DNA from: a virus
IMG/VR virus record: IMGVR_UViG_3300044797_000098
Span: 248,001 to 312,000 of that record
Reading direction: 5' to 3' (one strand)
DNA length: 64,000 nt
Below, one piece after another: positions 1 to 64,000 of the stretch. Position 1 is the first letter of the stretch. Each line of letters opens with the position of its first letter. Position numbers and translations under genes: made by a program. The notes below the pieces were generated by a model, which was not told the origin of the DNA, made no database searches, and saw only the letters and a list, made by a program, of their open reading frames with translations.

Positions 1-48
1 TCTCTGTGTTGCTAATACGGCGAGTTTGGAACATGATGGACAAAACAT
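1..48 (-). CDS. Partial small zinc-ribbon-like protein, N-terminus only
   Basis: An ATG at base 48 opens a reading frame that runs off the left edge after 16 codons. It begins MFCPSCSKLAV, so a CxxC zinc knuckle starts at residue 3. An AGG seven bases before the ATG could serve as ribosome binding site. The start lies just downstream of a minus-strand terminator, so it would need its own promoter or readthrough. Too little is visible to name a function. Confidence 0.4.
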   Translation of the reverse strand, partial: MFCPSCSKLAVLATQR

Positions 49-62
49 ATTATGACCTATAT

Positions 63-100
63 AAAAAAAATAGGACGCAACATTTTACTATTGCGTCCTA
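63..100 (-). terminator. Rho-independent terminator
   Basis: A perfect 10-bp stem (TAGGACGCAA / TTGCGTCCTA, 71-80 and 91-100) with a 10-base loop is followed on the minus strand by eight U residues. It ends the minus-strand unit containing the Lys/Ser-rich peptide gene. Confidence 0.85.
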
Positions 101-117
101 TTCACGTTATCGAGCAA

Positions 118-201
118 TTACTTGCTTGATTTTTTTCCCTTTTTAGGGCTGCTTTTTGACTTTGTCTTTGTAGACTTTGTCGATTTACTTTTCTTTGCCA
201 T
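118..201 (-). CDS. 27-residue Lys/Ser/Thr-rich basic peptide
   Basis: A short frame, MAKKSKSTKSTKTKSKSSPK..., has about 11 Lys and 9 Ser in 27 residues and no acidic residue. It resembles the disordered, nucleic-acid-binding tails of histone- or protamine-like proteins, but is too short for family assignment. The strongest support for expression is its ribosome binding site, a 12-base perfect match to the anti-SD ending one base before the ATG. It is the last gene before a strong terminator. Confidence 0.6.
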   Translation of the reverse strand: MAKKSKSTKSTKTKSKSSPKKGKKSSK

Positions 202-213
202 GATCACCTCCTT
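202..213 (-). promoter_or_regulatory. Extended perfect Shine-Dalgarno sequence
   Basis: AAGGAGGTGATC directly precedes the ATG of the basic peptide. It is fully complementary to the canonical 3' end of bacterial 16S rRNA (GATCACCTCCTT), far stronger than the usual AGG or GGAG sites elsewhere in the window. It implies high-level translation or ribosome trapping, and a host with a standard anti-SD. Confidence 0.75.
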
Positions 214-230
214 CATGAGGGCTGTTATTA

Positions 231-253
231 GCCATCAATTATACATTGATGGC
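231..253. repeat. 9-bp inverted repeat between HNH gene and basic peptide
   Basis: GCCATCAAT and ATTGATGGC flank a 5-base loop. No U-run follows on either strand, so it is more likely an RNA processing or stabilising hairpin in the leader of the basic peptide than a terminator. Confidence 0.5.
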
Positions 254-285
254 ATATTATTGGTTTATTAAGTTAAGTTTTTTCT

Positions 286-795
286 TTATTTTGTAATATA
301 TTTACTCCAAGTTTCATGCCAGCCATCTTCTACGGACATGTAATGCATATGCTCATTTGGTATGAATGGCTGTTTAATTAATTTCATTCCTGACTCTTCT
401 AATGTTTTATTACTTTTCTTAGAATTACATTTTTTACAAGCAACAACACAATTTTCGAATGTTGATTGACCGCCTAATGCCTTTGGTAAAACATGATCTA
501 TTGTCGCCTGTGTTGATTTTAAGGCTTTTCCACAATATTGACAATTATATTTATCTCTTTTTAATACATTAAGTCTCGAAAAAACTATTTTTTTAGAAAA
601 CTTACGATACACATAATATTTTAATTTTATTACTGCCGGTAAGTGCATTACACCACTGCTAACAAAAAACTTGATATTATCCCATACTGATATAACATCC
701 GCCTTACCTTTATATACTAATCTTAATGCTTTCTTTTCCTTTATGAAAGCAATAATTTCATCTGTATAATTTAGTAAAAGAGTTTTATTATGCAT
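286..795 (-). CDS. HNH endonuclease
   Basis: A 169-residue protein with a basic N-terminal half and a C-terminal HNH fold. A first zinc knuckle (CQYC, about residue 86) is followed by a DHVLPKALGG motif holding the catalytic His, then ENCV and a second knuckle CKKCNSKKSN (about 119-128). This is the McrA-like HNH type common as free-standing phage nucleases. It overlaps the end of the MT-A70 gene by 8 bases and is probably co-transcribed with it. It could be a homing endonuclease or act on host or competing phage DNA; the sequence does not decide. Confidence 0.9.
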   Translation of the reverse strand: MHNKTLLLNYTDEIIAFIKEKKALRLVYKGKADVISVWDNIKFFVSSGVMHLPAVIKLKYYVYRKFSKKIVFSRLNVLKRDKYNCQYCGKALKSTQATIDHVLPKALGGQSTFENCVVACKKCNSKKSNKTLEESGMKLIKQPFIPNEHMHYMSVEDGWHETWSKYITK

Positions 796-1438
796 TGATT
801 AATTTTTCTAATGATACTTTTACATCTTCATGCATTGTTGCAGGTGCTTCATTTCCAATACATACCCAATCTTTTCGTTGCCTACGGGCGAACATTTCCA
901 GTTTATTTCCTTTAAACATTAAATCGAGTGAATCTTGTAAATGTTCTGGCTTGGCTGAATGTTTTAGATTTTGTCCGAATGAAACCGAACGCTGGGAACG
1001 GTTTTCTAATTGTTTATATATTTCCGTATTATTTATTCCAATAAGACATATCTCGTGTGATTGTCTAAATAATCTACCCATACCGAATGACAATAGATTT
1101 TCCATTATATATTTTACTTTATCGCGGAACCCTGCAACATTTAATAATTCATATATTGAGGTCTCTTTTTTTGATTTACACCATACATATGTTTGCTTTT
1201 GCTTAAATCCCCATGCATTCATAACGTCCATACCATCTTGTAAAATTGATGACGGAACCCATAATGCGAGAATACATCCGTTTGGATCAGCAATTTGACT
1301 AACTGGAAGATTACATATACTATTAGTTTTCATGGTGCCATTGTAATTTGCCTCGGCGCCACGTTTAACGTCTGACATTTTTAATTTATCTTTGAACGCA
1401 CCCCACGGCGGGTCTGAAACTATAACTTGAAACTTCAT
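788..1438 (-). CDS. MT-A70 family adenine N6-methyltransferase
   Basis: A 216-residue protein with the catalytic DPPW motif at residues 9-12, followed by a hydrophobic strand (CILALWVPSS) and a C-terminal Trp-rich segment. This matches the bacterial and phage MT-A70 family, which transfers a methyl group from SAM to adenine N6 in DNA or RNA. Its overlap with the HNH gene resembles a compact restriction-modification pairing, but HNH and MT-A70 genes are often merely neighbours in large phages. Likely roles are modification of phage DNA against host nucleases or regulatory methylation. Confidence 0.88.
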   Translation of the reverse strand: MKFQVIVSDPPWGAFKDKLKMSDVKRGAEANYNGTMKTNSICNLPVSQIADPNGCILALWVPSSILQDGMDVMNAWGFKQKQTYVWCKSKKETSIYELLNVAGFRDKVKYIMENLLSFGMGRLFRQSHEICLIGINNTEIYKQLENRSQRSVSFGQNLKHSAKPEHLQDSLDLMFKGNKLEMFARRQRKDWVCIGNEAPATMHEDVKVSLEKLINA

Positions 1439-1439
1439 A

Positions 1440-1685
1440 TTAATTATGGCTCACTTTTTCTTTATATACACATACTGCTGATGGGTTAAATATCCCAACA
1501 CCATACTGATTTTTATTATTTTTACATATAATTCCAAAAGACTGACCATTCGGCAAAATTATAGCGCAATCATCTAAATATTTAGAATTAAATATATTTT
1601 TATATTCATTGCCTAATAAAGCATAACCATTAATTCTATTGCTAATTTTCCCATTTTCTGGAATTATAGCACTTTCAATTCTAAT
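1440..1685 (-). CDS. Unknown protein without a standard start codon
   Basis: A frame open from 1692 to the TAA at 1440-1442 encodes about 80 residues of normal-looking sequence (IPENGKISNRING... IILPNGQSFGIICKNNK...). It contains no ATG, and its only TTG and GTG codons are internal. Candidate starts are ATT at 1685-1683 or 1679-1677. Alternatively the frame is the C-terminal half of the preceding gene, with which it overlaps by about 20 bases. A real frameshift or a sequence error would fuse the two. Confidence 0.5.
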   Translation of the reverse strand: MRIESAIIPENGKISNRINGYALLGNEYKNIFNSKYLDDCAIILPNGQSFGIICKNNKNQYGVGIFNPSAVCVYKEKVSHN

Positions 1686-1972
1686 AAGGTTCTATCTTTC
1701 ATAAATTGACGCAAAACACTATAATCGTCAATTTCTGATGGCATAATTTTAGATGCAAAAATTAATATATCAATTATTGATTTTTCAATAACATCACTAC
1801 TTATACTGTTATCAATAACATATGGTATAATCATCTTACCTTGACTAATTTCTGGTTCTAATTTATTGTTCAAAACAATATAACGAACACTTTCATGTGT
1901 ATCATATACTGGCTGCATACCACCTAAATTTTCAAACAAAAAACATTTACTTAAATTACAATTTTCTATCAT
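1664..1972 (-). CDS. Unknown 102-residue protein
   Basis: No family recognised. The N-terminus has two Cys (ENCNLSKCFLF), then a mixed alpha/beta region and an acidic C-terminal helix ending LLELKVL. The start overlaps the preceding stop as ATGA, the usual junction in this genome. Its 3' end overlaps a second open frame that lacks a start, so the protein may continue by frameshift into 1440-1685. Confidence 0.7.
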   Translation of the reverse strand: MIENCNLSKCFLFENLGGMQPVYDTHESVRYIVLNNKLEPEISQGKMIIPYVIDNSISSDVIEKSIIDILIFASKIMPSEIDDYSVLRQFMKDRTLLELKVL

Positions 1973-2304
1973 TTTCCTAATATCTCATTTATTCTATCAA
2001 TTAAATTATCAATAACAAAAATCTTTATCTTTTGCGAGTTCTCTTCGCGTTTTTCAACTAATTTATTATATCTTTTACTAATCTTGAACAACTTATCATA
2101 ATCCGTTAACTTAAACTTACTTTTTTCATTTGGAATACTATCAATCCATTTTTCTAAATCTTTTGGCATTTCTGGTATAGTTTTTAATTCCTCTGATACC
2201 TCAACTAACTCTTGACTTAACTTTACTTGATGATCAAAAAGTTCTTGCATTTGTAGATATTTTTCGACTATTTCATCATTATTATCGAATGTATATCCGT
2301 CCAT
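1969..2304 (-). CDS. Unknown coiled-coil protein, 111 residues
   Basis: The sequence is strongly helical and charged: a first coiled coil (about 12-45, KYLQMQELFDHQVKLSQELV), a Pro break (PEMPKD), and a second helical pair ending DRINEILGK. No enzymatic motif. It sits in a tight cluster with 2307-3008 and 3008-3556, with gaps of two bases or overlaps, suggesting a multi-subunit structural or assembly role. That is inference only. Confidence 0.72.
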   Translation of the reverse strand: MDGYTFDNNDEIVEKYLQMQELFDHQVKLSQELVEVSEELKTIPEMPKDLEKWIDSIPNEKSKFKLTDYDKLFKISKRYNKLVEKREENSQKIKIFVIDNLIDRINEILGK

Positions 2305-2306
2305 AA

Positions 2307-3008
2307 TTACCTATTCATTATCACTACTGGCAATGTTATCGTTGAATTGGAATTACCTACATTTATCTTCTGTGTCGTTTCTAATATTTTCTTTGTTGCC
2401 GTATCTGTTTTTGTAAGTTTAATTATATATGAACCGGGTTTTAATTGTGCTTGCCATTTACCTACTGCATTAGTTTTAGTTTTATGAACTTCATTGCCGG
2501 CTTCATCATTTATTAAAACACTGGCCATAAACATATCCTTACCGGTATTATCTGACACTCTCTGAATTACTGAAACTTTTTTGTTTCCTGTGGATGCTGG
2601 TGGCTGTGGCACTTTCTCTGACGATTGATTAGGAACTGCTAAAACCGCTGGCTGTTGAACCTGTGCTGCTACACCAGCACGATCAATACGACGCTTACTA
2701 ATATCGATCTCTGTCGCTTCTGTTATTTGATGCTCATTAGATATTTTAATGACTTTTGGTTCTTCTTCATCATCAGCATCTTGCTGTGCTAACTGTGATT
2801 GTCGATATTCTTTTTGTAATTCATCTATATATGCGAAGATTTTATTTGTTTTATCTGCTATCAGTTTCAATAGCATATCTTGATTAAAAACAAGTTTCTG
2901 CAAAACATCTACTTTGCTTTCTAATGCAAGTATAATATCTGATGCTTTACGAGGTTCTGGTTCGTAAGCATAACCGTCAGTATTAAATTGTTCTGTATTA
3001 TTTGACAT
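2307..3008 (-). CDS. Coiled-coil protein with C-terminal Ig/transthyretin-like domain
   Basis: 233 residues. The N-terminal 25 resemble its neighbour (YAYEPEPRK here, YQAYEPEW next door). Residues about 25-75 form a coiled coil, followed by a Pro/Gln/Val-rich linker. The last 85 residues look like a beta-sandwich of the carboxypeptidase-regulatory type (GNEVHKTKTNAVGKWQAQL, PGSYIIKLTKTD). Such domains occur in virion decoration and fibre proteins. A structural role is likely but unproven. Confidence 0.7.
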   Translation of the reverse strand: MSNNTEQFNTDGYAYEPEPRKASDIILALESKVDVLQKLVFNQDMLLKLIADKTNKIFAYIDELQKEYRQSQLAQQDADDEEEPKVIKISNEHQITEATEIDISKRRIDRAGVAAQVQQPAVLAVPNQSSEKVPQPPASTGNKKVSVIQRVSDNTGKDMFMASVLINDEAGNEVHKTKTNAVGKWQAQLKPGSYIIKLTKTDTATKKILETTQKINVGNSNSTITLPVVIMNR

Positions 3009-3556
3009 TATTGCCTATCTATAAAAATACCTACATTAATTCCAACGCGTTTCAATACTACTATATCATCAACTTTAACTTCTTCTTGGAAACTTTCATT
3101 TTCACCATACAAAATAGTCCTTGCTATACTTTCTACCTGTTGTATTGAGCCAGTATGAACAATTTTTCCTGATACAAGCAAAATATATTCTCCGACTTTT
3201 GGCTGACCTTGAACCGATTGTTCTTCCTGCGTAGTATTTTCTTCTTCTGCCGGTATTACTTTTGCTACTATATTTGGTGGCGGAAAAACATAATCATTAT
3301 TATCTATAATGTGTCCCTGTTCGACTGTTATTTCATTTCCATTATCATCAAAAATCCTGCCATCAACGGATGAAAAATCCGGATTATCTATTTTTTTCGA
3401 AGATTTCACCAATGGAACGGTTTTTCTTGGCATTTGTATTGGCTGTTTTCCTAATCGAACCCATTCAGGCTCATAAGCCTGATATTCAGGCTTATTATTC
3501 CTATTAGGATTTCTGATTATATCATCTTTATCCGACATCTTCTGTCCTCTTTGCAT
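3008..3556 (-). CDS. Unknown protein, possible virion component, 182 residues
   Basis: It shares a YEPEW segment with the following gene product (YEPEPRK), suggesting a common interaction motif. A basic Pro-rich region (about 35-55), a segment starting VDGRIFDDNGNEITVEQG, an acidic linker, and a C-terminal beta-rich domain (VGEYILLVSGKIVHTG) follow. No family recognised. It overlaps the bS21 gene by 29 bases; an internal ATG (MSDKDDIIRNP, residue 7) would shorten the overlap to 11 and may be the real start. Confidence 0.68.
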   Translation of the reverse strand: MQRGQKMSDKDDIIRNPNRNNKPEYQAYEPEWVRLGKQPIQMPRKTVPLVKSSKKIDNPDFSSVDGRIFDDNGNEITVEQGHIIDNNDYVFPPPNIVAKVIPAEEENTTQEEQSVQGQPKVGEYILLVSGKIVHTGSIQQVESIARTILYGENESFQEEVKVDDIVVLKRVGINVGIFIDRQ

Positions 3557-3911
3557 CTCGTTCTTGACGACGCTTTTGTTTTTTTGCTTCTTTCTTTATC
3601 TTTTCTTTTTCATATTCTCCGGAAGCAATTTTTTCTGCTTTGATTTTTTCTTCATATAAACGCTGCATTGTTTCTGCGTGCTTGCGACGTTTTTTGACGC
3701 TGGGTTTCTCATAACCCTGTTTCTCTTTATATTTAGCAAGAACACCGTCTGCTTGAACAAGCGAGCGGAATGTTTTGAATGCTCGATCGAAGTTATTTCC
3801 ATATACTTCGACTTGGAGCGGTTTAAGGTATTCCCAATCGAACTCAGGTGATGTTTCTTTTTTTAATGTTGTTGTTTCTTTTTTTGAGTATTTTTTATTT
3901 ATTTTCTTCAT
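3528..3911 (-). CDS. rpsU: Ribosomal protein bS21 homologue with long basic tail
   Basis: Residues about 30-85 match bS21 of the bacterial small subunit: a strand (PLQVEVYG), then NFDRAFKTFRSLVQADGVLAK, then YEKPSVKKRRKHAETMQRL, the typical YEKPS.kRkrk pattern. A roughly 30-residue N-terminal extension and a 45-residue Lys/Arg/Glu-rich C-terminal helix make it 127 residues, against about 70 in bacteria. bS21 sits by the mRNA exit near the anti-SD helix and aids initiation. Huge phages are known to carry bS21, probably to bias host ribosomes to phage mRNA. Its leader hairpin suggests special translational control. Confidence 0.88.
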   Translation of the reverse strand: MKKINKKYSKKETTTLKKETSPEFDWEYLKPLQVEVYGNNFDRAFKTFRSLVQADGVLAKYKEKQGYEKPSVKKRRKHAETMQRLYEEKIKAEKIASGEYEKEKIKKEAKKQKRRQERDAKRTEDVG

Positions 3912-3940
3912 TCACATACGTGTGTGTGCACACGCTCCTT
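3912..3940 (-). promoter_or_regulatory. bS21 leader: SD separated from ATG by a hairpin
   Basis: AAGGAG (3940-3935) lies 23 bases before the ATG, too far for normal initiation. Sixteen of those bases form a 6-bp GC-rich stem (CGTGTG / CACACG) with a 4-base loop (3919-3934). Folding leaves a spacing of 7 bases, which is optimal. Phage T4 gene 25 is a known case of an SD brought near by an intervening hairpin. Confidence 0.7.
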
Positions 3941-3957
3941 TGTTATTATATAACACG

Positions 3958-4260
3958 TTAGATTAAAATTGCAAGTTTTTCGTATTGTTCATCCGTTAGC
4001 AATAAATATCCTTGTTCAATAAGTTTCCTATCTACTTCTGCTCTGCATTCATCTAATTGATCTCTTCTATATTTAGTTTTGGACCAATTAAGTAAATTAT
4101 CACCTTTATATCTATAACACCAAGTATTTCTTTCATTTTCTGGATCAGCAATTATTATAGCGAATTGTTTATCTGTTCCAACTAAGACACGAATATCATG
4201 TGAATGAATATTATTGTAATATGATTTCCATGGTTCTAAAACTATTTTCTTTTCTCTCAT
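3958..4260 (-). CDS. Family A small protein (LEPWK ... GYLLLT) with C-terminal tail
   Basis: 100 residues, unknown function. It belongs to a paralogous set with an N-terminal L-x-P-W motif (VLEPWKSYY) and a conserved C-terminal stretch, DRKLIEQGYLLLTDEQ, running into EKLAILI. The nearest relative in the window is 6031-6345, which shares (D)RKLIE-GY-LLT-EQ. It sits between bS21 and topoisomerase I, two bases from the latter. The tail (Lys -6, Leu -2) is shared with over 30 other proteins here. Confidence 0.78.
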   Translation of the reverse strand: MREKKIVLEPWKSYYNNIHSHDIRVLVGTDKQFAIIIADPENERNTWCYRYKGDNLLNWSKTKYRRDQLDECRAEVDRKLIEQGYLLLTDEQYEKLAILI

Positions 4261-4261
4261 A

Positions 4262-6034
4262 TTACGCCACCATCTTTACATTTTCAATAGCCCTACACGC
4301 CGGATTTATGCATACATTAAATTTTCCGAACTTACCTTCTCGTTCGATCATATTTTGATTGCATTTTTTACATAAAACTTTATCGCCCAACTTGTTCCTA
4401 TATGCTGTTGCTAATTCTTTGGAAAATATATCATAAAACTGTTTTAATAGTTCTGTGTGCGTTATTTTACCTTCTGCTATCTTATCTAACTCCTCTTCGA
4501 TCTTCGAAGTAAAACTATAATCCATAAATGTAAATAATTCTGATAGACAATTAGTTATTTGTTTTCCCAATTCTGTCGGTTTATATGTATTATTAGTTTT
4601 CTCAACATAATGTCTATTTGATATTTTCTTAATAATTTCTGAAAAGGTCGATGGTCTTCCGATTTGTTTTTGCTCTAATTCTTTTAGCAACGAAGCATCA
4701 TTATACCTTGGCGGAGGCTGGGTATATTTTTGATCGGCTTTTATAGATTTATCGTCCAATAATAATTCTTGTTTTTCTATTAAATTTGGTATTTCAATTT
4801 TACCGGCATCAACATCACCGAATATTTTTAGATATCCACGATCTGCTAATGCTTTACCCGATGCCTTGAAAACAATTTTGTTATCGTTTTTATTCACAAT
4901 TTTTACATTTAAGGTGTTCCATATTGCCGGTGTCATTTGACTTGCAATAGCATACTGCCATATAACTGAATATAATTCCTTCTCATCACCACTCATATAA
5001 CCGCTATCAGGTAATGCATTTATATTTGTTGGACGGATTGCCTCATGTGCTGCCTGAGCGGTCTCTTTCGTTGCGTGTATATTTTTGGTTTTAGGCAGAT
5101 CATAATTATTATCTTTGATCCATTTTCTAATATCAGTGATGGCTTCTTCTGCCATCGATGTTGCGTCTGTTCTGATGTATGTAATCACTCCATTTTCATA
5201 TAACCCTTGGGCAACACTCATACATTTCTCTGGTTCCCAACCACGCTTAGCCATAACTTGTTGTAATGATGCCGTTATCAATGGTGCTGGCGGTTTCTCT
5301 TTCACTTGTTTGGAAACAACCTTTGATACAACGAAGTGCTTATTTTCTTGTATAAAAGAAACTAATTTATCTGATTGTTCTTTATTTTTTATTTTTCCAT
5401 CATACTTGGCTGAGAATGTCTCTCGTAATTGAGTTTGCAGCTTAATACCACAAGTCCAGTATTCTTCTGGTTTAAATATCTCGATCTCGTTTTCACGGTC
5501 TGAGATTAAGCGAGTGGCTACTGATTGAACTCTACCTGCCGAAAGATTATTAGCATACGCCGTCATAAGATATGGTGAAACGGTAAATCCAACGATACGA
5601 TCGAGGACGCGTCTTGCTTCCTGAGCCCTTACCATATTAGCATCTATTGCGTGCTTTTCTTTTATTCCTTTTTCTATACCATACTTAGTTATCTCATTAA
5701 ATACTGCCCTAAAAATTGGCTTGCCTGTGGATTTTAAAATATCGGCGACATCGGCACTAATTTTTTCACCCTCTCTATCTGCGTCCGTGCATAATAGTAT
5801 TTCATTACACTCACACGAAGCATTGATTATATTATCAATTACCTCAATTTTATCTTTGAGCAAAACGTAATGAGGTCGAAAATTGTTTTCGATATCGATT
5901 CCTATGCCGTGTTTGCCACCTTTTGCGAGGTCTTTCACATGACCTACCGATGCGACAACAACATAATTGTCCCCAAGATATTCCTTGATCTTCTTTATCT
6001 TGTTAGGAGACTCGACTATTACTAATGTTTTCAT
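4262..6034 (-). CDS. topA: DNA topoisomerase I (type IA)
   Basis: 590 residues, shorter than E. coli TopA (865). The N-terminal Toprim domain starts LVIVESPNK (Glu 8 catalytic) and carries DADREGE near 85 for Mg binding. The central gate holds the active-site Tyr in ITYIRTDATSM (about residue 285), with SAGRVQSVA and IGRPSTFSEII downstream. One C-terminal zinc finger (CKKC ... CINPAC) ends the protein. It relaxes negative supercoils by single-strand passage. The start overlaps the stop of the next family A gene by four bases. Confidence 0.96.
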   Translation of the reverse strand: MKTLVIVESPNKIKKIKEYLGDNYVVVASVGHVKDLAKGGKHGIGIDIENNFRPHYVLLKDKIEVIDNIINASCECNEILLCTDADREGEKISADVADILKSTGKPIFRAVFNEITKYGIEKGIKEKHAIDANMVRAQEARRVLDRIVGFTVSPYLMTAYANNLSAGRVQSVATRLISDRENEIEIFKPEEYWTCGIKLQTQLRETFSAKYDGKIKNKEQSDKLVSFIQENKHFVVSKVVSKQVKEKPPAPLITASLQQVMAKRGWEPEKCMSVAQGLYENGVITYIRTDATSMAEEAITDIRKWIKDNNYDLPKTKNIHATKETAQAAHEAIRPTNINALPDSGYMSGDEKELYSVIWQYAIASQMTPAIWNTLNVKIVNKNDNKIVFKASGKALADRGYLKIFGDVDAGKIEIPNLIEKQELLLDDKSIKADQKYTQPPPRYNDASLLKELEQKQIGRPSTFSEIIKKISNRHYVEKTNNTYKPTELGKQITNCLSELFTFMDYSFTSKIEEELDKIAEGKITHTELLKQFYDIFSKELATAYRNKLGDKVLCKKCNQNMIEREGKFGKFNVCINPACRAIENVKMVA

Positions 6035-6345
6035 ATCAATAACTTAAATTTCTCACATTGTTCCTGCGTCAATAAAATATATCCACATTCAATCAACTTA
6101 CGATCCATCTTTTCTTTTAATTCTTCTATCCTATCGGGAAGATCGTAAATCCACATGGGTTCGCATTTACCGTCGATATCTTGATATTCCCATCCCCATA
6201 ATTTGGTTAAACGAGATCGTGCAATACGGGCAATCGGTATGGGAAACATACTTTTATCATTTAATAAATATCGACCAATAGAATAATTCTCTTCATTAGA
6301 CTTATGATGACTTTCTCTATATGGCTCTAAATACGATCTATTCAT
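6031..6345 (-). CDS. Family A small protein (YLEPYR ... GYILLT) with C-terminal tail
   Basis: 104 residues of unknown function. It starts MNRSYLEPYRESHH, a variant of the L-x-P-W opening, and ends DRKLIECGYILLTQEQCEKFKLLI in overlapping pieces, the clearest form of the family A C-terminus. The middle (ARSRLTKLWGWEYQD) is not conserved with its paralogues. It flanks topoisomerase I on the other side from 3958-4260. The plus-strand gene at 6363 diverges from it with only 17 bases between. Confidence 0.78.
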   Translation of the reverse strand: MNRSYLEPYRESHHKSNEENYSIGRYLLNDKSMFPIPIARIARSRLTKLWGWEYQDIDGKCEPMWIYDLPDRIEELKEKMDRKLIECGYILLTQEQCEKFKLLI

Positions 6346-6362
6346 AATTCCGCATATAATTA

Positions 6363-6761
6363 ATGATTAATCTATCTTCCTTCTTCGAAGAAAGACTTGA
6401 AAATCTTGACTGTGATCCAACGACACGAGCATACATCACCGGGATTTTCACAAAATATAAAACTGCCACTGATGACCTATCCAAGTTAGGCTCTATCACG
6501 CTAATATACGCGGAAGCAAAAAATCAGCAATCGTTTCAAAAACTAAATAATATCGCTGACTGGCTATTTTGGGCCGAGACGATGTGCCCCGAATTTTTGA
6601 ACGATGCATCAAAAGATTATTACTACACTATTGGTCAATTAAGTTATTATTCTTGCTATAAATTAACCAATAAAAAATGGATTGTATTTGAGTCTCTTGC
6701 CGATCAATTCATACCGCTTACACACGAAACCCGAAAACTGATAAAATTAAATCAACAATAA
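6363..6761 (+). CDS. Unknown plus-strand protein, 132 residues
   Basis: One of the few plus-strand genes. It is helical, with DCDPTTRAYITGIFTKY near the N-terminus and a Trp/Tyr-rich centre (NIADWLFWAETMCPEFL, YYYTIGQLSYYSCYKL). No domain recognised and no zinc motif, signal or membrane segment. It converges on 6747-7028, overlapping its end by 15 bases, and lacks the shared C-terminal tail. With so little upstream space its promoter must lie inside the adjacent topA-side gene. Confidence 0.72.
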   Translation: MINLSSFFEERLENLDCDPTTRAYITGIFTKYKTATDDLSKLGSITLIYAEAKNQQSFQKLNNIADWLFWAETMCPEFLNDASKDYYYTIGQLSYYSCYKLTNKKWIVFESLADQFIPLTHETRKLIKLNQQ

Positions 6762-7028
6762 AAACTTATCTAACTCCTCATTCGTTATCAACGGATCTAA
6801 AACTCTATTGATCCATCTAACATCAGAATGACTGTCATTAAATACTGTTTCACCTAACCGTTCTGACGAATAAATAAAATATCCATTATAGGTATATGAA
6901 CATTCTATATACTCACCAACTGAATCTAAAAAATACCCACATTTACAACGTATTTCTACGCCACCAGAAAACGCCCTATGCAATGGTGTTGAACATCTTG
7001 GACAATTGAGAATGAATATAGTTTTCAT
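6747..7028 (-). CDS. Small zinc-ribbon protein with C-terminal tail
   Basis: 93 residues. An N-terminal zinc ribbon is formed by CPRC (about residue 9) and CKC (about 28). A Tyr-rich centre (YIECSYTYNGYFIYSSE) follows, ending TNEELDKFLLLI, a clear copy of the shared tail. It overlaps the phosphatase-like gene start as ATGA, so the two are probably translationally coupled. Function unknown; zinc ribbons this size usually bind nucleic acid or protein. Confidence 0.75.
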   Translation of the reverse strand: MKTIFILNCPRCSTPLHRAFSGGVEIRCKCGYFLDSVGEYIECSYTYNGYFIYSSERLGETVFNDSHSDVRWINRVLDPLITNEELDKFLLLI

Positions 7029-7807
7029 TCTACCACATCATAATTATATTTATATATTCTTGATTTACCATTAGATATGGCTGACATTTCCATACTATTT
7101 AATTCTAAAACAATTATCTTGTCAGTTCCGCCGAGCATCATATATTTTGGATGAATGAACGGCTCTTTTCCTTGATAGTTATTTGATCCAATGAAAATAT
7201 ACGGATCTATAAAACTTGGCTCAATTTTATTTCTAATACAATCTTTTATATATTTGCTGCTTGTTGTGTCAAAACAAAAATTATTTGGGTTATTTTCTTT
7301 TATAGATTGTTTTATATTAAACCCGCTATTGAAAAGACAATACTGGTCAATAATATAATAATAATCTGTATGTTGAAGAAACTCTATATGAGTATTTGGA
7401 ACTAAATCCTTCAATCTATTTCTATTAATATCATATGGTGATGCTTTTGATTTTGCATTTCTCAGATAGCCAGCAATTGTTGTTCTACCACCAGCATCCA
7501 TCCATAAGTTAAAATCTGTATCTCCACCACATAATGCTCGAAGCATTAGTTCGTCGTGTTTTCCTCGAAGAAAGATTACCTTGTCGTTATTGTATTCTTG
7601 TTTTACTCTAATTAATAATTCAATTACATCACAACCATAATCAAACTTATCAACATAATTGCCTAAAAATACACATCTATCAATTTGATTTTCAGAAAAT
7701 CTGAAAGGGAATATTCTATTTAATATTACTTCCAATGAATCAGCATTACCGCATATATCCGATATCACATACGTGCATGCGTATGCGGGTCTCCAAGCAC
7801 GAGCCAT
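7025..7807 (-). CDS. PPP-family phosphatase fold with degenerate active site
   Basis: 260 residues with the layout of Ser/Thr phosphatases and diadenosine tetraphosphatases, but the metal motifs are altered. The usual GDxHG is SDICGN (His to Cys). GDxVDRG is GNYVDKF (Asp to Asn). GNHE is GKHDE (Asn to Lys). The later HAG/HSG motif reads FNSGF. Known family chemistry needs these residues for two metals, so catalysis is doubtful. It may be a pseudoenzyme binding a phosphoprotein or nucleotide. The intact phosphoesterase at 62080 is unrelated in detail. Confidence 0.75.
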   Translation of the reverse strand: MARAWRPAYACTYVISDICGNADSLEVILNRIFPFRFSENQIDRCVFLGNYVDKFDYGCDVIELLIRVKQEYNNDKVIFLRGKHDELMLRALCGGDTDFNLWMDAGGRTTIAGYLRNAKSKASPYDINRNRLKDLVPNTHIEFLQHTDYYYIIDQYCLFNSGFNIKQSIKENNPNNFCFDTTSSKYIKDCIRNKIEPSFIDPYIFIGSNNYQGKEPFIHPKYMMLGGTDKIIVLELNSMEMSAISNGKSRIYKYNYDVVE

Positions 7808-8019
7808 TATTTTTTTACCACCACATAACCAGCATCAAAACACTTATCCATATCTAAATCGTGATGGATCAATCGTAAATCACATCCATAATGTAATTGT
7901 AGCCAAGTATTTATTAACTCGTCCCTATCCGTTAAATAATGACTTGTTGTAGCAACATTATTCACAAAAATATCGATCATTTCTTTATGATGATCACACA
8001 CTGCTTTATACCTTTTCAT
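7807..8019 (-). CDS. Unknown 70-residue protein
   Basis: A His/Asp-rich small protein (CDHHKEMID, HYGCDLRLIHHDLDMDKC) with two or three potential metal-binding clusters, ending AGYVVVKK. The GYVVV ending recalls family A (GY.LL) but lacks the full tail. It shares a base with the phosphatase-like gene. Function unknown. Confidence 0.62.
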   Translation of the reverse strand: MKRYKAVCDHHKEMIDIFVNNVATTSHYLTDRDELINTWLQLHYGCDLRLIHHDLDMDKCFDAGYVVVKK

Positions 8020-8021
8020 TT

Positions 8022-8219
8022 TTAATATCCGCGATCTGTATTGACCTGTAAATTATCTATATCACTATTCGCGCTATCTATTTCTTTTTGATTTATTTTA
8101 TCTACTTCTTTTAGGTAGCGCAAAACTGTATCATATGGTGCATTTCCAATACAATAATCTTTATCTAAATCTTCGCAACATTTACGTGCTAATTTTTCTA
8201 ATTCTTCGTCCGTCATCAT
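8022..8219 (-). CDS. Unknown 65-residue acidic protein
   Basis: Helical and acidic (DEELEKLARKCCEDLDKDYC, then YDTVLRYLKEVDKINQKEID). The N-terminal EELEKLAR repeats a motif seen in several small proteins here. It overlaps the FtsK-like gene as ATGA. No recognised domain. Confidence 0.6.
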   Translation of the reverse strand: MMTDEELEKLARKCCEDLDKDYCIGNAPYDTVLRYLKEVDKINQKEIDSANSDIDNLQVNTDRGY

Positions 8220-9229
8220 TTTTGCCTCGTTAAATTAAATGTAAAATTACTATACCGATTACATATCTCGTCTGCTGTTGTGTATGCTACTTGCAATCTC
8301 AAAAAATCATTATTGTAATTTCTAATAATACAATCTCCTCGTCCGGCGAGATCTTCCGCTCCAACTGTGTCGAGTATGACTTTACTATCTATATGCGATG
8401 CAGTCTGAAACGCTATACGCGAAGATAGATTGGCTTTAATGGCACCGCTTACAATATCAACACTGGGTCTTTGAGTGGCTGCAACAATATATATACCAGC
8501 AGATCGGCACTTTTGAGCAAGAACACATAATGCCTTACTAAAAACTTTTTCTTCATCGCTCAAAACTATATCTGCCATCTCATCTATAATTAGAATTATA
8601 TTATTGAATTGCATATCTAACTGATGGCTTTTCATTTCGTATCTGCATACCATTTCTCTATTAAGATATTCAATCATATCCATTGCTTCGGCAAAATCAT
8701 TAGCAACCTTTACATTTCCAAAAGATTTATATGGCTCGAACTCTATGCGCTTCGTATCAATAACAAAAATATCTGTGTTCATTAATCTTAATGCATTAGC
8801 CATAATTACATTAAGAAAAACCGATTTACCACTTCCCGTTGCACCGCCAACTAATGTATGTGGATGGCAACTTAGGTCTGTAAAAACTTCTTTCCCGTAG
8901 ATACTTGATCCTAAATACATCGGAACATTCATATCTGATGGGACACCTAATGTATCAATTTTATCAAAAAACGATATTTTATGTGGTGCTTCTTCTACTA
9001 CCTCTAATCTGACAACGCCTTCTTCTGGTATCGCTTTAACTACTGGTGTAGTTTTTATTCTCAACGCTAACGCAATCTCTGATGCATACTTTTCAATATG
9101 TTGAACACGCGTTAATGGCGTTAACAATATATCATATAGCGCTATGTTTCTAATCTTCGTATATTTTACACACTCTGCTTTAATTTTGAACGATTTTAGT
9201 ATCGAATTTAATTTATTTATTTCTTCCAT
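8216..9229 (-). CDS. FtsK/SpoIIIE-like DNA translocase ATPase
   Basis: 337 residues covering the motor domain only. Walker A is GGATGSGKSVFLN (about 129) and Walker B is ILIIDEMADI (about 215). The following CRSAGIYIVAATQRPS and SRIAFQTASHIDSKVILD are hallmarks of FtsK/SpoIIIE pumps. The N-terminal 120 residues resemble the alpha domain preceding the motor. No membrane segments and no gamma DNA-reading domain are present. Phage copies may move or package DNA or resolve concatemers; the role here is inferred. Confidence 0.9.
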   Translation of the reverse strand: MEEINKLNSILKSFKIKAECVKYTKIRNIALYDILLTPLTRVQHIEKYASEIALALRIKTTPVVKAIPEEGVVRLEVVEEAPHKISFFDKIDTLGVPSDMNVPMYLGSSIYGKEVFTDLSCHPHTLVGGATGSGKSVFLNVIMANALRLMNTDIFVIDTKRIEFEPYKSFGNVKVANDFAEAMDMIEYLNREMVCRYEMKSHQLDMQFNNIILIIDEMADIVLSDEEKVFSKALCVLAQKCRSAGIYIVAATQRPSVDIVSGAIKANLSSRIAFQTASHIDSKVILDTVGAEDLAGRGDCIIRNYNNDFLRLQVAYTTADEICNRYSNFTFNLTRQK

Positions 9230-9268
9230 ACGACTAATTTAGATCGTGGAAGATTTTGTGCCAACGGG

Positions 9269-9661
9269 TTAGAAAATTAATCCTGTTTTTAGCATAAGAA
9301 ACTTCATTTCGGCCTCTTTCGACAATTCTAAATTAATTTCGGAGCCCACGGTTATTCCCGATGATTTGCAGGTGCCATACGGCATTTCTATTACTAAATC
9401 ACAAGGATCATCATTTCCAATCATAGCAGTGGAACCCGCTTCTCCTCGCCATATTGAGGATATTTTATTTTTAAGGCAAAATATTACATCCAGATCTGCT
9501 TTAACTGATTTCATCCAAAATCTTCTAATTTGTGGTATCCGCGAAGGAAAACACATATTTGGCAACGGTGGCTCACGATACATAAGTCCTCGTTGTTGTT
9601 CATCCGATGATATTGCAAGTAAAACTGGAAACTTTTTATCTGATATTTTTATATAATCCAT
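9269..9661 (-). CDS. DUF192 protein
   Basis: 130 residues matching DUF192: ISSDEQQRGLMYREP near the N-terminus, a central FWMKSVKADLDVIFC (family pattern FWM+NT..pLDiiF), and GTCKSSGITVGSEI at the C-terminus. DUF192 proteins are small beta-barrels of unknown function, usually secreted in bacteria and archaea. No signal peptide is visible here, so it probably acts in the cytoplasm or virion. It overlaps the next gene's stop by one base. Confidence 0.85.
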   Translation of the reverse strand: MDYIKISDKKFPVLLAISSDEQQRGLMYREPPLPNMCFPSRIPQIRRFWMKSVKADLDVIFCLKNKISSIWRGEAGSTAMIGNDDPCDLVIEMPYGTCKSSGITVGSEINLELSKEAEMKFLMLKTGLIF

Positions 9662-11049
9662 TACATCATACCTTGTAATAAATCACGACGCACACGACGC
9701 CTCAATGCAACATTAAGATCTTTATCGCTCTCGTGATGTTCCCCTGAAAATCTTTCTTTGTATAGGACACTCAAAATTGAAACCAATTTCCCGATTTCAA
9801 TAATTTTGTTTTCAATTTCTCCCAATAATTTACTAACCTCTTCAACCGAAAGATCCTTTTCCAAAACATCCATCAATCTTTTGATCGTCTTTTTTGTCGC
9901 TGTTGTTAAATCTGCTGCCTGCAATCTTGGCGCAGCAGTTTTGTCATATGATTTTGCTTTTACTAATTGCTTGCGTAAAAACCTCGTCAATGCATTATGA
10001 GAAACTTTTATCATATTATCATTAAAAATATCTGCTTTTTTATTTTTTAATGAAAACATTAAGTTATTATATTCTTCCCTTATTTGTTTTAACCATAAAT
10101 CTTTTGCGTGTGGATCTTTTTCATTTTGATATTCATTTATCATATGAACAATTTCTTGTAGATTTTTTGGTTCAACTTGTTTTTTATTATTCAATATATT
10201 TATATTATGTTTTAATTGATTTATATAGATACCGTTAGGATCGCTTTCATCCTCATCTTCTTCATCGAGATTTATTACTTGGGGTTTTGTTGGTTTTTGT
10301 TCTGGTGCAGCAGGCTTTGCTTCTTCTACGGGAGGTTTTACGCCTTCTTTTTTGGCTTTATCTGCCAATGTTTTAGCAACATTCTCGAATAATTTTCTTA
10401 ATGCAATATAAGTGTTTTTCATATTCTGAAACTTATTCATCGTATCGGGAATAGTTTTTTCACCTGTTCTTAATACACTATTCTCAAAATCTAACATATC
10501 ATAAAACAATTTTGCCGAAAGACTAAGCATTCCTAATCTATGACGATTATATTCTTTTCGTGAAAAAACGGAAGTAAGGTATTGCCAAAATCTCGTTAGT
10601 TTATTTGATGCAAGTTTTTCAATTTCTGCATTAAATGAACCAATTCGTGCCAGCGGATTTTCTGCTGGCGCTTCTGGTGTCGCAGGTGCTTCTGCTGTTG
10701 GAGCAGGGGCTTGCACATTTGGCTGCTGCGGGGCTTTTGGCTTCTTTGGCTGTCGTTTCCTACGAGTGGCTGAATAATTCTGTTGTGCTGCGATTATTTG
10801 TTCTGCATCTGAAACTATTTTAGAAAAATCTGCTGTTAATTGAGATAGCGCAGAGGAAACTGACTCGGGCAACGGATTTTGAATTTTTGATGGCTCAATT
10901 CCAATTTTTGCCGAACCTCTACCGTTCAGCCCTTTTTTGTATTCTATTAATTTAGATATTAGCGCAGAAACGGAAGCGCTCCATTGCTTTTTTTGATTAC
11001 GGAGGGCAAGTTGGCGCGGATCTTTTTGTCTATTACCTTGCTGTGGCAT
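9661..11049 (-). CDS. Large unknown protein with Pro/Ala linkers, possible virion protein
   Basis: 462 residues. The basic N-terminal region (about 1-40) starts QQGNRQKDPRQLALRNQKK. Two disordered Pro/Ala/Lys linkers follow (about 98-135 and 240-265, with an acidic EEDEDESDP run). Between and after them are helical segments, ending in a very basic RRRVRRDLLQGMM. The mosaic of helical blocks and linkers is typical of internal virion or scaffold-type proteins of large phages, but no homology is recognised. The leader carries a 13-mer also found before 63526-63867. Confidence 0.72.
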   Translation of the reverse strand: MPQQGNRQKDPRQLALRNQKKQWSASVSALISKLIEYKKGLNGRGSAKIGIEPSKIQNPLPESVSSALSQLTADFSKIVSDAEQIIAAQQNYSATRRKRQPKKPKAPQQPNVQAPAPTAEAPATPEAPAENPLARIGSFNAEIEKLASNKLTRFWQYLTSVFSRKEYNRHRLGMLSLSAKLFYDMLDFENSVLRTGEKTIPDTMNKFQNMKNTYIALRKLFENVAKTLADKAKKEGVKPPVEEAKPAAPEQKPTKPQVINLDEEDEDESDPNGIYINQLKHNINILNNKKQVEPKNLQEIVHMINEYQNEKDPHAKDLWLKQIREEYNNLMFSLKNKKADIFNDNMIKVSHNALTRFLRKQLVKAKSYDKTAAPRLQAADLTTATKKTIKRLMDVLEKDLSVEEVSKLLGEIENKIIEIGKLVSILSVLYKERFSGEHHESDKDLNVALRRRVRRDLLQGMM

Positions 11050-11089
11050 ATCCTAAATATGCAGGATTATTAGCCACCTATTTTATTAT

Positions 11090-11626
11090 CTACACTAACA
11101 TTAAATACCGAAAGATTTTCTCCTTATCGTAAATATATTTATTATCAAGGGCTTCAATATGAATATTATTTATCCAGTATTCTGTTCTACCATCTGGATA
11201 TTCGATCGCAGGACCGTTCATACGATGAACCTTACCATTAATCCACCACTCTTTCACACCAATGCCATGTATGATTGCGGGTCCATTTTCATTATGATTT
11301 CTACCATTCAATACCAGATGATTCGTCTCAGTAGTTAAATTTGTTCTAAAATATATTTCACGAATTACTTTATTATTAGCATAATAGAATATTCTGTCGT
11401 AATAAAAATAAATAAAATTACTAGAATTATATTTTGGGTGATCTACGTAAGATCCTATTTTTTTATTATTTGCACATATTTTATGTGTTTTGTTATACTT
11501 CTTAAGGCGCATAAAATAACGATTTTTATTGCTCCAATACTGGCTTTTATTTTGATCTGAAAGATTCCATATTTTATTTATAAAATATGTTTTTTTTGAT
11601 GATATTTTAATTTTTCTAATTATCAT
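11090..11626 (-). CDS. GPA-repeat (MORN-like) protein with C-terminal tail
   Basis: 178 residues. The N-terminal 90 are basic and Tyr/Asn-rich. The C-terminal half carries two or three repeats of the type N-G-x-x-H-x-x-x-G-P-A-I (NENGPAIIHG, RMNGPAIEYPDG) with W-W-I-N-G and Y-W-I-N-N, as in MORN-like/YwqK-type proteins. It ends EKIFRYLMLV, a version of the shared tail. The paralogue at 19563-19811 has one repeat. It abuts the DksA-like gene exactly. Function unknown. Confidence 0.75.
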   Translation of the reverse strand: MIIRKIKISSKKTYFINKIWNLSDQNKSQYWSNKNRYFMRLKKYNKTHKICANNKKIGSYVDHPKYNSSNFIYFYYDRIFYYANNKVIREIYFRTNLTTETNHLVLNGRNHNENGPAIIHGIGVKEWWINGKVHRMNGPAIEYPDGRTEYWINNIHIEALDNKYIYDKEKIFRYLMLV

Positions 11627-11977
11627 CTAACCACCGTGCCTTCTTTTCAGCATTTCTAAATGCTCCGCACAAGATATACAAGTAATGAACGCTGGATTAA
11701 TCATCAACCGTTTTTCATCAATATCTTCATTGCATTCTTGGCATTCACCGAATGTATTTTCTTCGATGCGTTTCAATGTAGCATCTATTTTAGCAAGATT
11801 GTCTTTGTCTCTGCTTGCAAGACGAGCATCTGCTAATGCTATCATTTTGGCTTGTATATGATCTATCTCATCGCCAAAACTATCAATTTCTGAATTATGC
11901 CTTTTACACTTTTCCAGTATTTCGGTTTTTTGAGCAATCAATTTTTGCTTCATCTGTTTAATAAAACTCTTTTTCAT
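11627..11977 (-). CDS. DksA/TraR-type zinc-finger transcription regulator
   Basis: 116 residues with a long coiled coil (about 1-70) ending in DNLAKIDATLKRIEENTFG, then a C4 zinc finger CQEC-N17-CISC. The order and spacing fit DksA/TraR. These proteins insert the coiled-coil tip into the RNA polymerase secondary channel and alter promoter choice, with or without ppGpp. A phage copy could redirect host polymerase. Its start overlaps the stop of the gene upstream by four bases. Confidence 0.88.
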   Translation of the reverse strand: MKKSFIKQMKQKLIAQKTEILEKCKRHNSEIDSFGDEIDHIQAKMIALADARLASRDKDNLAKIDATLKRIEENTFGECQECNEDIDEKRLMINPAFITCISCAEHLEMLKRRHGG

Positions 11978-12399
11978 TTTCCTATAATATCCTTTATTTG
12001 TAATATATTTATTCTTGGTTTTGGTGTTTTTATATTATCAACTCTCTTGTTGAATAATACATATGCCCTATCCGGATCTTCTTGCAATGGAATGTATGTT
12101 ATATTCCATCCATCATATGTTCCGTGATTAGTATCGAATGTATTTAATTTTATATTATATTTATATCTTGATATCTTTGGCGGTGGTTTTAGTTTAGGCT
12201 CTTTTTTAATTTGCTTAATTTCTTTTGGTCGTTGTTTTTTATAGAATGATCCTAAAATAATTTCAGGAACAATTCCAATTTGTTGTTGGAAAATAGTGGA
12301 TGCTATTTGCTCTGTTTCCGCTTCTATTGGAAAAGACATTAATTTACCGTCTTTTATTACACTACATATAAAATATATTGGTCTTTGTTTTCTACGCAT
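11974..12399 (-). CDS. Unknown basic protein, 141 residues
   Basis: The N-terminal half (RPIYFICSVIKDGKLMSFPI, then EQIASTIFQQQIG) looks like a small alpha/beta domain. A very basic Lys/Pro linker (about 62-85) follows and then a beta-rich C-terminal part (YDGWNITYIPLQEDPDRAY). It ends RINILQIKDIIGK, not the shared tail. It lies between the DksA-like and HU-like genes, overlapping both, so a chromatin or transcription role is possible but unproven. Confidence 0.7.
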   Translation of the reverse strand: MRRKQRPIYFICSVIKDGKLMSFPIEAETEQIASTIFQQQIGIVPEIILGSFYKKQRPKEIKQIKKEPKLKPPPKISRYKYNIKLNTFDTNHGTYDGWNITYIPLQEDPDRAYVLFNKRVDNIKTPKPRINILQIKDIIGK

Positions 12400-12694
12400 C
12401 TAATATATGTTTTTTTAGTTTCTGACTTAATTTTATTCTTAACGCCCTAACTGCTTTTCCCATCATCATTTTTCTCGAAACAATGCTCCATACCATCTTT
12501 GGTTTTAATTGATTTAATTGGAATGTGGCAAAATTATCAATTTTTATTTTATTGCCAGTTTTTAGTTCATTTATTAATTCATCAACGAATATATTGATTA
12601 CCGATATAATATGATATTTATGAATGTGTTTTCCTTTTAGTTTATTGATCACTAACTGGAATAATTGACGCTTTGTATAATGATTTGGTTTCAT
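12392..12694 (-). CDS. HU/IHF-like DNA-binding protein
   Basis: 100 residues aligned over their length with HU/IHF. The N-terminal helices are YTKRQLFQLVINKLKG and ISVINIFVDELINELKTG. They are followed by the family signature NKIKIDNFATFQL, a match to the (D)sV.l.gFGtF motif. The arm is short and the C-terminal helix basic (RALRIKLSQKLKKH). HU proteins bend and coat DNA. Phage copies may help genome condensation or replication. Confidence 0.82.
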   Translation of the reverse strand: MKPNHYTKRQLFQLVINKLKGKHIHKYHIISVINIFVDELINELKTGNKIKIDNFATFQLNQLKPKMVWSIVSRKMMMGKAVRALRIKLSQKLKKHILDA

Positions 12695-12897
12695 CGTAAT
12701 AACATATATTTTTCTACATCTTCAACGGATATATTATACCGTTTCATTAAATAAATGGAAGTCTCAGCACAAAAAGATTTTAAACTTCTTTTACTACTAA
12801 TTTCTTTAAGATACCACCTGTAATCATCAATAATGTATTTGATAACACGACTTCGACTATTGCCTATATAGGCATCAATAATATCATTATTATTCAT
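12691..12897 (-). CDS. Small protein with C-terminal tail, 68 residues
   Basis: Helical and basic (SRSRVIKYIIDDYRWYLKEI, then SLKSFCAETSIYLMKRYNI), ending VEDVEKYMLLR. The tail follows the consensus apart from a terminal Arg. Overlaps both neighbours by four bases. No domain recognised. Confidence 0.68.
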   Translation of the reverse strand: MNNNDIIDAYIGNSRSRVIKYIIDDYRWYLKEISSKRSLKSFCAETSIYLMKRYNISVEDVEKYMLLR

Positions 12898-13163
12898 AGT
12901 AATAACATCGTTTCTTCTGTCAATAAGACATATCCAATATCGCCAAGTCTTTTATCCATAGCAGTCATTGCTTCTTTGCCTGTTTTAAACTCTCTAAGCG
13001 AACTGTCTTCCCACCCCGTATATACCTCCCAATAATCATTTCTTTTGGCAATATAATACCATCCTACATTACTACCGGATGGATCATAATATCGTCTTCT
13101 AAGCATATAATAACCGTATTTTTCCCAAGGTAAAAGATATTTACAATATAATTTATCTTTCAT
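12894..13163 (-). CDS. Family A small protein, tandem copy 1
   Basis: 89 residues. It starts MKDKLYCKYLLPWEKYGYY, giving the L-x-P-W-E-K motif, and has a Tyr/Trp-rich middle (GWYYIAKRNDYWEVYTGWED). The segment TGKEAMTAMDKRLGDIGYVLLTEETMLLL, quoted here as one family block in two halves, matches its tandem neighbour. That neighbour ends in the same LLTEETMLLL, so the pair arose by recent duplication. The Trp-rich core could bind sugar or a peptide; unknown. Confidence 0.76.
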   Translation of the reverse strand: MKDKLYCKYLLPWEKYGYYMLRRRYYDPSGSNVGWYYIAKRNDYWEVYTGWEDSSLREFKTGKEAMTAMDKRLGDIGYVLLTEETMLLL

Positions 13164-13405
13164 AACAATAACATCGTTTCTTCCGTTAACAATATGTATC
13201 CTAATTTACGAAGACAATCATCATACGCATTCATTGCTTCTTCGGCAGTTTCATACGGAATACTTTCACAAGTATCAGCGTTCCAAGCCCACCATTGATT
13301 TGCGGAATGCACCACAAAATATACACCACCGTTATGAACGCGTCGTTTATATGAATGTCGATCATTTATTACTAATTTTTCCCAAGGATACAAGTATGCT
13401 CTCAT
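13160..13405 (-). CDS. Family A small protein, tandem copy 2
   Basis: 81 residues, starting MRAYLYPWEKLVINDRHSY and ending RKLGYILLTEETMLLL. The central AEEAMNAYDDCL aligns with GKEAMTAMDKRL of the copy next door. The two share only the ends and a general Trp/Tyr-rich core, so they diverged quickly. The terminal LLL matches the shared tail, although Glu replaces Lys at -6. Confidence 0.76.
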   Translation of the reverse strand: MRAYLYPWEKLVINDRHSYKRRVHNGGVYFVVHSANQWWAWNADTCESIPYETAEEAMNAYDDCLRKLGYILLTEETMLLL

Positions 13406-13641
13406 AGCAACACCAATAATTTTTCTAATTGTTCTTTTGTTAGATTTGGAAACAACTCTTCTGGCTGAATATCAGTGAAAAATACCGCCGAAAAATCACC
13501 ATATCCAATACCAGTGCCCGTATTACGATCAATATACATTTTAATATAATCCTTTTTAGATATTATTCCTTCATCAATAAATAAACGATAGTATTCAAGT
13601 ATATCTTTTCTATCTGTAAGATTACTACAATGATGACACAC
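13402..13641 (-). CDS. Small protein with GTG start and C-terminal tail, 79 residues
   Basis: The start is a GTG whose first base overlaps the previous gene's TAG (TAGTG). The product begins MCHHCSNLTDRKDIL, with a CxxC that may be part of a zinc site. The C-terminus FPNLTKEQLEKLLVLL fits the shared tail and also resembles family A's T-x-E-Q-x-E-K. Function unknown. Confidence 0.68.
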   Translation of the reverse strand: MCHHCSNLTDRKDILEYYRLFIDEGIISKKDYIKMYIDRNTGTGIGYGDFSAVFFTDIQPEELFPNLTKEQLEKLLVLL

Positions 13642-14147
13642 TATACGCCCTCAACATAATTAAGAAAACTTATCAAAACACTATACATATCTTTATAGTC
13701 GTTCATTCTTTCCCAAGCAGCAAAAATCTCACTTAAATTTTCAATTCCCATTAACACACGCGCTTGTGCGCTCGTGCCTATTTCTATCCATTTATTTTCG
13801 ATATGAAACGTCATAGTTCCATAATCGTCGTCTTCCAACGAAAGACGCATTGCGATCGATGGAAAGTTATCCATCTGCATTATTATTGCATACTCGGGGA
13901 TTTCATCAATAATATCTGCGATCATCACTTTAATCATATTCCCGTCAATTTTTGTCGTCGCAGCAAAAACCTGATTTTCTCGTTTCGTCCCATCTTCGAT
14001 CTCAAAAGAAAGTTTTTTATCCAAAAGAAACTTTTCTTCGATCAGCGGTTCGATCAGCGTCGATGCTGAAAAATTAGTTTTGTCCCTAAATACACCCATC
14101 ACATTGAATATGTTTAGAATGATTTCTTTTTTTAATTTGACATTCAT
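13641..14147 (-). CDS. Unknown protein, 168 residues
   Basis: An alpha/beta protein with no recognised motif. Blocks include LKKEIILNIFNVMGVFRDK at the N-terminus, a beta-rich centre (NQVFAATTKIDGNMIKVMI, YGTMTFHIENKWIEIG) and C-terminal helices. It does not carry the tail. It overlaps neighbours on both sides, in a run of eight overlapping genes from 12392 to 14407. Confidence 0.7.
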   Translation of the reverse strand: MNVKLKKEIILNIFNVMGVFRDKTNFSASTLIEPLIEEKFLLDKKLSFEIEDGTKRENQVFAATTKIDGNMIKVMIADIIDEIPEYAIIMQMDNFPSIAMRLSLEDDDYGTMTFHIENKWIEIGTSAQARVLMGIENLSEIFAAWERMNDYKDMYSVLISFLNYVEGV

Positions 14148-14407
14148 ATTATTTTACCTAATTTACTACTATTTTTGATTAAAGTATTTAGGTCTAAATT
14201 AATTTTAGGCAACGAAGAAAATATCTCTTCAATTCTAACCTCGTAAGGAAAACCTGAGCCTTGCTCTCTTCGAGACGCAAGTTCAGTCATCGACAAAATC
14301 GCTTCTTCACGAAGGACACCGAGGTAGCGCGAAGATACAATGATCTCACATAGTTTTTCATTGGAAAATTGTTTTATGTTTTCTTGTATATTATTTTCTT
14401 CTTCCAT
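14144..14407 (-). CDS. Unknown helical protein, 87 residues
   Basis: It contains the block EKLCEIIVSSRYLGVLREEA followed by ILSMTELASRREQGSGF, a helical pair with a conserved look, and ends in a Leu/Asn-rich segment. I have the impression such a protein recurs in large phages but cannot name the family. No metal or catalytic motif. Confidence 0.68.
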   Translation of the reverse strand: MEEENNIQENIKQFSNEKLCEIIVSSRYLGVLREEAILSMTELASRREQGSGFPYEVRIEEIFSSLPKINLDLNTLIKNSSKLGKII

Positions 14408-14415
14408 AACTTTCC

Positions 14416-14613
14416 TTACATTAGTAAAAGGTATTTTTTTGCTATTTCTATAAGTTTATCAATCGTCATACATTCATATTTTTTTGTAATTATTTTTCCG
14501 TCTTTAAAAGTAAACTCAATACAACTATAACCTTTATTTATCTCTGCCCAAAATCTACAATTATCGCCAATATATCCCTGATACCATTTATCGGTAGTCC
14601 ATTTCCTAATCAT
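14416..14613 (-). CDS. Small protein with C-terminal tail, 65 residues
   Basis: It starts MIRKWTTDKWYQGYIGDNCR and continues as a short beta-rich domain (YSCIEFTFKDGKIITKKYEC), ending IDKLIEIAKKYLLLM. A good match to the tail (Lys -6, Tyr -5, Leu -2). Overlaps the HU-like gene start by four bases. Function unknown. Confidence 0.68.
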   Translation of the reverse strand: MIRKWTTDKWYQGYIGDNCRFWAEINKGYSCIEFTFKDGKIITKKYECMTIDKLIEIAKKYLLLM

Positions 14614-14882
14614 CTCATATCCCTCGGTGTCTGAACTCTAATTTTTACTGACGGAAAAACTTTTCCATTTCTTCTTTCAATAATATAAAATATAACATGT
14701 GCATGATCGAATAAATCATTGATCGAGACAATTTTTCCTAAAACTAACAATTCTCTAATAACTTCCAATAATGCTTTAATAATTAAAATTACTTCTGTTT
14801 TAGTTATTGTAGGGTATCTGTCATGAACACGATCAATGATCGGAAGTATGTGTTTAAGGGAAACTGGTAGATCTTCGAGCAT
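14610..14882 (-). CDS. Possible divergent HU-like protein, 90 residues
   Basis: ITKTEVILIIKALLEVIRELLVLGKIVSINDLFD (in two pieces) fits the HU helix-turn-helix plus the (G)-x-x-V-x-x-x-x-F signature, and the basic end NGKVFPSVKIRV...PRDMR resembles the HU C-terminus. The arm region is abnormal, so I hold the HU assignment loosely. It is the first gene of a long minus-strand run, next to the repeat-rich divergent intergenic region. Confidence 0.6.
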   Translation of the reverse strand: MLEDLPVSLKHILPIIDRVHDRYPTITKTEVILIIKALLEVIRELLVLGKIVSINDLFDHAHVIFYIIERRNGKVFPSVKIRVQTPRDMR

Positions 14883-15152
14883 TTAGATCTAACCTATATC
14901 ACTAAAAAATCGTCTTTAACTTAACGTTAACTTAACGGTTAATTAAGATCTGTTAACCCTTTCCCCCTAACTCATTCTTCGTTTGTCCCCCTTTCCCCAA
15001 CCATTTAGATGAATGGTAGTGTTTTCGTTATTATATGTCAAGTCCCAGCATAATGTAAATAAGTTAAATAGTTTTTTGTAAAAACATTTTATTTTACCAT
15101 ACTGGCAATAAAATACATATGGGATATAATGACATATATTCAAGGTATATTT
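14883..15152. promoter_or_regulatory. Divergent intergenic region with tandem TTAAC repeats and G-runs
   Basis: About 270 bases without a gene, at a strand switch. A perfect 11-bp tandem repeat TTAACTTAACG (14916-14926, 14927-14937) is followed by GTTAATTAAGATCT and GTTAACC. Then two C-rich blocks (about 14957-14968 and 14986-14998) give four G-runs of 3-5 on the minus strand, rare in this AT-rich sequence. A small hairpin (15001-15016) and a promoter for the Dps-like gene complete it. It could be a control region or a replication origin. Confidence 0.55.
15102..15130 (+). promoter_or_regulatory. Sigma70-like promoter for the Dps-like gene
   Basis: CTGGCA (15102-15107), a 17-base spacer and a perfect TATAAT (15125-15130). 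Transcription would start near 15137, before an AAGG and the ATG at 15153. The upstream ATG at 15129 overlaps the -10 box, which argues against its use. Confidence 0.6.
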
Positions 15153-15905
15153 ATGCGAACAATCGAAGAATTAGCGAATATGTATGTTGCTTATTTACGG
15201 GCAATATACTTAACTCACCAAAACTCACATTGGATTACAAAAGGTCAAGCGTTTTATGGGGATCATTTGCTATTCGAGAGAATATACAAGAGTTCGTCTG
15301 ACAATGCTGATAGCGCAGCGGAACGAATGATAGGGCTGTTTGGTAGCGACGCCCTCGACCCCCAACTTCAATTACAATTTATCCACAAGATTTTAGAAAA
15401 ATCGAATGGGGACGACCCTATGGAAACCTCCATGAAAATTGAGAAACAATTTTTAAATTTTAGTCAGTCGTTTTATGACACGGTCAAAAAGGAAGGCAAG
15501 TTATCATTGGGGTTAGACGATCTCGTAATGAGCATCGCAAGCGATCGAGAAACTGCTGTATATCTTTTGGGACAAGCGACAAAACAATCTGGAAGCAAGT
15601 TTGCTGCCCGTAAAACCGTCCTGAATAGAATTGCTGCTCAATCTTTCGATCCTAACCTACTTCAATCAAAACTTATGAATAGATTGATGGCCGTCGTTCC
15701 AAGTTATGTTCAAGGAAAATCCGATATTAACGTATCTGTCGATATGCAAAACAAAAAAATATGGGCTACAATAAAACTTCCAACAATAACATCACAAGAA
15801 AATCAAGACAAAATTGAGAAAAACTTTCAACAATTTGCTTATAGCATTCTTCCCGACAATATGAAAAACTTCATTGTTGGTGTTGGTTTTGTAATGAATA
15901 AATAA
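15153..15905 (+). CDS. Dps/ferritin-like protein with extra C-terminal domain
   Basis: The start at 15153 (MRTIEELANMY) follows AAGG at good spacing; an in-frame ATG at 15129 lies in the promoter. Residues about 10-135 follow the Dps pattern: HQNSHWITKGQAFYGDH, FERIYK and DSAAERM keep the His/Asp/Glu ferroxidase ligands. Dps cages oxidise iron and shield DNA. About 100 further residues (from AARKTVLNRIAAQS) are not Dps-like and form a beta/alpha domain ending FIVGVGFVMNK. The extension is unusual. It may tie the Dps fold to another phage component or convert it to a structural protein. Confidence 0.78.
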   Translation: MRTIEELANMYVAYLRAIYLTHQNSHWITKGQAFYGDHLLFERIYKSSSDNADSAAERMIGLFGSDALDPQLQLQFIHKILEKSNGDDPMETSMKIEKQFLNFSQSFYDTVKKEGKLSLGLDDLVMSIASDRETAVYLLGQATKQSGSKFAARKTVLNRIAAQSFDPNLLQSKLMNRLMAVVPSYVQGKSDINVSVDMQNKKIWATIKLPTITSQENQDKIEKNFQQFAYSILPDNMKNFIVGVGFVMNK

Positions 15906-16127
15906 TTATTTCTTTGCCGGTGTGTATTTCACCGCAATTGCTGCTCCATACATATCAGGAACGAGACATACCATAAGTTTTTTTTTGTATGGGTAGCAAC
16001 AAGTGTTAGCGCGACAAGAAAACTGCCCATTGTCGCTTCTATACGAGCCTACACGCGTGTCATCATAGATTTTGAATGTTCCACCGCAATTACATAGAAA
16101 ACATAACAATAGGAAGCAATACCTCAC
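15906..16127 (-). CDS. Small Cys-rich secreted protein or lipoprotein
   Basis: 73 residues with a hydrophobic N-terminus MRYCFLLLCFLCNCGG, a signal peptide with a possible lipobox Cys. The mature part holds four more Cys (FSCRANTCCYPY, MVCLVP), suggesting disulfides outside the cytoplasm. It converges on the Dps-like gene with no gap. Possibly an envelope-targeted superinfection or lysis-related product; no family recognised. Confidence 0.65.
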   Translation of the reverse strand: MRYCFLLLCFLCNCGGTFKIYDDTRVGSYRSDNGQFSCRANTCCYPYKKKLMVCLVPDMYGAAIAVKYTPAKK

Positions 16128-16139
16128 ATATCTATATCA

Positions 16140-16841
16140 TTATATTATTTTAGCAATTCTTTCCTGATATTTCATCGCAGCAGCATATGGATCATTAGCA
16201 TTCTTTATGGGACGACCAATAACAATATAATCTGCTCCATTTAAAAACGCTTCTTCTACATCTACCGTTCGTTTTTGATCATCAATTAGTTTATTTTCTA
16301 CTGGTCGAATACCCGGAACAACAACCAAAAACTTATTCCCAAGATTTTCTCGTAATTTATTTGCTTCTAATCCCGAAGATATAACGCCATCACAACCAAT
16401 TTCCAGCGCTCTTTTTGAGCGCGATAGAGCTAAATCTTCTATATTACATTGAAAACCAAGCGAATTAATATCGGATTGATCAAGGCTTGTCAATGCTGAC
16501 ACTGCCAAAATCTTTATATTACCTTTTTCTTTTACTGCATAGCGCAAGATTTCATCGTTTCCGTGTATTGTAGCAAAATCTACATTATGTTTTGCCAGCG
16601 CTCTTACTGCCAATCCGACTGTTTGAGGAACATCAAAAAACTTAAGATCCGCGAATACCTTTTTACCCATATATTGTAATTGTTCAATTACATCAAAATA
16701 ATTTGATGACATAAATAATTGGAGGCCTAATTTATAGAAAGAAACCGCATCACCTAATTTTGATACAAGCGATTTGGCTTCCTTTGCTCCATCAACATCT
16801 AACGCAACAATTAGACGATCTTTGATCGGAATAGATTTCAT
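16140..16841 (-). CDS. pyrF: Orotidine 5'-phosphate decarboxylase
   Basis: 233 residues, normal for bacterial PyrF. It starts LIVALDVDGAKEA and has the catalytic block KKVFADLKFFDVPQTV (Asp-x-Lys-x-x-Asp), a central TIHGNDEIL, and a C-terminal phosphate-binding VVVPGIRP and YIVIGRPI. It converts OMP to UMP, the last step of pyrimidine synthesis. The preceding step, PyrE, lies at 42005-42571. It overlaps the MazG-like gene by four bases, forming a nucleotide-pool cassette. Confidence 0.95.
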   Translation of the reverse strand: MKSIPIKDRLIVALDVDGAKEAKSLVSKLGDAVSFYKLGLQLFMSSNYFDVIEQLQYMGKKVFADLKFFDVPQTVGLAVRALAKHNVDFATIHGNDEILRYAVKEKGNIKILAVSALTSLDQSDINSLGFQCNIEDLALSRSKRALEIGCDGVISSGLEANKLRENLGNKFLVVVPGIRPVENKLIDDQKRTVDVEEAFLNGADYIVIGRPIKNANDPYAAAMKYQERIAKII

Positions 16842-17140
16842 AGATTATCGATATGTTTTTTCAATGCTTCATATATGTTTATATTCTCACGAGCAGTTAT
16901 TGTTGTAAGCATGAATAATAATTCACCAATTTGGTCTGTTAGTATTGGTTTTTTCAATCCTGATTTATTAAGGATTTCTAATGCCTCTGGATCTACGCTG
17001 TCTTTAATATCTGAACATAGATTTTGGATTTCATATACTATATATGCCGAATCATCATTCTTATTTACTTGTAGCGAGCGTCTCTCTGCTTCGTTCCATA
17101 AATCATCAAAACTTTTTATTTTGTCTGTCATATTTTTCAA
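16838..17140 (-). CDS. MazG-like nucleotide pyrophosphohydrolase
   Basis: 100 residues, a single-domain helical protein. The last third, DQIGELLFMLTTITARENIN, fits the MazG pattern E-E-x-G-D-L-L-F-x-L with conservative swaps (Asp for Glu, Glu for Asp). An upstream acidic helix (YEIQNLCSDI) could provide the other metal ligands. MazG enzymes hydrolyse NTPs, dNTPs or (p)ppGpp. With PyrF next door a role in pyrimidine pools or alarmone control is plausible. The first 11 codons overlap the neighbour; an internal ATG would reduce that. Confidence 0.7.
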   Translation of the reverse strand: MKNMTDKIKSFDDLWNEAERRSLQVNKNDDSAYIVYEIQNLCSDIKDSVDPEALEILNKSGLKKPILTDQIGELLFMLTTITARENINIYEALKKHIDNL

Positions 17141-17336
17141 GCCTTATCTTATTCTTCGGGGGTTGCGCGTTGCATACTTGCATTTCTTCGCACCCCTCTT
17201 CTGATACAAAGATTAGAAACGCTACACCGTTTTCACAATCTATTTTTATTGGTGCTTTCAGTTTTCCAACAAAATATTTTCTTCCTTGGTCATCTGTTCT
17301 TGGTTCCAATTCAATACTTAATCGATCATTAGCCAT
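17106..17336 (-). CDS. Unknown conserved-looking small protein, 76 residues
   Basis: A compact beta-rich protein (GRKYFVGKLKAPIKIDCENG, VAFLIFVSEEGCEEM) with a basic end. A good SD (AAGGA) precedes the ATG. It overlaps the MazG-like gene by 35 bases, more than usual, so one of the starts may be wrong. No family name recalled. Confidence 0.7.
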   Translation of the reverse strand: MANDRLSIELEPRTDDQGRKYFVGKLKAPIKIDCENGVAFLIFVSEEGCEEMQVCNAQPPKNKIRLEKYDRQNKKF

Positions 17337-18204
17337 TTATTTCCTTAACATAATTTTTAATACATTCACGCACAAGCGTATCCGTATCACCGAATTTAAA
17401 TCCTTCATTCATTATCTTATTCATATCCAATATACAATTTGATCTTGGTGCAATAACCATCTTATCTAATGTTTCTTTGTTTATTCTTTGGTATGTGTGG
17501 TTAGGCACATATTTTCGATATTCTTCCAATAAATCCGAATGTTTAAGTGGTAATGGACTTGCTACATTATATATGCCATATAATTCCTTGTTTATCACAA
17601 AATCTATCGCATTCACTAAATCGGAAACGAATGTCATCGAATTAGGCTCATCCAAAACCTGTTTGTATTTGATCAATTTATTCAATAAGTTTCTTGGATG
17701 TTTTTTGGATGATATTGGCATACGAAGACGAAGAATTGTCGTATTCTTCATATCTTTTAGATTATTATCACACTCATACTTGGTTTGACTATAATACGAT
17801 TTAGGTGATGTTATATCTGTTTCTTTCCATCCTGTGTCAATACGAACCTTGTATGGTATGGCATCATCCCATAATAGACAATGCATCTCATCTCTGCCGT
17901 GAGGGGATTGTCCATACATGACGCATCCACTTCCGAGGTGAATGAAACGAATACCTAATTTTTCACATTCGTGCGCGAACATTGTGGGAATAACAACATT
18001 AGCAGTATGTGTTTCTTCTTTGTGGGTCTCACAAAAGTCAATGTTTGGGCTTCCTGTGCGACCAATACAATTTACTATAATATCTGGCTTATACCAAGTC
18101 AATAATTCTTTTATTTGCTTTTCATTTGGTGAGACCCGATCTAATATAGGATTATATGGTAAATGGCTTGCAATGAAACCATTTCCTAATGTATATATTT
18201 TCAT
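17329..18204 (-). CDS. NAD(P)-dependent sugar epimerase/reductase (extended SDR)
   Basis: 291 residues with an N-terminal Rossmann motif GNGFIASHLP and the catalytic Tyr-x-x-x-Lys in YYSQTKYECD (about residue 145). It keeps DIIVNCIGRTGSP and FIHLGSGCVMYG, as in dTDP-4-dehydrorhamnose reductase or GDP-fucose synthase relatives. It probably makes or modifies a nucleotide sugar and would serve the glycan cassette at 23-32 kb. Substrate not predictable. Confidence 0.85.
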   Translation of the reverse strand: MKIYTLGNGFIASHLPYNPILDRVSPNEKQIKELLTWYKPDIIVNCIGRTGSPNIDFCETHKEETHTANVVIPTMFAHECEKLGIRFIHLGSGCVMYGQSPHGRDEMHCLLWDDAIPYKVRIDTGWKETDITSPKSYYSQTKYECDNNLKDMKNTTILRLRMPISSKKHPRNLLNKLIKYKQVLDEPNSMTFVSDLVNAIDFVINKELYGIYNVASPLPLKHSDLLEEYRKYVPNHTYQRINKETLDKMVIAPRSNCILDMNKIMNEGFKFGDTDTLVRECIKNYVKEING

Positions 18205-18443
18205 ATCAAAATACTCATCTTCTCTACTTGTTCTTGTGTCAATAATATATATTCGTTATCAATTAGATACTTATCAGCATATTTTTTTGCTCGCTCAATA
18301 GAATTAAATCTTTCTATTTCAGACGACAGATTACCTAACCATATAACATAGTGATATTCGTATGAGGCGATCATAACACACACATGTCCAGTTTTTACAT
18401 AATGCCGTCTGTTATCTTCATTCCAAGGCGTTAAGTAAATCAT
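18201..18443 (-). CDS. Family A small protein (YLTPWN ... EYILLT)
   Basis: 80 residues: MIYLTPWNEDNRRHYVKTGH at the start, YLIDNEYILLTQEQ and VEKMSILI at the end. It keeps both family A signatures, with a short core (YHYVIWLGNLSSEI). Tandem with another family A gene, overlapping by four bases, and sharing the T-Q-E-Q form with 6031-6345 and 61379-61564. Confidence 0.77.
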   Translation of the reverse strand: MIYLTPWNEDNRRHYVKTGHVCVMIASYEYHYVIWLGNLSSEIERFNSIERAKKYADKYLIDNEYILLTQEQVEKMSILI

Positions 18444-18709
18444 ATCAATAATTCCAATTTTTCATACTCTTTATCATCCAAAAAACAATACCCGGCGTCG
18501 GTAAGCGTGTTCTCTACGAATTGTCTTGCTTCCATACGCGTTCCATAACTAAATGGCCCATTACAAAATCTAATCATTCCAGCCGTTCCATAACGAACTC
18601 TTTCATCTTTTGGGTCATGAATTATATAAATTAATGCTTCCTTTGAACCAAGTAAAAATATACCCTCTTTTGTTTCACTGATTTTTTTCCAAGGTGAAAG
18701 ATATTTCAT
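18440..18709 (-). CDS. Family A small protein (YLSPWK ... GYCFLD)
   Basis: 89 residues: MKYLSPWKKISETKEGIFLL, a core with ALIYIIHDPKDERVRYGTAG, and the C-terminus DAGYCFLDDKEYEKLELLI. It is the most divergent family A member at the C-terminal block (CFLDDKEYEK for ILLTQEQ.EK) but keeps Lys -6 and Leu -2. The IHDPKDERVRYG core aligns with IADPENERNTWCY of 3958-4260, so these two are true paralogues. Confidence 0.77.
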   Translation of the reverse strand: MKYLSPWKKISETKEGIFLLGSKEALIYIIHDPKDERVRYGTAGMIRFCNGPFSYGTRMEARQFVENTLTDAGYCFLDDKEYEKLELLI

Positions 18710-19257
18710 TTAAATAAAATTAGCCTCTCGAACTCATCTGTGTTATATGAGTTATTATTTATTTTCATATTCTCTTTAATTATTATATTCAATAAATAGT
18801 TTCTAATTCGTTTTAGAAAAACTTTTCGTTTCGGGCAAGCGTCTGGTATCATATTAGAATAATTTAATACTGTAATTTCTTTTACTCTTCGTGGATATGT
18901 ATTATTTGGATTTGGAAGAAAAAGAAACGCTATTGTTGCAACGGTGTTATTATACGGATACGAATGTATCCTGATACCATCTTCCATATCTTTTTTACCA
19001 ACGGAAAAACGAACATTGACTTTTGTCATCGATCCATATGTTCCGTAGCCATACCCCCACCCCCAAGCAACACGCATACAAGACATCTTATCCCATAAGT
19101 TGTCAATACATACCGTATTGTTTTTCTCTAAATGGGCATCTGGATATTTTGTTGCTAATTTTATTAGCGCGATTTTTCTTTCTTCAAGTAAGACTAATTC
19201 CGTTTTTGATGCCGTGATTTGTTTGTCGAGTTCGTTGATGATATAGTTTAGTTGCAT
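18706..19257 (-). CDS. Unknown protein with N-terminal coiled coil, 183 residues
   Basis: A helical N-terminus (NELDKQITASKTELVLLEER) is followed by a Gly/Tyr-rich stretch (VAWGWGYGYGTYGSMTKVNV) and a C-terminal helical half ending TDEFERLILFK. The ending is a loose version of the shared tail (Arg -6, but Phe at -2, the only exception). No family recognised. Confidence 0.65.
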   Translation of the reverse strand: MQLNYIINELDKQITASKTELVLLEERKIALIKLATKYPDAHLEKNNTVCIDNLWDKMSCMRVAWGWGYGYGTYGSMTKVNVRFSVGKKDMEDGIRIHSYPYNNTVATIAFLFLPNPNNTYPRRVKEITVLNYSNMIPDACPKRKVFLKRIRNYLLNIIIKENMKINNNSYNTDEFERLILFK

Positions 19258-19275
19258 ACATGAGACTATATCACC

Positions 19276-19563
19276 TTATTCTTCATTGGCAATTTTTAAT
19301 AGTATGTCTGCATGACAAGCAAGTGGAAAACACCAGCAAGAAAGATCACGATTTTTCAATTCTTTCTTCACAGCAGCCATTAATTCTGGCTGGCTTCTAA
19401 TCCATTCTTCATATTTTACAATAGCCTCTTCTCGCGTTTCTACTTTGTATTTAGCGAGCGTTCCATCCATATGGCTATATGGATTACCGTATTTTGTGGG
19501 GCGAGCCACATATACTGCATTAACATCATACGGAACTTTTTTACAATGATATACTCTCGGCAT
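19276..19563 (-). CDS. DUF4326 protein
   Basis: 95 residues matching DUF4326: VYVARPTKYGNPYSH at the start, REEAIVKYEEWIRSQPEL in the middle, and the Cys/His block LSCWCFPLACHADILLKI at the end. This family is common in phages and has no established activity. The Cys/His cluster suggests a metal or nucleotide site. It abuts the GPA-repeat gene. Confidence 0.85.
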   Translation of the reverse strand: MPRVYHCKKVPYDVNAVYVARPTKYGNPYSHMDGTLAKYKVETREEAIVKYEEWIRSQPELMAAVKKELKNRDLSCWCFPLACHADILLKIANEE

Positions 19564-19811
19564 TATATTAACATCACGTATTTTTCTATTTTGTTTTTGC
19601 CATAAATGCGTTTGCCGTCAAGTTGAAAGATACGTTTTCCATTGATCCAGTATTCAGTATCGGTGCCATTTTTATATTCGACGGCCGGTCCGTCCGGATT
19701 ATGTAATTCACCATATTTATTATACCATACTTTAATAGGTTTATACCAATTATTTATATCTTTAATATAAAAAGGTTTTCCTAATAATCGATTTAACCAA
19801 TTAATCATCAT
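19563..19811 (-). CDS. GPA-repeat (MORN-like) small protein with C-terminal tail
   Basis: 82 residues. One repeat, ELHNPDGPAVEYKNGTDTEY, is followed by WINGKRIFQLDGKRIYGKN and the tail KIEKYVMLI. It aligns with the C-terminal third of the longer protein at 11090-11626 (NGPAIEYPDGRTEYWIN ... EKIFRYLMLV). Such repeats occur in many large phages and some toxin-antitoxin loci; activity unknown. Confidence 0.76.
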   Translation of the reverse strand: MMINWLNRLLGKPFYIKDINNWYKPIKVWYNKYGELHNPDGPAVEYKNGTDTEYWINGKRIFQLDGKRIYGKNKIEKYVMLI

Positions 19812-20572
19812 ATTAACATCGCATATTTTTCTGCTTCGGGATATTTTTCCACGAAGGTTTTAATTTCATTATTCAATACATATGGTGCTGATATTTTCTT
19901 TATCACGGATAGCGCTTTACCAAGATTTGGGTTTCCATACGTATCCAGTATTCTATATACCGACCAATTTCCGCTGGTAAAACTGGCATTTTGCGAATAT
20001 ATAGGATTTATATGTCTTTCAATGATTGTTTCATACATAATGTCTTCTAAAAACTCTGATAGTTTTGGTCGCTCTAATCGGAAAAATAATGGAAGCGGGT
20101 AAAATATATGGTGTGTTTTCACCTTAATAAATTCAATTAACATATCTTCTTCATTGTCATCCATATTATATTTTAGAAAATCTATAAAATCCAATGCGTT
20201 TTCATTTATTATGTAAGTAAAATACCCATCAATTAGGAACGGATATTTACCCGTTATTGCTTGTTGAAAAATAACATATTTGTTTTCGATGGAAAGATTT
20301 TTATGCTGTAATAATTTATGTATGTATGATATTTTATCAGCGTATTTTGGATATTTATCTATATCTAAAAATATGTTTGCAATTTCATTTTTTGTTATGG
20401 CTTTTATTTCTAAATCAGTGATGGACTGCTTTAACATATTTATTTCTGCTTGCAATAATTGATTGTTCGTCATTAATTCTTTTAAATAATTGCATTTTAT
20501 TTGTCCATTACCTCCCGTATAGACATAAGTTGTGCAATTCCATCCGCTGCATATCGAACATTGTTCTGACAT
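19808..20572 (-). CDS. Unknown 254-residue protein with C-terminal tail
   Basis: An N-terminal Cys cluster (CSICSGWNC, then QIKCNYLKEL) may bind zinc. A coiled coil (about 33-60) and a long helical region follow, with no recognised enzyme motif. The end, KYPEAEKYAMLI, matches the shared tail, making this the largest tailed protein. Overlaps the GPA-repeat gene by four bases. Confidence 0.7.
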   Translation of the reverse strand: MSEQCSICSGWNCTTYVYTGGNGQIKCNYLKELMTNNQLLQAEINMLKQSITDLEIKAITKNEIANIFLDIDKYPKYADKISYIHKLLQHKNLSIENKYVIFQQAITGKYPFLIDGYFTYIINENALDFIDFLKYNMDDNEEDMLIEFIKVKTHHIFYPLPLFFRLERPKLSEFLEDIMYETIIERHINPIYSQNASFTSGNWSVYRILDTYGNPNLGKALSVIKKISAPYVLNNEIKTFVEKYPEAEKYAMLI

Positions 20573-20578
20573 ATATTA

Positions 20579-21064
20579 TTACTTTCCAATTACATAATTA
20601 GGAACCATGCCACTTGTAATGTATTTTTGCTGCTGTTTTGTTGGAACGGAAGAAAATCCTGTTATGGTTTTTCTACAACGAAACTGTCCTGCACCACATT
20701 TGCATTGCATTGACCATGTGCTTGCGTCCTCGGTTGATGTTGTGCTATAATCGAATGTCAATTCATCTCCTATTTTTATAGGTTGAACGGAAACGAGGAA
20801 GGCTCGATTGACAATAATTTTGACGCATGAATTGGGAACGCAGCCATGATTTATATAAAATTGTGCCGTTCCGCCAAGATCGAGATACTGCGTTGGCCCG
20901 ATTTGTAAATAATTGCTTGCAATCGTTCCGCTAAAATCGGGAATGTTTTGTCTTAAAAGCACTTTTCCAACGAACTCAAAAATTGTATGGTTTGCTGGAA
21001 GATTTACTGTGCTAAAAACTCCGTTGCCTTTTAATGGAGTATTTTTTATTACATAGTTATCCAT
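20579..21064 (-). CDS. SET-domain protein methyltransferase
   Basis: 161 residues that are essentially one SET domain. KGNGVFSTVNLPANHTI is the SAM-binding start, YINHGCVPNSCVKI is the N-H-x-C-x-P-N pseudoknot motif, GDELTFDYST gives the catalytic Tyr, and CKCGAGQFRCRK is the post-SET zinc cysteine cluster. SET enzymes methylate lysine side chains on proteins. They are mainly eukaryotic and giant-virus proteins, with some bacterial and phage cases. Possible targets are phage or host chromatin and ribosomal proteins. Confidence 0.88.
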   Translation of the reverse strand: MDNYVIKNTPLKGNGVFSTVNLPANHTIFEFVGKVLLRQNIPDFSGTIASNYLQIGPTQYLDLGGTAQFYINHGCVPNSCVKIIVNRAFLVSVQPIKIGDELTFDYSTTSTEDASTWSMQCKCGAGQFRCRKTITGFSSVPTKQQQKYITSGMVPNYVIGK

Positions 21065-21077
21065 CTATATAATACTA

Positions 21078-21557
21078 CTATATTGACGCCACAAAATTTT
21101 TCATTCTCGACAATCGTTTATTTAAATCCTCGTCCAATATCCAAGTCTCTGGTAATGTTTTAGTGCCTTTTGCCACTTCTTCGTATTCCTTTTTCAAGAT
21201 TTCAACGACAATGAATGAAAACCCTTGTCGTTTTAGGTTGATCTCTAATCGACGAGATAGCCATTCCACATCACCAAAACTGCGACGATCTGCAATCGTT
21301 AGCAATATAATGTTTCGTCCTTGTTTGTAAAAAATCATGTCTTCGGTGCGAGGATTATAGTTTAAAATAGCAAGACTATGTTTGACAAGATTTTTATTAA
21401 AATTGTCTTTGTCATACGACAATCCCTCAATTTCTCCTAAAAATTGAGTAATGTCTTTTTCATTTCCCCAATGATCATTGCTTGCATCAATGTTTTGGAT
21501 TGTGATGTCGTATGATGATTTTTCAATTTTTGAGTTGAGGTGTTTAAAAATTGCCAT
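21078..21557 (-). CDS. Unknown protein, 159 residues
   Basis: The start is set at 21557 (MAIFKHLNSKIEKS) because AGGAG lies nine bases upstream; the longer frame from 21608 overlaps the small zinc gene. The protein is alpha/beta with a hydrophobic core (NIILLTIADRRSFGDVEWL, FSFIVVEILKKEYEEV). No family recognised. Confidence 0.72.
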   Translation of the reverse strand: MAIFKHLNSKIEKSSYDITIQNIDASNDHWGNEKDITQFLGEIEGLSYDKDNFNKNLVKHSLAILNYNPRTEDMIFYKQGRNIILLTIADRRSFGDVEWLSRRLEINLKRQGFSFIVVEILKKEYEEVAKGTKTLPETWILDEDLNKRLSRMKNFVASI

Positions 21558-21586
21558 TGTAGTTTCTCCTGTTAAAGATTGTCTTT

Positions 21587-21745
21587 TCAGCCATGATGAA
21601 CACAACATTTTGCACGATTGGTTTCACAACAACACGCGTTATCGCAAAAATCACATATAAATCCTTCGTTTTCTCCTGTTTGCCAGCCACTTCCATCACA
21701 ATGTTTGCAGGGCTGTTTTTTATCTGTTTTCGTTTTCTTACTCAT
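21587..21745 (-). CDS. 52-residue DnaJ-type zinc-finger protein
   Basis: A short frame starting MSKKTKTDKKQPCKHCDGSG carries CxxCxGxG, then CDFC, and a Cys-rich end (ACCCETNRAKCCVHHG). This resembles half of the DnaJ Cys-rich domain. It overlaps the stop of the next gene upstream by eight bases. The genome is rich in such zinc micro-proteins. Role unknown. Confidence 0.72.
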   Translation of the reverse strand: MSKKTKTDKKQPCKHCDGSGWQTGENEGFICDFCDNACCCETNRAKCCVHHG

Positions 21746-22040
21746 TTTCTTTTATATTATCATAAATCGGATTAATTGTTAGCCAGCCTTGTTGCATCCA
21801 AAATCGAAAGATTTGCTCTAATTTTCCAGCCATAAATGCTTGTGTGGTTTTGGTGTTCTTTTCATTGACGAACTCTTGCAATGAATTATATAGTTCTTGC
21901 TCTAACTCTTCTATTGTTCGTGTATGAAAAATCCATAATAACGGTGGCGGATCATACCAAAATTCAATGCTTGTTCCGTAATTTTTTTCTACTAAATGAA
22001 CTTTTATATAATCATTAGAATAATATGGTGAATTTGTCAA
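21738..22040 (-). CDS. Unknown protein, 100 residues
   Basis: An acidic protein with an aromatic stretch (SIEFWYDPPPLLWIFHTRTI), an amphipathic helix (EELEQELYNSLQEF) and RFWMQQGWLTINPIYD near the end. No motif recognised. Overlaps the Thg1-like gene by four bases, so the two may be coupled. Confidence 0.68.
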   Translation of the reverse strand: MTNSPYYSNDYIKVHLVEKNYGTSIEFWYDPPPLLWIFHTRTIEELEQELYNSLQEFVNEKNTKTTQAFMAGKLEQIFRFWMQQGWLTINPIYDNIKENE

Positions 22041-22804
22041 GTTGTTCCTCCATTCAATATGTCTTTCAAAAACTCTGGTGCCTTGGCAAAAACGGGCAAC
22101 TCCGTGTCAATGTAAATCTTTTTCCGCGGTTTGTCAAGTCCGTCCGTGTCCTGCATTCTCCTATACACACCTACACCGCGACGGATTGTCAATGGTAATT
22201 CATTAAAATCTATACCAAAATCTTCCATCAAAATCTCGATCTTATCATCAATAGTTTTTTTGGCCAATGTTTCCTTTACTATCTCTACATCATATTGTTT
22301 CACTAAATTATAGAAACAACATTGATATAATCCTATATGAAAACATTGTTGTTGTTTTGCTATCAATGTATTTATTGCTTCTCCAATGTGAGGAACAACA
22401 AAACATTTACTTGTAAATATCGGATCTCCGAATAATTCTATATTCTTGGCTCCTGCCATTTTATTAAATTCAATGCTTGCTATTGATGCTGTTGCTGAAA
22501 CTATTTTCTGCACTCGGTTATCATAATATGGTTGTGTATCATTGGTTTGATCATTCCGACTAACAATTACAATTTCATCATTGAAGGAATATGAAAATAC
22601 GCTCCCATCAATCTCTTGCATTAGTTTTATTGCTGTTGCAGTAAATATCTCAAAAAAATTAATATCGAATGGTTTATTTAGTAATGAAGTAAGTTTCTTA
22701 AATTGCCTTCCATTCACAATCGTTATGACCGGAAGTTTTTTCAATAATTTTATGTCGGATTGATCCTCATAGGATTTGATCCTTTCACGCAATGTTGTAA
22801 GCAT
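22037..22804 (-). CDS. Thg1-like (tRNA-His guanylyltransferase superfamily) protein
   Basis: 255 residues aligned by pattern with bacterial Thg1-like proteins: VITIVNGRQFKKLT (usual R-x-D-G-R-x-F), NKPFD, FSYSFNDEIVIV (usual Y-x-Q-S-D-E), YYDNRVQKIVSATASIA, a central FTSKCFVVP, and GIDFNELPLTIRRGVG near the end. Thg1-like enzymes add nucleotides 3' to 5', repairing 5'-truncated tRNAs. The first metal Asp is Asn here (VNGR), while the second (NDE) is kept, so activity is uncertain. It fits the RNA-repair set in this window. Confidence 0.78.
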   Translation of the reverse strand: MLTTLRERIKSYEDQSDIKLLKKLPVITIVNGRQFKKLTSLLNKPFDINFFEIFTATAIKLMQEIDGSVFSYSFNDEIVIVSRNDQTNDTQPYYDNRVQKIVSATASIASIEFNKMAGAKNIELFGDPIFTSKCFVVPHIGEAINTLIAKQQQCFHIGLYQCCFYNLVKQYDVEIVKETLAKKTIDDKIEILMEDFGIDFNELPLTIRRGVGVYRRMQDTDGLDKPRKKIYIDTELPVFAKAPEFLKDILNGGTT

Positions 22805-22824
22805 ATTAACAATATATCAATGAT

Positions 22825-23967
22825 TTATTTTGTTGTGCCAAGTTTTGCCAACATACTTTCACCCATTGCTATTAATTGACTTGCTGTGTTTGACATCATT
22901 GGTTCTGGGAAAGAATACTGTCTAACCATACTGATCATAGTTGTGGCAATTTGTTTTAATCCATCCAATGAATAAAACTTTGTTGTTTTTGTTGTCAAAA
23001 CCCCGAATAACCACTTGGCAAGATTGAATAAGTTTTTTACGCTATTGACATATTGACTTCCTGATATGCTTGGATCTAACCAAGTCATTGCAAAACTAAC
23101 CTGATTTTGAGTTAGCATCTGTAAATAACCATTCACCGCATTAATAATTCTGCTCATATCGAGAATTAAATCTGGTCTTTGAGAAAATAGATCGGGACGA
23201 AAACCCGGAATTGCCTGAATGTCTATTTTTACTGCTGCCGGTGTTGTTGTCGTTGTTGGCGTTGTGGTGGAAGTTGTTGTTGTGGTTGGTGCTGATGTTG
23301 CCGATGTTCCGGGGGCGCTCGCTGGTGCTCCTGCGGATGGATTTGCTTGTGCCAATCTACGAAGAATATGTTTTCGTTGTTGTTGGCTTGTTTTATTTGC
23401 TGTTCCAAGTTTTGTAATAATTGTTTGCACTTGTGAGACTAATTCTGTTTGAGCGTTTGTGGCATTATTTTCGGAAAACGCATATGATTTGACCATAGAT
23501 AGCAAGGTTTGTGTCATCTGTTGAAGGACGCCTACTGTATATTCTGGCCCGTGTGATGTTATTAGATTATATATCCATTTTCCAAGCGTTAATAGGTTCT
23601 TTACGCTTTGTGTGTATTGATCGCCTGTGATGGCAGGGTTTGTATATACCGTTGAGAAACTAACAACATTGCCTGACAACAATAAAAGATATCTATTGAT
23701 TGTATTTGCGAGTTTCCCGAAGTCATCAATTAGATCTGGTCGAAGTTGGAATAGTTGGGGTCTGAATGACGGAAGAGCACGGATATTGACGGATGCTTGC
23801 GAAGAATTGAGCGTTGGTGCCGGTGTGGTTGTTGGAGCGTCTGTATTGTTATCTGTTGTTGTCGTTGTTGATGCCACTGGAACGGTTCCGGGGGCACTGG
23901 CTGGCGCACCTGCTGACGGATTTGCTTGGGCAAGTTTTAATATGCGGATGCGCTGACGATGGTTCAT
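22825..23967 (-). CDS. Duplicated-domain protein with LAQANPSAGAP signal, possible virion protein
   Basis: 380 residues built from two copies of a roughly 190-residue unit. Each begins with a basic helix and LAQANPSAGAPASAPGT (residues about 12 and 207), then a Thr/Ala/Pro linker. A conserved helical domain follows (ALPSFRPQLFQLRPDLIDD and AIPGFRPDLFSQRPDLILD). The linker is low-complexity. The repeated basic-helix plus LAQ leader suggests a cleavage or targeting sequence of a virion protein, though no prohead protease site is proven. It does not overlap its neighbours and may have its own promoter. Confidence 0.72.
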   Translation of the reverse strand: MNHRQRIRILKLAQANPSAGAPASAPGTVPVASTTTTTDNNTDAPTTTPAPTLNSSQASVNIRALPSFRPQLFQLRPDLIDDFGKLANTINRYLLLLSGNVVSFSTVYTNPAITGDQYTQSVKNLLTLGKWIYNLITSHGPEYTVGVLQQMTQTLLSMVKSYAFSENNATNAQTELVSQVQTIITKLGTANKTSQQQRKHILRRLAQANPSAGAPASAPGTSATSAPTTTTTSTTTPTTTTTPAAVKIDIQAIPGFRPDLFSQRPDLILDMSRIINAVNGYLQMLTQNQVSFAMTWLDPSISGSQYVNSVKNLFNLAKWLFGVLTTKTTKFYSLDGLKQIATTMISMVRQYSFPEPMMSNTASQLIAMGESMLAKLGTTK

Positions 23968-23983
23968 ATAGTAATATGTGGAA

Positions 23984-25093
23984 TTATGGGATGAGGTAAT
24001 CGTCTAATGTTTTTAATATATGTTTTTGTTCATCCTTTGTTAGTTCGGGATACGATGGTAAAATAAAACATTCTTTATTTAGAATATCAGCATTCGTGCA
24101 ATCATTCCAATGCACTTTACTATTGTTATTTAGATATTTATGTTCATCAATAGCATAAAACATTGGTCGTATTTCTATATTATTTTTCTTGAAAAATGCT
24201 TCTGCTTCTTTATATCCCTTATGATTTGGAGCACGGATACCGAACATCCAATTGGAATGCGTTGTGTTTTCTTCAATTTTCTGCATAAATATATCTTCAC
24301 GATCTTTTAATGCTGTTCGATATGTTGTAAAAACTTCATTCTTCATATCTAAAATCGTTGGAAGGATTTCGATCTGACCGAGTAAAATCGCTGCTTGGAT
24401 ATTGGTAATTCTATAATTATATCCTAACTCGTTATGAATGAACCTTTGGTCTGACTGCCCTTGACCTTGAACGCATTTTATATAATTGAATATAGCCTCG
24501 TCATTGGTTAGAAAGGCGCCACCCTCGCCACTTGTAATCGATTTGTTGCCAAAGAAAGATATGGCTGAACAAAAACTTTCTGTTCCCGCTTGTTTCCCTT
24601 CATATGAACCGAATAACGCTTCGCAAGCATCCTCCACAAAAATTGTATTAGGATATTTTAGTTTTAATGCGGGAACATTAATTATATTTCCTATATTATG
24701 CACAATCAATACGGCAGCATATGGATTATCTTTTATTGCAATATCTAATTTATTTAAATCGAAGTTCCAAGTATCTAAATCTGCATCTATTGCTTTTATA
24801 GTCCAATTATTATCGAATAGAAAACCATTCCACGCTGCGACATACACATTATTTGGAACAATGATTTCATTTATTTTGTGCTTACGAATAACTGCTTTTG
24901 CCATTAAATGGCAAGCCGAAGTTCCATTATTGAGTAATTGGACATATTTAACTCCAAGTAATTCTTGTAGTTTTTCGGTCGTCTTATTAATATATTCTCC
25001 TTGCGATGATATCCAAGTGCTATCTAATGCCTTATGAGCATAATCCAATGATCCCTTTGGGAGATATGGCTTGTATATTGGAATATAATTCAT
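23984..25093 (-). CDS. DegT/DnrJ/EryC1 PLP-dependent sugar aminotransferase
   Basis: 369 residues, full length for the family. It starts IPIYKPYLPKGSLDYAHKAL and has LLNGTSACHLMAKAV for PLP phosphate, FVEDACEALFGSYEGK, the Schiff-base Lys in FFGNKSITSGEGGAF, and GYNYRITNIQAAILLGQ. It transfers an amino group to a keto-sugar nucleotide. With the acyltransferase at 27083 it would make an N-acylated amino sugar for the glycan cassette. Confidence 0.93.
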   Translation of the reverse strand: MNYIPIYKPYLPKGSLDYAHKALDSTWISSQGEYINKTTEKLQELLGVKYVQLLNNGTSACHLMAKAVIRKHKINEIIVPNNVYVAAWNGFLFDNNWTIKAIDADLDTWNFDLNKLDIAIKDNPYAAVLIVHNIGNIINVPALKLKYPNTIFVEDACEALFGSYEGKQAGTESFCSAISFFGNKSITSGEGGAFLTNDEAIFNYIKCVQGQGQSDQRFIHNELGYNYRITNIQAAILLGQIEILPTILDMKNEVFTTYRTALKDREDIFMQKIEENTTHSNWMFGIRAPNHKGYKEAEAFFKKNNIEIRPMFYAIDEHKYLNNNSKVHWNDCTNADILNKECFILPSYPELTKDEQKHILKTLDDYLIP

Positions 25094-25107
25094 ACTTAAA
25101 TGCTATA

Positions 25108-25956
25108 TCATTCCTTGGCTCGTTCTAAAAATAATATAACCTCTTGTGCTAACTTTATAGGATTGTCCCATACCTGAAACATTAGTTCTCTAAATGGAAT
25201 ATGTTGGTTTCGATGTAGATCTGCCCCAAAATCTCTATGATAGTGATCTATACAAAATGTTGGTCTTTGACACAAAAATGATAGATATTGTAATCCACTT
25301 TCTTGTGTTATTACTAATTGCGTATTGGTCATTAACTCAACATCACTATCAACATCCACATAATCATACGATTTATATTTTACATTATCTAACTTAAATG
25401 TTGAATTGCTTGCTCCACATACACCTGTTGTTATACTATATTCTAATAACTTATCCACAACGAGTTGCCAGTTTTCTTGTTTCCAATTTCTATTTGGATC
25501 CATTTTTCTATTTCGCGGTGTGATTACAACATCGGTTTTTAGTCCAAAATTATGTTGTGCCTGTGGAATAAATATATTATTTGCTAATGTTTTCTTTTCA
25601 TCCCACGAAGTTTCTGATGGAGAGCAAAAATGAATATCGTCCGTATTTAATTGTTTTTTAATTTTTTCTTTAATAATTTCTTCATGATCAAACTTTTCGT
25701 ATATACCTGCTTTCATATGATCTGGAATATCTTGCCAATCGTAGAAAAATTGTGTCGCGGAAGGGTATAGGCATTCGTGTCCTCGTTTTGTGCAAACGAT
25801 TTTGTTGGCGTGGTTATAGCCTTGTATACGCTTCACGAATGTTGTGATCATCCATCCGAATTCTCCAATGAATGGAAGAAAACATACATATTTAGTTTTT
25901 GGCTGGTATTCATTTAATCCCAATACCTTGCTTAATCTTTCGAGTTCAGCGTCCAT
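25108..25956 (-). CDS. Putative GT-B glycosyltransferase (GT9-like)
   Basis: About 280 residues from ATG at 25956 (MDAELERLSKVLG). A longer frame from a TTG at 26010 overlaps the neighbour by 40 bases and has no better SD. The C-terminal half (VITPRNRKMDPNRNWKQENW, LVITQESGLQYLSFL, RPTFCID) resembles the donor-binding half of heptosyltransferase-like GT9 enzymes. The N-terminal LPFIGEFGWMITTFVKRI is typical of such clusters. Likely part of synthesis of a sugar for the virion or host surface. Confidence 0.68.
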   Translation of the reverse strand: MDAELERLSKVLGLNEYQPKTKYVCFLPFIGEFGWMITTFVKRIQGYNHANKIVCTKRGHECLYPSATQFFYDWQDIPDHMKAGIYEKFDHEEIIKEKIKKQLNTDDIHFCSPSETSWDEKKTLANNIFIPQAQHNFGLKTDVVITPRNRKMDPNRNWKQENWQLVVDKLLEYSITTGVCGASNSTFKLDNVKYKSYDYVDVDSDVELMTNTQLVITQESGLQYLSFLCQRPTFCIDHYHRDFGADLHRNQHIPFRELMFQVWDNPIKLAQEVILFLERAKE

Positions 25957-25970
25957 ACTGTTATATATAT

Positions 25971-26777
25971 TTATAGATATTTTCTTACTGAATTTAAAAA
26001 ATGTCCCCAATTTTTAGTTATTATACAATCGGGATATTCTCTTTTAAATACCGTATTTGCAATAGGATCATTATCCACTCTATATCCAACAACATTACCC
26101 ACTGCCGTTGCCATACTCAAACCACCACCGACGCCCATAGTTATTATCAATTTAGCCCCGCTCATAATTAAACAATCTTGTTGTAATTGTATTAAATTGG
26201 GGCTTGTTATTCCTAATGCTGGAAGCGTTAAGTCTAAAACATTATTAGATATATTATTTATATAATCTTGATAGATATTATTTATATCTAAATCTTTATA
26301 TCCTATATTCATTTCTGTTATTTTTTCACCTAATATAACAATTTTATACTTATTTGATAGATCATTAATTAACTTTGTTAATTCTGGTATCCTTGCATTA
26401 ATTTCGCCTCGTGGCATATATCTTACTTTTGTTATTAATACAACATATTCCTGATCTAATATTAACGGATTACCTTTACATAATAAATGATTTAATTTTG
26501 GTTTTACTGGCTGTAAATTATTTTTTTGACATAAATCCACTATTCCCTCAAAATCAAAACTTTCTTGGTCTATCATATATGGAGGTTCGGAAAAAAATAA
26601 TTTACCTATATCATCTAAAAATAAATTATATTTTTCATCTAAATTATAAAATTGTATAATTTCTCTATGAAACTTTAATGATATTTTGCTATAATTATCT
26701 TTGACTGCGTCGAGCATTGCCTTTATATAAATAGCATCACCAACGCCTATTGGAATAGTGGCACCTATCGTTTTCAT
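25971..26777 (-). CDS. Putative GT9-like glycosyltransferase
   Basis: 268 residues: IPIGVGDAIYIKAMLDAVKD at the N-terminus, like the G-D x-x acceptor loop of GT9 enzymes, and KLIITMGVGGGLSMATAVGN with VGYRVD at the C-terminus, the donor loop. The basis is pattern similarity only. It belongs with its neighbours to the glycan cassette. Confidence 0.66.
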   Translation of the reverse strand: MKTIGATIPIGVGDAIYIKAMLDAVKDNYSKISLKFHREIIQFYNLDEKYNLFLDDIGKLFFSEPPYMIDQESFDFEGIVDLCQKNNLQPVKPKLNHLLCKGNPLILDQEYVVLITKVRYMPRGEINARIPELTKLINDLSNKYKIVILGEKITEMNIGYKDLDINNIYQDYINNISNNVLDLTLPALGITSPNLIQLQQDCLIMSGAKLIITMGVGGGLSMATAVGNVVGYRVDNDPIANTVFKREYPDCIITKNWGHFLNSVRKYL

Positions 26778-27083
26778 TTAATATGTTTTATGTTGATCTT
26801 GAATAAATGTTCCGTTATTAAGATCTTCGCCTTTAACGCTTGCAGCCACAATTTCTGCAATTTTTTTATCTACTTCCAAAATCATTGCTTGTCGCTGAAC
26901 ATTAAGATCCATAGATTTTTTAAAAGCATTATATAATTTTTCCATGCCTTCTTCGTTGCCATAGGCGGTTTTAAACTCTTCCAAACTCATTTTACGAACA
27001 ATATATAGATCTTCTTGTGCCATAAACATTTTTTGATTTACCGTTGCCAATTTATCTATGAGCGACCCAATTGTGTCTGCCAT
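26778..27083 (-). CDS. Small helical protein of sugar-synthesis clusters, 101 residues
   Basis: Wholly helical (MADTIGSLIDKLATVNQKMF, then YNAFKKSMDLNVQRQAMILE, KKIAEIVAAS). Proteins beginning MADSIGSLVDKL-like sequence are often found inside nucleotide-sugar operons. No activity is known to me. It overlaps the acyltransferase start by one base. Confidence 0.7.
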   Translation of the reverse strand: MADTIGSLIDKLATVNQKMFMAQEDLYIVRKMSLEEFKTAYGNEEGMEKLYNAFKKSMDLNVQRQAMILEVDKKIAEIVAASVKGEDLNNGTFIQDQHKTY

Positions 27084-27703
27084 TATTTCTTCTCCATTTT
27101 TTTAGCAGGAATACCAACATATACTCCGCTCTCTATTATGTCTTTTGATACGCAGGCGCTCGCTCCAATTACAACATCACTACATATAGATATTCCTTCT
27201 ACTGTTGTTGCATTGCTACCAAAATAAACACTATCACCTGCATTTATGTTGCCATTAATATGAACGCCGGGCGCCGTTGTAAAATACAAACCTGTTTTTA
27301 CATCGTGTCCAATTGTTGTTGCTAAATTTAATTGTGAATAATCTCCTAATTTAATATCGCAAGTTAAAATGCAATTTGCACATATTACCGATCCATATCC
27401 AACATCAATCGTTGTTTCGGACATTATATTTGCATATGGTGAAACTAATGTATCAAACACCTCTCCACCGTGTTTTGATGTAATTTGAGTTATTATTTTG
27501 GCTCTTAATTGTGGGTTACCAACGGCGACCACCGCTCTATGTTTTTCTTTATCAAAATAATTTTCATTTTCAATTTTTATACCACAACAATTTCCGCCAG
27601 CATTTAAATCAATAAATGCATCAATTTCTCTACCACATTGTTTTGCTAACCAAAATACTTCTTTGGCAAAACCACCCGAACCGAATATACATAATTTTTT
27701 CAT
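27083..27703 (-). CDS. NeuD-type sugar O-/N-acyltransferase
   Basis: 206 residues. The N-terminal Rossmann-like part (KLCIFGSGGFAKEVFWLAKQ) binds the sugar nucleotide. The C-terminal left-handed beta-helix is shown by hexapeptide repeats (MSETTIDVGYGSVICANCIL, TIGHDVKTGLYFTTAPGVHI, VVIGASACVSKDI). Such enzymes acetylate or formylate amino sugars, as NeuD, PglD and VioB do. It pairs with the aminotransferase at 23984. Confidence 0.88.
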   Translation of the reverse strand: MKKLCIFGSGGFAKEVFWLAKQCGREIDAFIDLNAGGNCCGIKIENENYFDKEKHRAVVAVGNPQLRAKIITQITSKHGGEVFDTLVSPYANIMSETTIDVGYGSVICANCILTCDIKLGDYSQLNLATTIGHDVKTGLYFTTAPGVHINGNINAGDSVYFGSNATTVEGISICSDVVIGASACVSKDIIESGVYVGIPAKKMEKK

Positions 27704-27706
27704 TTT

Positions 27707-28357
27707 TTACCTTGAATATGATGGAACCTGTGCTCCATTATCAATTTCTTTTATTGATGGCAGTATTCTCACATTACCATCTATATCATCACAATCGAAT
27801 GCTACAATCATTAATCGCAAACCTTTGGAATGCATCACTCCATCTGCTCTGTGTAAATCTCGTGCAGTATATTCTGCCATTTGATTTCTTTGTGCTTTTA
27901 CGATATCATATGGCTCTAATAATCTTTTATTGAGCGCATTATCCCATAGATCCCATTTTTCTTTTGTATCCTTTGCCTCTAAATTGTTTGGCAATTCCAT
28001 AGGTGTATCAATAAACTCTGTTAAACATCCTGCTCCCCAAGATATAACCATTAGATGAAAATCATCGTGGCTATTAGCATAAACCTTTTTATCCAATAAT
28101 CTTACATTATAGTCTGTATGCCAATGCCTTCCATCAATGCCTGCGTTTCCTGATCTAAAATCCTGTGGTCTAATTTGTAAAACATTTTTGCGACCATCAA
28201 ACGGAAACTGATCTAAAAGATTTATTAGAAACCGTGGTGCTCCCGAAGATTTAACTTGATCATAACTCATTGCAAAATAATGAGGACAATTATAGATATC
28301 TTCTTGGGACGGCGGATCGATGAACTTTGTAAATCGGTGTGTGGTATTATATAACAT
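27707..28357 (-). CDS. Possible 2-oxoglutarate/iron dioxygenase-like protein
   Basis: 216 residues. GRHWHTDYNVRLL supplies an H-x-D pair and DLHRADGVMHSKGLRLMIV a distal His and Arg, the usual iron and 2-oxoglutarate ligands on a double-stranded beta-helix. The overall family is not certain. It sits in the glycan cassette with gaps of a few bases and a strong SD (AAGGGAG), and could oxidise a sugar or its lipid or peptide carrier. Confidence 0.55.
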   Translation of the reverse strand: MLYNTTHRFTKFIDPPSQEDIYNCPHYFAMSYDQVKSSGAPRFLINLLDQFPFDGRKNVLQIRPQDFRSGNAGIDGRHWHTDYNVRLLDKKVYANSHDDFHLMVISWGAGCLTEFIDTPMELPNNLEAKDTKEKWDLWDNALNKRLLEPYDIVKAQRNQMAEYTARDLHRADGVMHSKGLRLMIVAFDCDDIDGNVRILPSIKEIDNGAQVPSYSR

Positions 28358-28367
28358 AATATCTCCC

Positions 28368-29270
28368 TTATATATTATTATTTATTTGTTCCTCAATTTC
28401 ATTAAAATTACAATTTGATACAATAATTTCTGCTCTATAATTAACTTTATCGTGTAATAAATCATCGAGCCAAAACTTACCACCTGTTTTAGGAATTATA
28501 TTTGTGAATGCTAAAAATTTAACGTCTCTATCGAATAGATTTTTTTGTGTTTCGGCGAATGTAAAACTTCCCGACGCTCTTCCAATAATCACATCGCAAT
28601 GTTCGCTCAAAAACGCATTTTCATTTAAATCATTTCCATTTTTCTTTATTATATCACAAGAATAAACAACATTAGGTAAATTAATTTTCCCCTCATTATT
28701 AGAAACAATGAAAACCTTATCGCTATGTTTCTTTGCAACACTTTCAATAATACCATTCATATTGAACTCGTGTGCTTGTCCTGACAATACTTTTCCATTT
28801 GATATGAAAATCTTTTTTCCGTTGTGCTCATCCAGCCACTTTTTTGCTTCTCCAATATAAAACTTGCTATAATCAATTATTGGAAAAAACTCTTTTGGAT
28901 CGCAACCAATATCTCCAAGCGAAAACCCTAATGCCCCAATACAATTTTCATCTAATGCTGAATACAAACAATCCATAGATATACCATACCTATTCATATG
29001 CTTAAATTTTCCTTGTGCATACCAAGTATTTATATATACTGTGTCGCCATTTTTATGCCAAGTATTATGCTCGCTGCCACAATTACTTAATATACCTCTA
29101 TCATATATTAATCCATCAATATCTGCGAGCAATCCAGCGTAATTTTTGTGTGTATAACAAAATGTTATATCTTTATGTATTTCTTTTGCCTTTTCCATTA
29201 TCTTACGAATAAATCCTCGACTAACATGTATGTCGCCATTGTGGAAGTGATTAAAAAATACGATATTCAT
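28368..29270 (-). CDS. Putative GT-B glycosyltransferase
   Basis: 300 residues with an N-terminal IVFFNHFHNGDIHVSRGFIR, a His/Gly/Asp acceptor loop like other genes of this cassette. A C-terminal half follows (KIFISNGKVLSGQAHEFNM, HCDVIIGRASGSFTFAETQ) with a donor-site G-R-x-S-G. No clear GT family assigned. It overlaps the downstream gene by four bases. Confidence 0.62.
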   Translation of the reverse strand: MNIVFFNHFHNGDIHVSRGFIRKIMEKAKEIHKDITFCYTHKNYAGLLADIDGLIYDRGILSNCGSEHNTWHKNGDTVYINTWYAQGKFKHMNRYGISMDCLYSALDENCIGALGFSLGDIGCDPKEFFPIIDYSKFYIGEAKKWLDEHNGKKIFISNGKVLSGQAHEFNMNGIIESVAKKHSDKVFIVSNNEGKINLPNVVYSCDIIKKNGNDLNENAFLSEHCDVIIGRASGSFTFAETQKNLFDRDVKFLAFTNIIPKTGGKFWLDDLLHDKVNYRAEIIVSNCNFNEIEEQINNNI

Positions 29271-29830
29271 ATTAAATCCTCCGGCGGAAGCGTTTTATAT
29301 GGAGGTGGAACGACATCTTTCATTCCGTATGTTCTTATATTAGAATTATGAACATGATGGCTTTTCACCGTTTTACTTGGATTGGTAATGCTATATCCTG
29401 CTTTGTGAAACTCGTGTGCAATCCTGTTATCACATCCTCTTTTACCAAGTGGAAAATCTCCATATACATTTTCAACTTTTCCTCTAATTATCCAAGTATC
29501 TTGGCTATCTTGACGATTAAAATGAATGCTTGTGCCATTTCCTTTCCAATCCCAGCGCGACAACGCCCATACTTGTTTTCTCATTAATTTTTCTGTTAGA
29601 CTAATTGTTTCATCAAAAAATATATCTGAATTACATATTATATTGATATCATTATCACTTGTTATTTCATTTATTTTATCAAAAAAAAATCTATATGTCG
29701 GTCTATCTTTTGTATCTAAAATAACAACATTTAATAATGGATTCGCTAAATTATTTTTGTAGCATAAATCTATTTCTTGTTTTCTTGCAGGATTTTTATC
29801 TTCATAATAATTGTAGAATAGTCTAATCAT
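29267..29830 (-). CDS. Putative GT-A fold glycosyltransferase, 187 residues
   Basis: It starts MIRLFYNYYEDKNPARKQEI and has INIICNSDIFFDETI, where NSDIFFD looks like the D-x-D metal/nucleotide site, then WALSRWDW and GCDNRIAHEFHKAGYSITNP. This arrangement occurs in small glycosyltransferases of large phages. Substrate unknown. Confidence 0.64.
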   Translation of the reverse strand: MIRLFYNYYEDKNPARKQEIDLCYKNNLANPLLNVVILDTKDRPTYRFFFDKINEITSDNDINIICNSDIFFDETISLTEKLMRKQVWALSRWDWKGNGTSIHFNRQDSQDTWIIRGKVENVYGDFPLGKRGCDNRIAHEFHKAGYSITNPSKTVKSHHVHNSNIRTYGMKDVVPPPYKTLPPEDLI

Positions 29831-31731
29831 TATAGTTTTCCAATTAATCCTGTGATATTTAATAACTCTAATACTCTCGAAGTAAATGTATGATTTTTCA
29901 TAACAACATCATAACCATTTTTACCAATTCTATTGGCTTCATTTATATTATTTTTGCACCATTCAATTTTATCTACCAAGTTTTGGATTGAACGAGCAAT
30001 TAATATATTTTCTCCTTCAATAAAATAATCTTCAATCCCCGGAAAATACCAAGATATTGTTGGTCTTCCTGACCCTAAACAATGCAATAATCTATCTGAA
30101 AAATAATGTGCTATATTATTAAAATTACTTATGCTAACACAACATAGACTTTCGTTATATACATCATTTGCTTTTCTGTTTTCAACGCTTCCATTTGATT
30201 TACTACCATAACCGTTTCCGAATAATCCAAACCTACCACCAAAAACATCTTTGCATTTACTAACTGCATCGTGTCTCATTCTACCATCTGGGAATGTTCC
30301 TCCATAATGATTTCCTAAAAATACACCGTCATATTTAAATTCTGTTGCGTTTTTAGCATAATTGATTTTTGGGTCTAATCCAATTTGCCAGTATCTTATA
30401 TTATTTAATCCAGCACTTTTATACATATTTAATTGACCCGTGCTTGATATTAATGAATAATCAACTAATTTACCAATAGTAATAAAATCTGATACCGCAT
30501 TGGCTCTAACATCTCCCGACCAATTTGTTATGATTGTTCCTTGTGATGCAATTCTGGCTTCACTTAACGCGTCTTTTAATAATCCAGTAAATTGTAATTG
30601 CGTATGGATTAATTGTGGCTTGAACTCACTTACTCTTTTTAGAAACTCTGCTTTTAGCGCTGGATGACTTTTACAATTTTGCCAATGCGACCAGTAATCA
30701 TATACCTGTAAATCAACACCAACATTATTAAATGCGTCTCGCATGCCTTGTTGTTCGCCTAACTCTAAATATAATACGCGAAGTTTTTCACTATTTTTAC
30801 GAAGCGAAGAAAGATCATCTGGCAACGGGTATAACTTGACCGATTCGTTGCTTGTCTGTATTGGCTGCATAGAACACATAATTTGCTCCAATTTTGTTTC
30901 AAGTATAACATTCACATTAGGAGGCGGAAACTGTCTCGCAATATGAGGAACGGGCGTTTCTTTTGATCTTGCTTCCGCTTCTGCTCTGTCTTTTTCTTCT
31001 CTCTCTTTCCTTTGTTGTTCCTCGCTTGCTAATCTCTTTGCTCTTTCTTCTGCTTCCTGTCTCGCCAATACCATTCTTTGTTCATTTAATACCTTTTGAG
31101 CAATGTTCTTATCTCTTCTTATGAACCATATCCTTCTAAATCCGTCATTTTTCCCTGTATTCCGTTCTTGCCAGTCATATCGATTGCCCCTTATTCCTAA
31201 TTTTGTGTCATCAACTCGCTTGAATGTTGCACCAATGCTTGACAATGTATTCTGTATCAAAACACTGCTTGCAAGATTAATTTCGCCATTGTATGATAGA
31301 TCGTGAATAACACTATCTTCACGATGCATTTCGCTTTTTTCATGCACAAAATCCAACACTTCCGTTTCCAAAATAACAACTTCGGCAGCGGAACATATAT
31401 TATTTAAATGCTTTGCATAATCCTTTAAATGGCACATCACACCAAGCGAAAATACCACATCGAACTCAAAATCAGCGAATGGCCAATCTTTGTCCAGATC
31501 TAATTGGATTGTGCGAATATGCGGATATTTCTTGTTGATTGCAACAAGGTGTTCTTTTCTTGCATCTACTGCGGTTATTCTCGCACCCACTCGTGCGAAG
31601 GCATTGGCTAAATCGCCATTGAAACAACCGAGATCCAAAACATTTTTATTTAGAAAATAACGATGACCAAAATAATCAATGATTAGTTTTGCTAATTTGT
31701 GATTTCTTTGATCATATTCCAACGGGTGCAT
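29830..31731 (-). CDS. Methyltransferase - coiled coil - glycosyltransferase fusion
   Basis: 633 residues in three parts. Residues 1-200 are a class I SAM methyltransferase (VLDLGCFNGDLANAFARVGA, ITAVDARKEH, VVFSLGVMCHL). Residues about 215-265 are a Glu/Lys/Arg-rich coiled coil. Residues about 305-633 are a GT-B glycosyltransferase of the CgeB/Glyco_trans_1_2 sort (HYFSDRLLHCLGSGRPTISW, NRIGKNGYDVVMKNHTF). Fusion suggests that glycan extension and methyl capping are coupled on one chain, as in O-antigen chain-length control. Confidence 0.85.
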   Translation of the reverse strand: MHPLEYDQRNHKLAKLIIDYFGHRYFLNKNVLDLGCFNGDLANAFARVGARITAVDARKEHLVAINKKYPHIRTIQLDLDKDWPFADFEFDVVFSLGVMCHLKDYAKHLNNICSAAEVVILETEVLDFVHEKSEMHREDSVIHDLSYNGEINLASSVLIQNTLSSIGATFKRVDDTKLGIRGNRYDWQERNTGKNDGFRRIWFIRRDKNIAQKVLNEQRMVLARQEAEERAKRLASEEQQRKEREEKDRAEAEARSKETPVPHIARQFPPPNVNVILETKLEQIMCSMQPIQTSNESVKLYPLPDDLSSLRKNSEKLRVLYLELGEQQGMRDAFNNVGVDLQVYDYWSHWQNCKSHPALKAEFLKRVSEFKPQLIHTQLQFTGLLKDALSEARIASQGTIITNWSGDVRANAVSDFITIGKLVDYSLISSTGQLNMYKSAGLNNIRYWQIGLDPKINYAKNATEFKYDGVFLGNHYGGTFPDGRMRHDAVSKCKDVFGGRFGLFGNGYGSKSNGSVENRKANDVYNESLCCVSISNFNNIAHYFSDRLLHCLGSGRPTISWYFPGIEDYFIEGENILIARSIQNLVDKIEWCKNNINEANRIGKNGYDVVMKNHTFTSRVLELLNITGLIGKL

Positions 31732-31749
31732 ATATTCCTAATAATATGC

Positions 31750-32484
31750 TTAACCATTGAAAGGTATATATATTGATTTTTGTTTTGATGAATATAGACC
31801 ACAATTTTGACGAAACTTTGCTATATTTTTTGAACGACATTCATCTTTAAATTTACGGTAATCGCCCGTATCCAACTCCCCTACGCCGAAGTGATTTCCT
31901 TTTTCTTGAATATAACCAAGTTTCCATCCTGCTAATCTACTGCGAAAACCCCAATCACTATCTTCTTCGCCATATCTTTCATATTCTGTTGTAAAAAATC
32001 CAATCCGTTCGTGCAACATTCTGTGAAAAACCATACAAGCACTTCCTAAATTACCTTGTGCTTTTATTTGGAATGTCTTCTTATTTAGTGTGATTTCAGG
32101 ATATGAAACATCTTCCATATTTACGCCAATGGAAAATGTAGGATTAACACTAATGACATCAATACATTTGTCCAACCAATTATCAGGAAACTCACAATCA
32201 TTATCTATTGTAGCAAGATACTCTGCATTATACTTTTCAGCAATTTTTAATCCACGATTTCTTCCACGAGCAATACCAAGATTTTCAGCATTTAAATGAA
32301 TATCGTATGATAGACAAAACTCATTCACTTTTAATGATTTTAGATATTCTGGCGTTCCATCTGTGGAACCATTATCTGTAATGATTAAATGGTATGGTGA
32401 TTTTGTCGTGGCAAAAAAATTATCGAATGTTCGCTGTGTGAGCGAAAGACGATTATATGTAGTAAGCATGATGCTCGTTGTCAT
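31750..32484 (-). CDS. Family 2 glycosyltransferase
   Basis: 244 residues: SIMLTTYNRLSLTQRTFDNF and LIITDNGSTDGTPEYL are the GT2 nucleotide-sugar block, and LATIDNDCEFPDNWLD carries the D-x-D. EDSDWGFRSRLAGWKLGYIQ is the E-D catalytic-base region. Forms a glycosidic bond from a nucleotide sugar, acceptor unknown. Last enzyme gene of the glycan cassette, abutting small tailed proteins. Confidence 0.93.
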   Translation of the reverse strand: MTTSIMLTTYNRLSLTQRTFDNFFATTKSPYHLIITDNGSTDGTPEYLKSLKVNEFCLSYDIHLNAENLGIARGRNRGLKIAEKYNAEYLATIDNDCEFPDNWLDKCIDVISVNPTFSIGVNMEDVSYPEITLNKKTFQIKAQGNLGSACMVFHRMLHERIGFFTTEYERYGEEDSDWGFRSRLAGWKLGYIQEKGNHFGVGELDTGDYRKFKDECRSKNIAKFRQNCGLYSSKQKSIYIPFNG

Positions 32485-32717
32485 ACTAAAATCCTATATT
32501 TATTTATTTTGTATTCTAAATGGGGAAACGCGATTGCAATTCTATCGAGAATATATTCTTTTCTGTTTTGAGCAAGTGAAAAACATAATTTTATTAATTC
32601 ACCAATATTTGATGAGTTAACTGTTTCTTCATTTCTTCGTATCGCATCAATAACATAAATCATAGGGTTTATACCAATAACTTCTTGAGTTGCCCATCCA
32701 ATTTTTAATTCTGACAT
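32481..32717 (-). CDS. Small protein with C-terminal tail, 78 residues
   Basis: It starts MSELKIGWATQEVIGINPMI, has helices (GELIKLCFSLAQNRKEYILD), and ends EYKINKYRILV, a match to the tail with Lys -6, Tyr -5 and Leu -2. No domain recognised. It overlaps the GT2 gene start as ATGA. Confidence 0.68.
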   Translation of the reverse strand: MSELKIGWATQEVIGINPMIYVIDAIRRNEETVNSSNIGELIKLCFSLAQNRKEYILDRIAIAFPHLEYKINKYRILV

Positions 32718-32718
32718 A

Positions 32719-33114
32719 TTAATTCAGCATCTTTTTGTCATCTTTTACGACTGCCAGCATATCGTCTTCTTTTACTTCATCACTATCTTCTGGTGTAATT
32801 TCGCCCTCATATACCACGCACTCACTATCGTTAGCATACCAGCAGGTCTTTGCCATATCTTCCGCAATGTTGTGCAAAATAGCATTGGCGTCCTCATCGT
32901 CCATAATAAAATCATATTTGTCCGAATATTCAGGAAACTGTTTTGATTGCTCTAATAATGACATGAGTTTTTCTTTCATTTCAATTTCTTCCTCATCATC
33001 CATCTCTGGATCGATGTCAATTCCATCTTCTAACATATTCTGCAATACTATGTCAATTTGGTAATGAATTGCAGCGTGTTGTTGTTCGTGATCTAATTGG
33101 TAAAATAATTTCAT
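32719..33114 (-). CDS. Very acidic protein, 131 residues
   Basis: About a third of residues are Asp or Glu (PEMDDEEEIEMKEKLMSLLE, GEITPEDSDEVKEDDML). A helical N-terminal (FYQLDHEQQHAAIHYQID) precedes the acidic part. A GAGGAG site lies near the start. Acidity of this degree is seen in DNA mimics and anti-restriction proteins, but nothing here proves that. No family recognised. Confidence 0.68.
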   Translation of the reverse strand: MKLFYQLDHEQQHAAIHYQIDIVLQNMLEDGIDIDPEMDDEEEIEMKEKLMSLLEQSKQFPEYSDKYDFIMDDEDANAILHNIAEDMAKTCWYANDSECVVYEGEITPEDSDEVKEDDMLAVVKDDKKMLN

Positions 33115-33149
33115 TGTATAGTCTCCTCAATATATAATATATCAGCGTT

Positions 33150-33431
33150 TTATTTTTGGCATAATTTTTTCAACGCTGCAATTTCTTTAACGTATATTTT
33201 CTCTTCTTTTTTGTCAGTCGTGATCAATTCTATTTCAATTTCGTAAGCGCAATACTTACAATAAGAATATACTACACCTTGACCGCCAAAATTGTAAAAC
33301 TCCTGAAACTTCCCTGACATATCATGCCCAATCTCACATGCCTCTTTTGTCATTTTTTCTAAAATGATCTGGATTAAATGTTTTGTGTTATTTGCAAGCG
33401 GGCGAAGTTTTTCTATGTCGTCATTGTTCAT
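33150..33431 (-). CDS. Family F small zinc protein, copy 1
   Basis: 93 residues: MNNDDIEKLRPLANNTKHLI, then IGHDMSGKFQEFY and a CKYCAYEIEIEL zinc knuckle. It aligns with 33428-33721 (DIEKLRLLANDNHHFLTILL ... CRKCSYIIDV) and 34164-34445 (IEKYKTLADNTYQLIDLLML ... CNKCDYEVWV). Three clustered paralogues with one conserved helix and one CxxC. Function unknown. Confidence 0.73.
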   Translation of the reverse strand: MNNDDIEKLRPLANNTKHLIQIILEKMTKEACEIGHDMSGKFQEFYNFGGQGVVYSYCKYCAYEIEIELITTDKKEEKIYVKEIAALKKLCQK

Positions 33432-33721
33432 ACATTAGCCTTACAAAAACCTATTGTTCCAACATTGATATGTTCTATTAATACGTTTTTGTAATTAGTA
33501 TTACGACTACACTCAACATCAATAATATAACTACATTTTCTACAAGCCGACCTAACACCATCTGTGCCTTCATAATTATTATTATGGAGCCAATACCCGT
33601 ATGGCTCGCCCATATTGTGATTTTTTACTTCTTCTTTTATTATCTTATTTAATAATATCGTTAGAAAATGATGATTATCATTTGCCAGTAATCGTAATTT
33701 TTCTATATCCTCTTTTTTCAC
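33428..33721 (-). CDS. Family F small zinc protein, copy 2
   Basis: 97 residues, starting MKKEDIEKLRLLANDNHHFL, with a NHNMGEPYGYWLHNNN region and CRKCSYIIDVECSR. It overlaps copy 1 by four bases, consistent with tandem duplication. The C-terminus (GTIGFCKANV) differs and has no tail. Confidence 0.73.
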   Translation of the reverse strand: MKKEDIEKLRLLANDNHHFLTILLNKIIKEEVKNHNMGEPYGYWLHNNNYEGTDGVRSACRKCSYIIDVECSRNTNYKNVLIEHINVGTIGFCKANV

Positions 33722-34167
33722 GACAATACCAATATCGTATTAACTCTTCGATCCAATATATTTGGATCAGTTATATAATCTTCGGAACCAAAAATCTTAT
33801 TCAATTCTGCTTTTATTTTCTGTAATCCTTCATAATAACTATAATGATAGTCTTTACGCGAGATATCAACTTGGCTTAATCGATCACATAATGCCTTTGC
33901 ATTTGGGAATGTTATTGTCAATTTTTCGAATGCCTCTTTTCTTGCATTGTCTTTCATTTCCTCATATGCATCACAACCACTACAAGAACCATAATGATAT
34001 TCAATAAAACGATATTGACCGTCTCTTGTTGCTAAAAGACATACCGACCCTTGATAGTCATTTTCGCTTTTATCAATTATTATAGTCCAACCATCAAAAA
34101 GATATTCTATATCTTCTGACCATCTGCAACCTGTTGCTATTGTATCATTCCATTTTATAGGTTTCAT
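33718..34167 (-). CDS. Unknown protein with partial tail, 149 residues
   Basis: It has a Trp-rich N-terminal part (MKPIKWNDTIATGCRWSEDI), a CSGC pair (HYGSCSGCDAYEEM), and a helical second half. The end DRRVNTILVLS keeps Leu -2 and the hydrophobic run, but Thr is at -6. Placed between family F copies, overlapping each by four bases. Function unknown. Confidence 0.65.
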   Translation of the reverse strand: MKPIKWNDTIATGCRWSEDIEYLFDGWTIIIDKSENDYQGSVCLLATRDGQYRFIEYHYGSCSGCDAYEEMKDNARKEAFEKLTITFPNAKALCDRLSQVDISRKDYHYSYYEGLQKIKAELNKIFGSEDYITDPNILDRRVNTILVLS

Positions 34168-34445
34168 TTATATTCTCTCGTGCATTTCATATCTTCACAT
34201 TTCATTGTAAGCCCCTCATGCCCATTATTACATACCCAAACTTCATAATCACATTTATTACATTGCGTTGAAAACAATATAAAACCCCTACTATGTTCAA
34301 AACTTTGCGAACATATAGACATATTATGTCCATTATCATTTGCCTGTTGAACGATTTTTAACATTAATAAATCAATTAATTGATATGTATTATCTGCAAG
34401 GGTTTTATATTTTTCAATATCAATCATTCTGTTGCGTTTTCCCAT
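34164..34445 (-). CDS. Family F small zinc protein, copy 3
   Basis: 93 residues with IEKYKTLADNTYQLIDLLML, then DNGHNMSICSQSF and CNKCDYEVWVCNNG. It adds two more Cys near the end (KCEDMKC). The start overlaps the preceding gene by 22 bases; the internal ATG MIDIEKYK (residue 7) would give a four-base overlap and may be the real start. Confidence 0.72.
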   Translation of the reverse strand: MGKRNRMIDIEKYKTLADNTYQLIDLLMLKIVQQANDNGHNMSICSQSFEHSRGFILFSTQCNKCDYEVWVCNNGHEGLTMKCEDMKCTREYK

Positions 34446-34804
34446 CCAGCAGTATAACCTTCACAAAAAGATCTTAATGCACTAATACAATCATCCATAC
34501 CATATACATATATAGATGATGTATAACTGTTATATACATAAAACTTGTAATCAGGATATTGACTTTCTAATAAATAGAATAATTTCTTAATACATTTATC
34601 ATCATTTGATGATGCCAATACGATTTTATTTTCCTCGGTATGATTTGGACAATATGTCTGATGATTAGGATATATTTCATCGCATAATTCACATCTTGAA
34701 TAGATCATGTTTTGATCCTTTAATGTAGGGCAATTATTTATATGTCCTTCGGATTGAATAACTCCACCGCATAAATTACATTTTCTTCCGTCGAATGTTG
34801 TCAT
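34424..34804 (-). CDS. Multi-zinc-knuckle protein, 126 residues
   Basis: Two or three Cys/His clusters at the N-terminus: CNLCGGVIQSEGHINNCP, CELCDEIYPNHQTYCPNH. An alpha/beta C-terminal half (IKKLFYLLESQYPDYKFYVY) follows. The end, EGYTAGWENATE, has no tail. Overlaps the RNA ligase by four bases, but no RNA-binding fold is recognised. Confidence 0.7.
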   Translation of the reverse strand: MTTFDGRKCNLCGGVIQSEGHINNCPTLKDQNMIYSRCELCDEIYPNHQTYCPNHTEENKIVLASSNDDKCIKKLFYLLESQYPDYKFYVYNSYTSSIYVYGMDDCISALRSFCEGYTAGWENATE

Positions 34805-35448
34805 TTTCTTAATCCGTTTCTAATAATTTCTTTATGAGACCAATGTTCGTCTGTATTAACGTGATTTGCTCTAACCTGTTTCATCACCGATTTAAAAAAA
34901 TCCTTATCATCAAACTCGTCTGCAATTCTCACAACAATTCCTTCTTTTTCTCCGCCACATAACGATTTACCTAACATTAATTTTTTTGTTAGTTTTTCCA
35001 ATTCTTTTTCTGAACTAACTATTCCTGTCCATAAAACTGGAACCGTTGGAACTCCAAGCATTTCTGCCCACTCACATACACCGTCCCAAGATAGCCATAT
35101 ATCATTTGTCCTAATTGCGAACAATAAAAAATATGCTGGTAATTCACTGTATGCTATGGAATGCAATGCAAAAACGTTTTCTCCAAAAAATTGAAAACCT
35201 TCGGGAAGAAAAGATTTTATCGATGAATGGAATGCTTTAATATGATCGAACGATGGATGTGTTGGCGAATGTGAATGTGTTCGGGCAAAAACATTATCTT
35301 TCTCAATGGAACAATTTGATCCATCGATTTTTTCTGATACAATAATGGGCTTTGACAATAATGTTGATACATCAAACGCAACTTTATCGTCGGAACCTTT
35401 TCCTACTGACCAAGGAAGGTGTGGCGTGCGATTATATTTCTTGCTCAT
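34801..35448 (-). CDS. RNA ligase (nucleotidyltransferase superfamily)
   Basis: 215 residues comprising a minimal adenylyltransferase domain. Motif I is SEKIDGSNCS, whose Lys forms the AMP adduct (about residue 40). Motif III lies in FQFFGENVFAL, motif IV is KEGIVVRI, and a motif V-like Lys is in SVMKQVRANH. These are the ligase motifs in order. It seals 3'-OH and 5'-phosphate RNA ends and could work with the Pnk at 42573. No OB or C-terminal specificity domain is visible. Confidence 0.87.
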   Translation of the reverse strand: MSKKYNRTPHLPWSVGKGSDDKVAFDVSTLLSKPIIVSEKIDGSNCSIEKDNVFARTHSHSPTHPSFDHIKAFHSSIKSFLPEGFQFFGENVFALHSIAYSELPAYFLLFAIRTNDIWLSWDGVCEWAEMLGVPTVPVLWTGIVSSEKELEKLTKKLMLGKSLCGGEKEGIVVRIADEFDDKDFFKSVMKQVRANHVNTDEHWSHKEIIRNGLRK

Positions 35449-35849
35449 TTTAATAAAATATATTTCTCAAACTTTGATTTTAATTTATTAAACTCTGCTG
35501 AAAAATCATCATTAACTGGAAGCGCCATATATGGCATTGAAAATAAATATTTTTGTTCGGAGGTCATATTTTTTCTATTGGGCTGTGTAATCCAAGTATA
35601 TACATATGAAGTTATTTTATGAAAATCGGTTCTCCCATATGTTATACCACTCGCAGCAATCCAATCATCATTAAATTTAAATGGTAAATGATATTGAGTG
35701 GCAAACCACCAATTTTCTCTAACTCCAACATGCGGAAGATAGCCAATTTCTGACCAACAAGGGCAATTCTTTGGGTCTGAACAACCAAAATCTTCTTTAT
35801 TTTCGCCACCTTTATATTTCATAGGGGCGCCACAAACCGTGCATTTCAT
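35445..35849 (-). CDS. Zinc-ribbon protein with C-terminal tail, 134 residues
   Basis: The N-terminus MKCTVCGAPMKYKGGENKED is a CxxC ribbon, completed by CSDPKNCPCW. The middle is Trp/Phe-rich (VGVRENWWFATQYHLPFKFN). It ends KSKFEKYILLK, the tail with terminal Lys. Overlaps the RNA ligase start by four bases, so it is a potential cofactor gene, though unproven. Confidence 0.72.
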   Translation of the reverse strand: MKCTVCGAPMKYKGGENKEDFGCSDPKNCPCWSEIGYLPHVGVRENWWFATQYHLPFKFNDDWIAASGITYGRTDFHKITSYVYTWITQPNRKNMTSEQKYLFSMPYMALPVNDDFSAEFNKLKSKFEKYILLK

Positions 35850-35896
35850 AGCATCACCAATTTAATTGCTAATGTTTTTAGGGCAAGGTGCGTAAA

Positions 35897-36463
35897 TTAT
35901 TTTAATTTTGATTTGGCTTCTGCCTCTTCAATGAATGACTTATATTTAGATGCATCAACATTATGTTTTTTAGCACATTGTCTTGCATGAACCTTTGCAT
36001 GAGCGGGGGATGATGCTAAACGATTATCTTTGCATACGGGACATTTTACGAATGCGTCTTCGTTGTCTGCATATTTTTCGAGCAGTATTTCTAATGATGA
36101 TTTCTTTTTCTTCTTTTCTAAATCTTTTATTTTGATGCCCGGATATTCACTATGAACTTTTCTAACCACTGTATTTTGCAACTCTTTAAGGCTTCCTGAC
36201 CACCATTCAGGTGCTGAACTATATTGATGCACGCGCGCTATCGCATTTGCTCCCTGCGCTTCTGAATTGACCGGAAAATGCTGAACATTTGATTTATTTT
36301 TGGGATGATTGACATCTACTGCAACTGTCCCTCTATGACGGGATTTTGCGGAGGGTTTTAGGTTTTTACTTTTCTTTTTTTCCTTTACCGCTTTCGCAAT
36401 AACTTCCAATGGCTGATCACACCAATATTCAAACTTTTCTGCTAATTTATTAAAATTATCCAT
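35897..36463 (-). CDS. Basic protein with C-terminal zinc-finger-like segment, 188 residues
   Basis: A Lys-rich N-terminal linker (about 22-45), a central domain with RGTVAVDVNHPKNKS, WWSGSLKELQNTVVRKVHSE and a Lys-rich stretch, then CPVCKDNRLASSPAHAKVHA with a further Cys/His pair, like a C2H2 finger. Likely to bind nucleic acid. It is divergent from the metalloprotease genes at 36497. A 47-base gap follows the previous gene. Confidence 0.7.
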   Translation of the reverse strand: MDNFNKLAEKFEYWCDQPLEVIAKAVKEKKKSKNLKPSAKSRHRGTVAVDVNHPKNKSNVQHFPVNSEAQGANAIARVHQYSSAPEWWSGSLKELQNTVVRKVHSEYPGIKIKDLEKKKKKSSLEILLEKYADNEDAFVKCPVCKDNRLASSPAHAKVHARQCAKKHNVDASKYKSFIEEAEAKSKLK

Positions 36464-36496
36464 AGTATGAATATACTAATTTATTCATATATACCA

Positions 36497-37114
36497 GTGA
36501 GGAAGTTTTTCGTATTTATTGTTGCTTTATCATTATGTTATGGCTGTTCCTCAACTTAACCTCTGTTAATTCCAGTTTTATCCTCGAATGGTAAATCCGT
36601 TCAAACCAATGTGTATATAGATCATAGTTTTTCTATATCCGAAGAAACTGATATAACTAATGCGTTAAAATCTTGGGAATGTTCTTTAAATTACAAAATA
36701 AGATTTAAAATATATTACAACGCACACAACGAAGATATTGACACCAGTAATAATAAGGATTTATTTATACGAAAAACTGATCAAAAAGATCCAAGAATAA
36801 TTACTGCCAATGAAAAATTACAACAAGGCGATGATAGAAAGGATAGGTTTGTTGTTGGATTATTTTTAATTGGAACCGATCATCCAAGTGTTATATTATT
36901 AAGTATGGATAGAATTAATTCTGATTTGTGGCAGATCACTGCGCATGAGGCAGGACATTTTTTAACTGGAAGCAGTCATTCTGATGACAAAAATAGTATT
37001 ATGTATAGATTTGCCGATCTTGCATCGAAAGATATAACCGAACTCGATGTAAAAAAGGCCTGTTCTATTTATGAATTTAATTGTAATGATATGAAAGTAT
37101 GTAATATTAAATGA
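36497..37114 (+). pseudogene. Matrixin-like metalloprotease with lipoprotein signal, interrupted by in-frame TAA
   Basis: A GTG at 36497 (in frame with an ATG at 36467) opens RKFFVFIVALSLCYGCSST, a lipoprotein signal with lipobox Cys, and stops at TAA 36557-36559. The same frame continues without interruption through a GTG at 36611. That part encodes a 167-residue domain with HEAGHFLTGSSHS and a Met-turn NSIMY, like matrixins but with one extra residue between the His groups. One base change (CAA to TAA) would explain the break. As it stands the protease lacks its export signal. The stop may be real decay, readthrough or a sequence error. Confidence 0.72.
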
Positions 37115-37836
37115 AAATAAAACTATATTACTTTTTCCGTTTCATAACATTATTATTTCTCATATTCATAACGATTTGCGCAATTCAATCATTCATTCCG
37201 AAAAGCCTATCAAACGATACACCACAACCAATTATTGAACATACGCAAACATTATTAACATCACAACCAAAAGAACCCATTTATATTACATCTATTATTT
37301 TAATAGACCCAGTATTCTCAAAAATTGAGATCGATACAATAAAAGATGCTTTGGATCGATGGGTGTATGCTACAAATGGAATAATAAATATCACCTACGA
37401 AGTCGGTTATTATCCCAATATGAAAATAAAATTGCGTAAAAACTCATTATTAAATATAATCAGAATTAAACCAACAAACGAAAATAATCCATTAATTAAT
37501 CGAATTGAGGCATTATTGCAAGTGCCTATTGTTGGATACGCAGACATTGACAACGAAACCAATCAGGATATCACAACAATTTATATAGTTAATGGAAACA
37601 TTGACAACATTGAGGAATATAAAACAACCGTGCAACACGAGTTCGCACATGCTGGTTTAAAAATGCTTCATCTTCGCGATTATTCTCTTATGGTGCCGGG
37701 CGCAGATTTTGCCTCATCATATATAACGCAAACGGATTTAAAATACTTTTGTTATTTATATAACTGCGATGCTGAACAATTAAATCCGTATGATCCCGCC
37801 CCGATCTGTTCCGACACAACATTTCATTTGTTTTAA
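37111..37836 (+). CDS. Membrane-anchored metalloprotease-like protein
   Basis: 241 residues. An N-terminal hydrophobic helix (YYFFRFITLLFLIFITICAI) is a signal anchor. The mature part carries HEFAHAGLKMLHLRDYS, an H-E-x-x-H zinc site with further His, and Met in SLMVPG nearby as a possible Met-turn. Its layout matches the preceding gene (D-x-Y-F/IYEFNCN at the end versus YLYNCD), so the two are paralogues. Spacing departs from the standard metzincin HExxHxxGxxH. It probably acts outside the cytoplasm, perhaps on envelope proteins. Confidence 0.72.
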   Translation: MKIKLYYFFRFITLLFLIFITICAIQSFIPKSLSNDTPQPIIEHTQTLLTSQPKEPIYITSIILIDPVFSKIEIDTIKDALDRWVYATNGIINITYEVGYYPNMKIKLRKNSLLNIIRIKPTNENNPLINRIEALLQVPIVGYADIDNETNQDITTIYIVNGNIDNIEEYKTTVQHEFAHAGLKMLHLRDYSLMVPGADFASSYITQTDLKYFCYLYNCDAEQLNPYDPAPICSDTTFHLF

Positions 37837-38531
37837 AATAACACAACCATCATTTGTGCTCGATCAGCAGACGGAACCTCATTAGCAAACAATTTTATTT
37901 CTCTTTTGTTTTTGCTCTTTAACACTTTATCTTCAAAACGCCTTATATCCATTTTTGGAAACATTTTACAAAATAACCTACAATACATAAGGCTTTTACT
38001 ATTCAATATCAATTCTTGGATGATTTCTAAATCTTTTTCATCTTTTGATAGTTTTGCATATTGAAAAAGATATCGCGGTCGTTTTGATTTCAATACGCTT
38101 TCTCTAAAATTATTGTATGGATATGTTTTAATGAAACACATATATAGATATTTTGCTTTTATATTATTTGATTGAGCAACAATATCTCCAATTTTATTCT
38201 TATCCGCTCCATTAACGAAACAAGCAAAACGGGCCATTTCTTCATAATCATTTGATTTAATAATTGCATCTTGCAATTTTTTTATATTTGCTTTTCCTAT
38301 GTTGGAGGCAAAACGGTAAATCAAACGACCGTTGCCGGTTTTACATATATAATTTTCTATTCGCGTAGTCCTGACTCCAATGAACTCTAATTCATATGCA
38401 AGTCGCAACGCCAGATATGTATTTTTAGTCTCGAATATATAATCTTCTAATTCTTTTATTTGCTCTAATCGTTCTTTTTTATCTTCAATTTTTATTACAT
38501 TAGTGATGGCAGAAAGAAAAATATTTTCCAC
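37833..38531 (-). CDS. Alpha-helical repeat protein, 232 residues
   Basis: Tandem repeats of about 30 residues with the theme I-x-x-(S/T)-x-(N/D)-x-x-x-x-x-x-F-A: IENYICKTGNGRLIYRFASN, LQDAIIKSNDYEEMARFACF, RESVLKSKRPRYLFQYAKLS, FEDKVLKSKNKREIKLFANE. Such helical repeats occur widely in large-phage proteins and probably mediate binding. Converges on the metalloprotease gene with a four-base overlap. Function unknown. Confidence 0.75.
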   Translation of the reverse strand: MENIFLSAITNVIKIEDKKERLEQIKELEDYIFETKNTYLALRLAYELEFIGVRTTRIENYICKTGNGRLIYRFASNIGKANIKKLQDAIIKSNDYEEMARFACFVNGADKNKIGDIVAQSNNIKAKYLYMCFIKTYPYNNFRESVLKSKRPRYLFQYAKLSKDEKDLEIIQELILNSKSLMYCRLFCKMFPKMDIRRFEDKVLKSKNKREIKLFANEVPSADRAQMMVVLF

Positions 38532-38559
38532 ATAATAAATGTATAAAAATTAGTATGAC

Positions 38560-38655
38560 TTATTTTATGAAAACTTCAACAACAAAAAATACGATAGATA
38601 TGATTATTATCATTTCAATTAATTGGTCTTTTGTTATATCGCCGTTATGTTTCAT
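38560..38655 (-). CDS. 31-residue single-pass membrane peptide
   Basis: MKHNGDITKDQLIEMIIIIS continues into VFFVVEVFIK: a short polar N-terminus then one transmembrane helix. AAGG lies seven bases before the ATG. It lies between the HSP20 terminator and the helical-repeat gene. Small phage membrane peptides can affect lysis or superinfection; no evidence for either here. Confidence 0.55.
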   Translation of the reverse strand: MKHNGDITKDQLIEMIIIISIVFFVVEVFIK

Positions 38656-38664
38656 ATATTTACC

Positions 38665-38703
38665 TTAAAATAAGAAAGGCTCGCCCATTGGAGTAAGCGA
38701 GCC
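38665..38703 (-). terminator. Terminator after HSP20 gene
   Basis: GGCTCGC / GCGAGCC, a 7-bp GC stem (38678-38684, 38697-38703) with a 12-base loop, followed on the minus strand by TTTCTTATTTT. It closes the HSP20 unit, which has its own promoter. Confidence 0.75.
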
Positions 38704-38732
38704 CTTCCCTTCCTATTTTCGATTATTTATCA

Positions 38733-39167
38733 TCATTTAATTTCTATCTTTTTTATTTCTGATTTTATCTTATCTTCAATCTTATTGAAAGACAATATCA
38801 AAACTCCATCTGCTAAATCAGCAGAAAGAGAATTAAGATCGCAATCGGTCGATACGCTGAACGAGGCTTCTACAATACCTTGTATCTTGCCTTTTCTTTC
38901 AGCCCTCACACGGATCGTATTGCCTTCCTGACTAATATCAATATCTTCTTTTTTTATACCCGGAACATCAACCGTATAACTAATTTTGCCATCTACAATT
39001 GATGGACTAATTAGGTTATTGGTAATATTCAACATGTCATCAAACTTATCCCATATTGAGTTATGGAATGTTGCCATACTGTCAAACCATTTACCGATAT
39101 TATTATTTGTTTTCTTCACGATTTCATTAGTGTAATTAGAATTAAAGGGGTTATATCTTGCTAACAT
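38733..39167 (-). CDS. HSP20 small heat-shock protein
   Basis: 144 residues. The alpha-crystallin domain covers about 50-140: ISYTVDVPGIKKEDIDISQE, TIRVRAERKG, then the hallmark ADLADGVLILSFNKIED. A bacterial-type protein, with an N-terminal helix-rich arm and a short C-terminal IEIK that can act as the I-x-I oligomer anchor. HSP20 holds unfolding proteins in a refoldable state; phage copies are known in cyanophages and other large phages. It is transcribed alone between a good sigma70 promoter and a terminator. Confidence 0.93.
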   Translation of the reverse strand: MLARYNPFNSNYTNEIVKKTNNNIGKWFDSMATFHNSIWDKFDDMLNITNNLISPSIVDGKISYTVDVPGIKKEDIDISQEGNTIRVRAERKGKIQGIVEASFSVSTDCDLNSLSADLADGVLILSFNKIEDKIKSEIKKIEIK

Positions 39168-39196
39168 GATTTTTCTCCTTTCTTTCGAATTAATTC

Positions 39197-39252
39197 GGAA
39201 GGTTTCCGGCCTTCCTTACTGACTAATATAACCAAGCGTCTGAACCTGTCAA
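39197..39252 (-). promoter_or_regulatory. HSP20 promoter and 5' leader hairpin
   Basis: TTGACA (39252-39247), a 16-base spacer, and TATATT (39230-39225) on the minus strand. The expected start near 39218 leaves a leader of about 50 bases with a hairpin GGAAGG-N7-CCTTCC (39215-39197) followed by AAAGGAG before the ATG. The leader could act as an RNA thermometer, but pairing to the SD is not clear by eye. Confidence 0.7.
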
Positions 39253-39311
39253 GCCCCTTGGCCACATCACATATCTAATTATGCCCATATTAAAATGAAA
39301 ATAATTTACCA

Positions 39312-39515
39312 CTATTTTAATAGGATTAGAGGTTCGAGGATTTCGTAATAGATTGGGAAACTGTTTTTCAAAACATCTATAAATATAGGATCATTATGAT
39401 TTTGAATAAACAATCGTTTTAGGTCTTTAATTGAATTAAGTATTCTTATTTTATTTGTATAATTATGTTGTATTGAGTTTAAGCGTAAATAATCTAATAT
39501 CTCACTCATTTTCAA
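39312..39515 (-). CDS. Small protein with C-terminal tail, 67 residues
   Basis: It starts MKMSEILDYLRLNSIQHNYT, is helical and basic, and ends FPIYYEILEPLILLK. The tail has Pro at -6 instead of Lys, but keeps Leu -2 and the hydrophobic run. Overlaps the membrane gene by four bases. Confidence 0.65.
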   Translation of the reverse strand: MKMSEILDYLRLNSIQHNYTNKIRILNSIKDLKRLFIQNHNDPIFIDVLKNSFPIYYEILEPLILLK

Positions 39516-39754
39516 TCTTTCGCAAAATATGCTAATCCAAGTATTGTTGCTATTGTTGCAAAAAACGCAGCATAACTAACATCATAGGATAGGAATGTCA
39601 TTATTGTTTTTTGGCTTTCTGGGACTAATGTTAGTAATCCTAATCGTATCCCGTATATTCCTCCTATCAAAACGGCAATTCCCCAAAATACTCCTTTGAC
39701 GAAAAGAACATATAGGATATATCCAATGATTGCAAGTGATACTAACACTATCAT
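39512..39754 (-). CDS. Membrane protein with three helices, 80 residues
   Basis: Nearly all hydrophobic: MIVLVSLAIIGYILYVLFVK, GVFWGIAVLIGGIYGIRLGL, and a C-terminal helix YAAFFATIATILGLAYFAKD. No charge pattern or motif points to holin or transporter. Abuts the next gene exactly. Confidence 0.7.
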   Translation of the reverse strand: MIVLVSLAIIGYILYVLFVKGVFWGIAVLIGGIYGIRLGLLTLVPESQKTIMTFLSYDVSYAAFFATIATILGLAYFAKD

Positions 39755-40135
39755 TTATACCAATACCAATAGGTGCTCAATTTTATTCCATAAATCTTGG
39801 TGAGATATATCCAATGGAAGAGGTGGATCAAAACACTTTAATATTTTATCAGGATATGAACCATAACATTTTTGATATGAACAAGTGTAAATTACATTTT
39901 TGCCAAAACACGCCGGTTCCATACAATTGCAATTGTATCGAAGTAAAAACTCATATCCATGTAGATCATCAATGTTTCTATCAAAACTACATTTACCATC
40001 TTTACTTTGGTAATACCATATTGTGTCGTGGTTATTGGAACAAAATAGTTCTAAACCTCCATTTATTCCATATTCACGCGGATCATCGTCCCATTTATCG
40101 TCGCATATAATGCATTTAGGATAGATTATGTTCAT
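39755..40135 (-). CDS. Cys-rich protein with C-terminal tail, 126 residues
   Basis: CIICDDKWDDDPREYG, FCSNNHDTIWYYQSKDGKC, NCNCMEPACFG and TCSYQKC give many Cys, probably two zinc sites. The end DLWNKIEHLLVLV follows the shared tail with His at -6. No recognised domain. Lies between membrane and secreted proteins. Confidence 0.7.
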   Translation of the reverse strand: MNIIYPKCIICDDKWDDDPREYGINGGLELFCSNNHDTIWYYQSKDGKCSFDRNIDDLHGYEFLLRYNCNCMEPACFGKNVIYTCSYQKCYGSYPDKILKCFDPPLPLDISHQDLWNKIEHLLVLV

Positions 40136-40138
40136 GAA

Positions 40139-40969
40139 TTATTTCAGTGCGTCTTGGCAAAAACGAGTTCCTGTTTCATACCATGCAAAATTAGGCCCGT
40201 GAGCAAGTGTGCTCGGTCTCGATGCCTGTCTGACATGCCATATATGACCGCCCTTCAATGCTGAAACATAGGGGTGCCCACTTTCATTAATTACAAACTC
40301 ATCTATGTTCCCAGCCATGTCATGAACACCTGTGCTGCTAACACATAATGGCATTGATCCACTCGGAACAAGGAGGCTTCGCAATATTTCGGATGCAGGT
40401 GAATGTGGTGTTTTCGCTTTGAACACATCTACTTTTTCATGCCTATCTATATTGCATAGACTACTATCCCTATGATATCCATCTCCATACGGAAGCGGAC
40501 GCATTTCTTTACCCTCTGCTGCAAACGTCCATTCACTATCTGTGCATAATCGTTTTCCAATTTTTGCAGCCTCATCTCGTGCTTCATACCAAGTCATCCA
40601 ATCACGAGGAACAACACCTTCCTTATTCGGAAATTCAAAACGGTCAATGCAAAATCTTTTATGAATCTTTGTTGTGGATAGGCATCGTGTTGGGTATTTG
40701 TATTCTCCACAAGAACCTGATTTATACGGGCCAGGGATGCGTTTCCCGTATGCATCTACTCCGTATAAACATATTTCTTCAACATTGGGGCAAAAATCCC
40801 CCTCAATAAATTGCATGTCATCAGGACATTTCTTCTCATCAACATTCTGTGTTTTCACATCACAACTGTTGCTGTTATGACATTCTTCCGCAATCGCGGT
40901 TTCTTTTCCGCCAACAAACGCAATCAACAACGCTGAACTTAAAATTGTTCCAACAATAATCTTCCTCAT
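40139..40969 (-). CDS. Secreted SUMF1/formylglycine-generating-enzyme-like protein
   Basis: 276 residues. Signal peptide MRKIIVGTILSSALLIAFVG with likely cleavage after AIA. A mature part with eight or more Cys follows, then a SUMF1-like domain: RFCIDRFEFPNKEGVVPRDW, TWYEARDEAAKIGKRLCTDS, EWTFAAEG, VHDMAGNIDEF, and RQASRPSTLAHG with GTRFCQD at the end. In bacteria this C-type-lectin fold activates sulfatases or acts as a binding scaffold. In a phage it is likely an exported surface or modification protein. It is not linked to a reverse transcriptase here. Confidence 0.85.
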   Translation of the reverse strand: MRKIIVGTILSSALLIAFVGGKETAIAEECHNSNSCDVKTQNVDEKKCPDDMQFIEGDFCPNVEEICLYGVDAYGKRIPGPYKSGSCGEYKYPTRCLSTTKIHKRFCIDRFEFPNKEGVVPRDWMTWYEARDEAAKIGKRLCTDSEWTFAAEGKEMRPLPYGDGYHRDSSLCNIDRHEKVDVFKAKTPHSPASEILRSLLVPSGSMPLCVSSTGVHDMAGNIDEFVINESGHPYVSALKGGHIWHVRQASRPSTLAHGPNFAWYETGTRFCQDALK

Positions 40970-41385
40970 TTCAACAATACCGCCTTATCAATTAATTTGA
41001 TTACTTCTTCTTTTGATAGATTGCTAAAATCTTTACCCGGACTATAAACCCAATCAACTTTATGCTCCGTTTCAGAAAAATAAAAATAAAAATATGAACG
41101 TATTAATCCGTTTTTGTAGGAATTGGTTATCTCATAAACGTATCCATTATGTTTATATCGTAAGTTCCAATAGGTATGATTTTCATTATCTATATTTTGA
41201 AAATAATGGCTGTAATTAGTAATATCTTTATCAATATAGCATGCTATACTAAGTTCGAATGGATGTCCTTTTGGATATGCATCATTAGGATTATCACCCT
41301 TTTTTTCGTATTCCATATTTTTATTGTTGCACACCGGGCAAGTATGATACTTAATTATATTTTTATATTGTTCTAATTTATTCAT
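40966..41385 (-). CDS. Zinc-knuckle protein with C-terminal tail, 139 residues
   Basis: CPVCNNKNMEYEKKG near residue 17 is a CxxC knuckle, followed by beta-rich sequence (HTYWNLRYKHNGYVYEITNS, YFYFYFSETEHKVDWVY) and LSKEEVIKLIDKAVLLK, a tail with Ala at -5. Overlaps the family B gene as ATGA. Function unknown. Confidence 0.7.
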   Translation of the reverse strand: MNKLEQYKNIIKYHTCPVCNNKNMEYEKKGDNPNDAYPKGHPFELSIACYIDKDITNYSHYFQNIDNENHTYWNLRYKHNGYVYEITNSYKNGLIRSYFYFYFSETEHKVDWVYSPGKDFSNLSKEEVIKLIDKAVLLK

Positions 41386-41705
41386 ATCAATAAAAGATAT
41401 TTTTCAATTTCATCAACATACTTATGAAAACTCGGATTATATTCTATCATATCTTTATGATTTATAGCATTTATTATTAAATAAATATCTGTATAAAAAC
41501 TGTTATTATTTCCATAAAAATTAGCCACCATGGCGCGCATTAGATTTTTGGCAACATTTAGATTTCTTTGCTCATATACTCTGATGATTGCTTCCCATCC
41601 AGAATGTTTTAAATTTTCCATTTCTATTGTTTCTGTAAAATCCGTATCTTCTATTGTGAAGAATAACTTATTGCCTTTATAGACACCGCTACCGCGAATA
41701 AACAT
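41382..41705 (-). CDS. Family B small protein (DTDF ... EKYLLLI), copy 1
   Basis: 107 residues. Family B signature: TIEDTDFTETIEM, then GWEAIIRVYEQRNLNVAKNL, then KYVDEIEKYLLLI. It shares the GWE-x-I-x-x-V-Y-E core with the neighbour at 41715. Six members in the window: 41382, 41715, 44117, 44402, 47099 and 53700. A helical domain ending in a perfect tail. Function unknown. Confidence 0.78.
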   Translation of the reverse strand: MFIRGSGVYKGNKLFFTIEDTDFTETIEMENLKHSGWEAIIRVYEQRNLNVAKNLMRAMVANFYGNNNSFYTDIYLIINAINHKDMIEYNPSFHKYVDEIEKYLLLI

Positions 41706-41714
41706 TATTGATCC

Positions 41715-42005
41715 TCAAACTAACATCAAGTATTTTGCAATTTCATCTTTATATTTAAGATATTTAGAATAATATTCTTTGTTTTCATCGTTATAATTAA
41801 AAATATCCATTAGGGTAAAACAAGTTAATATGTCATATCGGTTCATTGCAAGCAATAGGTTTTTGACGACATCAAGATTTTTCTTCTCATACACCCAAAC
41901 AATCAGTTCCCATCCAGACACTGGTGGAGGATTCACTATTTTTTCTATAAAATCCGTATCTTCTATAATCCAATCATCATCAGATTTATATGACTTAACG
42001 AACAT
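41715..42005 (-). CDS. Family B small protein, copy 2
   Basis: 96 residues: IIEDTDFIEKIVNPPPVSGW, then ELIVWVYEKKNLDVVKNLLL and KYKDEIAKYLMLV. Tandem with copy 1. Unlike most junctions, an SD (GAGGATC) rather than a direct overlap lies before the next start. Its own start overlaps the end of PyrE by one base. Confidence 0.78.
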   Translation of the reverse strand: MFVKSYKSDDDWIIEDTDFIEKIVNPPPVSGWELIVWVYEKKNLDVVKNLLLAMNRYDILTCFTLMDIFNYNDENKEYYSKYLKYKDEIAKYLMLV

Positions 42006-42571
42006 TATTGAAAATCCTCAATCGAAAACAACGATACCACTGGAATGCGAAACTTCTTTTCTATATTTTCTTTACCCCCAGCGAGACGATCCACTACACA
42101 TATCACTGCTACCGAATTATAGCCATTTTGGTATAGCGTGTCAAGGGCCGTTATGGATGAACTCCCGCTTGTGATTACATCTTCGAGTAATACTATACCT
42201 GATTTACGATCTGCATAACCTTCGATTAATTGTTGTGTCCCATGATCTTTTGCTTGCTTACGAATATATAATGCATTGACCGGTGAATGTATTATATTTG
42301 TTCGTGGCATTGAACTGTATGTGGAAACCGCTGACGCAAGACTGCATCCGCCAAGTGGAACTCCTGCAACCGTTCCTATGTTTTGATATTGTCGAAGTTT
42401 TATGATTTCGTCGAAAATTAGTTCTGCGGATAGTATGTGTCCTTGGCTCGTGAGCAATGTTTTTTTGCAATCGAGAAAGAAACTGCTTTGTTGTCCCGAT
42501 GCAAGCGTGAATGAGCCTTGTTGATATGAATACTGTTTTAGGAGATTTAATAGTAATGATTTTGTTGTCAT
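42005..42571 (-). CDS. pyrE: Orotate phosphoribosyltransferase
   Basis: 188 residues from ATG at 42571, which directly follows the Pnk stop; a longer frame upstream overlaps Pnk and is out of keeping. The substrate-binding part is QGSFTLASGQQSSFFLDCK, and the PRPP loop VLLEDVITSGSSSITALD is diagnostic. It makes OMP from orotate and PRPP, the step before PyrF (16140). No other pyrimidine genes are in the window, so the phage may boost only the last two steps. Confidence 0.93.
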   Translation of the reverse strand: MTTKSLLLNLLKQYSYQQGSFTLASGQQSSFFLDCKKTLLTSQGHILSAELIFDEIIKLRQYQNIGTVAGVPLGGCSLASAVSTYSSMPRTNIIHSPVNALYIRKQAKDHGTQQLIEGYADRKSGIVLLEDVITSGSSSITALDTLYQNGYNSVAVICVVDRLAGGKENIEKKFRIPVVSLFSIEDFQ

Positions 42572-42572
42572 A

Positions 42573-43520
42573 TTAAAATGATGCCTCTGGATCCCCAACA
42601 CGAAAAACTGGAAAACCATTTTCATATAACCACTTAACGATCTGATGACGATCGTCATACCAACCAGCAACATAATATCTTCCTTTGATATTTTCGTTGT
42701 ATATTCGTTCCTTCACAATCACATCTTTTTCATTCGATCCTGTCGGACGCATATATAATTCATATTCAACTTCTGGGAAGTGTTTTTCATAAAATCGTTC
42801 TGTCGGTGCTCTATCCTTTTCTTCTCTACCTGAAACGAATAATATCTTGTATCCCGCACGAAAATACATACGCATACATTCAATGACATAATCATTAGGA
42901 TGATCTTGGTCGCAAGTTTCGGCATTGTAAGGACTGCGATCTTTATGAATAATAGATATCGTTCCATCATTGTCGAACACAACTGCACGAGGTAATTCTT
43001 TATTTTGTTCGATTGGCTCGACCAAACGATCTAATGCGTTTTTTCGTTTTGAAAACACTTCATGCCGGGGCTTGTAAAACTTAAATTGATCTTTTCCTAA
43101 ATTATTAAAAAACTTTCTAACAACTTCTTCCCCAACTTTTGTATTGCCGACACGCTTGCTATCCCGCTCAATCAATTCAGGCAACGGACAATAAAATGCT
43201 TTTTCAAAAATCTGAACATCCAAGTTCAATTTACTTACAATTTTAACAACATCATCGAAGTTTCGTTTTGATGCATTGACATTGTCAATTATACAATTAT
43301 ATCCTTTTCGAAGGAAGTCTTTGAGCATATGTTCTCGCATCGAACGAATAATTTTTTCGTTTTCTGGTGAATAGATTGAAAAATCTATGGCGTCTCTTAA
43401 CCCGTCATTTGATATGCGTTTCCACTGTCCAATTTCTTTCGCCATTAACTCTCTGGCGAATGAACTTTTACCACTTGCAGGAGCACCCTTCAATACCATA
43501 ATTTTCAACTGGGTATTCAT
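42573..43520 (-). CDS. pnkp: Polynucleotide kinase 3'-phosphatase, T4 PseT type
   Basis: 315 residues from the ATG at 43520, preceded by GGA and within two bases of the previous stop (T4 Pnk has 301). The N-terminal P-loop is LKGAPASGKSSFARELM. The C-terminal phosphatase starts AVVFDNDGTISI with the D-x-D-G-T motif, then LFVSGREEKDRAPTERF and YYVAGWYDDRHQIVKWLY. It phosphorylates 5'-OH and removes 3'-phosphates from cleaved RNA or DNA, preparing ends for ligase. T4 uses it to repair tRNA cut by host anticodon nucleases. Two ligases are in the window. Confidence 0.95.
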   Translation of the reverse strand: MNTQLKIMVLKGAPASGKSSFARELMAKEIGQWKRISNDGLRDAIDFSIYSPENEKIIRSMREHMLKDFLRKGYNCIIDNVNASKRNFDDVVKIVSKLNLDVQIFEKAFYCPLPELIERDSKRVGNTKVGEEVVRKFFNNLGKDQFKFYKPRHEVFSKRKNALDRLVEPIEQNKELPRAVVFDNDGTISIIHKDRSPYNAETCDQDHPNDYVIECMRMYFRAGYKILFVSGREEKDRAPTERFYEKHFPEVEYELYMRPTGSNEKDVIVKERIYNENIKGRYYVAGWYDDRHQIVKWLYENGFPVFRVGDPEASF

Positions 43521-43521
43521 C

Positions 43522-43848
43522 TCATTTTCCAAACAATTTCTTATACGCATCAACGCCAATAAACTCAACTGGCGATTTACCATCTATGTTATCATAATCA
43601 CTTTGATATGTTTCTGTATATGGTAATTCTAACTGTTCCATCTCTTTATCATCTGTTCTTTTTATGATTATTTTGTATCCTTCGCCATCACAAGCAAAAG
43701 CATTGACGGCAATAGTATCATCATTCCAATGTGCTGATACCATATCGAGTGCATCTGCCAATGCGATTAATCCTTCCTCATTGCCAATAATAAATGCATC
43801 GCTGTGATTATATGCCTGACCGTATATGTGTATGTATGGTGTTTTCAT
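43522..43848 (-). CDS. Unknown protein, 108 residues
   Basis: It starts MKTPYIHIYGQAYNHSDAFI and is mixed alpha/beta (EEGLIALADALDMVSAHWND, then a basic strand KIIIKRTDDKEM). The end is DAYKKLFGK. No motif recognised. Its stop lies one base before the Pnk start. Confidence 0.7.
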   Translation of the reverse strand: MKTPYIHIYGQAYNHSDAFIIGNEEGLIALADALDMVSAHWNDDTIAVNAFACDGEGYKIIIKRTDDKEMEQLELPYTETYQSDYDNIDGKSPVEFIGVDAYKKLFGK

Positions 43849-43850
43849 TC

Positions 43851-44105
43851 CTATACCTTACCACACATTGGACATTTAACTATCGATTCCATGATTTCCA
43901 TTCGATTTTTGTTATTTCTTGCTTCTTCCATAAAATCAACACCAAAATCTCCAAACAATTCTCTAAAATGTTTTTCACATACATACGCTGTTAGGTTATG
44001 ACGATTTGGAAACGGATCATCGTGCAAAATCTCTTCGCCAACTTTTGCTATTGCATCATCACCGCAACGACATTTTTCACCATTCGTATATTTTGATTTC
44101 CACAT
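43851..44105 (-). CDS. Zinc-binding protein, 84 residues
   Basis: The sequence has several Cys pairs: EKCRCGDDAIAKVGEEI, YVCEKHFRELFGDFG, and VKCPMCGKV at the end. The spread C-x-C, C-x-x-H and C-x-x-C suggest two zinc sites. No family recognised. Confidence 0.7.
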   Translation of the reverse strand: MWKSKYTNGEKCRCGDDAIAKVGEEILHDDPFPNRHNLTAYVCEKHFRELFGDFGVDFMEEARNNKNRMEIMESIVKCPMCGKV

Positions 44106-44116
44106 TTTTATTTCCC

Positions 44117-44392
44117 TTATATTAACATTAAATATTTATCTACATCGTCCGCATATTTCGCGTATTTTGGAACATTTTTTCTTGCTACTTCGATTACGCC
44201 TTCAATGCTCCAATATATATTGGCATTGACGATCCATCTAATTGCCAATGCTAAGTTAGCAGCAACGTTTAGTTTTTTTTGTTCATAAATTTCAATAACA
44301 CTATATGCATAATACATATGTGATGGTTTCGTGATTTCAAAATCTGAATCAACTAATGTGTCATTCAATCTGCCCGTAAAACACTTAAACAT
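44117..44392 (-). CDS. Family B small protein, copy 3
   Basis: 91 residues: MFKCFTGRLNDTLVDSDFEI, AYSVIEIYEQKKLNVAANLA, and KYADDVDKYLMLI. It shares DSDF and YADDV-KYL-L with the tandem copy at 44402. The codons of the tail differ between the two (AAA TAT TTA ATG TTA ATA here), so conservation is at protein level. Confidence 0.78.
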   Translation of the reverse strand: MFKCFTGRLNDTLVDSDFEITKPSHMYYAYSVIEIYEQKKLNVAANLALAIRWIVNANIYWSIEGVIEVARKNVPKYAKYADDVDKYLMLI

Positions 44393-44401
44393 TTTAACCC
44401 T

Positions 44402-44716
44402 CTACATCAATAATAGATATTTTTCAACATCGTCAGCATATTTAATGTAATCAGGCACATGTATTTTGCATTGTTCTATGTGTTGATACGCGCGATAGGT
44501 ATTATTACCTAACCAATGTGCAATAGTAGCCGAAACATTTAATTGTCTTTCTTTACAAACATTTATGATTATCTTTACGCATTCATACACATAAGGATTA
44601 CCACTATTATTTATCATTCCAACTACTACTTCTTCTGGCTCAAAATCTGAATCATATATAGTATAGGTTGCGTGCGCATCCTTTCGACAATGTCCGAAAC
44701 GGATTTCAGTAATCAT
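44402..44716 (-). CDS. Family B small protein, copy 4
   Basis: 104 residues: TYTIYDSDFEPEEVVVGMIN, VKIIINVCKERQLNVSATIA, and KYADDVEKYLLLM. The stop is followed closely by the next family B gene and the start is shared with the RNA ligase stop. Function unknown. Confidence 0.78.
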   Translation of the reverse strand: MITEIRFGHCRKDAHATYTIYDSDFEPEEVVVGMINNSGNPYVYECVKIIINVCKERQLNVSATIAHWLGNNTYRAYQHIEQCKIHVPDYIKYADDVEKYLLLM

Positions 44717-45729
44717 TAAGATTTTCGTGCCTTGAATAACTGATATCCTTCTGATTTTAATTTTACAATTTTTCTACCATTTATATATGGATCAAAATCA
44801 TTAGGAATTGAACGCATTACGAACCCTTCCTTCAAGCAATCACCAATCGTAGATTTTCCTTCTGCAAGTGCGTATAAACTCTTATCTTCTTTCCATTCGC
44901 CATAATACAATTCTGGTGCAGTTTCCAATCCAATATCTGCACATATATCTTTTACTTCTTCCCATTCAAGGAATTTAAATGTTTTTGTATTCCATATATC
45001 GAACACACGGATTTTGTTTTCGCGAACAAGATTGTTTTGAGAATTGCGAACCATTTGTGTATCGTATGGGAAGTGTTTTACTCTGCCATAATTTTCTGCA
45101 AAAAACGCAAACATAGGATATTTTGCTAATTTTTCTTTCAATCCCATTCGTAATACTGGCGCCCACCAATGCGAGTGTTCGCTTTCTTTTTTGAATAGAT
45201 TTCTTGAACGAACCCATAGTCGTTCCCCATCGTGAAGAACTGAAAAATTTTCGCCCTCCAGTTTTTCCATAATAATTACTTTTTCGCCTTCTTTAAAACA
45301 ATCCACATATTTACGAAGATTTTCTAAATCATAATGTGGGATCTGGAAGTGATGCGGATTCTTTTCGCAATCTTCTTCTGATCGTCCCGCCACTTCTTCT
45401 TCATACTCAAACTTTTTCAATCCGTAGTATTCAACAACGCTATCGTGCTCTTTGAACCCCTCTGGTGCTGGAACAAGGATCCCCTCCGAAAATATACCGC
45501 GCAAGCGTGCAGGCTTGATGCGTTTTTTATCACCAAGGAACGAAAACACCTCTATATCCGGGCAGATCGTGTCATAAGGTATGTATGAAACGAGATCGCC
45601 TTCTTTGTATTGGTTCTCTTTGAATATAACTGTATTGTCGCCTAACACCTGCGAGATCTCTAACGAATCTGCATTTGGATGGCGCCCAATTTTATTTAAT
45701 TTGCAAACACACGGATGCCAGTTCGACAT
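44716..45729 (-). CDS. RNA ligase with N-terminal OB domain (DraRnl/Rnl5-like)
   Basis: 337 residues. Residues 1-110 form an OB-like domain (GRHPNADSLEISQVLGDNTV, LVSYIPYDTICP) resembling tRNA-binding folds. The ligase domain has motif I EKLEGENFSVLHDG (Lys of KLEGE, about residue 160), motif III FFAENYGRVKHF, motif IV EGFVMRSI and motif V IVKLKSEGYQLF. This two-part order matches Deinococcus RNA ligase. It can seal nicks in RNA and complements the smaller ligase at 34801. Confidence 0.9.
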   Translation of the reverse strand: MSNWHPCVCKLNKIGRHPNADSLEISQVLGDNTVIFKENQYKEGDLVSYIPYDTICPDIEVFSFLGDKKRIKPARLRGIFSEGILVPAPEGFKEHDSVVEYYGLKKFEYEEEVAGRSEEDCEKNPHHFQIPHYDLENLRKYVDCFKEGEKVIIMEKLEGENFSVLHDGERLWVRSRNLFKKESEHSHWWAPVLRMGLKEKLAKYPMFAFFAENYGRVKHFPYDTQMVRNSQNNLVRENKIRVFDIWNTKTFKFLEWEEVKDICADIGLETAPELYYGEWKEDKSLYALAEGKSTIGDCLKEGFVMRSIPNDFDPYINGRKIVKLKSEGYQLFKARKS

Positions 45730-45739
45730 ATGAAACTCC

Positions 45740-46054
45740 TTACTGTAATAATAACAATTTAAAAAATCTATCCAGTGTTTCTTTTGGGTTATCTTTATTC
45801 ATTTGAATTCTTACTGGCAATTCCCACCAAACCATAGGTAATTGTTTTTTATCAATTGGATGCGGTATTCCGTCTATCCATTTGTGCGGAACGCGTTGTG
45901 CATCGCTTAAATTATAAATAAATGTAATTTTTTTTATGTGATACTGATATATTTTACCATCAATTGCTAATGAATATTCACTGTTATAGTAATAATGTGG
46001 CGTACCATAAAAATAATCCCCGCCACTCAGTAATTTTACTTCTTTATATTTCAT
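45740..46054 (-). CDS. Family C small protein with C-terminal tail, copy 1
   Basis: 104 residues: MKYKEVKLLSGGDYFYGTPH, then EYSLAIDGKIYQYHIKKITF, ending NPKETLDRFFKLLLLQ. It aligns with 46055-46315 in the first strand (YNTVKIIRKYSTGD), the IDG-x-x-Y block and the last 15 residues (NPKETLDRFFKLLMLA). Terminal Gln and Ala differ, so the -1 residue is free. Confidence 0.76.
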   Translation of the reverse strand: MKYKEVKLLSGGDYFYGTPHYYYNSEYSLAIDGKIYQYHIKKITFIYNLSDAQRVPHKWIDGIPHPIDKKQLPMVWWELPVRIQMNKDNPKETLDRFFKLLLLQ

Positions 46055-46315
46055 TTATGCTAACATTAACAATTTAAAAAATCTGTCCAATGTTTCTTTC
46101 GGATTATATTCATCCATCAAAAGAGCTGTTCGTAAATAATATGCATCTTGAAAAGACATAGGTATCCATTTTTTATATAATCGAGTTATTTTAGGAAAAC
46201 ACTCATATAGATATTCAGTCCCATCAATACTTAATTCGTAATCAGGAGATCTAATATCTCCTGTAGAATATTTTCGTATTATTTTAACGGTGTTATATTC
46301 CAACTTGCTCTTCAA
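46055..46315 (-). CDS. Family C small protein with C-terminal tail, copy 2
   Basis: 86 residues from a TTG start that overlaps the ATP-grasp stop; a later start cannot be excluded. YELSIDGTEYLYECFPKITR and NPKETLDRFFKLLMLA match copy 1 next door. Function unknown. The pair are adjacent duplicates and carry a tail of the form K-L-L-x-L-x. Confidence 0.72.
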   Translation of the reverse strand: MKSKLEYNTVKIIRKYSTGDIRSPDYELSIDGTEYLYECFPKITRLYKKWIPMSFQDAYYLRTALLMDEYNPKETLDRFFKLLMLA

Positions 46316-47102
46316 CCCGTTTCATTTTTTCACCAAAAAACTTATTCACCACTTCCGTCGCTTGATCGCTGATGTCCAATCCAGGCGCATAATTGTATTC
46401 CAAAAACCACCAGCCATCTTTTCCAACAATATAATCAATTCCACAAACATCCAATCCAAACACTTCTTTTACTTTTCTTGAATGATCTACAACCGCTTGT
46501 GGCATTTCGGGATACAATGACATCTCTGCTCCGCTACTATTTTTAATCCACGAAGTTTCGTTGTCAAAACGCAAGGTAAAATAGTCATCACCAATCCACA
46601 ACACCCTACAAGATATACCATCAAAAAACGGTTCTATCGTTGCAATACCTTCCCACCTTGGCAACTCTAATTCATTTCTAACTAAATACTTTCCCTGTCC
46701 CTGATGCTCATTGCCAGTCTTTACAACGAATGGATATTGTATTGGAATATCTTTCGTGTATTCTGATTGAATAACTGTATTAGTATTGAGCCCAGCACGA
46801 ATCACTTTTTCCATGCACGCATGCCTGTTGTCAATACTTAATAATTTTCTTGGATCGGGATAGCAAGGAATGTTATTGTCAATTAGAAAATTAAAGTTTT
46901 GTCGTCTGATTGTGTCGTCGGAAACACTTGCGTGGTATATACAACCCAATAAATGTTCGTTCATATTATGGCGATGAAAAGATTTGTCTCCGTTAAGATA
47001 TAACGTTTTTGCTGTCTGACTGTGAATCCAATTATCGTGCTGGAAAACAAGCGGTAATGTTATACGGAACTCACCTGATAGGAAAATAAATGATCGGTTC
47101 AT
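46293..47102 (-). CDS. ATP-grasp ligase, RimK-like
   Basis: 269 residues. The ATP-grasp core shows PFVVKTGNEHQGQGKYLVRN (ATP-binding Lys and Gly loop), TIEPFFDGISCRVLWIGDDY, and GIDYIVGKDGWWFLEYNYAP with the metal-binding Glu and Asn of E-x-N-x-x-P-G. The N-terminal 110 residues are the preATP-grasp domain (RHACMEKVIRAGLNTNTVIQ). Family members ligate an amino acid or amine to a carboxylate; RimK adds Glu to ribosomal protein S6. Target here unknown. Confidence 0.85.
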   Translation of the reverse strand: MNRSFIFLSGEFRITLPLVFQHDNWIHSQTAKTLYLNGDKSFHRHNMNEHLLGCIYHASVSDDTIRRQNFNFLIDNNIPCYPDPRKLLSIDNRHACMEKVIRAGLNTNTVIQSEYTKDIPIQYPFVVKTGNEHQGQGKYLVRNELELPRWEGIATIEPFFDGISCRVLWIGDDYFTLRFDNETSWIKNSSGAEMSLYPEMPQAVVDHSRKVKEVFGLDVCGIDYIVGKDGWWFLEYNYAPGLDISDQATEVVNKFFGEKMKRVEEQVGI

Positions 47103-47395
47103 AGTAATAATAAATACTTTTCTAATTGTTCGCCATATTGATGATATTCTTCATCATATTCTTTAATGAACCGTATAGCGTCTAACATCGACATTCCTCT
47201 ACACTTGCTGTATAGCACAATGAATTTTAAAATGTTTTTTGCTATATCATCACCTTTACTCGTATAAAACTCTATTACCGATCTAATGCAACATATAAAC
47301 ATATATCCCATTTTTATACCTAATTCAACCTCTCCATAGGTATCATCAATGATGAGAATACTGTTTCTGCCTTTGTCAATAAACTTTGTTATCAT
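47099..47395 (-). CDS. Family B small protein, copy 5
   Basis: 98 residues, divergent: it starts MITKFIDKGRNSILIIDDTY, keeps SVIEFYTSKGDDIAKNILKF as the core, and ends QYGEQLEKYLLLL. D-D-T replaces D-T-D-F. Overlaps the ATP-grasp gene by four bases. Tail codons are AAG TAT TTA TTA TTA CTA, different from other members. Confidence 0.7.
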   Translation of the reverse strand: MITKFIDKGRNSILIIDDTYGEVELGIKMGYMFICCIRSVIEFYTSKGDDIAKNILKFIVLYSKCRGMSMLDAIRFIKEYDEEYHQYGEQLEKYLLLL

Positions 47396-47691
47396 TTTAT
47401 ATCAGTTGGGCAAACTGCAACATCATGACCATAAGGATTTCCGGTGCTACCTACACCATCAATTTTTTTCATGACGATACAATCCTGACCATTTACTTCA
47501 ATGTGTTGTTCTCTTGGCGAATGATGACCAATTTGATACATTAAAAATGGAAATGCAATTAATACTGCAAGTCCAATAAAACATAATAACCATACTTCCC
47601 AAGTTTCTCCTTGTGGCTTATGACACAAGCAAACATTATTACAAGGGCAAGGCTCACTCGGTTCTCTATTTTTTCTTGACCATCCCACCAT
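47392..47691 (-). CDS. Single-pass membrane protein, Cys-rich N-terminus, 99 residues
   Basis: The N-terminal CPCNNVCLCHKP is Cys-rich, then a transmembrane helix (VWLLCFIGLAVLIAFPFLMY). An extracytoplasmic or lumenal domain follows with GQDCIVMKKIDGVGSTGNPY and GHDVAVCPTDIK, which appears conserved-like. Function unknown, but likely membrane-located. Confidence 0.7.
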   Translation of the reverse strand: MVGWSRKNREPSEPCPCNNVCLCHKPQGETWEVWLLCFIGLAVLIAFPFLMYQIGHHSPREQHIEVNGQDCIVMKKIDGVGSTGNPYGHDVAVCPTDIK

Positions 47692-47700
47692 TTTTCTTAC

Positions 47701-48021
47701 CTACCTTAATAATGTTAATTTTTCATATAAACTGAATATCTCTTCATTAGATCTATCGATTAGATTTTTATCTAATTTTATTGTATTATTCTGATCAAAA
47801 AATCCTAACCATGATGAGGCTTGTCCATTAGATATATTTATAGATATAAACATTTTTCTACCATCATAATCATAATATTTATGAACTACAATATGATTAC
47901 CGATATGACTTGTCCATCTGTGTTCTACATAATGGTCATGACAACGATATGTCGTATTGCCTGTATGATTATAATCCATAATTATATCATTACCACATAT
48001 ATGACATATTTTTTGTAGCAT
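47701..48021 (-). CDS. Zinc-knuckle protein with C-terminal tail, 106 residues
   Basis: CHICGNDIIMDYNHTG and YRCHDHYVEHRW give a CxxC...CxxH zinc site. A beta-rich middle (HIGNHIVVHKYYDYDGRKMF) follows and the end is SLYEKLTLLR, fitting the tail with Lys -6, Leu -2 and terminal Arg. No family recognised. Confidence 0.7.
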   Translation of the reverse strand: MLQKICHICGNDIIMDYNHTGNTTYRCHDHYVEHRWTSHIGNHIVVHKYYDYDGRKMFISINISNGQASSWLGFFDQNNTIKLDKNLIDRSNEEIFSLYEKLTLLR

Positions 48022-48023
48022 TA

Positions 48024-48248
48024 TTAATTATATAATTCCGCTTCTTTTTTGACTTTGTCTAATGTTCCGGGGATGTCATAAACATTGTCAAACTTTTGGA
48101 CTATCGCGTCTACATCAACATAACCAATTTCTTTAAACTCTTTTATCAATTTCTTGCTTGTTTTCTTTGCCACTTCTAAATCTTTTGATACCGTGAATAA
48201 ACTCCATTTATCTTTCTTGCGATTTTTGATATATATTCCAAGTATCAT
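48024..48248 (-). CDS. Unknown small basic protein, 74 residues
   Basis: ILGIYIKNRKKDKWSLFTVS, then LEVAKKTSKKLIKEFKEIGY, with DAIVQKFDNVYDIP at the end. A short strand-helix fold with no motif. It lies next to the Fe-S protein gene with a gap of four bases. Confidence 0.65.
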   Translation of the reverse strand: MILGIYIKNRKKDKWSLFTVSKDLEVAKKTSKKLIKEFKEIGYVDVDAIVQKFDNVYDIPGTLDKVKKEAELYN

Positions 48249-48252
48249 TTGA

Positions 48253-48582
48253 TTATTCCTTTGTGATTACGAATGATTTTCCACAACTGCAAACCGATTG
48301 TATTTTTTCACTTTTTAATATAAATCCTTCTTGCATCAAACTCTTTTCATAGTCGATTGTTGCTCCTATTAATAATGCAAGACTTTTACCATCAACAACG
48401 ATCTTTATATCGTCGAAAAGAAACTCTGTGTCATTGGCACGAAGGTCGCCATCGGAATAACTTAAGGCGAGCGTGAAACCTTCGCAACCTGAGCCACCGC
48501 TAATCCCGATGCGTAGGCGGGCGTGCTGGCTATTTTGTAATTTTGTTTTGGCTGCTGCTACGGCTGCTGGCGTGAGGGTCAT
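48253..48582 (-). CDS. A-type iron-sulfur carrier, IscA/ErpA-like
   Basis: 109 residues with the A-type layout: MTLTPAAVAAAKTKLQ, then GISGGSGCEGFTLALSYSDG carrying the first Cys, and SVCSCGKSFVITKE with the C-terminal C-x-C-G pair. The three Cys can hold an Fe-S cluster. They transfer clusters to target proteins. A phage copy may support an Fe-S enzyme encoded elsewhere in the genome. AGGAG precedes the ATG and a structured leader with competing hairpins lies upstream. Confidence 0.9.
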   Translation of the reverse strand: MTLTPAAVAAAKTKLQNSQHARLRIGISGGSGCEGFTLALSYSDGDLRANDTEFLFDDIKIVVDGKSLALLIGATIDYEKSLMQEGFILKSEKIQSVCSCGKSFVITKE

Positions 48583-48593
48583 GCCGATATCTC

Positions 48594-48725
48594 CTATGTC
48601 AATAGGGTAAGGTTTTCATTTTCTAATATACGAAGATACTTAATTAATTCGTGCAAACAATCTTTACTGTGCTTGAAAAGAGTAATCTTTTCAAGAAAAC
48701 TTGAAACATAAGAACCCCCGAACAT
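48594..48725 (-). CDS. 43-residue protein, paralogue of the next gene's C-terminus
   Basis: The frame begins MFGGSYVSSFLEKITLFKHS and ends KDCLHELIKYLRILENENLT then LLT. It aligns with the end of 48839-49036 (CKDCLMALIRKLLSISDKEH...ILT), so at least part is a real coding remnant. There is no SD, and its ATG sits in the loop of a GC hairpin. It may be a decayed copy or a leader ORF. Confidence 0.45.
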   Translation of the reverse strand: MFGGSYVSSFLEKITLFKHSKDCLHELIKYLRILENENLTLLT

Positions 48726-48736
48726 TTATGTCGGGG
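48672..48736 (-). promoter_or_regulatory. Competing hairpins upstream of the Fe-S gene
   Basis: Three hairpins. One is CCCCGA / TCGGGG (48716-48736). H1 is TTTCAAG-TTTT-CTTGAAA (48706-48689, minus strand). H2 is CTTGAAAAGA-TTAC-TCTTTTCAAG (48695-48672), a perfect 10-bp stem. H1 and H2 share 48689-48695 and cannot both form, as in an attenuator or switch. The arrangement may regulate the A-type carrier. Confidence 0.5.
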
Positions 48737-48838
48737 AGTATGTCAGATTACGGTCATCCCATAAACTTAATTTATCACAATACGAGCGATGCCCAATAGA
48801 CAAGCCTGATTTGGGGGTATGTCGTTTCTTTATATGTT

Positions 48839-49036
48839 TCATGTTAGTATATCAAAATGCTCTTTATCGCTAATACTCAATAGTTTTCTAATTAATGCCA
48901 TTAAACAATCTTTGCAAACATCACCTTTGTGGTGATGACATAAATCCATTACATCAATAATACAATTTTGGAATGATACATATTCATCGCACCAAGATAT
49001 CCATCGTTCGTTTTTGACGCCCTTTATTATACATTG
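48839..49036 (-). CDS. Small Cys/His protein, 65 residues
   Basis: Start set at 49036 (MQCIIKGVKNERWISWCDEY) since GGAG lies eight bases upstream; the longer frame overlaps another gene. FQNCIIDVMDLCHHHKGDVC and KDCLMALIRKLLSISDKEHF form a Cys/His-rich helical protein ending FDILT. Its C-terminus is duplicated in 48594-48725. Function unknown. Confidence 0.68.
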   Translation of the reverse strand, partial: QCIIKGVKNERWISWCDEYVSFQNCIIDVMDLCHHHKGDVCKDCLMALIRKLLSISDKEHFDILT

Positions 49037-49052
49037 CATAATCGTCTCTCCA

Positions 49053-49172
49053 CTAAAAAATACATTCCCAATGCTTACCGCATTTTGAACACTTCCACTC
49101 AACTTCTTCGTCCTCTTTTATATAGTAGAGAATAAAACAATGCAATCCAAGCAAACATAATAAGCGTGTCAT
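49053..49172 (-). CDS. 39-residue zinc-ribbon micro-protein (DUF1660-like)
   Basis: MTRLLCLLGLHCFILYYIKE is the hydrophobic N-terminus and EWKCSKCGKHWECIF the C-terminal CxxC ribbon. Short phage proteins of the form M-x-x-L-L-C-x-x-x-G-H ... C-x-x-C-G-K are known, and this fits that shape. Its stop precedes the next start by 16 bases, supporting the shorter start chosen there. Confidence 0.65.
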   Translation of the reverse strand: MTRLLCLLGLHCFILYYIKEDEEVEWKCSKCGKHWECIF

Positions 49173-49180
49173 GGATGATC

Positions 49181-49669
49181 CTATTTGTTATTGTAAGTCT
49201 GAAAAACTTTGTCCCACATGAATGAGAAAATGCCGAAGTTCGTGTTTTGTCTAACGTGATGATTATAGTGGAGTCTTTTCAAACGCGGAAAAAACCAAAA
49301 CTTATGCCAAAAACTATTTGTTAGATGAAACGCATCGTGTAAAAAATTATTAACTGTGCCAACGATCGCCATCTCACCGAGAATAATTAATCCAATACCA
49401 AGTGGAATTATTCGGAAAACTGTTAGAAAGAATGCTGTCAATATAAATGGAGCAAACACAAGTCCGAATAAATAAACCGTGTTATCTTTTTTTGGATCTC
49501 GATATACATCGGATACAAAATCTTTTGGCGGGTATAAAATATTATGATGAGTTTTGTGAGCGACATTTAAGCGACCGCTCCATTTTTGGTGGAAAATCCA
49601 GTGAAAAAAATAACCCAAAAAAGTCATTGACATTAAACCAAATATTATCACCGCCAAGTACAATAACAT
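49181..49669 (-). CDS. Fatty acid hydroxylase/sterol desaturase-superfamily membrane protein
   Basis: 162 residues with membrane helices (LLYLAVIIFGLMSMTFLGYF, GLVFAPFILTAFFLTVF, IIPLGIGLIILGEMAIVG) and the family's His clusters: HWIFHQKW, AHKTHHNILYPP, NFLHDAFH, LHYNHHVRQNTNFGIFSFMW. These hold a di-iron centre that hydroxylates or desaturates lipids. It may alter host membrane lipid. The gene has no overlap with its neighbours, and a phage-borne mobile gene lies upstream. Confidence 0.88.
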   Translation of the reverse strand: MLLYLAVIIFGLMSMTFLGYFFHWIFHQKWSGRLNVAHKTHHNILYPPKDFVSDVYRDPKKDNTVYLFGLVFAPFILTAFFLTVFRIIPLGIGLIILGEMAIVGTVNNFLHDAFHLTNSFWHKFWFFPRLKRLHYNHHVRQNTNFGIFSFMWDKVFQTYNNK

Positions 49670-49753
49670 TTTTACCTACTTAAATGCACTTTTATTACGT
49701 TTTCTACTACTATTGATATATATTTATGGGATCAAAAACATCAAGGATATCAA

Positions 49754-49828
49754 ATGAAAAAGTTCAATCACCAAATTAATGTAAGACTTACTGATGAAGA
49801 AATTATGCTATGCTATGTCGTTTCTTAA
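49754..49828 (+). pseudogene. Ribbon-helix-helix-like fragment before GIY-YIG gene
   Basis: MKKFNHQINVRLTDEEIMLC starts a 24-residue frame with an AGGA site. The pattern V-R-L-T-D-E-E is typical of ribbon-helix-helix DNA-binding proteins. A neighbouring frame continues as RFLIKEGIKNVSSKK, like the second helix of such a fold, and stops just inside the next gene. The two look like one gene split by a frameshift. It may be a remnant or an untested regulator of the endonuclease. Confidence 0.4.
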
Positions 49829-49846
49829 TCAAAGAAGGTATTAAAA

Positions 49847-50407
49847 ATGTTAGTAGCAAAAAATAAAAAAGAAAAACGATTTTACGTATATAAAATAATT
49901 AATATTATTAATTGGAAATTATATATAGGATTTACCACCAATTCCGCCACGAGAATGCGTGGTCATATTTATTCTGCAAATAATTCGAAAGCAAGAAGGT
50001 ATCACTGTTATCTTTCCCGAGCAATTAGAAAATATGGTGCTGAAAATTTTAAATTTGAAGTGATCAGGGAATATAATTCCAGCCAAGAAATGAAAGCGGG
50101 AGAAATAAAATATATTGCGTTTTTCGAAACTAAAAATCCATTTTATGGATACAATTTAACCGATGGGGGTGATGGATCTATTGGAGTAATCGTTTCAGAT
50201 GCAACAAAGGAAAAATTAAGCATAGCGGTTCAAAAAAGAATATCTGATGGAACATATCAATCACCAAATATTGGTAATTTTATTTTAACTCCTGAAAAAA
50301 CACAAGATTTATGTATCGATTACAAATCTGGAAAATATACAAGAAAGCAGTTAGCAAGAAAATATGAAATAGGTATAAGTACCGTTGGTAGCGTAATGCT
50401 AAAATAA
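49847..50407 (+). CDS. GIY-YIG endonuclease, C-terminally truncated by frameshift
   Basis: 186 residues. The GIY-YIG domain: RFYVYKIINIINWKLYIGFT (usual G-x-Y-x-(I/L)...Y-I-G), then SRAIRKYGAENFKFEVI and GEIKYIAFFETKNPFYGYNL with the N-x-T-x-G-G end. A helix-turn-helix (TRKQLARKYEIGISTVGSV) follows, and the frame stops at CTA AAA TAA. The next frame continues the same architecture. This is a group-I-intron or free-standing homing endonuclease. It is on the plus strand, against the local gene direction, like other mobile genes here. Confidence 0.88.
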   Translation: MLVAKNKKEKRFYVYKIINIINWKLYIGFTTNSATRMRGHIYSANNSKARRYHCYLSRAIRKYGAENFKFEVIREYNSSQEMKAGEIKYIAFFETKNPFYGYNLTDGGDGSIGVIVSDATKEKLSIAVQKRISDGTYQSPNIGNFILTPEKTQDLCIDYKSGKYTRKQLARKYEIGISTVGSVMLK

Positions 50408-50730
50408 AATCGCCTAATGATCGAACCTTTCTTACTAACGAAGGTCGCGAAGGTAAAAATAATTATGACAAACAAAAAGCAATCGAAAAAAGATTAAATG
50501 GGCAGTGGGCAAAAAGCCAAAAAGCAAGAAGAAAAATCAATGATCAAGAAAAGCAAACTATAAAAAAATTATATGCAACTGGTGATTATTCACTTGCTGA
50601 TTTACAATCAACTTACAAGGTAAGCAGACAAACAATTTGTGGTATAGTCAAAGGAATTAAACGTCCTCTAACCGAAAAACGTCGCTCGGAACTCGCTAAA
50701 AAAATAAAAATAACAAAACCAATAAAATGA
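50398..50730 (+). pseudogene. C-terminal continuation of the GIY-YIG endonuclease in the -1 frame
   Basis: The frame from GCT 50398 encodes KIKSPNDRTFLTNEGREGKN, DKQKAIEKRLNGQWAKSQKA and a helix-turn-helix DYSLADLQSTYKVSRQTICG, so it continues the DNA-binding tail. The -1 shift occurs at CTA AAA TAA, where the run A-AAA permits slippage of Lys-tRNA just before the stop. Either programmed -1 frameshifting or an indel error explains it. Confidence 0.7.
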
Positions 50731-50897
50731 TTATAGATAGTGAAACTTATAATAAGATTATTGATTTAACATTTAATGAAAAACTTTCCGCACTAAAAAT
50801 TAGTAAAATAATTAATATTCCACCAAAAACAATAGAAAAATTAATTACAAAATATAAAAAACAAAACAATATACCGCTTGGGCGTATAAAAAATTAA
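50727..50897 (+). CDS. 56-residue helix-turn-helix fragment
   Basis: ATG 50727 overlaps the preceding TGA (ATGA). MIIDSETYNKIIDLTFNEKL, SALKISKIINIPPKTIEKLI and TKYKKQN give a third HTH-like unit of the same kind. It is either an independent small protein or the third piece of a split endonuclease. Converges on 50894-51565. Confidence 0.55.
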   Translation: MIIDSETYNKIIDLTFNEKLSALKISKIINIPPKTIEKLITKYKKQNNIPLGRIKN

Positions 50898-51565
50898 CTC
50901 GAAGTTTTAGGAGGACTAGATTTTGATGGAGTTTTATCTTCGTAATAATCCTTATTAACTGCCTTATTAAATCCCCAGTCCCGTAAATAAACTTTCCCAT
51001 CTCGTATTCCAAAACTGCTTGTTTTATCAAAATCTCCCAACAAACAATTTCCATCAACAACCATCTCACCCAAACACTTAAACAACGGATGTTCTTTTAT
51101 CTTGTCATATTCTTTTGGTTCAACCCATTCATCGCTTTCATTATTATATGCATAAAATAATGCGTTCATAAATGTCTCAAAACCAAAACCAACAATTTTT
51201 TTAAAATCTTGTTTTGTCATCGTTTCGGTAAATTTCATTATTAGCCATTTACCTTCCGGATCCGCTACAACAACATTCGCAACGCAAGGCTTCTGTAAAT
51301 CAAACTCTGCCTCAACCTTATCCTGTGCGATCCCTTTGTTATTATATGCTATTTTGATTATGAGATCATCGCTAATTTGAAAAACAATTCTACTGCTACC
51401 TTCGCCAAGCAGTTTCCAATGTTTTTTCGCCAACTCCACCCTATCATCAAAATCTTTCAACTCGCTCAACTGTTTCAAAATTGGATCATTATTCTCCACA
51501 AGCGAAACTTTCAATTCCGTTGCTCGTTTCAAAAACTCCCTACATTTCTCGAACAATTTATTCAT
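50894..51565 (-). CDS. Protein kinase-like fold protein, 223 residues
   Basis: HWKLLGEGSSRIVFQISDDL and IIKIAYNNKGIAQDKVEAEF resemble a glycine-rich loop, a catalytic-Lys strand (IIKIA) and the alpha-C Glu of protein kinases. VVVADPEGKWLIMKFTETM would be the hinge region. GDFDKTSSFGIRDGKVYLRD followed by WGFN is at the place of the catalytic and D-x-G loops, but the H-R-D motif is not evident. It might be an active atypical kinase or a pseudokinase. The N-terminal 50 residues are coiled-coil-like. Confidence 0.65.
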   Translation of the reverse strand: MNKLFEKCREFLKRATELKVSLVENNDPILKQLSELKDFDDRVELAKKHWKLLGEGSSRIVFQISDDLIIKIAYNNKGIAQDKVEAEFDLQKPCVANVVVADPEGKWLIMKFTETMTKQDFKKIVGFGFETFMNALFYAYNNESDEWVEPKEYDKIKEHPLFKCLGEMVVDGNCLLGDFDKTSSFGIRDGKVYLRDWGFNKAVNKDYYEDKTPSKSSPPKTSS

Positions 51566-51591
51566 AACAATATAAATGCCAATATATTAGA

Positions 51592-52062
51592 TTACTTCCT
51601 ATAATCCAACGGATTAATCCTAATAATCTCTTTATTCTTTTTCACCGCATAATCATAGCAGTTTTTGGTTCCACTTGCAACACCTGAATAGCAAACCAGC
51701 ATCTTATCACTATTATCAACAATCCAAACATTTCTGGCTTGATATTTCCACGAAGCAAACGATCCACGGTTAATTACTTCAATCTTATCTGCTTTCGCTA
51801 AAAGATCGTTGTAATGCTTACGGTCATAAACCGACCAATATGCTTCTTGACCATTAAATGGAAGACAAGCAATGAATGGTATTTGCATTTCAACGCATAA
51901 ATCAGCAACCATTAGGTCATAACCAATAGCGAAACCTGTTAGAATGCGACTTGGTTTTAACTCTTGAATAATGCTTTTCGTCTTGTCATAAATAGCATTA
52001 AACGATGATTTAGGAAACGAAGCCTCGCCCAATGATCTATGTCCGCTTGTGCCCAAAATCAT
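51592..52062 (-). CDS. SLOG-superfamily nucleotide-binding protein (YpsA/DUF1273-like)
   Basis: 156 residues: MILGTSGHRSLGEASFPKSS, then RILTGFAIGYDLMVADLCVE and FIACLPFNGQEAYWSVYDRK. LVCYSGVASGTKNCYDYAVK is the C-terminal G-x-x-S-G-T loop. SLOG domains bind nucleotides such as ADP-ribose or cyclic forms and occur in DprA, TIR-coupled immunity proteins and YpsA. In a phage it could sequester or cleave a signal. No fused effector. Confidence 0.8.
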   Translation of the reverse strand: MILGTSGHRSLGEASFPKSSFNAIYDKTKSIIQELKPSRILTGFAIGYDLMVADLCVEMQIPFIACLPFNGQEAYWSVYDRKHYNDLLAKADKIEVINRGSFASWKYQARNVWIVDNSDKMLVCYSGVASGTKNCYDYAVKKNKEIIRINPLDYRK

Positions 52063-52241
52063 TGTATTACCTGCATTGGAATATAACTATATGCAATTCT
52101 GTTTTTTAGATCTTTTGGTGTCTGCAATCCATATAATTTAGTAAAACTAATTGCGCTCGCTTCATTTTGATCTGCTTCAACAAGTTCCACTTTTTCTATG
52201 ATACCATCTGTGTATATTGTTTTAAATATAAGATATAGCAT
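52059..52241 (-). CDS. Unknown 60-residue protein
   Basis: MLYLIFKTIYTDGIIEKVEL, then VEADQNEASAISFTKLYGLQ. A short beta-helix protein with no motif. Overlaps the SLOG gene as ATGA, so they may work together. Nothing more can be said. Confidence 0.6.
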   Translation of the reverse strand: MLYLIFKTIYTDGIIEKVELVEADQNEASAISFTKLYGLQTPKDLKNRIAYSYIPMQVIQ

Positions 52242-52250
52242 TATTTCCTT

Positions 52251-52601
52251 TCATATTAGTAATTTGTATGTATCGATATTGTTGTATAGTTTTTTCATAT
52301 CTATTGTTTCTGGCGCTGGCAGATTTTTTATTTCTTCGCCATGGCAAAATACTTTAATGTAAGATTTTGTTATACTTAAAAAGAATGGCTGTTCAAACCA
52401 ACTAAAACCAGTAGCACTATTTATATAGCAATCCCAGCCAACCCATATTTGCTTGATTCTATGCATCTCATCTATTTCAGTTAATAATTTGCAATCATAA
52501 CACGTATATTGATTTAATTCGAATACATCGTTTTCTTTTCCGCAGATACAACAATGGGTAAAATTATCTAAATCATATGTCGATGTAAAATCAATTATCA
52601 T
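52251..52601 (-). CDS. Zinc-knuckle protein with C-terminal tail, 116 residues
   Basis: HCCICGKENDVFELNQYTCY continues into DCKLL, a CxxC...CxxC zinc ribbon. The middle is Trp/Phe-rich (HRIKQIWVGWDCYINSATGF). It ends NIDTYKLLI, with Thr at -6 but Tyr -5 and Leu -2. Function unknown; overlaps the SpoU gene by four bases. Confidence 0.7.
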   Translation of the reverse strand: MIIDFTSTYDLDNFTHCCICGKENDVFELNQYTCYDCKLLTEIDEMHRIKQIWVGWDCYINSATGFSWFEQPFFLSITKSYIKVFCHGEEIKNLPAPETIDMKKLYNNIDTYKLLI

Positions 52602-53164
52602 TGTGTTTTATTCACATAATCGTAAAATGCAATACTGCTTGCAACGCCGGCATTAAAACTACGGACGGAACCTTGTATTGGTATCTCAACTAAATCATCA
52701 CATAAGTCTAACAACTCGTTCGTGATACCATCTTTTTCTTCACCAATCACAATCAAACTATTTGATCTCCATTGGTATTTACGAATATCAACCGAACCAC
52801 GACTTGTATTATTTTCCATACCAACGAATACATATCGTTCTTTTAATTGCTTTACTTCATCAAGGGTTCGGAAGTGATTTACATTTACATAGTGATATGA
52901 GCCCTGACATCCTCTCCTATCCCAATGCCTTGCGCCATAATAATAAAAATCAAAAATACCAAACGCATTTGCTGAACGGAGTATGGTTCCAATATTAAAA
53001 TCTTTTTCAAGATTTTGCACCAATACGCCTGCTGGCAACGCTTTTTCTTTTAGATCATTTTTTATATCTTCCGTAGATACGCTTTTATATTGATCTCTTA
53101 CATTGCGTTGCCACAAGAAACGGTTCTCTGGTGTGTCCATGTGTGCGGGCGGTGTAGTGCTCAT
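52598..53164 (-). CDS. SpoU/TrmH family RNA 2'-O-methyltransferase
   Basis: 188 residues. A short N-terminal RNA-binding segment precedes the SPOUT fold: VLVQNLEKDFNIGTILRSAN, then NSLIVIGEEKDGITNELL, IPIQGSVRSFNAGVASSIAF. These are the three SpoU motifs with the trefoil knot. It methylates a ribose 2'-OH in tRNA or rRNA. Possible purpose is to protect phage or host tRNA from cleavage or to modify ribosomes, consistent with the RNA-repair genes. Confidence 0.9.
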   Translation of the reverse strand: MSTTPPAHMDTPENRFLWQRNVRDQYKSVSTEDIKNDLKEKALPAGVLVQNLEKDFNIGTILRSANAFGIFDFYYYGARHWDRRGCQGSYHYVNVNHFRTLDEVKQLKERYVFVGMENNTSRGSVDIRKYQWRSNSLIVIGEEKDGITNELLDLCDDLVEIPIQGSVRSFNAGVASSIAFYDYVNKTQ

Positions 53165-53246
53165 CCTGAAACCTTAAGGCTTCGATAGGCGGAAGTCAAG
53201 CCAGATCATTCGGCAATGTAATGATTTGGTTTTATTGTTTTTACTC

Positions 53247-53576
53247 CTATTTTGAATCTTCCGATGAGTTAATCTTCCGCAATACCTGATGACATTCGGA
53301 ACATCGTGGTCGCGGATCTACTCGTTCCTTTTTAGTTCCACGATATACGCCACCGGTTCTACCTCGTTCAATTCGTCCATTCCCAGCCTGAGCCCAATTA
53401 TGTATTAACATTGGCACAATGCCATTCGCCTGGCTTATCTTTACCCCTGTGGCATAAACTATTTTATCAACCAGATCCTTAACCGTAGTTTTTTCATCCT
53501 CTTCGAGAGAGTTCAATAATTCATATAATTTAGTTTTTATTGCTTCCATAATATCTATTTTAGTATTATCACTCAT
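53247..53576 (-). CDS. Putative winged-helix-like DNA-binding protein, 109 residues
   Basis: A helical N-terminus (MEAIKTKLYELLNSLEEDEK) precedes TTVKDLVDKIVYATGVKISQ and GIVPMLIHNWAQAGNGRIER. GRTGGVYRGTKK looks like the wing, and a C-terminal CSECHQVLRKI is half a zinc knuckle. The layout suggests a winged helix; family not named. A sigma70-like promoter with 17-base spacing lies about 65 bases upstream. Confidence 0.65.
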   Translation of the reverse strand: MSDNTKIDIMEAIKTKLYELLNSLEEDEKTTVKDLVDKIVYATGVKISQANGIVPMLIHNWAQAGNGRIERGRTGGVYRGTKKERVDPRPRCSECHQVLRKINSSEDSK

Positions 53577-53639
53577 ATTATATATTCACTTTCTTTTGAT
53601 GCATGGCATTTTGCCGTGCTATCGCATATAGTATCGTCT

Positions 53640-53668
53640 AATGTATGCACTCCCCGCATGTGCGTCAA
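53640..53668 (-). promoter_or_regulatory. Sigma70-like promoter for 53247-53576
   Basis: TTGACG (53668-53663), a 17-base spacer, TACATT (53645-53640) on the minus strand. The spacer and upstream flank are GC-rich (GGCGCCCCACC), as at the HSP20 promoter, unlike the AT-rich surroundings. The leader holds a small hairpin GGCA-AAA-TGCC. Confidence 0.6.
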
Positions 53669-53699
53669 GGTGGGGCGCCGAAAAAAAACACCCGCAGTA

Positions 53700-54020
53700 T
53701 TAAAGTAGTATTAGGTATTTATCTATATCCTCCTTATATTTATTAAATATAGCGCATGCTAAATGTGTATTATACGCACTTTTATATTTAAAATACTCAA
53801 TAGTATCCGGTATTGTATAACCTGTCTCTTTGTCTATTCTTAAAAATCTAATTATATTTAACGCAACATTAAGTTTTCGTTTTTCATATATTCTGACGAC
53901 TCCATCTAATATGGAGTTTGATCCACCACCATCCCCTCTGTTTTTAACGATATCAATAAAATCTGTATCTATTACTTTTATTGATTTTGTTTTGGAATTA
54001 TATTCTGCATTAATTAACAT
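53700..54020 (-). CDS. Family B small protein, copy 6
   Basis: 106 residues: KVIDTDFIDIVKNRGDGGGS, then LDGVVRIYEKRKLNVALNII and NKYKEDIDKYLILL. It keeps DTDF, VYEK-like core and a perfect tail. It is 6 kb from the others and stands between a plus-strand HNH gene and the promoter of the winged-helix gene, so it is likely a relict of a larger cluster. Confidence 0.77.
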   Translation of the reverse strand: MLINAEYNSKTKSIKVIDTDFIDIVKNRGDGGGSNSILDGVVRIYEKRKLNVALNIIRFLRIDKETGYTIPDTIEYFKYKSAYNTHLACAIFNKYKEDIDKYLILL

Positions 54021-54043
54021 CTATTATTATCACATTTAGTTAA

Positions 54044-54433
54044 ATGATTAAAACTATAAAACACGGCATCAATCTTATTCGACATCATTTGCGAGATGTC
54101 GGATTATCTGCGAAACGATCGGGTCAATGGCCAACCGTCGAGAAACATTTTTTGGAAGAGCATCCAGCTTGTGCTGCTTGTGGAGGAACGGAAAGATTGA
54201 ATGTGCACCATATAAAACCATTCCACGTTTTCCCAGAATTAGAATTGGATCCAAACAATTTGATTACACTGTGTATGATGATTGGAAGAGAGGATCATTT
54301 GATGATAGGACACGGCGGATCATTTAAACAATGGGTTCCTGACGTCCGAAAATATGCAGCCGAAGTATTAGCCGACCCATCAAAATATAATGCTGTTGTA
54401 AAACTTGCATTCGCGAATAGAAAAATAAATTAG
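54044..54433 (+). CDS. HNH endonuclease, plus strand
   Basis: 129 residues. An N-terminal basic segment with GQWPTVEKHFLEEHPACAAC and GGTERLNVHHIKPFHVFPEL is the Cys pair plus HNH, followed by LDPNNLITLCMMIGREDHLM. Such small HNH proteins in opposite orientation to their surroundings are often mobile. It converges on a 57-codon gene (54436) with two bases between. Confidence 0.85.
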   Translation: MIKTIKHGINLIRHHLRDVGLSAKRSGQWPTVEKHFLEEHPACAACGGTERLNVHHIKPFHVFPELELDPNNLITLCMMIGREDHLMIGHGGSFKQWVPDVRKYAAEVLADPSKYNAVVKLAFANRKIN

Positions 54434-54435
54434 AT

Positions 54436-54609
54436 TTATTTCAATATCAGCAATTTATCCATTTTATTTACGGCTTCGACAAAATCTTTCCAACCCGATG
54501 GATCAATTATCATATCATTACAGCCATCCCAAATACCAATACTACCGTCTTCACGTAAATAAATACTACCCTCAAATCCATCAGTAAATGGTATATCTAA
54601 ATTATTCAT
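54436..54609 (-). CDS. 57-residue protein with C-terminal tail (family D-like)
   Basis: A short frame: MNNLDIPFTDGFEGSIYLRE, DGSIGIWDGCNDMIIDPSGW, then KDFVEAVNKMDKLLILK. The last nine residues match the tail of the next gene upstream (ALQRMNKLLILK), and the domain resembles the family D proteins at 60468 and 60701 (strand-rich, then a terminal helix). Overlaps 54606-54833 by four bases. Confidence 0.72.
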   Translation of the reverse strand: MNNLDIPFTDGFEGSIYLREDGSIGIWDGCNDMIIDPSGWKDFVEAVNKMDKLLILK

Positions 54610-54833
54610 TTCAATATCAATAACTTATTCATTCGTTGCAATGCTTCCGCCAAGTCTAACATCAGTTCGACGGGAAAATCGACTGTATTATATCCATCTC
54701 TGTCGTCATACCAAGTATCTCTTATTTTGTATTCTTCGCTAATAACGCATAAATTATTATCTATTGTAATTTTTAGCCTTCGTTCTTTTATGTTTCTTCC
54801 ATCGTTTCTGGCGAATGGGATGAATAATTCCAT
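54606..54833 (-). CDS. Family D small protein with C-terminal tail
   Basis: 75 residues: MELFIPFARNDGRNIKERRL, KITIDNNLCVISEEYKIRDT, then VDFPVELMLDLAEALQRMNK with LLILK. Beta strands followed by one terminal amphipathic helix and the tail. Related in shape to 60468-60704 and 60701-60925. Confidence 0.74.
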   Translation of the reverse strand: MELFIPFARNDGRNIKERRLKITIDNNLCVISEEYKIRDTWYDDRDGYNTVDFPVELMLDLAEALQRMNKLLILK

Positions 54834-54839
54834 CGAAAC

Positions 54840-55199
54840 TTATCCTTCGAGGATAGACATTTTTACATATCGATTGTAAAACTCAATCAATTCTTTACCG
54901 GTTAAATGAAACATAACACGACTTCCGAATGAGAATGGTCGATTGTTTTTTCTTATATTATATTTATGCTCTTTTGTTGTTGCAACCCAAAATCCAAACT
55001 TCTCTTCCAATACGAATTTTACTTCGTAGATATATTTTGGATTTGATTTATATACTTGTTCTGCTCTGTCGTGTCGTTGCTGCTTATCGATGGCAGATGC
55101 CTTTTCATAAAAATAATGATAGGCTCGATAGTAATTATCGAATGTTTTGGTTTCGCCGTCGCAAGTTATGGTTATGGAAGGTTTTGATTTTAAAGACAT
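54840..55199 (-). CDS. Unknown protein with SD inside a hairpin, 119 residues
   Basis: The start is set at 55199 (MSLKSKPSITITCDGETKTF) because GAGAGGA sits six bases upstream; the 55238 start lies within a hairpin. YHYFYEKASAIDKQQRHDRA is helical, and IYEVKFVLEEKFGFWVATTK beta-like. No family recognised. Expression may be controlled by the 15-bp inverted repeat that encloses its SD. Confidence 0.7.
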   Translation of the reverse strand: MSLKSKPSITITCDGETKTFDNYYRAYHYFYEKASAIDKQQRHDRAEQVYKSNPKYIYEVKFVLEEKFGFWVATTKEHKYNIRKNNRPFSFGSRVMFHLTGKELIEFYNRYVKMSILEG

Positions 55200-55240
55200 A
55201 TATGTTCCTCTCACTGTTATATATCGTGAGAGGAACATAT
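55200..55240 (-). promoter_or_regulatory. 15-bp perfect inverted repeat sequestering an SD
   Basis: Arms 55200-55214 and 55226-55240 pair perfectly over 15 bp with an 11-base loop. The 3' arm on the minus strand (GTGAGAGGAACATAT) contains the SD GAGAGGA for the ATG at 55199. No U-run follows, so it is not a terminator. Readthrough RNA from the VWA gene would fold and block the SD. T4 genes e and soc are known to be held silent in early transcripts this way. Confidence 0.7.
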
Positions 55241-55253
55241 TTGATGTAATTTT

Positions 55254-57368
55254 TTATTCGTTGCGAATGTTTTTAACACGTCCGAAGGGAGGCTTAAACG
55301 TTTTATGATCGCTGGTAATTAGCCAAAGGACGTCGGTGCCTTTTGGTGGTGGTCGTGCATTAGATACTTCTGGATCGCTCAAAAAACCATCTGTCATAAT
55401 TATGATGAGATCAACCTTACCACATTGTTCTTCATATTCATTGAATACACGTGATACTTCTGTTCCACCACGACCATGCACCTTGGCCTTGACCAGATTT
55501 TCCTTATCTGCTTTGCTGATCTTTACCATTTCCGACCAGTATGGAACGCAATCCCAAGGACACAAAAACACCTCACCTTTTGTATCAATTACTTGTAATT
55601 GACTGATACCAAGTGCGATGTCATCACCTGACATTGAACCTGAGCAATCGTATGCAGCCAAGATATTAAGGAATACCTCTTGTTTTTTAGGCACATACAA
55701 TCCAGCAAACAATGGCCGGCTCTTGCATTTGTTCCAATTATTACGTCCTTTTCCTTCTCGTTTCTTTGACATCATTTGACGAACAAGATCTTCCCATTTT
55801 ATCTTTGGCTCCAATAGGTCATTTAATTCGTCGGAAAGGCCAAGTGGAACCTTGCCACCCATCTTTTTCGCCATTTCCGCAGCATCATACAACCTCTTGG
55901 CCAATTCATCTTCTGACACATCGCAATCCATGTGTTCATCCAAAAGATCACCGGTTCCGAATGGATCTATATATTCACTATCTCCGCCACCACATTCGGG
56001 ACAACCATTACCGCATGTTCCACATGATCCTTCTTGATCGCCACTGCAATTACCTTCTTGTCCTTGCCCTTGTCCTTGTCCTTGTCCTTGTCCTTGGCCT
56101 TGGCCTTGTTCCTCACCATCGCAACAAGCCCCACCTTCCCCTTCGCCCGGTTCTTGCCCATTGCTGGCATCAGATTGCCCGCCAGAGCCATTTTCGCTCT
56201 GTTCTTGACCTTCCCCTTTGCCCTGACCTTTGGTATTTTGAGGATTATCACATTGACCCTCATGCTCACAACTATCTCCATGATCAGAATGATCATGTTG
56301 ATCGTCTTTCTGACCCTTCATGTTTTTGCCAGCATGAGATCCTTTACCACCGGTTTTTGATGGCTTACTACCTTTGCTACCAGCACCGGGGTTAGTCTGA
56401 TTATCTTGTTCTTTTCCATCACCAGCAGATTGCTTATTACCTTCTGCCTTTGCTTTCTCTTCTGCGTCTTTCTTTTGTTGCTCTTGGATTTGTTTTTGAA
56501 GTTTCTTGTATTCGTCGGGCTTCTTATACATTCCAAGTTTTCCACATTTTGGACATTTTGGAATACACGAATATAGATATGCATAGATATTTTCTGGTTT
56601 CAGCATATCTCCTTCGAGTTTTTCTTCTGCGTAATACATTGGTGGCTTATCATCACCGGGATGCTTATATGCAGGATCGGCTTTTTCACGAAGAGCATGA
56701 ATTGGATTGAAGTGAGCAAGATGCTCTGGCGGATTAAAAGGATCCCTATACATTTGGGCAAGTTCTTCGAGAGTAATGAAGTCTCCAAGACCTTCTTTAA
56801 AATCCTTTATGTAATCTTTACGACCACGAGTTTTTAGATCCATCAATGCAACGTGATTAACTTTGAAGTCAATTGCAATGTTATATAGGCGTGGAAGACG
56901 CGAACCACGTCGGGAAGGATGCATTGCAAAAGCATGGAGGGCCTCATGTATCAAAACCAATCTCAATCCAAGTTTTGACATCTTATTCACGAAGTCTGGT
57001 GCCCAGAAAAACTGGCGACCATTGGTCGCAGCGGTCCTCAATACTTTGCCTTTCATATGGCTTTTATACTTTTTTACTTCATCAGATATTTGATCTTTTT
57101 CTTCTTTTGTTAATTCTTGGCCATCAGCAAGTTTTTTCTCGATTTCTTTTTGGCTTTTCTCAAAATCATCAAGTTGAACCCCCATCGCATCGCATATATG
57201 CGGAAGAGGGAACACTAAATTGAAAATGAAAGGGTCACCACCTAAATTAGTTCCTAACGCCCTATTGTCATAACCTAATGACAATTCGGTAAAAACCGAG
57301 GATAATTTTTCCTCCGCTTGTTTAACCAATTTAGGATCACATTTGCCAATGACTTTGCTAAACTTCAT
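55254..57368 (-). CDS. Putative metallopeptidase with VWA-like domain (DUF2201)
   Basis: 704 residues. The N-terminal domain holds LRLVLIHEALHAFAMHPSRR, an H-E-x-x-H zinc motif, matching DUF2201_N. A long charged, Gly/Gln-rich linker with GQGQGQ repeats and Cys pairs spans about 280-460. The C-terminal VWA-like part has AAYDCSGSMSGDDI (MIDAS D-x-S-x-S) and LIIIMTDGFLSDP. With the MoxR ATPase at 59082 this forms the VWA/MoxR chaperone pair of large phages. The two are separated by an IS element and a DUF433 gene. Confidence 0.88.
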   Translation of the reverse strand: MKFSKVIGKCDPKLVKQAEEKLSSVFTELSLGYDNRALGTNLGGDPFIFNLVFPLPHICDAMGVQLDDFEKSQKEIEKKLADGQELTKEEKDQISDEVKKYKSHMKGKVLRTAATNGRQFFWAPDFVNKMSKLGLRLVLIHEALHAFAMHPSRRGSRLPRLYNIAIDFKVNHVALMDLKTRGRKDYIKDFKEGLGDFITLEELAQMYRDPFNPPEHLAHFNPIHALREKADPAYKHPGDDKPPMYYAEEKLEGDMLKPENIYAYLYSCIPKCPKCGKLGMYKKPDEYKKLQKQIQEQQKKDAEEKAKAEGNKQSAGDGKEQDNQTNPGAGSKGSKPSKTGGKGSHAGKNMKGQKDDQHDHSDHGDSCEHEGQCDNPQNTKGQGKGEGQEQSENGSGGQSDASNGQEPGEGEGGACCDGEEQGQGQGQGQGQGQGQGQEGNCSGDQEGSCGTCGNGCPECGGGDSEYIDPFGTGDLLDEHMDCDVSEDELAKRLYDAAEMAKKMGGKVPLGLSDELNDLLEPKIKWEDLVRQMMSKKREGKGRNNWNKCKSRPLFAGLYVPKKQEVFLNILAAYDCSGSMSGDDIALGISQLQVIDTKGEVFLCPWDCVPYWSEMVKISKADKENLVKAKVHGRGGTEVSRVFNEYEEQCGKVDLIIIMTDGFLSDPEVSNARPPPKGTDVLWLITSDHKTFKPPFGRVKNIRNE
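56053..56109. repeat. 6-bp tandem repeat (TTGTCC)n in VWA gene linker
   Basis: A run of TTGTCC/TTGCCC units encodes the Gly-Gln repeat of the VWA protein linker. Such simple repeats change length by slippage, so the linker is likely to vary between isolates. Confidence 0.75.
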
Positions 57369-57498
57369 TTGTCTTCCTCTTTTTCCAATTGTTTTCCCAC
57401 ATTGAAACTACATTATATCCGAATGATTTTAAGTGTTCTTCTCGTTCAACAGTCTGGTTATATAACACACGATATTGCGTTTTATTTGCCTTATTCAT
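57358..57498 (-). pseudogene. Truncated endonuclease C-terminus next to IS left end
   Basis: 46 residues: MNKANKTQYRVLYNQTVERE, EHLKSFGYNVVSMWENNWKK. The pattern Y-x-x-T-x-x-R-E-x-x-L-K-x-x-G-Y-N-V-V-x-x-W-E-x-x-W is the end of a Vsr- or PD-(D/E)xK-like phage endonuclease. The frame is open further upstream into the IS end, so the rest of the gene has been lost. Confidence 0.6.
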
Positions 57499-57584
57499 CA
57501 TCTTATCACAAGGATACCGTCGCCTTTAGGCGACGGAGGAATTGTGCTCCGTTAAAATTGTTTTCGTTTTCTTTCACTTTTTTC

Positions 57585-57612
57585 TTGACATCTGGTAATA
57601 ATGTGTTATATT
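57585..57612 (+). promoter_or_regulatory. Sigma70-like promoter for tnpB
   Basis: TTGACA (57585-57590), a 16-base spacer, TATATT (57607-57612). Spacer length and hexamers equal those of the HSP20 promoter. It lies 11 bases before the tnpB ATG, so the mRNA would be nearly leaderless. Confidence 0.6.
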
Positions 57613-57623
57613 AGTATTCAGTT

Positions 57624-58781
57624 ATGATCCTCTTACGAACCGTCAAAATCTTTCTCACAAACGCAAAAGAGCAACTTTTGCCTACGGCTATTGCTTATAC
57701 TAACGCTTATAACTACGCTTGTCAAGACGGTTATGACGGGAAAATAACATCAGGATACGATCTCCATAAACGAACTTATAGCACAATGCGTCAAACGCTT
57801 CCTGCTCAATTAGCCGTTTCTGCAAGAACCAAGGCAACAGAATCATTAGTTTCAATAGCAGGGCTAAAACGAAAAGGTAAAAAGACTTCGTGCCCGAAGA
57901 GCAAACTTTGCAGCATCCGTTATGATGCCCGTTCTTATTCGTTATGGTTAGAACGAAACGAAGTTTCCCTTCTCACATTGGAAGGAAGAAAACGCTTTGC
58001 GTTTTCTTTACCAGAATGTTATAGTCAATACAGAACATGGAAAAATAAATCAGCAGAATTGAAAATCTACGGTAAACAAGTAATACTAAACGTTGTATTC
58101 GAAAAAGAGATTACAGACACAGAACCAAACGGTAGAATCATAGGTTGCGATAGAGGTGAAAACAATTTAGCCGTTTTGTCAAACGGTAAGTTTTTCGGTG
58201 GCAGAAAAATCAAACAGAAAGCGAGACAGTATAGGAAGTTGAGAACAGAGTTGCAAAAGAAAGGCACGCGTTCAGCAAAAAGACACCTTCGGAAAATACG
58301 ATCGAAGGAGAGACGGTTCAGGGCTGACGTTAACCATTGCATATCGAAACAGATAGTAGCACTTTTGCAAACTGGTGATACGGTTGTATTAGAGAAACTA
58401 ACGGATATTAGAAAGAATATGAAACGGAAAAAGAAACATATGGCAGACGCTCATTCGTGGTCTTTCTATCAGTTAGAACAGTTTCTCATATACAAGGCGA
58501 TGGCAAAAGGTATAAACGTTGTTTTTATAGACGGAAGATATACCAGCCAATCGTGCAGTAAATGTGGCAATATAAGAAAAGCAAACAGAAAAGGAAGCAG
58601 ATTTAATTGCAGAGAATGCGGTTATACTTGCGATGCCGATCTGAATGCGTCTTTCAACATTGCTCAAAAATATCAAGCGGGGCTTCGCCCCGCTGGATCG
58701 GGCTCAGTCAATAGTCCTAACGGAAGCAATTCCAATGTATCGTCAACGGCAACGTTGGCAGATACAAGCCCTTGCCTTTAG
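57624..58781 (+). CDS. tnpB: TnpB RNA-guided endonuclease, IS605 OrfB
   Basis: 385 residues, normal for TnpB. The N-terminal domain has AYTNAYNYACQDGYDG. The RuvC Asp is in GCDRGENNLAVLSNGK, the Glu in VVLEKLTDIRKNM, and the zinc ribbon SCSKCGNIRKANRKG...CRECGYTCDADLNASFNIA carries the last Asp. All catalytic residues are present. TnpB cuts DNA with a guide from its own RNA (omega RNA) read from the gene's 3' end. The last ~35 residues overlap the RNA scaffold and look less protein-like. Confidence 0.95.
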   Translation: MILLRTVKIFLTNAKEQLLPTAIAYTNAYNYACQDGYDGKITSGYDLHKRTYSTMRQTLPAQLAVSARTKATESLVSIAGLKRKGKKTSCPKSKLCSIRYDARSYSLWLERNEVSLLTLEGRKRFAFSLPECYSQYRTWKNKSAELKIYGKQVILNVVFEKEITDTEPNGRIIGCDRGENNLAVLSNGKFFGGRKIKQKARQYRKLRTELQKKGTRSAKRHLRKIRSKERRFRADVNHCISKQIVALLQTGDTVVLEKLTDIRKNMKRKKKHMADAHSWSFYQLEQFLIYKAMAKGINVVFIDGRYTSQSCSKCGNIRKANRKGSRFNCRECGYTCDADLNASFNIAQKYQAGLRPAGSGSVNSPNGSNSNVSSTATLADTSPCL

Positions 58782-58796
58782 GCAAGGGTAGTTGAC
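58676..58796 (+). ncRNA. Candidate omega RNA scaffold of TnpB
   Basis: The tnpB 3' end has a strong 8-bp hairpin AGCGGGGC-TTC-GCCCCGCT (58676-58694) and the right-end hairpin (58769-58788). By analogy with studied TnpB systems the guide RNA is made from this segment and reads into the flank, so the roughly 16-20 bases from 58797 would be the guide. Boundaries are inferred. Confidence 0.5.
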
Positions 58797-59085
58797 CTTC
58801 TACATATTTCCATTCTTCTTCATCTGAAACTTGTGCCCAAGTTTTTGCAAACTTCAATCCACCGGGGCAATAACCATTATCAGCAACAACGCGTTGTGCG
58901 AAGTCAATATAATCATTCAAGTCAAGATCATCAAAATAATCCCTACCCCAAAAATCAAGTATATCGTCTCGTGTCATTCCTTCGATGACCATAGCGATTA
59001 TTTGATTGATTGTAATGCGATGACCGGGGAGGCAGGGCTTGCCTCCACAACGGTCATCATCAATTTCGAATGAGATTGCTCTCAT
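58717..59085 (-). CDS. DUF433 protein with C-terminus replaced by IS sequence
   Basis: 122 residues. DUF433 pattern: FEIDDDRCGGKPCLPGHRIT, IAMVIEGMTRDDILDFWGRD, LNDYIDFAQRVV. DUF433 proteins are small HTH antitoxin-like proteins. The end after EEEWKYVEGQ, namely LPLPKGKGLYLPTLPL, is translated from the TnpB element's right hairpin. The native C-terminus is lost or the gene has gained a foreign tail. Starts overlapping the MoxR stop (ATGA). Confidence 0.8.
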   Translation of the reverse strand: MRAISFEIDDDRCGGKPCLPGHRITINQIIAMVIEGMTRDDILDFWGRDYFDDLDLNDYIDFAQRVVADNGYCPGGLKFAKTWAQVSDEEEWKYVEGQLPLPKGKGLYLPTLPLTIHWNCFR

Positions 59086-60215
59086 CCACCGCTCTTCATT
59101 CGCCCTGAAAGATCTTTGAGAATGGCATCAAACTCTGGCGATTGATCAAGATCCATATCAACCGTTCGTTCAAGACCAATTTGGCTTCGGATGCTAACCA
59201 ATGCCAACTCTGGATCAACTTTTCGAAGGAAACTTGCAACCGTTTCTGTTTCCTTTGGAAGTTCCCTGTCCTTCTTCTTGGTTTTATTCTTTTCCGCATT
59301 TTCGTCAAGCAAACGAGCCAATCGATTGCAAACAATCATGCATGCAACGCAACGCTTGCTTGGTTCAAGATCATCAAAACCTTTGATGTTTTCGCCTCGC
59401 ATGATCTTCTCAACGATTGGCAAAAGCACCTGATAGTGATCAAAATACGCAGCATATTTGATACCAACTTTTCGACCAACGCAACCAGATGCTTTGTTGG
59501 TTAAGATACCATGAGACCAATTGTGTTTCTCACCGAATGTAAGAATGTTGGAATAATTATGCCATCCGCGTGGTGAAGGGTCTGCATAAACATCGCCGGG
59601 ATCTGTATCTCCAAAAAGATCTTCTCCGTGATCAGCAAGATATGCTGTGATTGAAGCGTGGATTTGTCCTTCTTTTGCTGCCCAATCAAGCCATTGCGTT
59701 GTTGTTGCTTCAACAAGATACTTCTCTGCACGGTCAAGCAATGGAAGTGGCGGACGCGAACCACCTTCATTCGGAAGGTTTCCTGCCATTAGGACTGCTT
59801 GTAGATTAGGAAGGGTGCGACCATTGATCGTGTGGAATTGTGTGAATTCAAGTAATGGTGCAATGACGCTATGATCCATTTTATCGATTTCATCGAAGAA
59901 AACGACGACTTTTTCGTTGCCCTTCATTAGGGTTTCGTAGTAATATGGAAGCAGAAACTTAATAAACTCTGCTTCTTTCACATCCATAATTTTTGGGAAA
60001 CCGCCTGCATCAGTTCGTTCGAATGTGCTGGCATTTAGATACAACATCGAAAAACCAGAGTTTTTGATCGAACTCTTTCCGATTGCTGATTTACCACTAC
60101 CCCTTCGGGCACAAGAGAAAATATTACCACCGTATTGGATAGTGGCTGCGGTTATTTCAGACAATTCCTTGGTGTTAATCCGTTGCATATTAAAATCTGA
60201 TGATACTGCTGTCAT
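59082..60215 (-). CDS. MoxR-type AAA+ ATPase
   Basis: 377 residues. Walker A is in SCARRGSGKSAIGKSS (about 37-45), Walker B VVVFFDEIDKM (about 105), sensor 1 AVLMAGNLPNEGGSRPP and arginine finger region LPLLDRAEKYLVEA. A helical lid (DLEPSKRCVACMIVCNRLAR) follows. MoxR ATPases work with VWA proteins (55254) to remodel or insert metal into targets. AAGGAAG lies before the ATG. The pair is separated only by the IS and DUF433. Confidence 0.9.
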   Translation of the reverse strand: MTAVSSDFNMQRINTKELSEITAATIQYGGNIFSCARRGSGKSAIGKSSIKNSGFSMLYLNASTFERTDAGGFPKIMDVKEAEFIKFLLPYYYETLMKGNEKVVVFFDEIDKMDHSVIAPLLEFTQFHTINGRTLPNLQAVLMAGNLPNEGGSRPPLPLLDRAEKYLVEATTTQWLDWAAKEGQIHASITAYLADHGEDLFGDTDPGDVYADPSPRGWHNYSNILTFGEKHNWSHGILTNKASGCVGRKVGIKYAAYFDHYQVLLPIVEKIMRGENIKGFDDLEPSKRCVACMIVCNRLARLLDENAEKNKTKKKDRELPKETETVASFLRKVDPELALVSIRSQIGLERTVDMDLDQSPEFDAILKDLSGRMKSGG

Positions 60216-60471
60216 TGTTTTTCTTCCTTGTTGTGTGTTGTTGGTTCAAAATCGTCGTTATCAAAATCCCAATGTCTGCAATCTTCATTTCCAAAAAGAA
60301 TAATTTCAACATTGAAAAACTAAAAAATATACCCGCATGATCCTTCTTTACCCTGCGTTTTAGATATAGTTCCCACATCGAAGCAAGATTACCACGCCAT
60401 TGAAACTGAAACTCAAACCATTTATTTGGTATTGGGAGCGGGCAGGAAAAGATATATGATTTATTTTTCAC
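60212..60471 (-). pseudogene. Small conserved-like protein with -1 frameshift
   Basis: The first frame starts MKNKSYIFSCPLPIPNKWFE and has RRVKKDHAGIFFSFS, then drifts to unlike sequence. The -1 frame, from the T-run near 60320, reads FFNVEIILFGNEDCRHWDFD and ends THNKEEKQ with TGA overlapping the MoxR ATG as ATGA, exactly the junction used elsewhere. The two parts join as DHAGI...RHWD, a pattern I associate with phage proteins. One added T would restore the frame; slippage at T-TTT or a sequence error is possible. Confidence 0.65.
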
Positions 60472-60704
60472 GCCAACACCAATAACTTGGATGCTTTTAT
60501 GATAGCATCACCAAGCGATTTCATATCCTCTATTGATATCGCTTCGACATGATCGGATGCCCAATTTCTTTCAATATGTCTTCCATCCGCTGATACCCAA
60601 TTAGCCTTACGATCAAAACTTAAGTCAATACTACCATCATCGAAAACTTTAATAACTAACTGTCTTTCTATTTCGCTTTCGATTTTGAGTTTTATTTCTT
60701 TCAC
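60468..60704 (-). CDS. Family D small protein with C-terminal tail, copy 2
   Basis: 78 residues: MKEIKLKIESEIERQLVIKV, FDDGSIDLSFDRKANWVSAD, then VEAISIEDMKSLGDAIIKAS with KLLVLA. Strands then a helix. Overlaps the next gene by four bases. The D-D-G-S-I-D-L resembles E-D-G-S-I-G-I of 54436-54609. Confidence 0.76.
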   Translation of the reverse strand: MKEIKLKIESEIERQLVIKVFDDGSIDLSFDRKANWVSADGRHIERNWASDHVEAISIEDMKSLGDAIIKASKLLVLA

Positions 60705-60925
60705 GCTAACACCATCAATTTTTGATATCGTTGCATATGTTCAATTAGTTCATTGAAGTTTTGACCGGTAATACTAATGCTCTCAACCTCTTGCCAATAA
60801 TTATGACCAGTTTCCATCAACTCAATACTAACCTTAATATCAATATCGTTTTCATATGGATTGAAACAAACTCTATACTTGTAATCTGAATGATCTTGTG
60901 TTAGATCAAAAATCATCTTTTTCAT
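60701..60925 (-). CDS. Family D small protein with C-terminal tail, copy 3
   Basis: 74 residues from ATG 60925 (MKKMIFDLTQDHSDYKYRVC), which overlaps the neighbour's TGA; a GTG three codons upstream is less likely. YENDIDIKVSIELMETGHNY, EVESISITGQNFNELIEHMQ and RYQKLMVLA. The V-E-(A/S)-I-S-I block is shared with 60468. Tail with terminal Ala. Confidence 0.76.
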   Translation of the reverse strand: MKKMIFDLTQDHSDYKYRVCFNPYENDIDIKVSIELMETGHNYWQEVESISITGQNFNELIEHMQRYQKLMVLA

Positions 60926-61377
60926 TGACCCCACACCAATCCTTCATTGCCCCAAAACACATAATTGCCATCATCCAACTCAATTAGATGCAACTGTTGT
61001 TTTAGATTTTCCCATTCCACTGTCAATACATATTGACCATTTTGCCAATGCGAACCGTCTTTATTATTGACAATGCAGGTTCCTAATCCAGCAAGATATT
61101 CGAGCACAATAACGGAAACTTTGTCATCGCTGAATACCGAATAACTGCAACCCTCATCACTCAACTTAACCGCTTCCTTGCTATTTGTCAAGGCAGCGAC
61201 CGAGACTTCCGAATGTATCCTACCTTCACCCACAAGTATCTGAAACTTCAATGTTTCATTTGGTCGAGATGATATTGCGAATGCTGTTGCGTCCTGAAAA
61301 TACTGTTGTCCCGTCATATCATTGAATATGAACTCGGAACGAACATAAGATAGGAACGGAGGAATGTTAATTAGCAT
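60922..61377 (-). CDS. Unknown protein, 151 residues
   Basis: Beta-rich: MLINIPPFLSYVRSEFIFND, QYFQDATAFAISSRPNETLK, then VSVIVLEYLAGLGTCIVNNK and YVLTVEWENLKQQLHLIELD. No motif or tail. It ends GNEGLVWGQ overlapping the family D start. Function unknown. Confidence 0.7.
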   Translation of the reverse strand: MLINIPPFLSYVRSEFIFNDMTGQQYFQDATAFAISSRPNETLKFQILVGEGRIHSEVSVAALTNSKEAVKLSDEGCSYSVFSDDKVSVIVLEYLAGLGTCIVNNKDGSHWQNGQYVLTVEWENLKQQLHLIELDDGNYVFWGNEGLVWGQ

Positions 61378-61378
61378 A

Positions 61379-61564
61379 TTAAAATAACAACTGATATTTA
61401 TCCCATTGTTCTTGTGTTAAGAGAATGTATTCAGAAAAAATAAGCGTGTTATCCATATGATTTTTAATCTCTACTAAATAGGAAGAATTTAAGTAATATT
61501 CCGTAGTAAAATACGCTCTTTTTATACGGCAAGGTTCTAAAAATACATACGGTAAGTTTTTCAA
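61379..61564 (-). CDS. Family A small protein (FLEPCR ... EYILLT)
   Basis: 61 residues from a TTG start, the shortest family A member. KNLPYVFLEPCRIKRAYFTT keeps L-E-P with Cys for Trp, and FSEYILLTQEQWDKYQLLF the C-terminal block and tail. The central part is reduced to about 15 residues. A 15-codon remnant with the family start lies upstream. Confidence 0.7.
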   Translation of the reverse strand: MKNLPYVFLEPCRIKRAYFTTEYYLNSSYLVEIKNHMDNTLIFSEYILLTQEQWDKYQLLF

Positions 61565-61571
61565 TCCAGTT

Positions 61572-61619
61572 TTAAAAGATATGACCGGATATATATGGAG
61601 AGAGATATTTTTTATCCAT
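61572..61619 (-). pseudogene. 15-codon family A-like fragment
   Basis: MDKKYLSPYISGHIF then TAA. The KKYLSPY start matches the opening of family A proteins (MKYLSPWKK). No SD. An AT-rich 17-base palindrome (61620-61636) precedes it. Most likely a decayed extra copy. Confidence 0.35.
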
Positions 61620-61630
61620 AACTAAATAAT

Positions 61631-61900
61631 TTAGTTAACGTTTTTCTTGCTCTTACTGGTTTCTGACGGAACAACAAACTTATCTTCCGCGGATTTTGTT
61701 TTCTTTGGCGCTACTGGCATGTCATAAACATATACCGGCATTGAGCCAGCATTTGCATAATACTTCTCTTGTTGCTCAACCAGTTTTTGGATTGTTTTTT
61801 CTTCGCGATTATATTCTTTTAGATATATCGCCAAAAGAAACCCGAATGCACAAACGATGAATACTGCTAACGCGAGGAATAATGCTGTTCCGATTGTCAT
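61631..61900 (-). CDS. Single-pass membrane protein, 89 residues
   Basis: An N-terminal helix MTIGTALFLALAVFIVCAFG then FLLAIYLKEYNREE, a coiled coil (KTIQKLVEQQEKYYANAG), and a basic, disordered end. Type II-like membrane topology. Could be a spanin-like or accessory lysis protein, but no motif supports it. Overlaps 61897-62061 by four bases. Confidence 0.68.
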   Translation of the reverse strand: MTIGTALFLALAVFIVCAFGFLLAIYLKEYNREEKTIQKLVEQQEKYYANAGSMPVYVYDMPVAPKKTKSAEDKFVVPSETSKSKKNVN

Positions 61901-62061
61901 TTGTCTTCTCTACTTTCTATGTATTTGTCAAACAATTTTCTTGCTTTTTCCGAAACCTGTGCTGCTTTTTCTTGTGCTTTTGATGCTTTAACCAATAACT
62001 TTATATCACCAAGTTTTTCGATTGATGCTACGAATTGTGAGGTTTTAGTTAGTAAATCCAT
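61897..62061 (-). CDS. 54-residue helical protein
   Basis: A short frame: MDLLTKTSQFVASIEKLGDI, KLLVKASKAQEKAAQVSEKA, then RKLFDKYIESREDK. Fully helical, Ala/Lys-rich coiled coil. Its TGA overlaps the membrane gene's ATG, so it is very likely translated and may partner the coiled coil of that protein. Confidence 0.68.
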   Translation of the reverse strand: MDLLTKTSQFVASIEKLGDIKLLVKASKAQEKAAQVSEKARKLFDKYIESREDK

Positions 62062-62079
62062 TAGTAAAATACTGAATTA

Positions 62080-62742
62080 TTAGATATCGATTACTCTCAC
62101 TGGATTGACAACTTCGTATTTGGCATTCAAAATTGCACAATTAGCGAATACGATATCGTTAATTACTTTAACCCCGCTGCTTGGATGACAATGCCCGAAA
62201 AGATGAGCCTTCAATGATTTTAATTGTTGGATGCGTTTTGCAAGCATTTCGCATCCGATATTACGAATAATCTCTTCTCCAAACCAAACCTCTCCTGTTG
62301 GAACCCGATCGAGAATGTCATATGGCGGTGAATGTGTTATGAGTATATCAACATCATTAGGGATAGCATTCCATCTTTTTGCAATATCTTCACCTCTCGA
62401 AGCCATGAACCAATACTCACCATATGCAGGTGTCCAAGGCGAACCATAAAACTTTACTCCATCAATTACATCTTCGTTATCTTCCAGATATGTGATGCCA
62501 GCATCTTGTAAGTATGCCAGAGCCGTATCACGATAGTATGATTGTGCTTGGAACCGATCATGATTACCGAATATGACATACTTCTTTTTATGAGGAAGTT
62601 CTCCCATCCATTCTGCAAAATCATTCATAATTTTTAATTGACCGCTAATGGTAATATCACCACAACACACCGCAACATCTCCATCGGGAACATCAATACC
62701 CCTATGATGTCCATGCATATCTGAAAAACTACATATTCTCAT
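62080..62742 (-). CDS. Calcineurin-like metallophosphoesterase
   Basis: 220 residues, with all metal motifs intact: CSFSDMHGHHRGI (D-x-H), AVCCGDITISG (G-D), YVIFGNHDRF (G-N-H-D), ILITHSPPYDIL (H) and HLFGHCHPSSG (G-H-x-H). It hydrolyses a phosphomonoester or diester, perhaps a nucleotide or RNA end. It contrasts with the degenerate phosphatase fold at 7025. Overlaps the endonuclease stop by one base. Confidence 0.93.
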   Translation of the reverse strand: MRICSFSDMHGHHRGIDVPDGDVAVCCGDITISGQLKIMNDFAEWMGELPHKKKYVIFGNHDRFQAQSYYRDTALAYLQDAGITYLEDNEDVIDGVKFYGSPWTPAYGEYWFMASRGEDIAKRWNAIPNDVDILITHSPPYDILDRVPTGEVWFGEEIIRNIGCEMLAKRIQQLKSLKAHLFGHCHPSSGVKVINDIVFANCAILNAKYEVVNPVRVIDI

Positions 62743-63416
62743 TATACACCAAAAAACATTTTTATTTTTTCAATAATTTCATTACGAAACTCTAACGTTA
62801 TTTTTTTCCATTTTATGCGTAAAATAATCCAACCATTATCTATTAAAAATCTATCTTTCTTTTCATCTGAAAGCTTTCGTTCTAATATTTCGTGTTGTTT
62901 TCCGTCAATTTCCATCGCTAATTTTTTATCTATATTGGCAAAATCAATAAACCATTTCCCTACTTTGTATTCACGTTGATATGAAACATTAAGTTCGTCC
63001 AACATAGATATAATATATTTTTCTGGGTAGGATGGTTCTATTTTAGATCTTGATGTCCATCCAGTATGGGTTCCATTAGCCACACGTTCTTTGGCTTTAA
63101 TTGAAAGACGTTTTCTAGTTTCTGGGTTTGTAGGAGCTTGTGATTTACACTTGGTAGAGCAGTATTGTTGTGTTTTTCTATGTTTAATAACGAAGACTTT
63201 ATTACAAAATAAACAGTTTCTTTCTTGTTTTGGTTTCTGCAACGCTAATGATGTTTTTAATTTGGATGAATCTGTATGTCGTAAGTTAGAAAAATATGTA
63301 TTAGAACATCCTAATGAACATGTTGTTTTCTCTTTCGGACTACCTTGTGTAGTAGTAAATACTTTATCGCAGACTGGACAGTTTTTATTTATTAATTTAT
63401 ATTTTCTTACACCCAT
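62742..63416 (-). CDS. Vsr/DUF559-like endonuclease with two zinc knuckles
   Basis: 224 residues from ATG 63416 (MGVRKYKLINKNCPVCDKVF); a longer frame crosses a terminator hairpin. Knuckles: CPVC...CSLGC and CLFC...CSTKC. A helical linker (NPETRKRLSIKAKERVANGT) precedes the nuclease: WFIDFANIDKKLAMEIDGKQ, KKDRFLIDNGWIILRIKWKK. This is the D-x-E-(I)-D-G-x-Q-H, D-R pattern of DUF559/Vsr-like homing endonucleases in phages. Confidence 0.85.
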   Translation of the reverse strand: MGVRKYKLINKNCPVCDKVFTTTQGSPKEKTTCSLGCSNTYFSNLRHTDSSKLKTSLALQKPKQERNCLFCNKVFVIKHRKTQQYCSTKCKSQAPTNPETRKRLSIKAKERVANGTHTGWTSRSKIEPSYPEKYIISMLDELNVSYQREYKVGKWFIDFANIDKKLAMEIDGKQHEILERKLSDEKKDRFLIDNGWIILRIKWKKITLEFRNEIIEKIKMFFGV

Positions 63417-63430
63417 TAATTCCAATATAG

Positions 63431-63468
63431 TATAAAAACTCACCCAGCATTTTGACATACTGGGTGAG
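63431..63468 (-). terminator. Rho-independent terminator after 63526-63867
   Basis: GCTCACCCAG...CTGGGTGAG gives a perfect 9-bp stem (63439-63447, 63460-63468) with a 12-base loop, followed on the minus strand by TTTTTATA. It separates the membrane gene from the endonuclease gene. Confidence 0.85.
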
Positions 63469-63525
63469 CAGACCAACGAACAACACAACTAACAACGAAA
63501 GGAAACAAACAATGAAACGAACGAA

Positions 63526-63867
63526 TTAAACTTTTGGAAGATTAATCTTCGATGCTACCCATTGATAGATAGTTTCGAATGATTGAACTGGGCAGAAAAA
63601 CAAGTTTTGAAGAAAGGCTTCGAGATATTGTAATTTATTTGGCATGAATGGTGTTTTATCGATGAACAATGATTTTAGTGTAAGTGCAACACCGAGACAA
63701 CCACCAACGAGAAAATATAAACCTGTGTGGAACAATACACCAAACGCTCCACCAAGAACAACTACTGCATGGGCAAGCAACCAAGGAATTGGTTTTGAGC
63801 GATCTACCATGAAAAATACATAAACTGCGTATAATGCAAGGAAAACGAAGTGAAGGATGTTAGGCAT
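63526..63867 (-). CDS. Membrane protein with three or four helices, 113 residues
   Basis: MPNILHFVFLALYAVYVFFM, VVVLGGAFGVLFHTGLYFLV and GGCLGVALTLKSLFID are hydrophobic. The C-terminal part (LEAFLQNLFFCPVQSFETIY) is amphipathic. GGGAG precedes the ATG. It stands alone before a terminator. Nothing identifies it as a holin, although the size would allow it. Confidence 0.7.
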   Translation of the reverse strand: MPNILHFVFLALYAVYVFFMVDRSKPIPWLLAHAVVVLGGAFGVLFHTGLYFLVGGCLGVALTLKSLFIDKTPFMPNKLQYLEAFLQNLFFCPVQSFETIYQWVASKINLPKV

Positions 63868-64000
63868 TGATTTGACTCCCTGTATATTTTGGGATTAGTC
63901 CCAGATTACTAATGTATGCAGGATTATGCCTATTTACTATTGCCCTTTTTTAAAGAATGACTTTATACAAGGCAATATATCATCATCAGATCCGATTGTT
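63868..64000 (-). promoter_or_regulatory. Leader region of the membrane gene, no gene seen
   Basis: 133 bases without an open frame. It holds a TGGGA-CTAA-TCCCA hairpin close to the start and TATGCAGGATTAT (63915-63927), also found before 9661-11049. A promoter is likely, but no clear -35/-10 pair stands out. Confidence 0.35.

Follow-up and report, generated by a model that had tools for sequence, protein, structure and literature searches.

The gene analysed here is a phage homologue of the gene for ribosomal protein bS21. It codes for a protein extended at both ends, it lies in a conserved neighbourhood, and it is preceded by a Shine-Dalgarno (SD)-hairpin-AUG layout that related phages keep despite replacement of its sequence. 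Retention of the hairpin while its letters are rewritten suggests that bS21 production is controlled at the protein's own working site. A split ribosome-binding site, driving a bS21 that replaces the bS21 of the host, is the best explanation of these data and in our judgement a probable one.

The bS21 gene and its neighbourhood

Among ribosomal proteins, bS21 is by a wide margin the one that phages carry most often. The window, the whole stretch of 64,000 nucleotides analysed, covers positions 248001-312000 of a 406,470-base virus record. The bS21 gene and the genes around it are as follows.

3528-3911, minus strand: bS21 gene, 127 aa, ATG start; Pfam core at residues 33-85, N-terminal extension at 1-32, predicted extra C-terminal helix at 99-126
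3909-3911, minus strand: ATG start codon of bS21, read from the sequence, with an in-frame UGA directly upstream (AUGUGAAUG)
3958-4260, minus strand: unknown 100-aa ORF directly upstream of bS21, ending in a recurrent EKxxILI tail
4262-6034, minus strand: DNA topoisomerase I, found next to bS21 on its upstream side in 50 related phage loci
3008-3538, minus strand: 'next', a conserved gene without known family, which begins within bS21 and shares its final 11 nt; a relative lies 3′ of bS21 in 40 phage loci
2307-3008, minus strand: 'next2', a conserved gene with a C-terminal CarboxypepD_reg-like domain scoring below the Pfam cut-off

The product of ORF 3528-3911 matched Pfam Ribosomal_S21 (PF01165) over residues 33-85 with E=8.7e-15 and 54.6 bits (curated cut-off 27 bits), NCBIfam TIGR00030 with 47.2 bits (cut-off 28.95 bits), and PHROG 21469, 'ribosomal protein S21'. 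It was the sole bS21 match across the whole record, in which it occupies positions 251528-251911. Because of the in-frame UGA immediately 5′ of the ATG, translation cannot begin earlier and the N terminus cannot be longer. Genes for the terminase large subunit (TerL; phrog_675, 5e-57, record positions 208782-210635), portal and head protease are found at 197-211 kb of the record, about 40-55 kb from bS21, and the phage reading is therefore sound. These matches, in a virus record with TerL, bear out the original prediction that the ORF encodes a phage bS21.

A scan of IMG/VR yielded 80 related loci, many of them on large contigs of up to 480 kb. In the related phage loci the neighbours of bS21 include topoisomerase I (50 loci), 'next' (40) and 'next2' (50). 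The long bS21 is thus a stable member of a huge-phage cluster consisting of topA, bS21 and two unknown genes. The product of 'next' has an N-terminal motif, NPNR..Y.PE..RLG, and a compact C-terminal domain (GEYILLV.GK...LKRVGI); searches for a Pfam family, a PHROG family and a significant fold match gave none. No relatives were found among 50,697 isolated-phage records. Extended bS21 of huge phages is an already known kind of gene: a 2020 paper describes huge phages with N-terminally extended rpS21 and puts forward mRNA selection as its role (Al-Shayeb et al., PMC7162821).

Extensions and predicted fold of the protein

Alignment with E. coli bS21 gave 32 additional residues at the N terminus and 27 past the C terminus, or 42 past the Pfam domain, close to the roughly 30 N-terminal and 45 C-terminal extra residues originally estimated. 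The N-terminal extension has a median length of 39 residues among 44 relatives, and the sequence of the extensions varies strongly from phage to phage. In the AF2 model the two bS21 helices are retained (residues 41-64 and 72-97), with YEKP at 67-70 between them, and a third helix is added at 99-126; residues 1-21 are of low confidence (<50 pLDDT). A Foldseek search with this model returned three matches in all, none of them significant, each to a mitoribosomal small-subunit chain, of which two are named bS21m.

Codon differences between the window and its relative L003 were counted separately for the two ends of the protein. Residues 87-116 showed seven synonymous and no amino-acid-changing differences, and the N-terminal extension showed five of each kind. 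The C-terminal helix is therefore kept, a sign that the protein is under selection, whereas the N-terminal tail is only loosely constrained. E. coli bS21 lines the mRNA exit channel, and its N-terminal arginines R17 and R21 contact the SD (PMC10123108). In our alignment 48 of 49 phage proteins have a basic residue at the R17 position, and 41 of the 49 have A or S at the R21 position.

A probable split ribosome-binding site in the bS21 leader

The leader contains the following elements.

3945-3950, minus strand: TATAAT, a possible -10 box on weak evidence; the stretch TTATATAA is conserved in L002 and L003
3935-3941, minus strand: Shine-Dalgarno sequence AAAGGAG, 23 nt from the AUG and so beyond the normal distance
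3919-3934, minus strand: hairpin CGUGUG-CACA-CACACG, 6 bp, between SD and AUG; paired with other sequence in relatives
3912-3918, minus strand: 7-nt single-stranded linker UAUGUGA between hairpin and start codon

The original prediction had noted an odd SD arrangement at 3912-3940. The arrangement is real, consisting of a distant AAAGGAG with a hairpin between it and the start codon. Folding of the hairpin (-6.5 kcal/mol) would reduce the SD-AUG gap from 23 to 7 nt. Its predicted pair probabilities are 0.99-1.0 and the AUG is open. When all starts called mechanically in the window are compared, the SD-to-start region of bS21 is the most stable (lowest energy). A search of the window against Rfam found no known RNA family.

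Extra AUG codons were also seen ahead of bS21. An AUG-UGA lies just before the start in the window (3912-3918); in L002 and L003 an out-of-frame AUG just upstream opens a 6-codon frame (MNEENK*), and in L039 there is a 7-codon frame. These AUGs could be decoys or reinitiation sites.

Conservation of the hairpin in related phages

The SD-hairpin-AUG layout was found in the window, L002, L003, L006/L037, L039 and L040, and weakly in L034. These seven layout-bearing rows make up one side of one branch of the bS21 tree (support 92/83), on which the label needs a single change. The layout thus has one origin, in one clade of seven phages.

Across the clade nearly every base pair of the stem differs and pairing is retained, with one weak case. 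Five lineages carry the hairpin, with short and in part repetitive stems. In a comparison of the arms by script, the two arms of one phage paired at 30/30 positions and arms swapped between lineages at 52/120. In the inner stem pairs both partners have changed (G-C, C-G and U-A are examples), and L040 has two loop bases more than L039, its stem being unaffected. A G-U pair in the L006 stem is the sole sign that favours an RNA structure over a DNA dyad. The effective SD-AUG spacing after folding is 4-13 nt among clade members; the 13 nt retained in L039 and L040 is long for an SD. The weak case, L034, has just three G-C pairs within the spacer, and its AUG is buried. The chance of any single hairpin is a few per cent or less, and shuffles of the individual leaders gave 0 to 0.7%; but that the hairpin recurs with its sequence replaced is difficult to account for unless pairing itself is selected.

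In other huge-phage bS21 genes, the best SD-like match lies more than 10 nt from the ATG in 29 of 37 cases, compared with 47 of 135 control ORFs. These distant matches are a lead only, because most are 4-5 nt long and the genes are related. No convincing hairpin was seen between SD and start in the other huge-phage bS21 leaders. Three further loci matched the leader pattern: L026 was dropped, as there is no bS21 at that site, and the matches in L022 and L023 were attributed to chance. Separately, L006 carries another palindrome, a very long one with a 14-bp stem (around TACACACGCGTGTGTA), about 30-80 nt 5′ of its bS21 start at 2869 (plus strand), upstream of the bS21 SD.

Shine-Dalgarno usage elsewhere in the phage

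Ordinary SD sequences were observed at 68 of 301 genes compared with 21 expected from shuffled sequence, about 16% of the genes above expectation. Phage starts are preceded by a clear peak of G at -12 to -8, which indicates that the host reads SDs at least in part.

The original prediction had also pointed to an unusual SD at 202-213. That site, AAGGAGGTGATC, is indeed a 12-nt match to the 16S 3′ end, but it is isolated, there being a single copy of the extended SD GGAGGTGATC in the whole record. The sequence abuts, as a perfect SD, the ATG of a 27-residue lysine/serine-rich ORF (118-213, minus strand; MAKKSKSTKSTK...). Upstream of this ORF a CCUC could pair with the GAGG of the SD, and beyond that, in the same direction, there is an 8-bp stem (GCCATCAA/TTGATGGC). 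The two SD arrangements lend no support to the proposed discrimination of phage mRNA, since neither is phage-wide: the split SD is special to bS21 and the 12-nt SD occurs once. The split SD is more plausibly a means of regulating how much bS21 the gene itself makes.

A recurrent C-terminal tail and probable TnpB-like genes

A tail resembling E..IEK[YL]LLLI ends 68 of the 302 ORFs called between record positions 188001 and 372000 (the window plus L027-L032), a frequency of 22.5%, compared with 1.4% of internal 9-mers. Examples in the window, all on the minus strand, are 3958-4260, 6031-6345, 6747-7028, 19808-20572, 41382-41705, 44402-44716 and 53700-54020. Lysine is found at -6 in 47/67 tails and E/D at -7 in 45/67, positions that were not fixed by the search. 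When the last 14 residues were removed, 67 tail ORFs fell into 47 sequence clusters, and they are therefore mostly unrelated small proteins (median 94 aa). The tail is present in the close relatives L002 and L003 and absent from the other loci. A sorting, packaging or degradation tag is a possible function, and the tail may perhaps be newer as a finding than the split site of bS21.

Inspection by eye also revealed a probable TnpB-like (zinc-ribbon transposase-associated) gene at 57624-58781 on the plus strand, opposite to most genes. A second TnpB-like ORF may be present at record positions 328127-329356.

Proposed mechanism and alternative explanations

The phage bS21 most likely takes the place of host bS21 on the 30S platform during infection. 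Its additional C-terminal helix would begin at the end which in E. coli forms a bridge between 16S rRNA and bS1 (PMC10123108). In the leader, the 6-bp hairpin would fold the spacer, bringing the SD close enough to the AUG for the two to be read as a unit. T4 genes 25 and 38 work in this way, and there destabilising the hairpin lowers translation (PMC3014915). We infer the use of the hairpin in initiation, the incorporation of bS21 into ribosomes and any effect on mRNA choice. Pelagiphage HTVC008M bS21 does enter E. coli ribosomes, and translation in vitro is then cut to about 5% (PMC6375957). Replacement, therefore, need not help translation.

Any hairpin placed between SD and AUG necessarily lies next to bS21 at the mRNA exit, and ribosomes carrying host bS21, phage bS21 or no bS21 would therefore read the spacer differently. 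The hairpin, placed at the working site of bS21, may thus perhaps sense bS21. That the folded spacer is a built-in sensor, by which the phage gene meters its own takeover of ribosomes without a separate regulator, is an idea to which we give a low probability. Of similarly low probability, though a little higher, is a feedback operator, in which free, very basic phage bS21 or bS21-replete ribosomes would reject the folded spacer and the gene would shut off. The hairpin would lie in the exit channel formed by bS21, which touches the SD in E. coli (PMC10123108), F. johnsoniae bS21 autoregulates through its own SD (PMC9976891), and the excess of distant SD-like matches in other huge-phage bS21 genes is in keeping with such control. 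However, the F. johnsoniae system uses an SD of great length together with an anti-SD that is hidden, whereas the phage SD has 7 nt and the Tyr54 register lacks an aromatic residue in every phage protein compared; moreover, stem and loop differ in sequence among the phages, as would not be expected of a specific protein-RNA contact. That last observation also weighs against a DNA operator or promoter-related dyad unrelated to translation, since a sequence-specific site would keep its sequence, and here the arms are replaced in each lineage with pairing kept. Perfect inverted repeats can bind proteins, a dyad on DNA would give the same pattern, and a TATAAT-like box lies just upstream of the palindrome; but the hairpin always falls between SD and AUG, and the L006 stem has its G-U pair. 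We regard a DNA operator as very unlikely.

Two alternatives concern the protein and not its leader. The extended bS21 might make ribosomes favour phage mRNAs, as the original prediction held. This hypothesis is published for the N-terminal extensions of huge-phage bS21 (PMC7162821) and for late-expressed phage bS21 (PMC9723584), and the pattern of a basic R17 position with A or S at R21 is compatible with it. On the other hand there is no common leader signal, most phage genes being without an SD and the split layout being special to bS21, and the extensions differ strongly in sequence among phages; we consider this preference possible but somewhat doubtful. Alternatively, the phage bS21 might poison or slow host translation with no redirection. 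The low activity of E. coli ribosomes containing pelagiphage bS21 (PMC6375957) is what such poisoning would produce, but host and phage were mismatched in that experiment, and the stable cluster with topoisomerase I, not with known takeover genes, would speak against it. Poisoning seems improbable to us, and a split site driving a replacement bS21 is the explanation we prefer.

Comparison with known systems

The rpS21 described by Al-Shayeb et al. (PMC7162821) resembles the present protein in its huge-phage origin, its long N-terminal extension and the role proposed for it; the leader, the C-terminal helix and the topoisomerase I neighbourhood described here go unmentioned in the passages of that paper considered here. 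The bS21 of freshwater Bacteroidetes myophages (Chen et al. 2022, PMC9723584) is likewise proposed to replace host bS21. Those phages have an aromatic residue at the Y54 position, whereas Q83 is in that register here, and their bS21 lies among TerL/MCP genes on the opposite strand, whereas TerL is more than 40 kb away here. The bS21 of HTVC008M (PMC6375957) is also phage-encoded, but has 67 aa and is without long extensions.

In F. johnsoniae, too, the bS21 gene (rpsU) has a special SD that could sense ribosomal bS21 (PMC9976891). That system combines an extended SD, bS21-less ribosomes and a hidden anti-SD, whereas the phage has a short SD, a folded spacer and no Y54. The F. johnsoniae Tyr54, confirmed in the PDB sequence, aligns with an aromatic residue in 0 of 62 distinct phage proteins. 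Control of the F. johnsoniae kind is marked by an SD pairing energy below about -13 kcal/mol and an occluded anti-SD; how far the 7-nt SD and missing Y54 of this phage depart from it would depend on the ribosome of the host. In Bacteroidetes the aromatic residue at this position hides the anti-SD. Sequestration of the anti-SD in that manner was rejected as a misfit on account of the Y54 register and the G peak at -12 to -8. A 4-kb contig from a Bacteroidetes MAG, encoding a bS21 of 62 aa (51% identity), was set aside as a candidate for the host, being probably a phage fragment itself.

We found no report, in the open-licence literature, of a structured leader or split ribosome-binding site on a phage bS21 gene. 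The closest parallel is T4 genes 25 and 38, in which a hairpin between SD and AUG shortens the gap from 27 to 11 nt or from 22 to 5 nt (PMC3014915), as compared with 23 to 7 nt here. The split site of gene 25 is confined to close relatives, as is the present one. The T4 sites were tested by experiment, whereas that of bS21 is read from sequence and lies on a ribosomal-protein gene of unrelated huge phages. The 'folded spacer' of T4 is thereby widened from a T-even oddity to unrelated huge phages, and a conserved split start on a gene whose product belongs to the mRNA exit channel provides a small, testable RNA element for bS21 dose and initiation.
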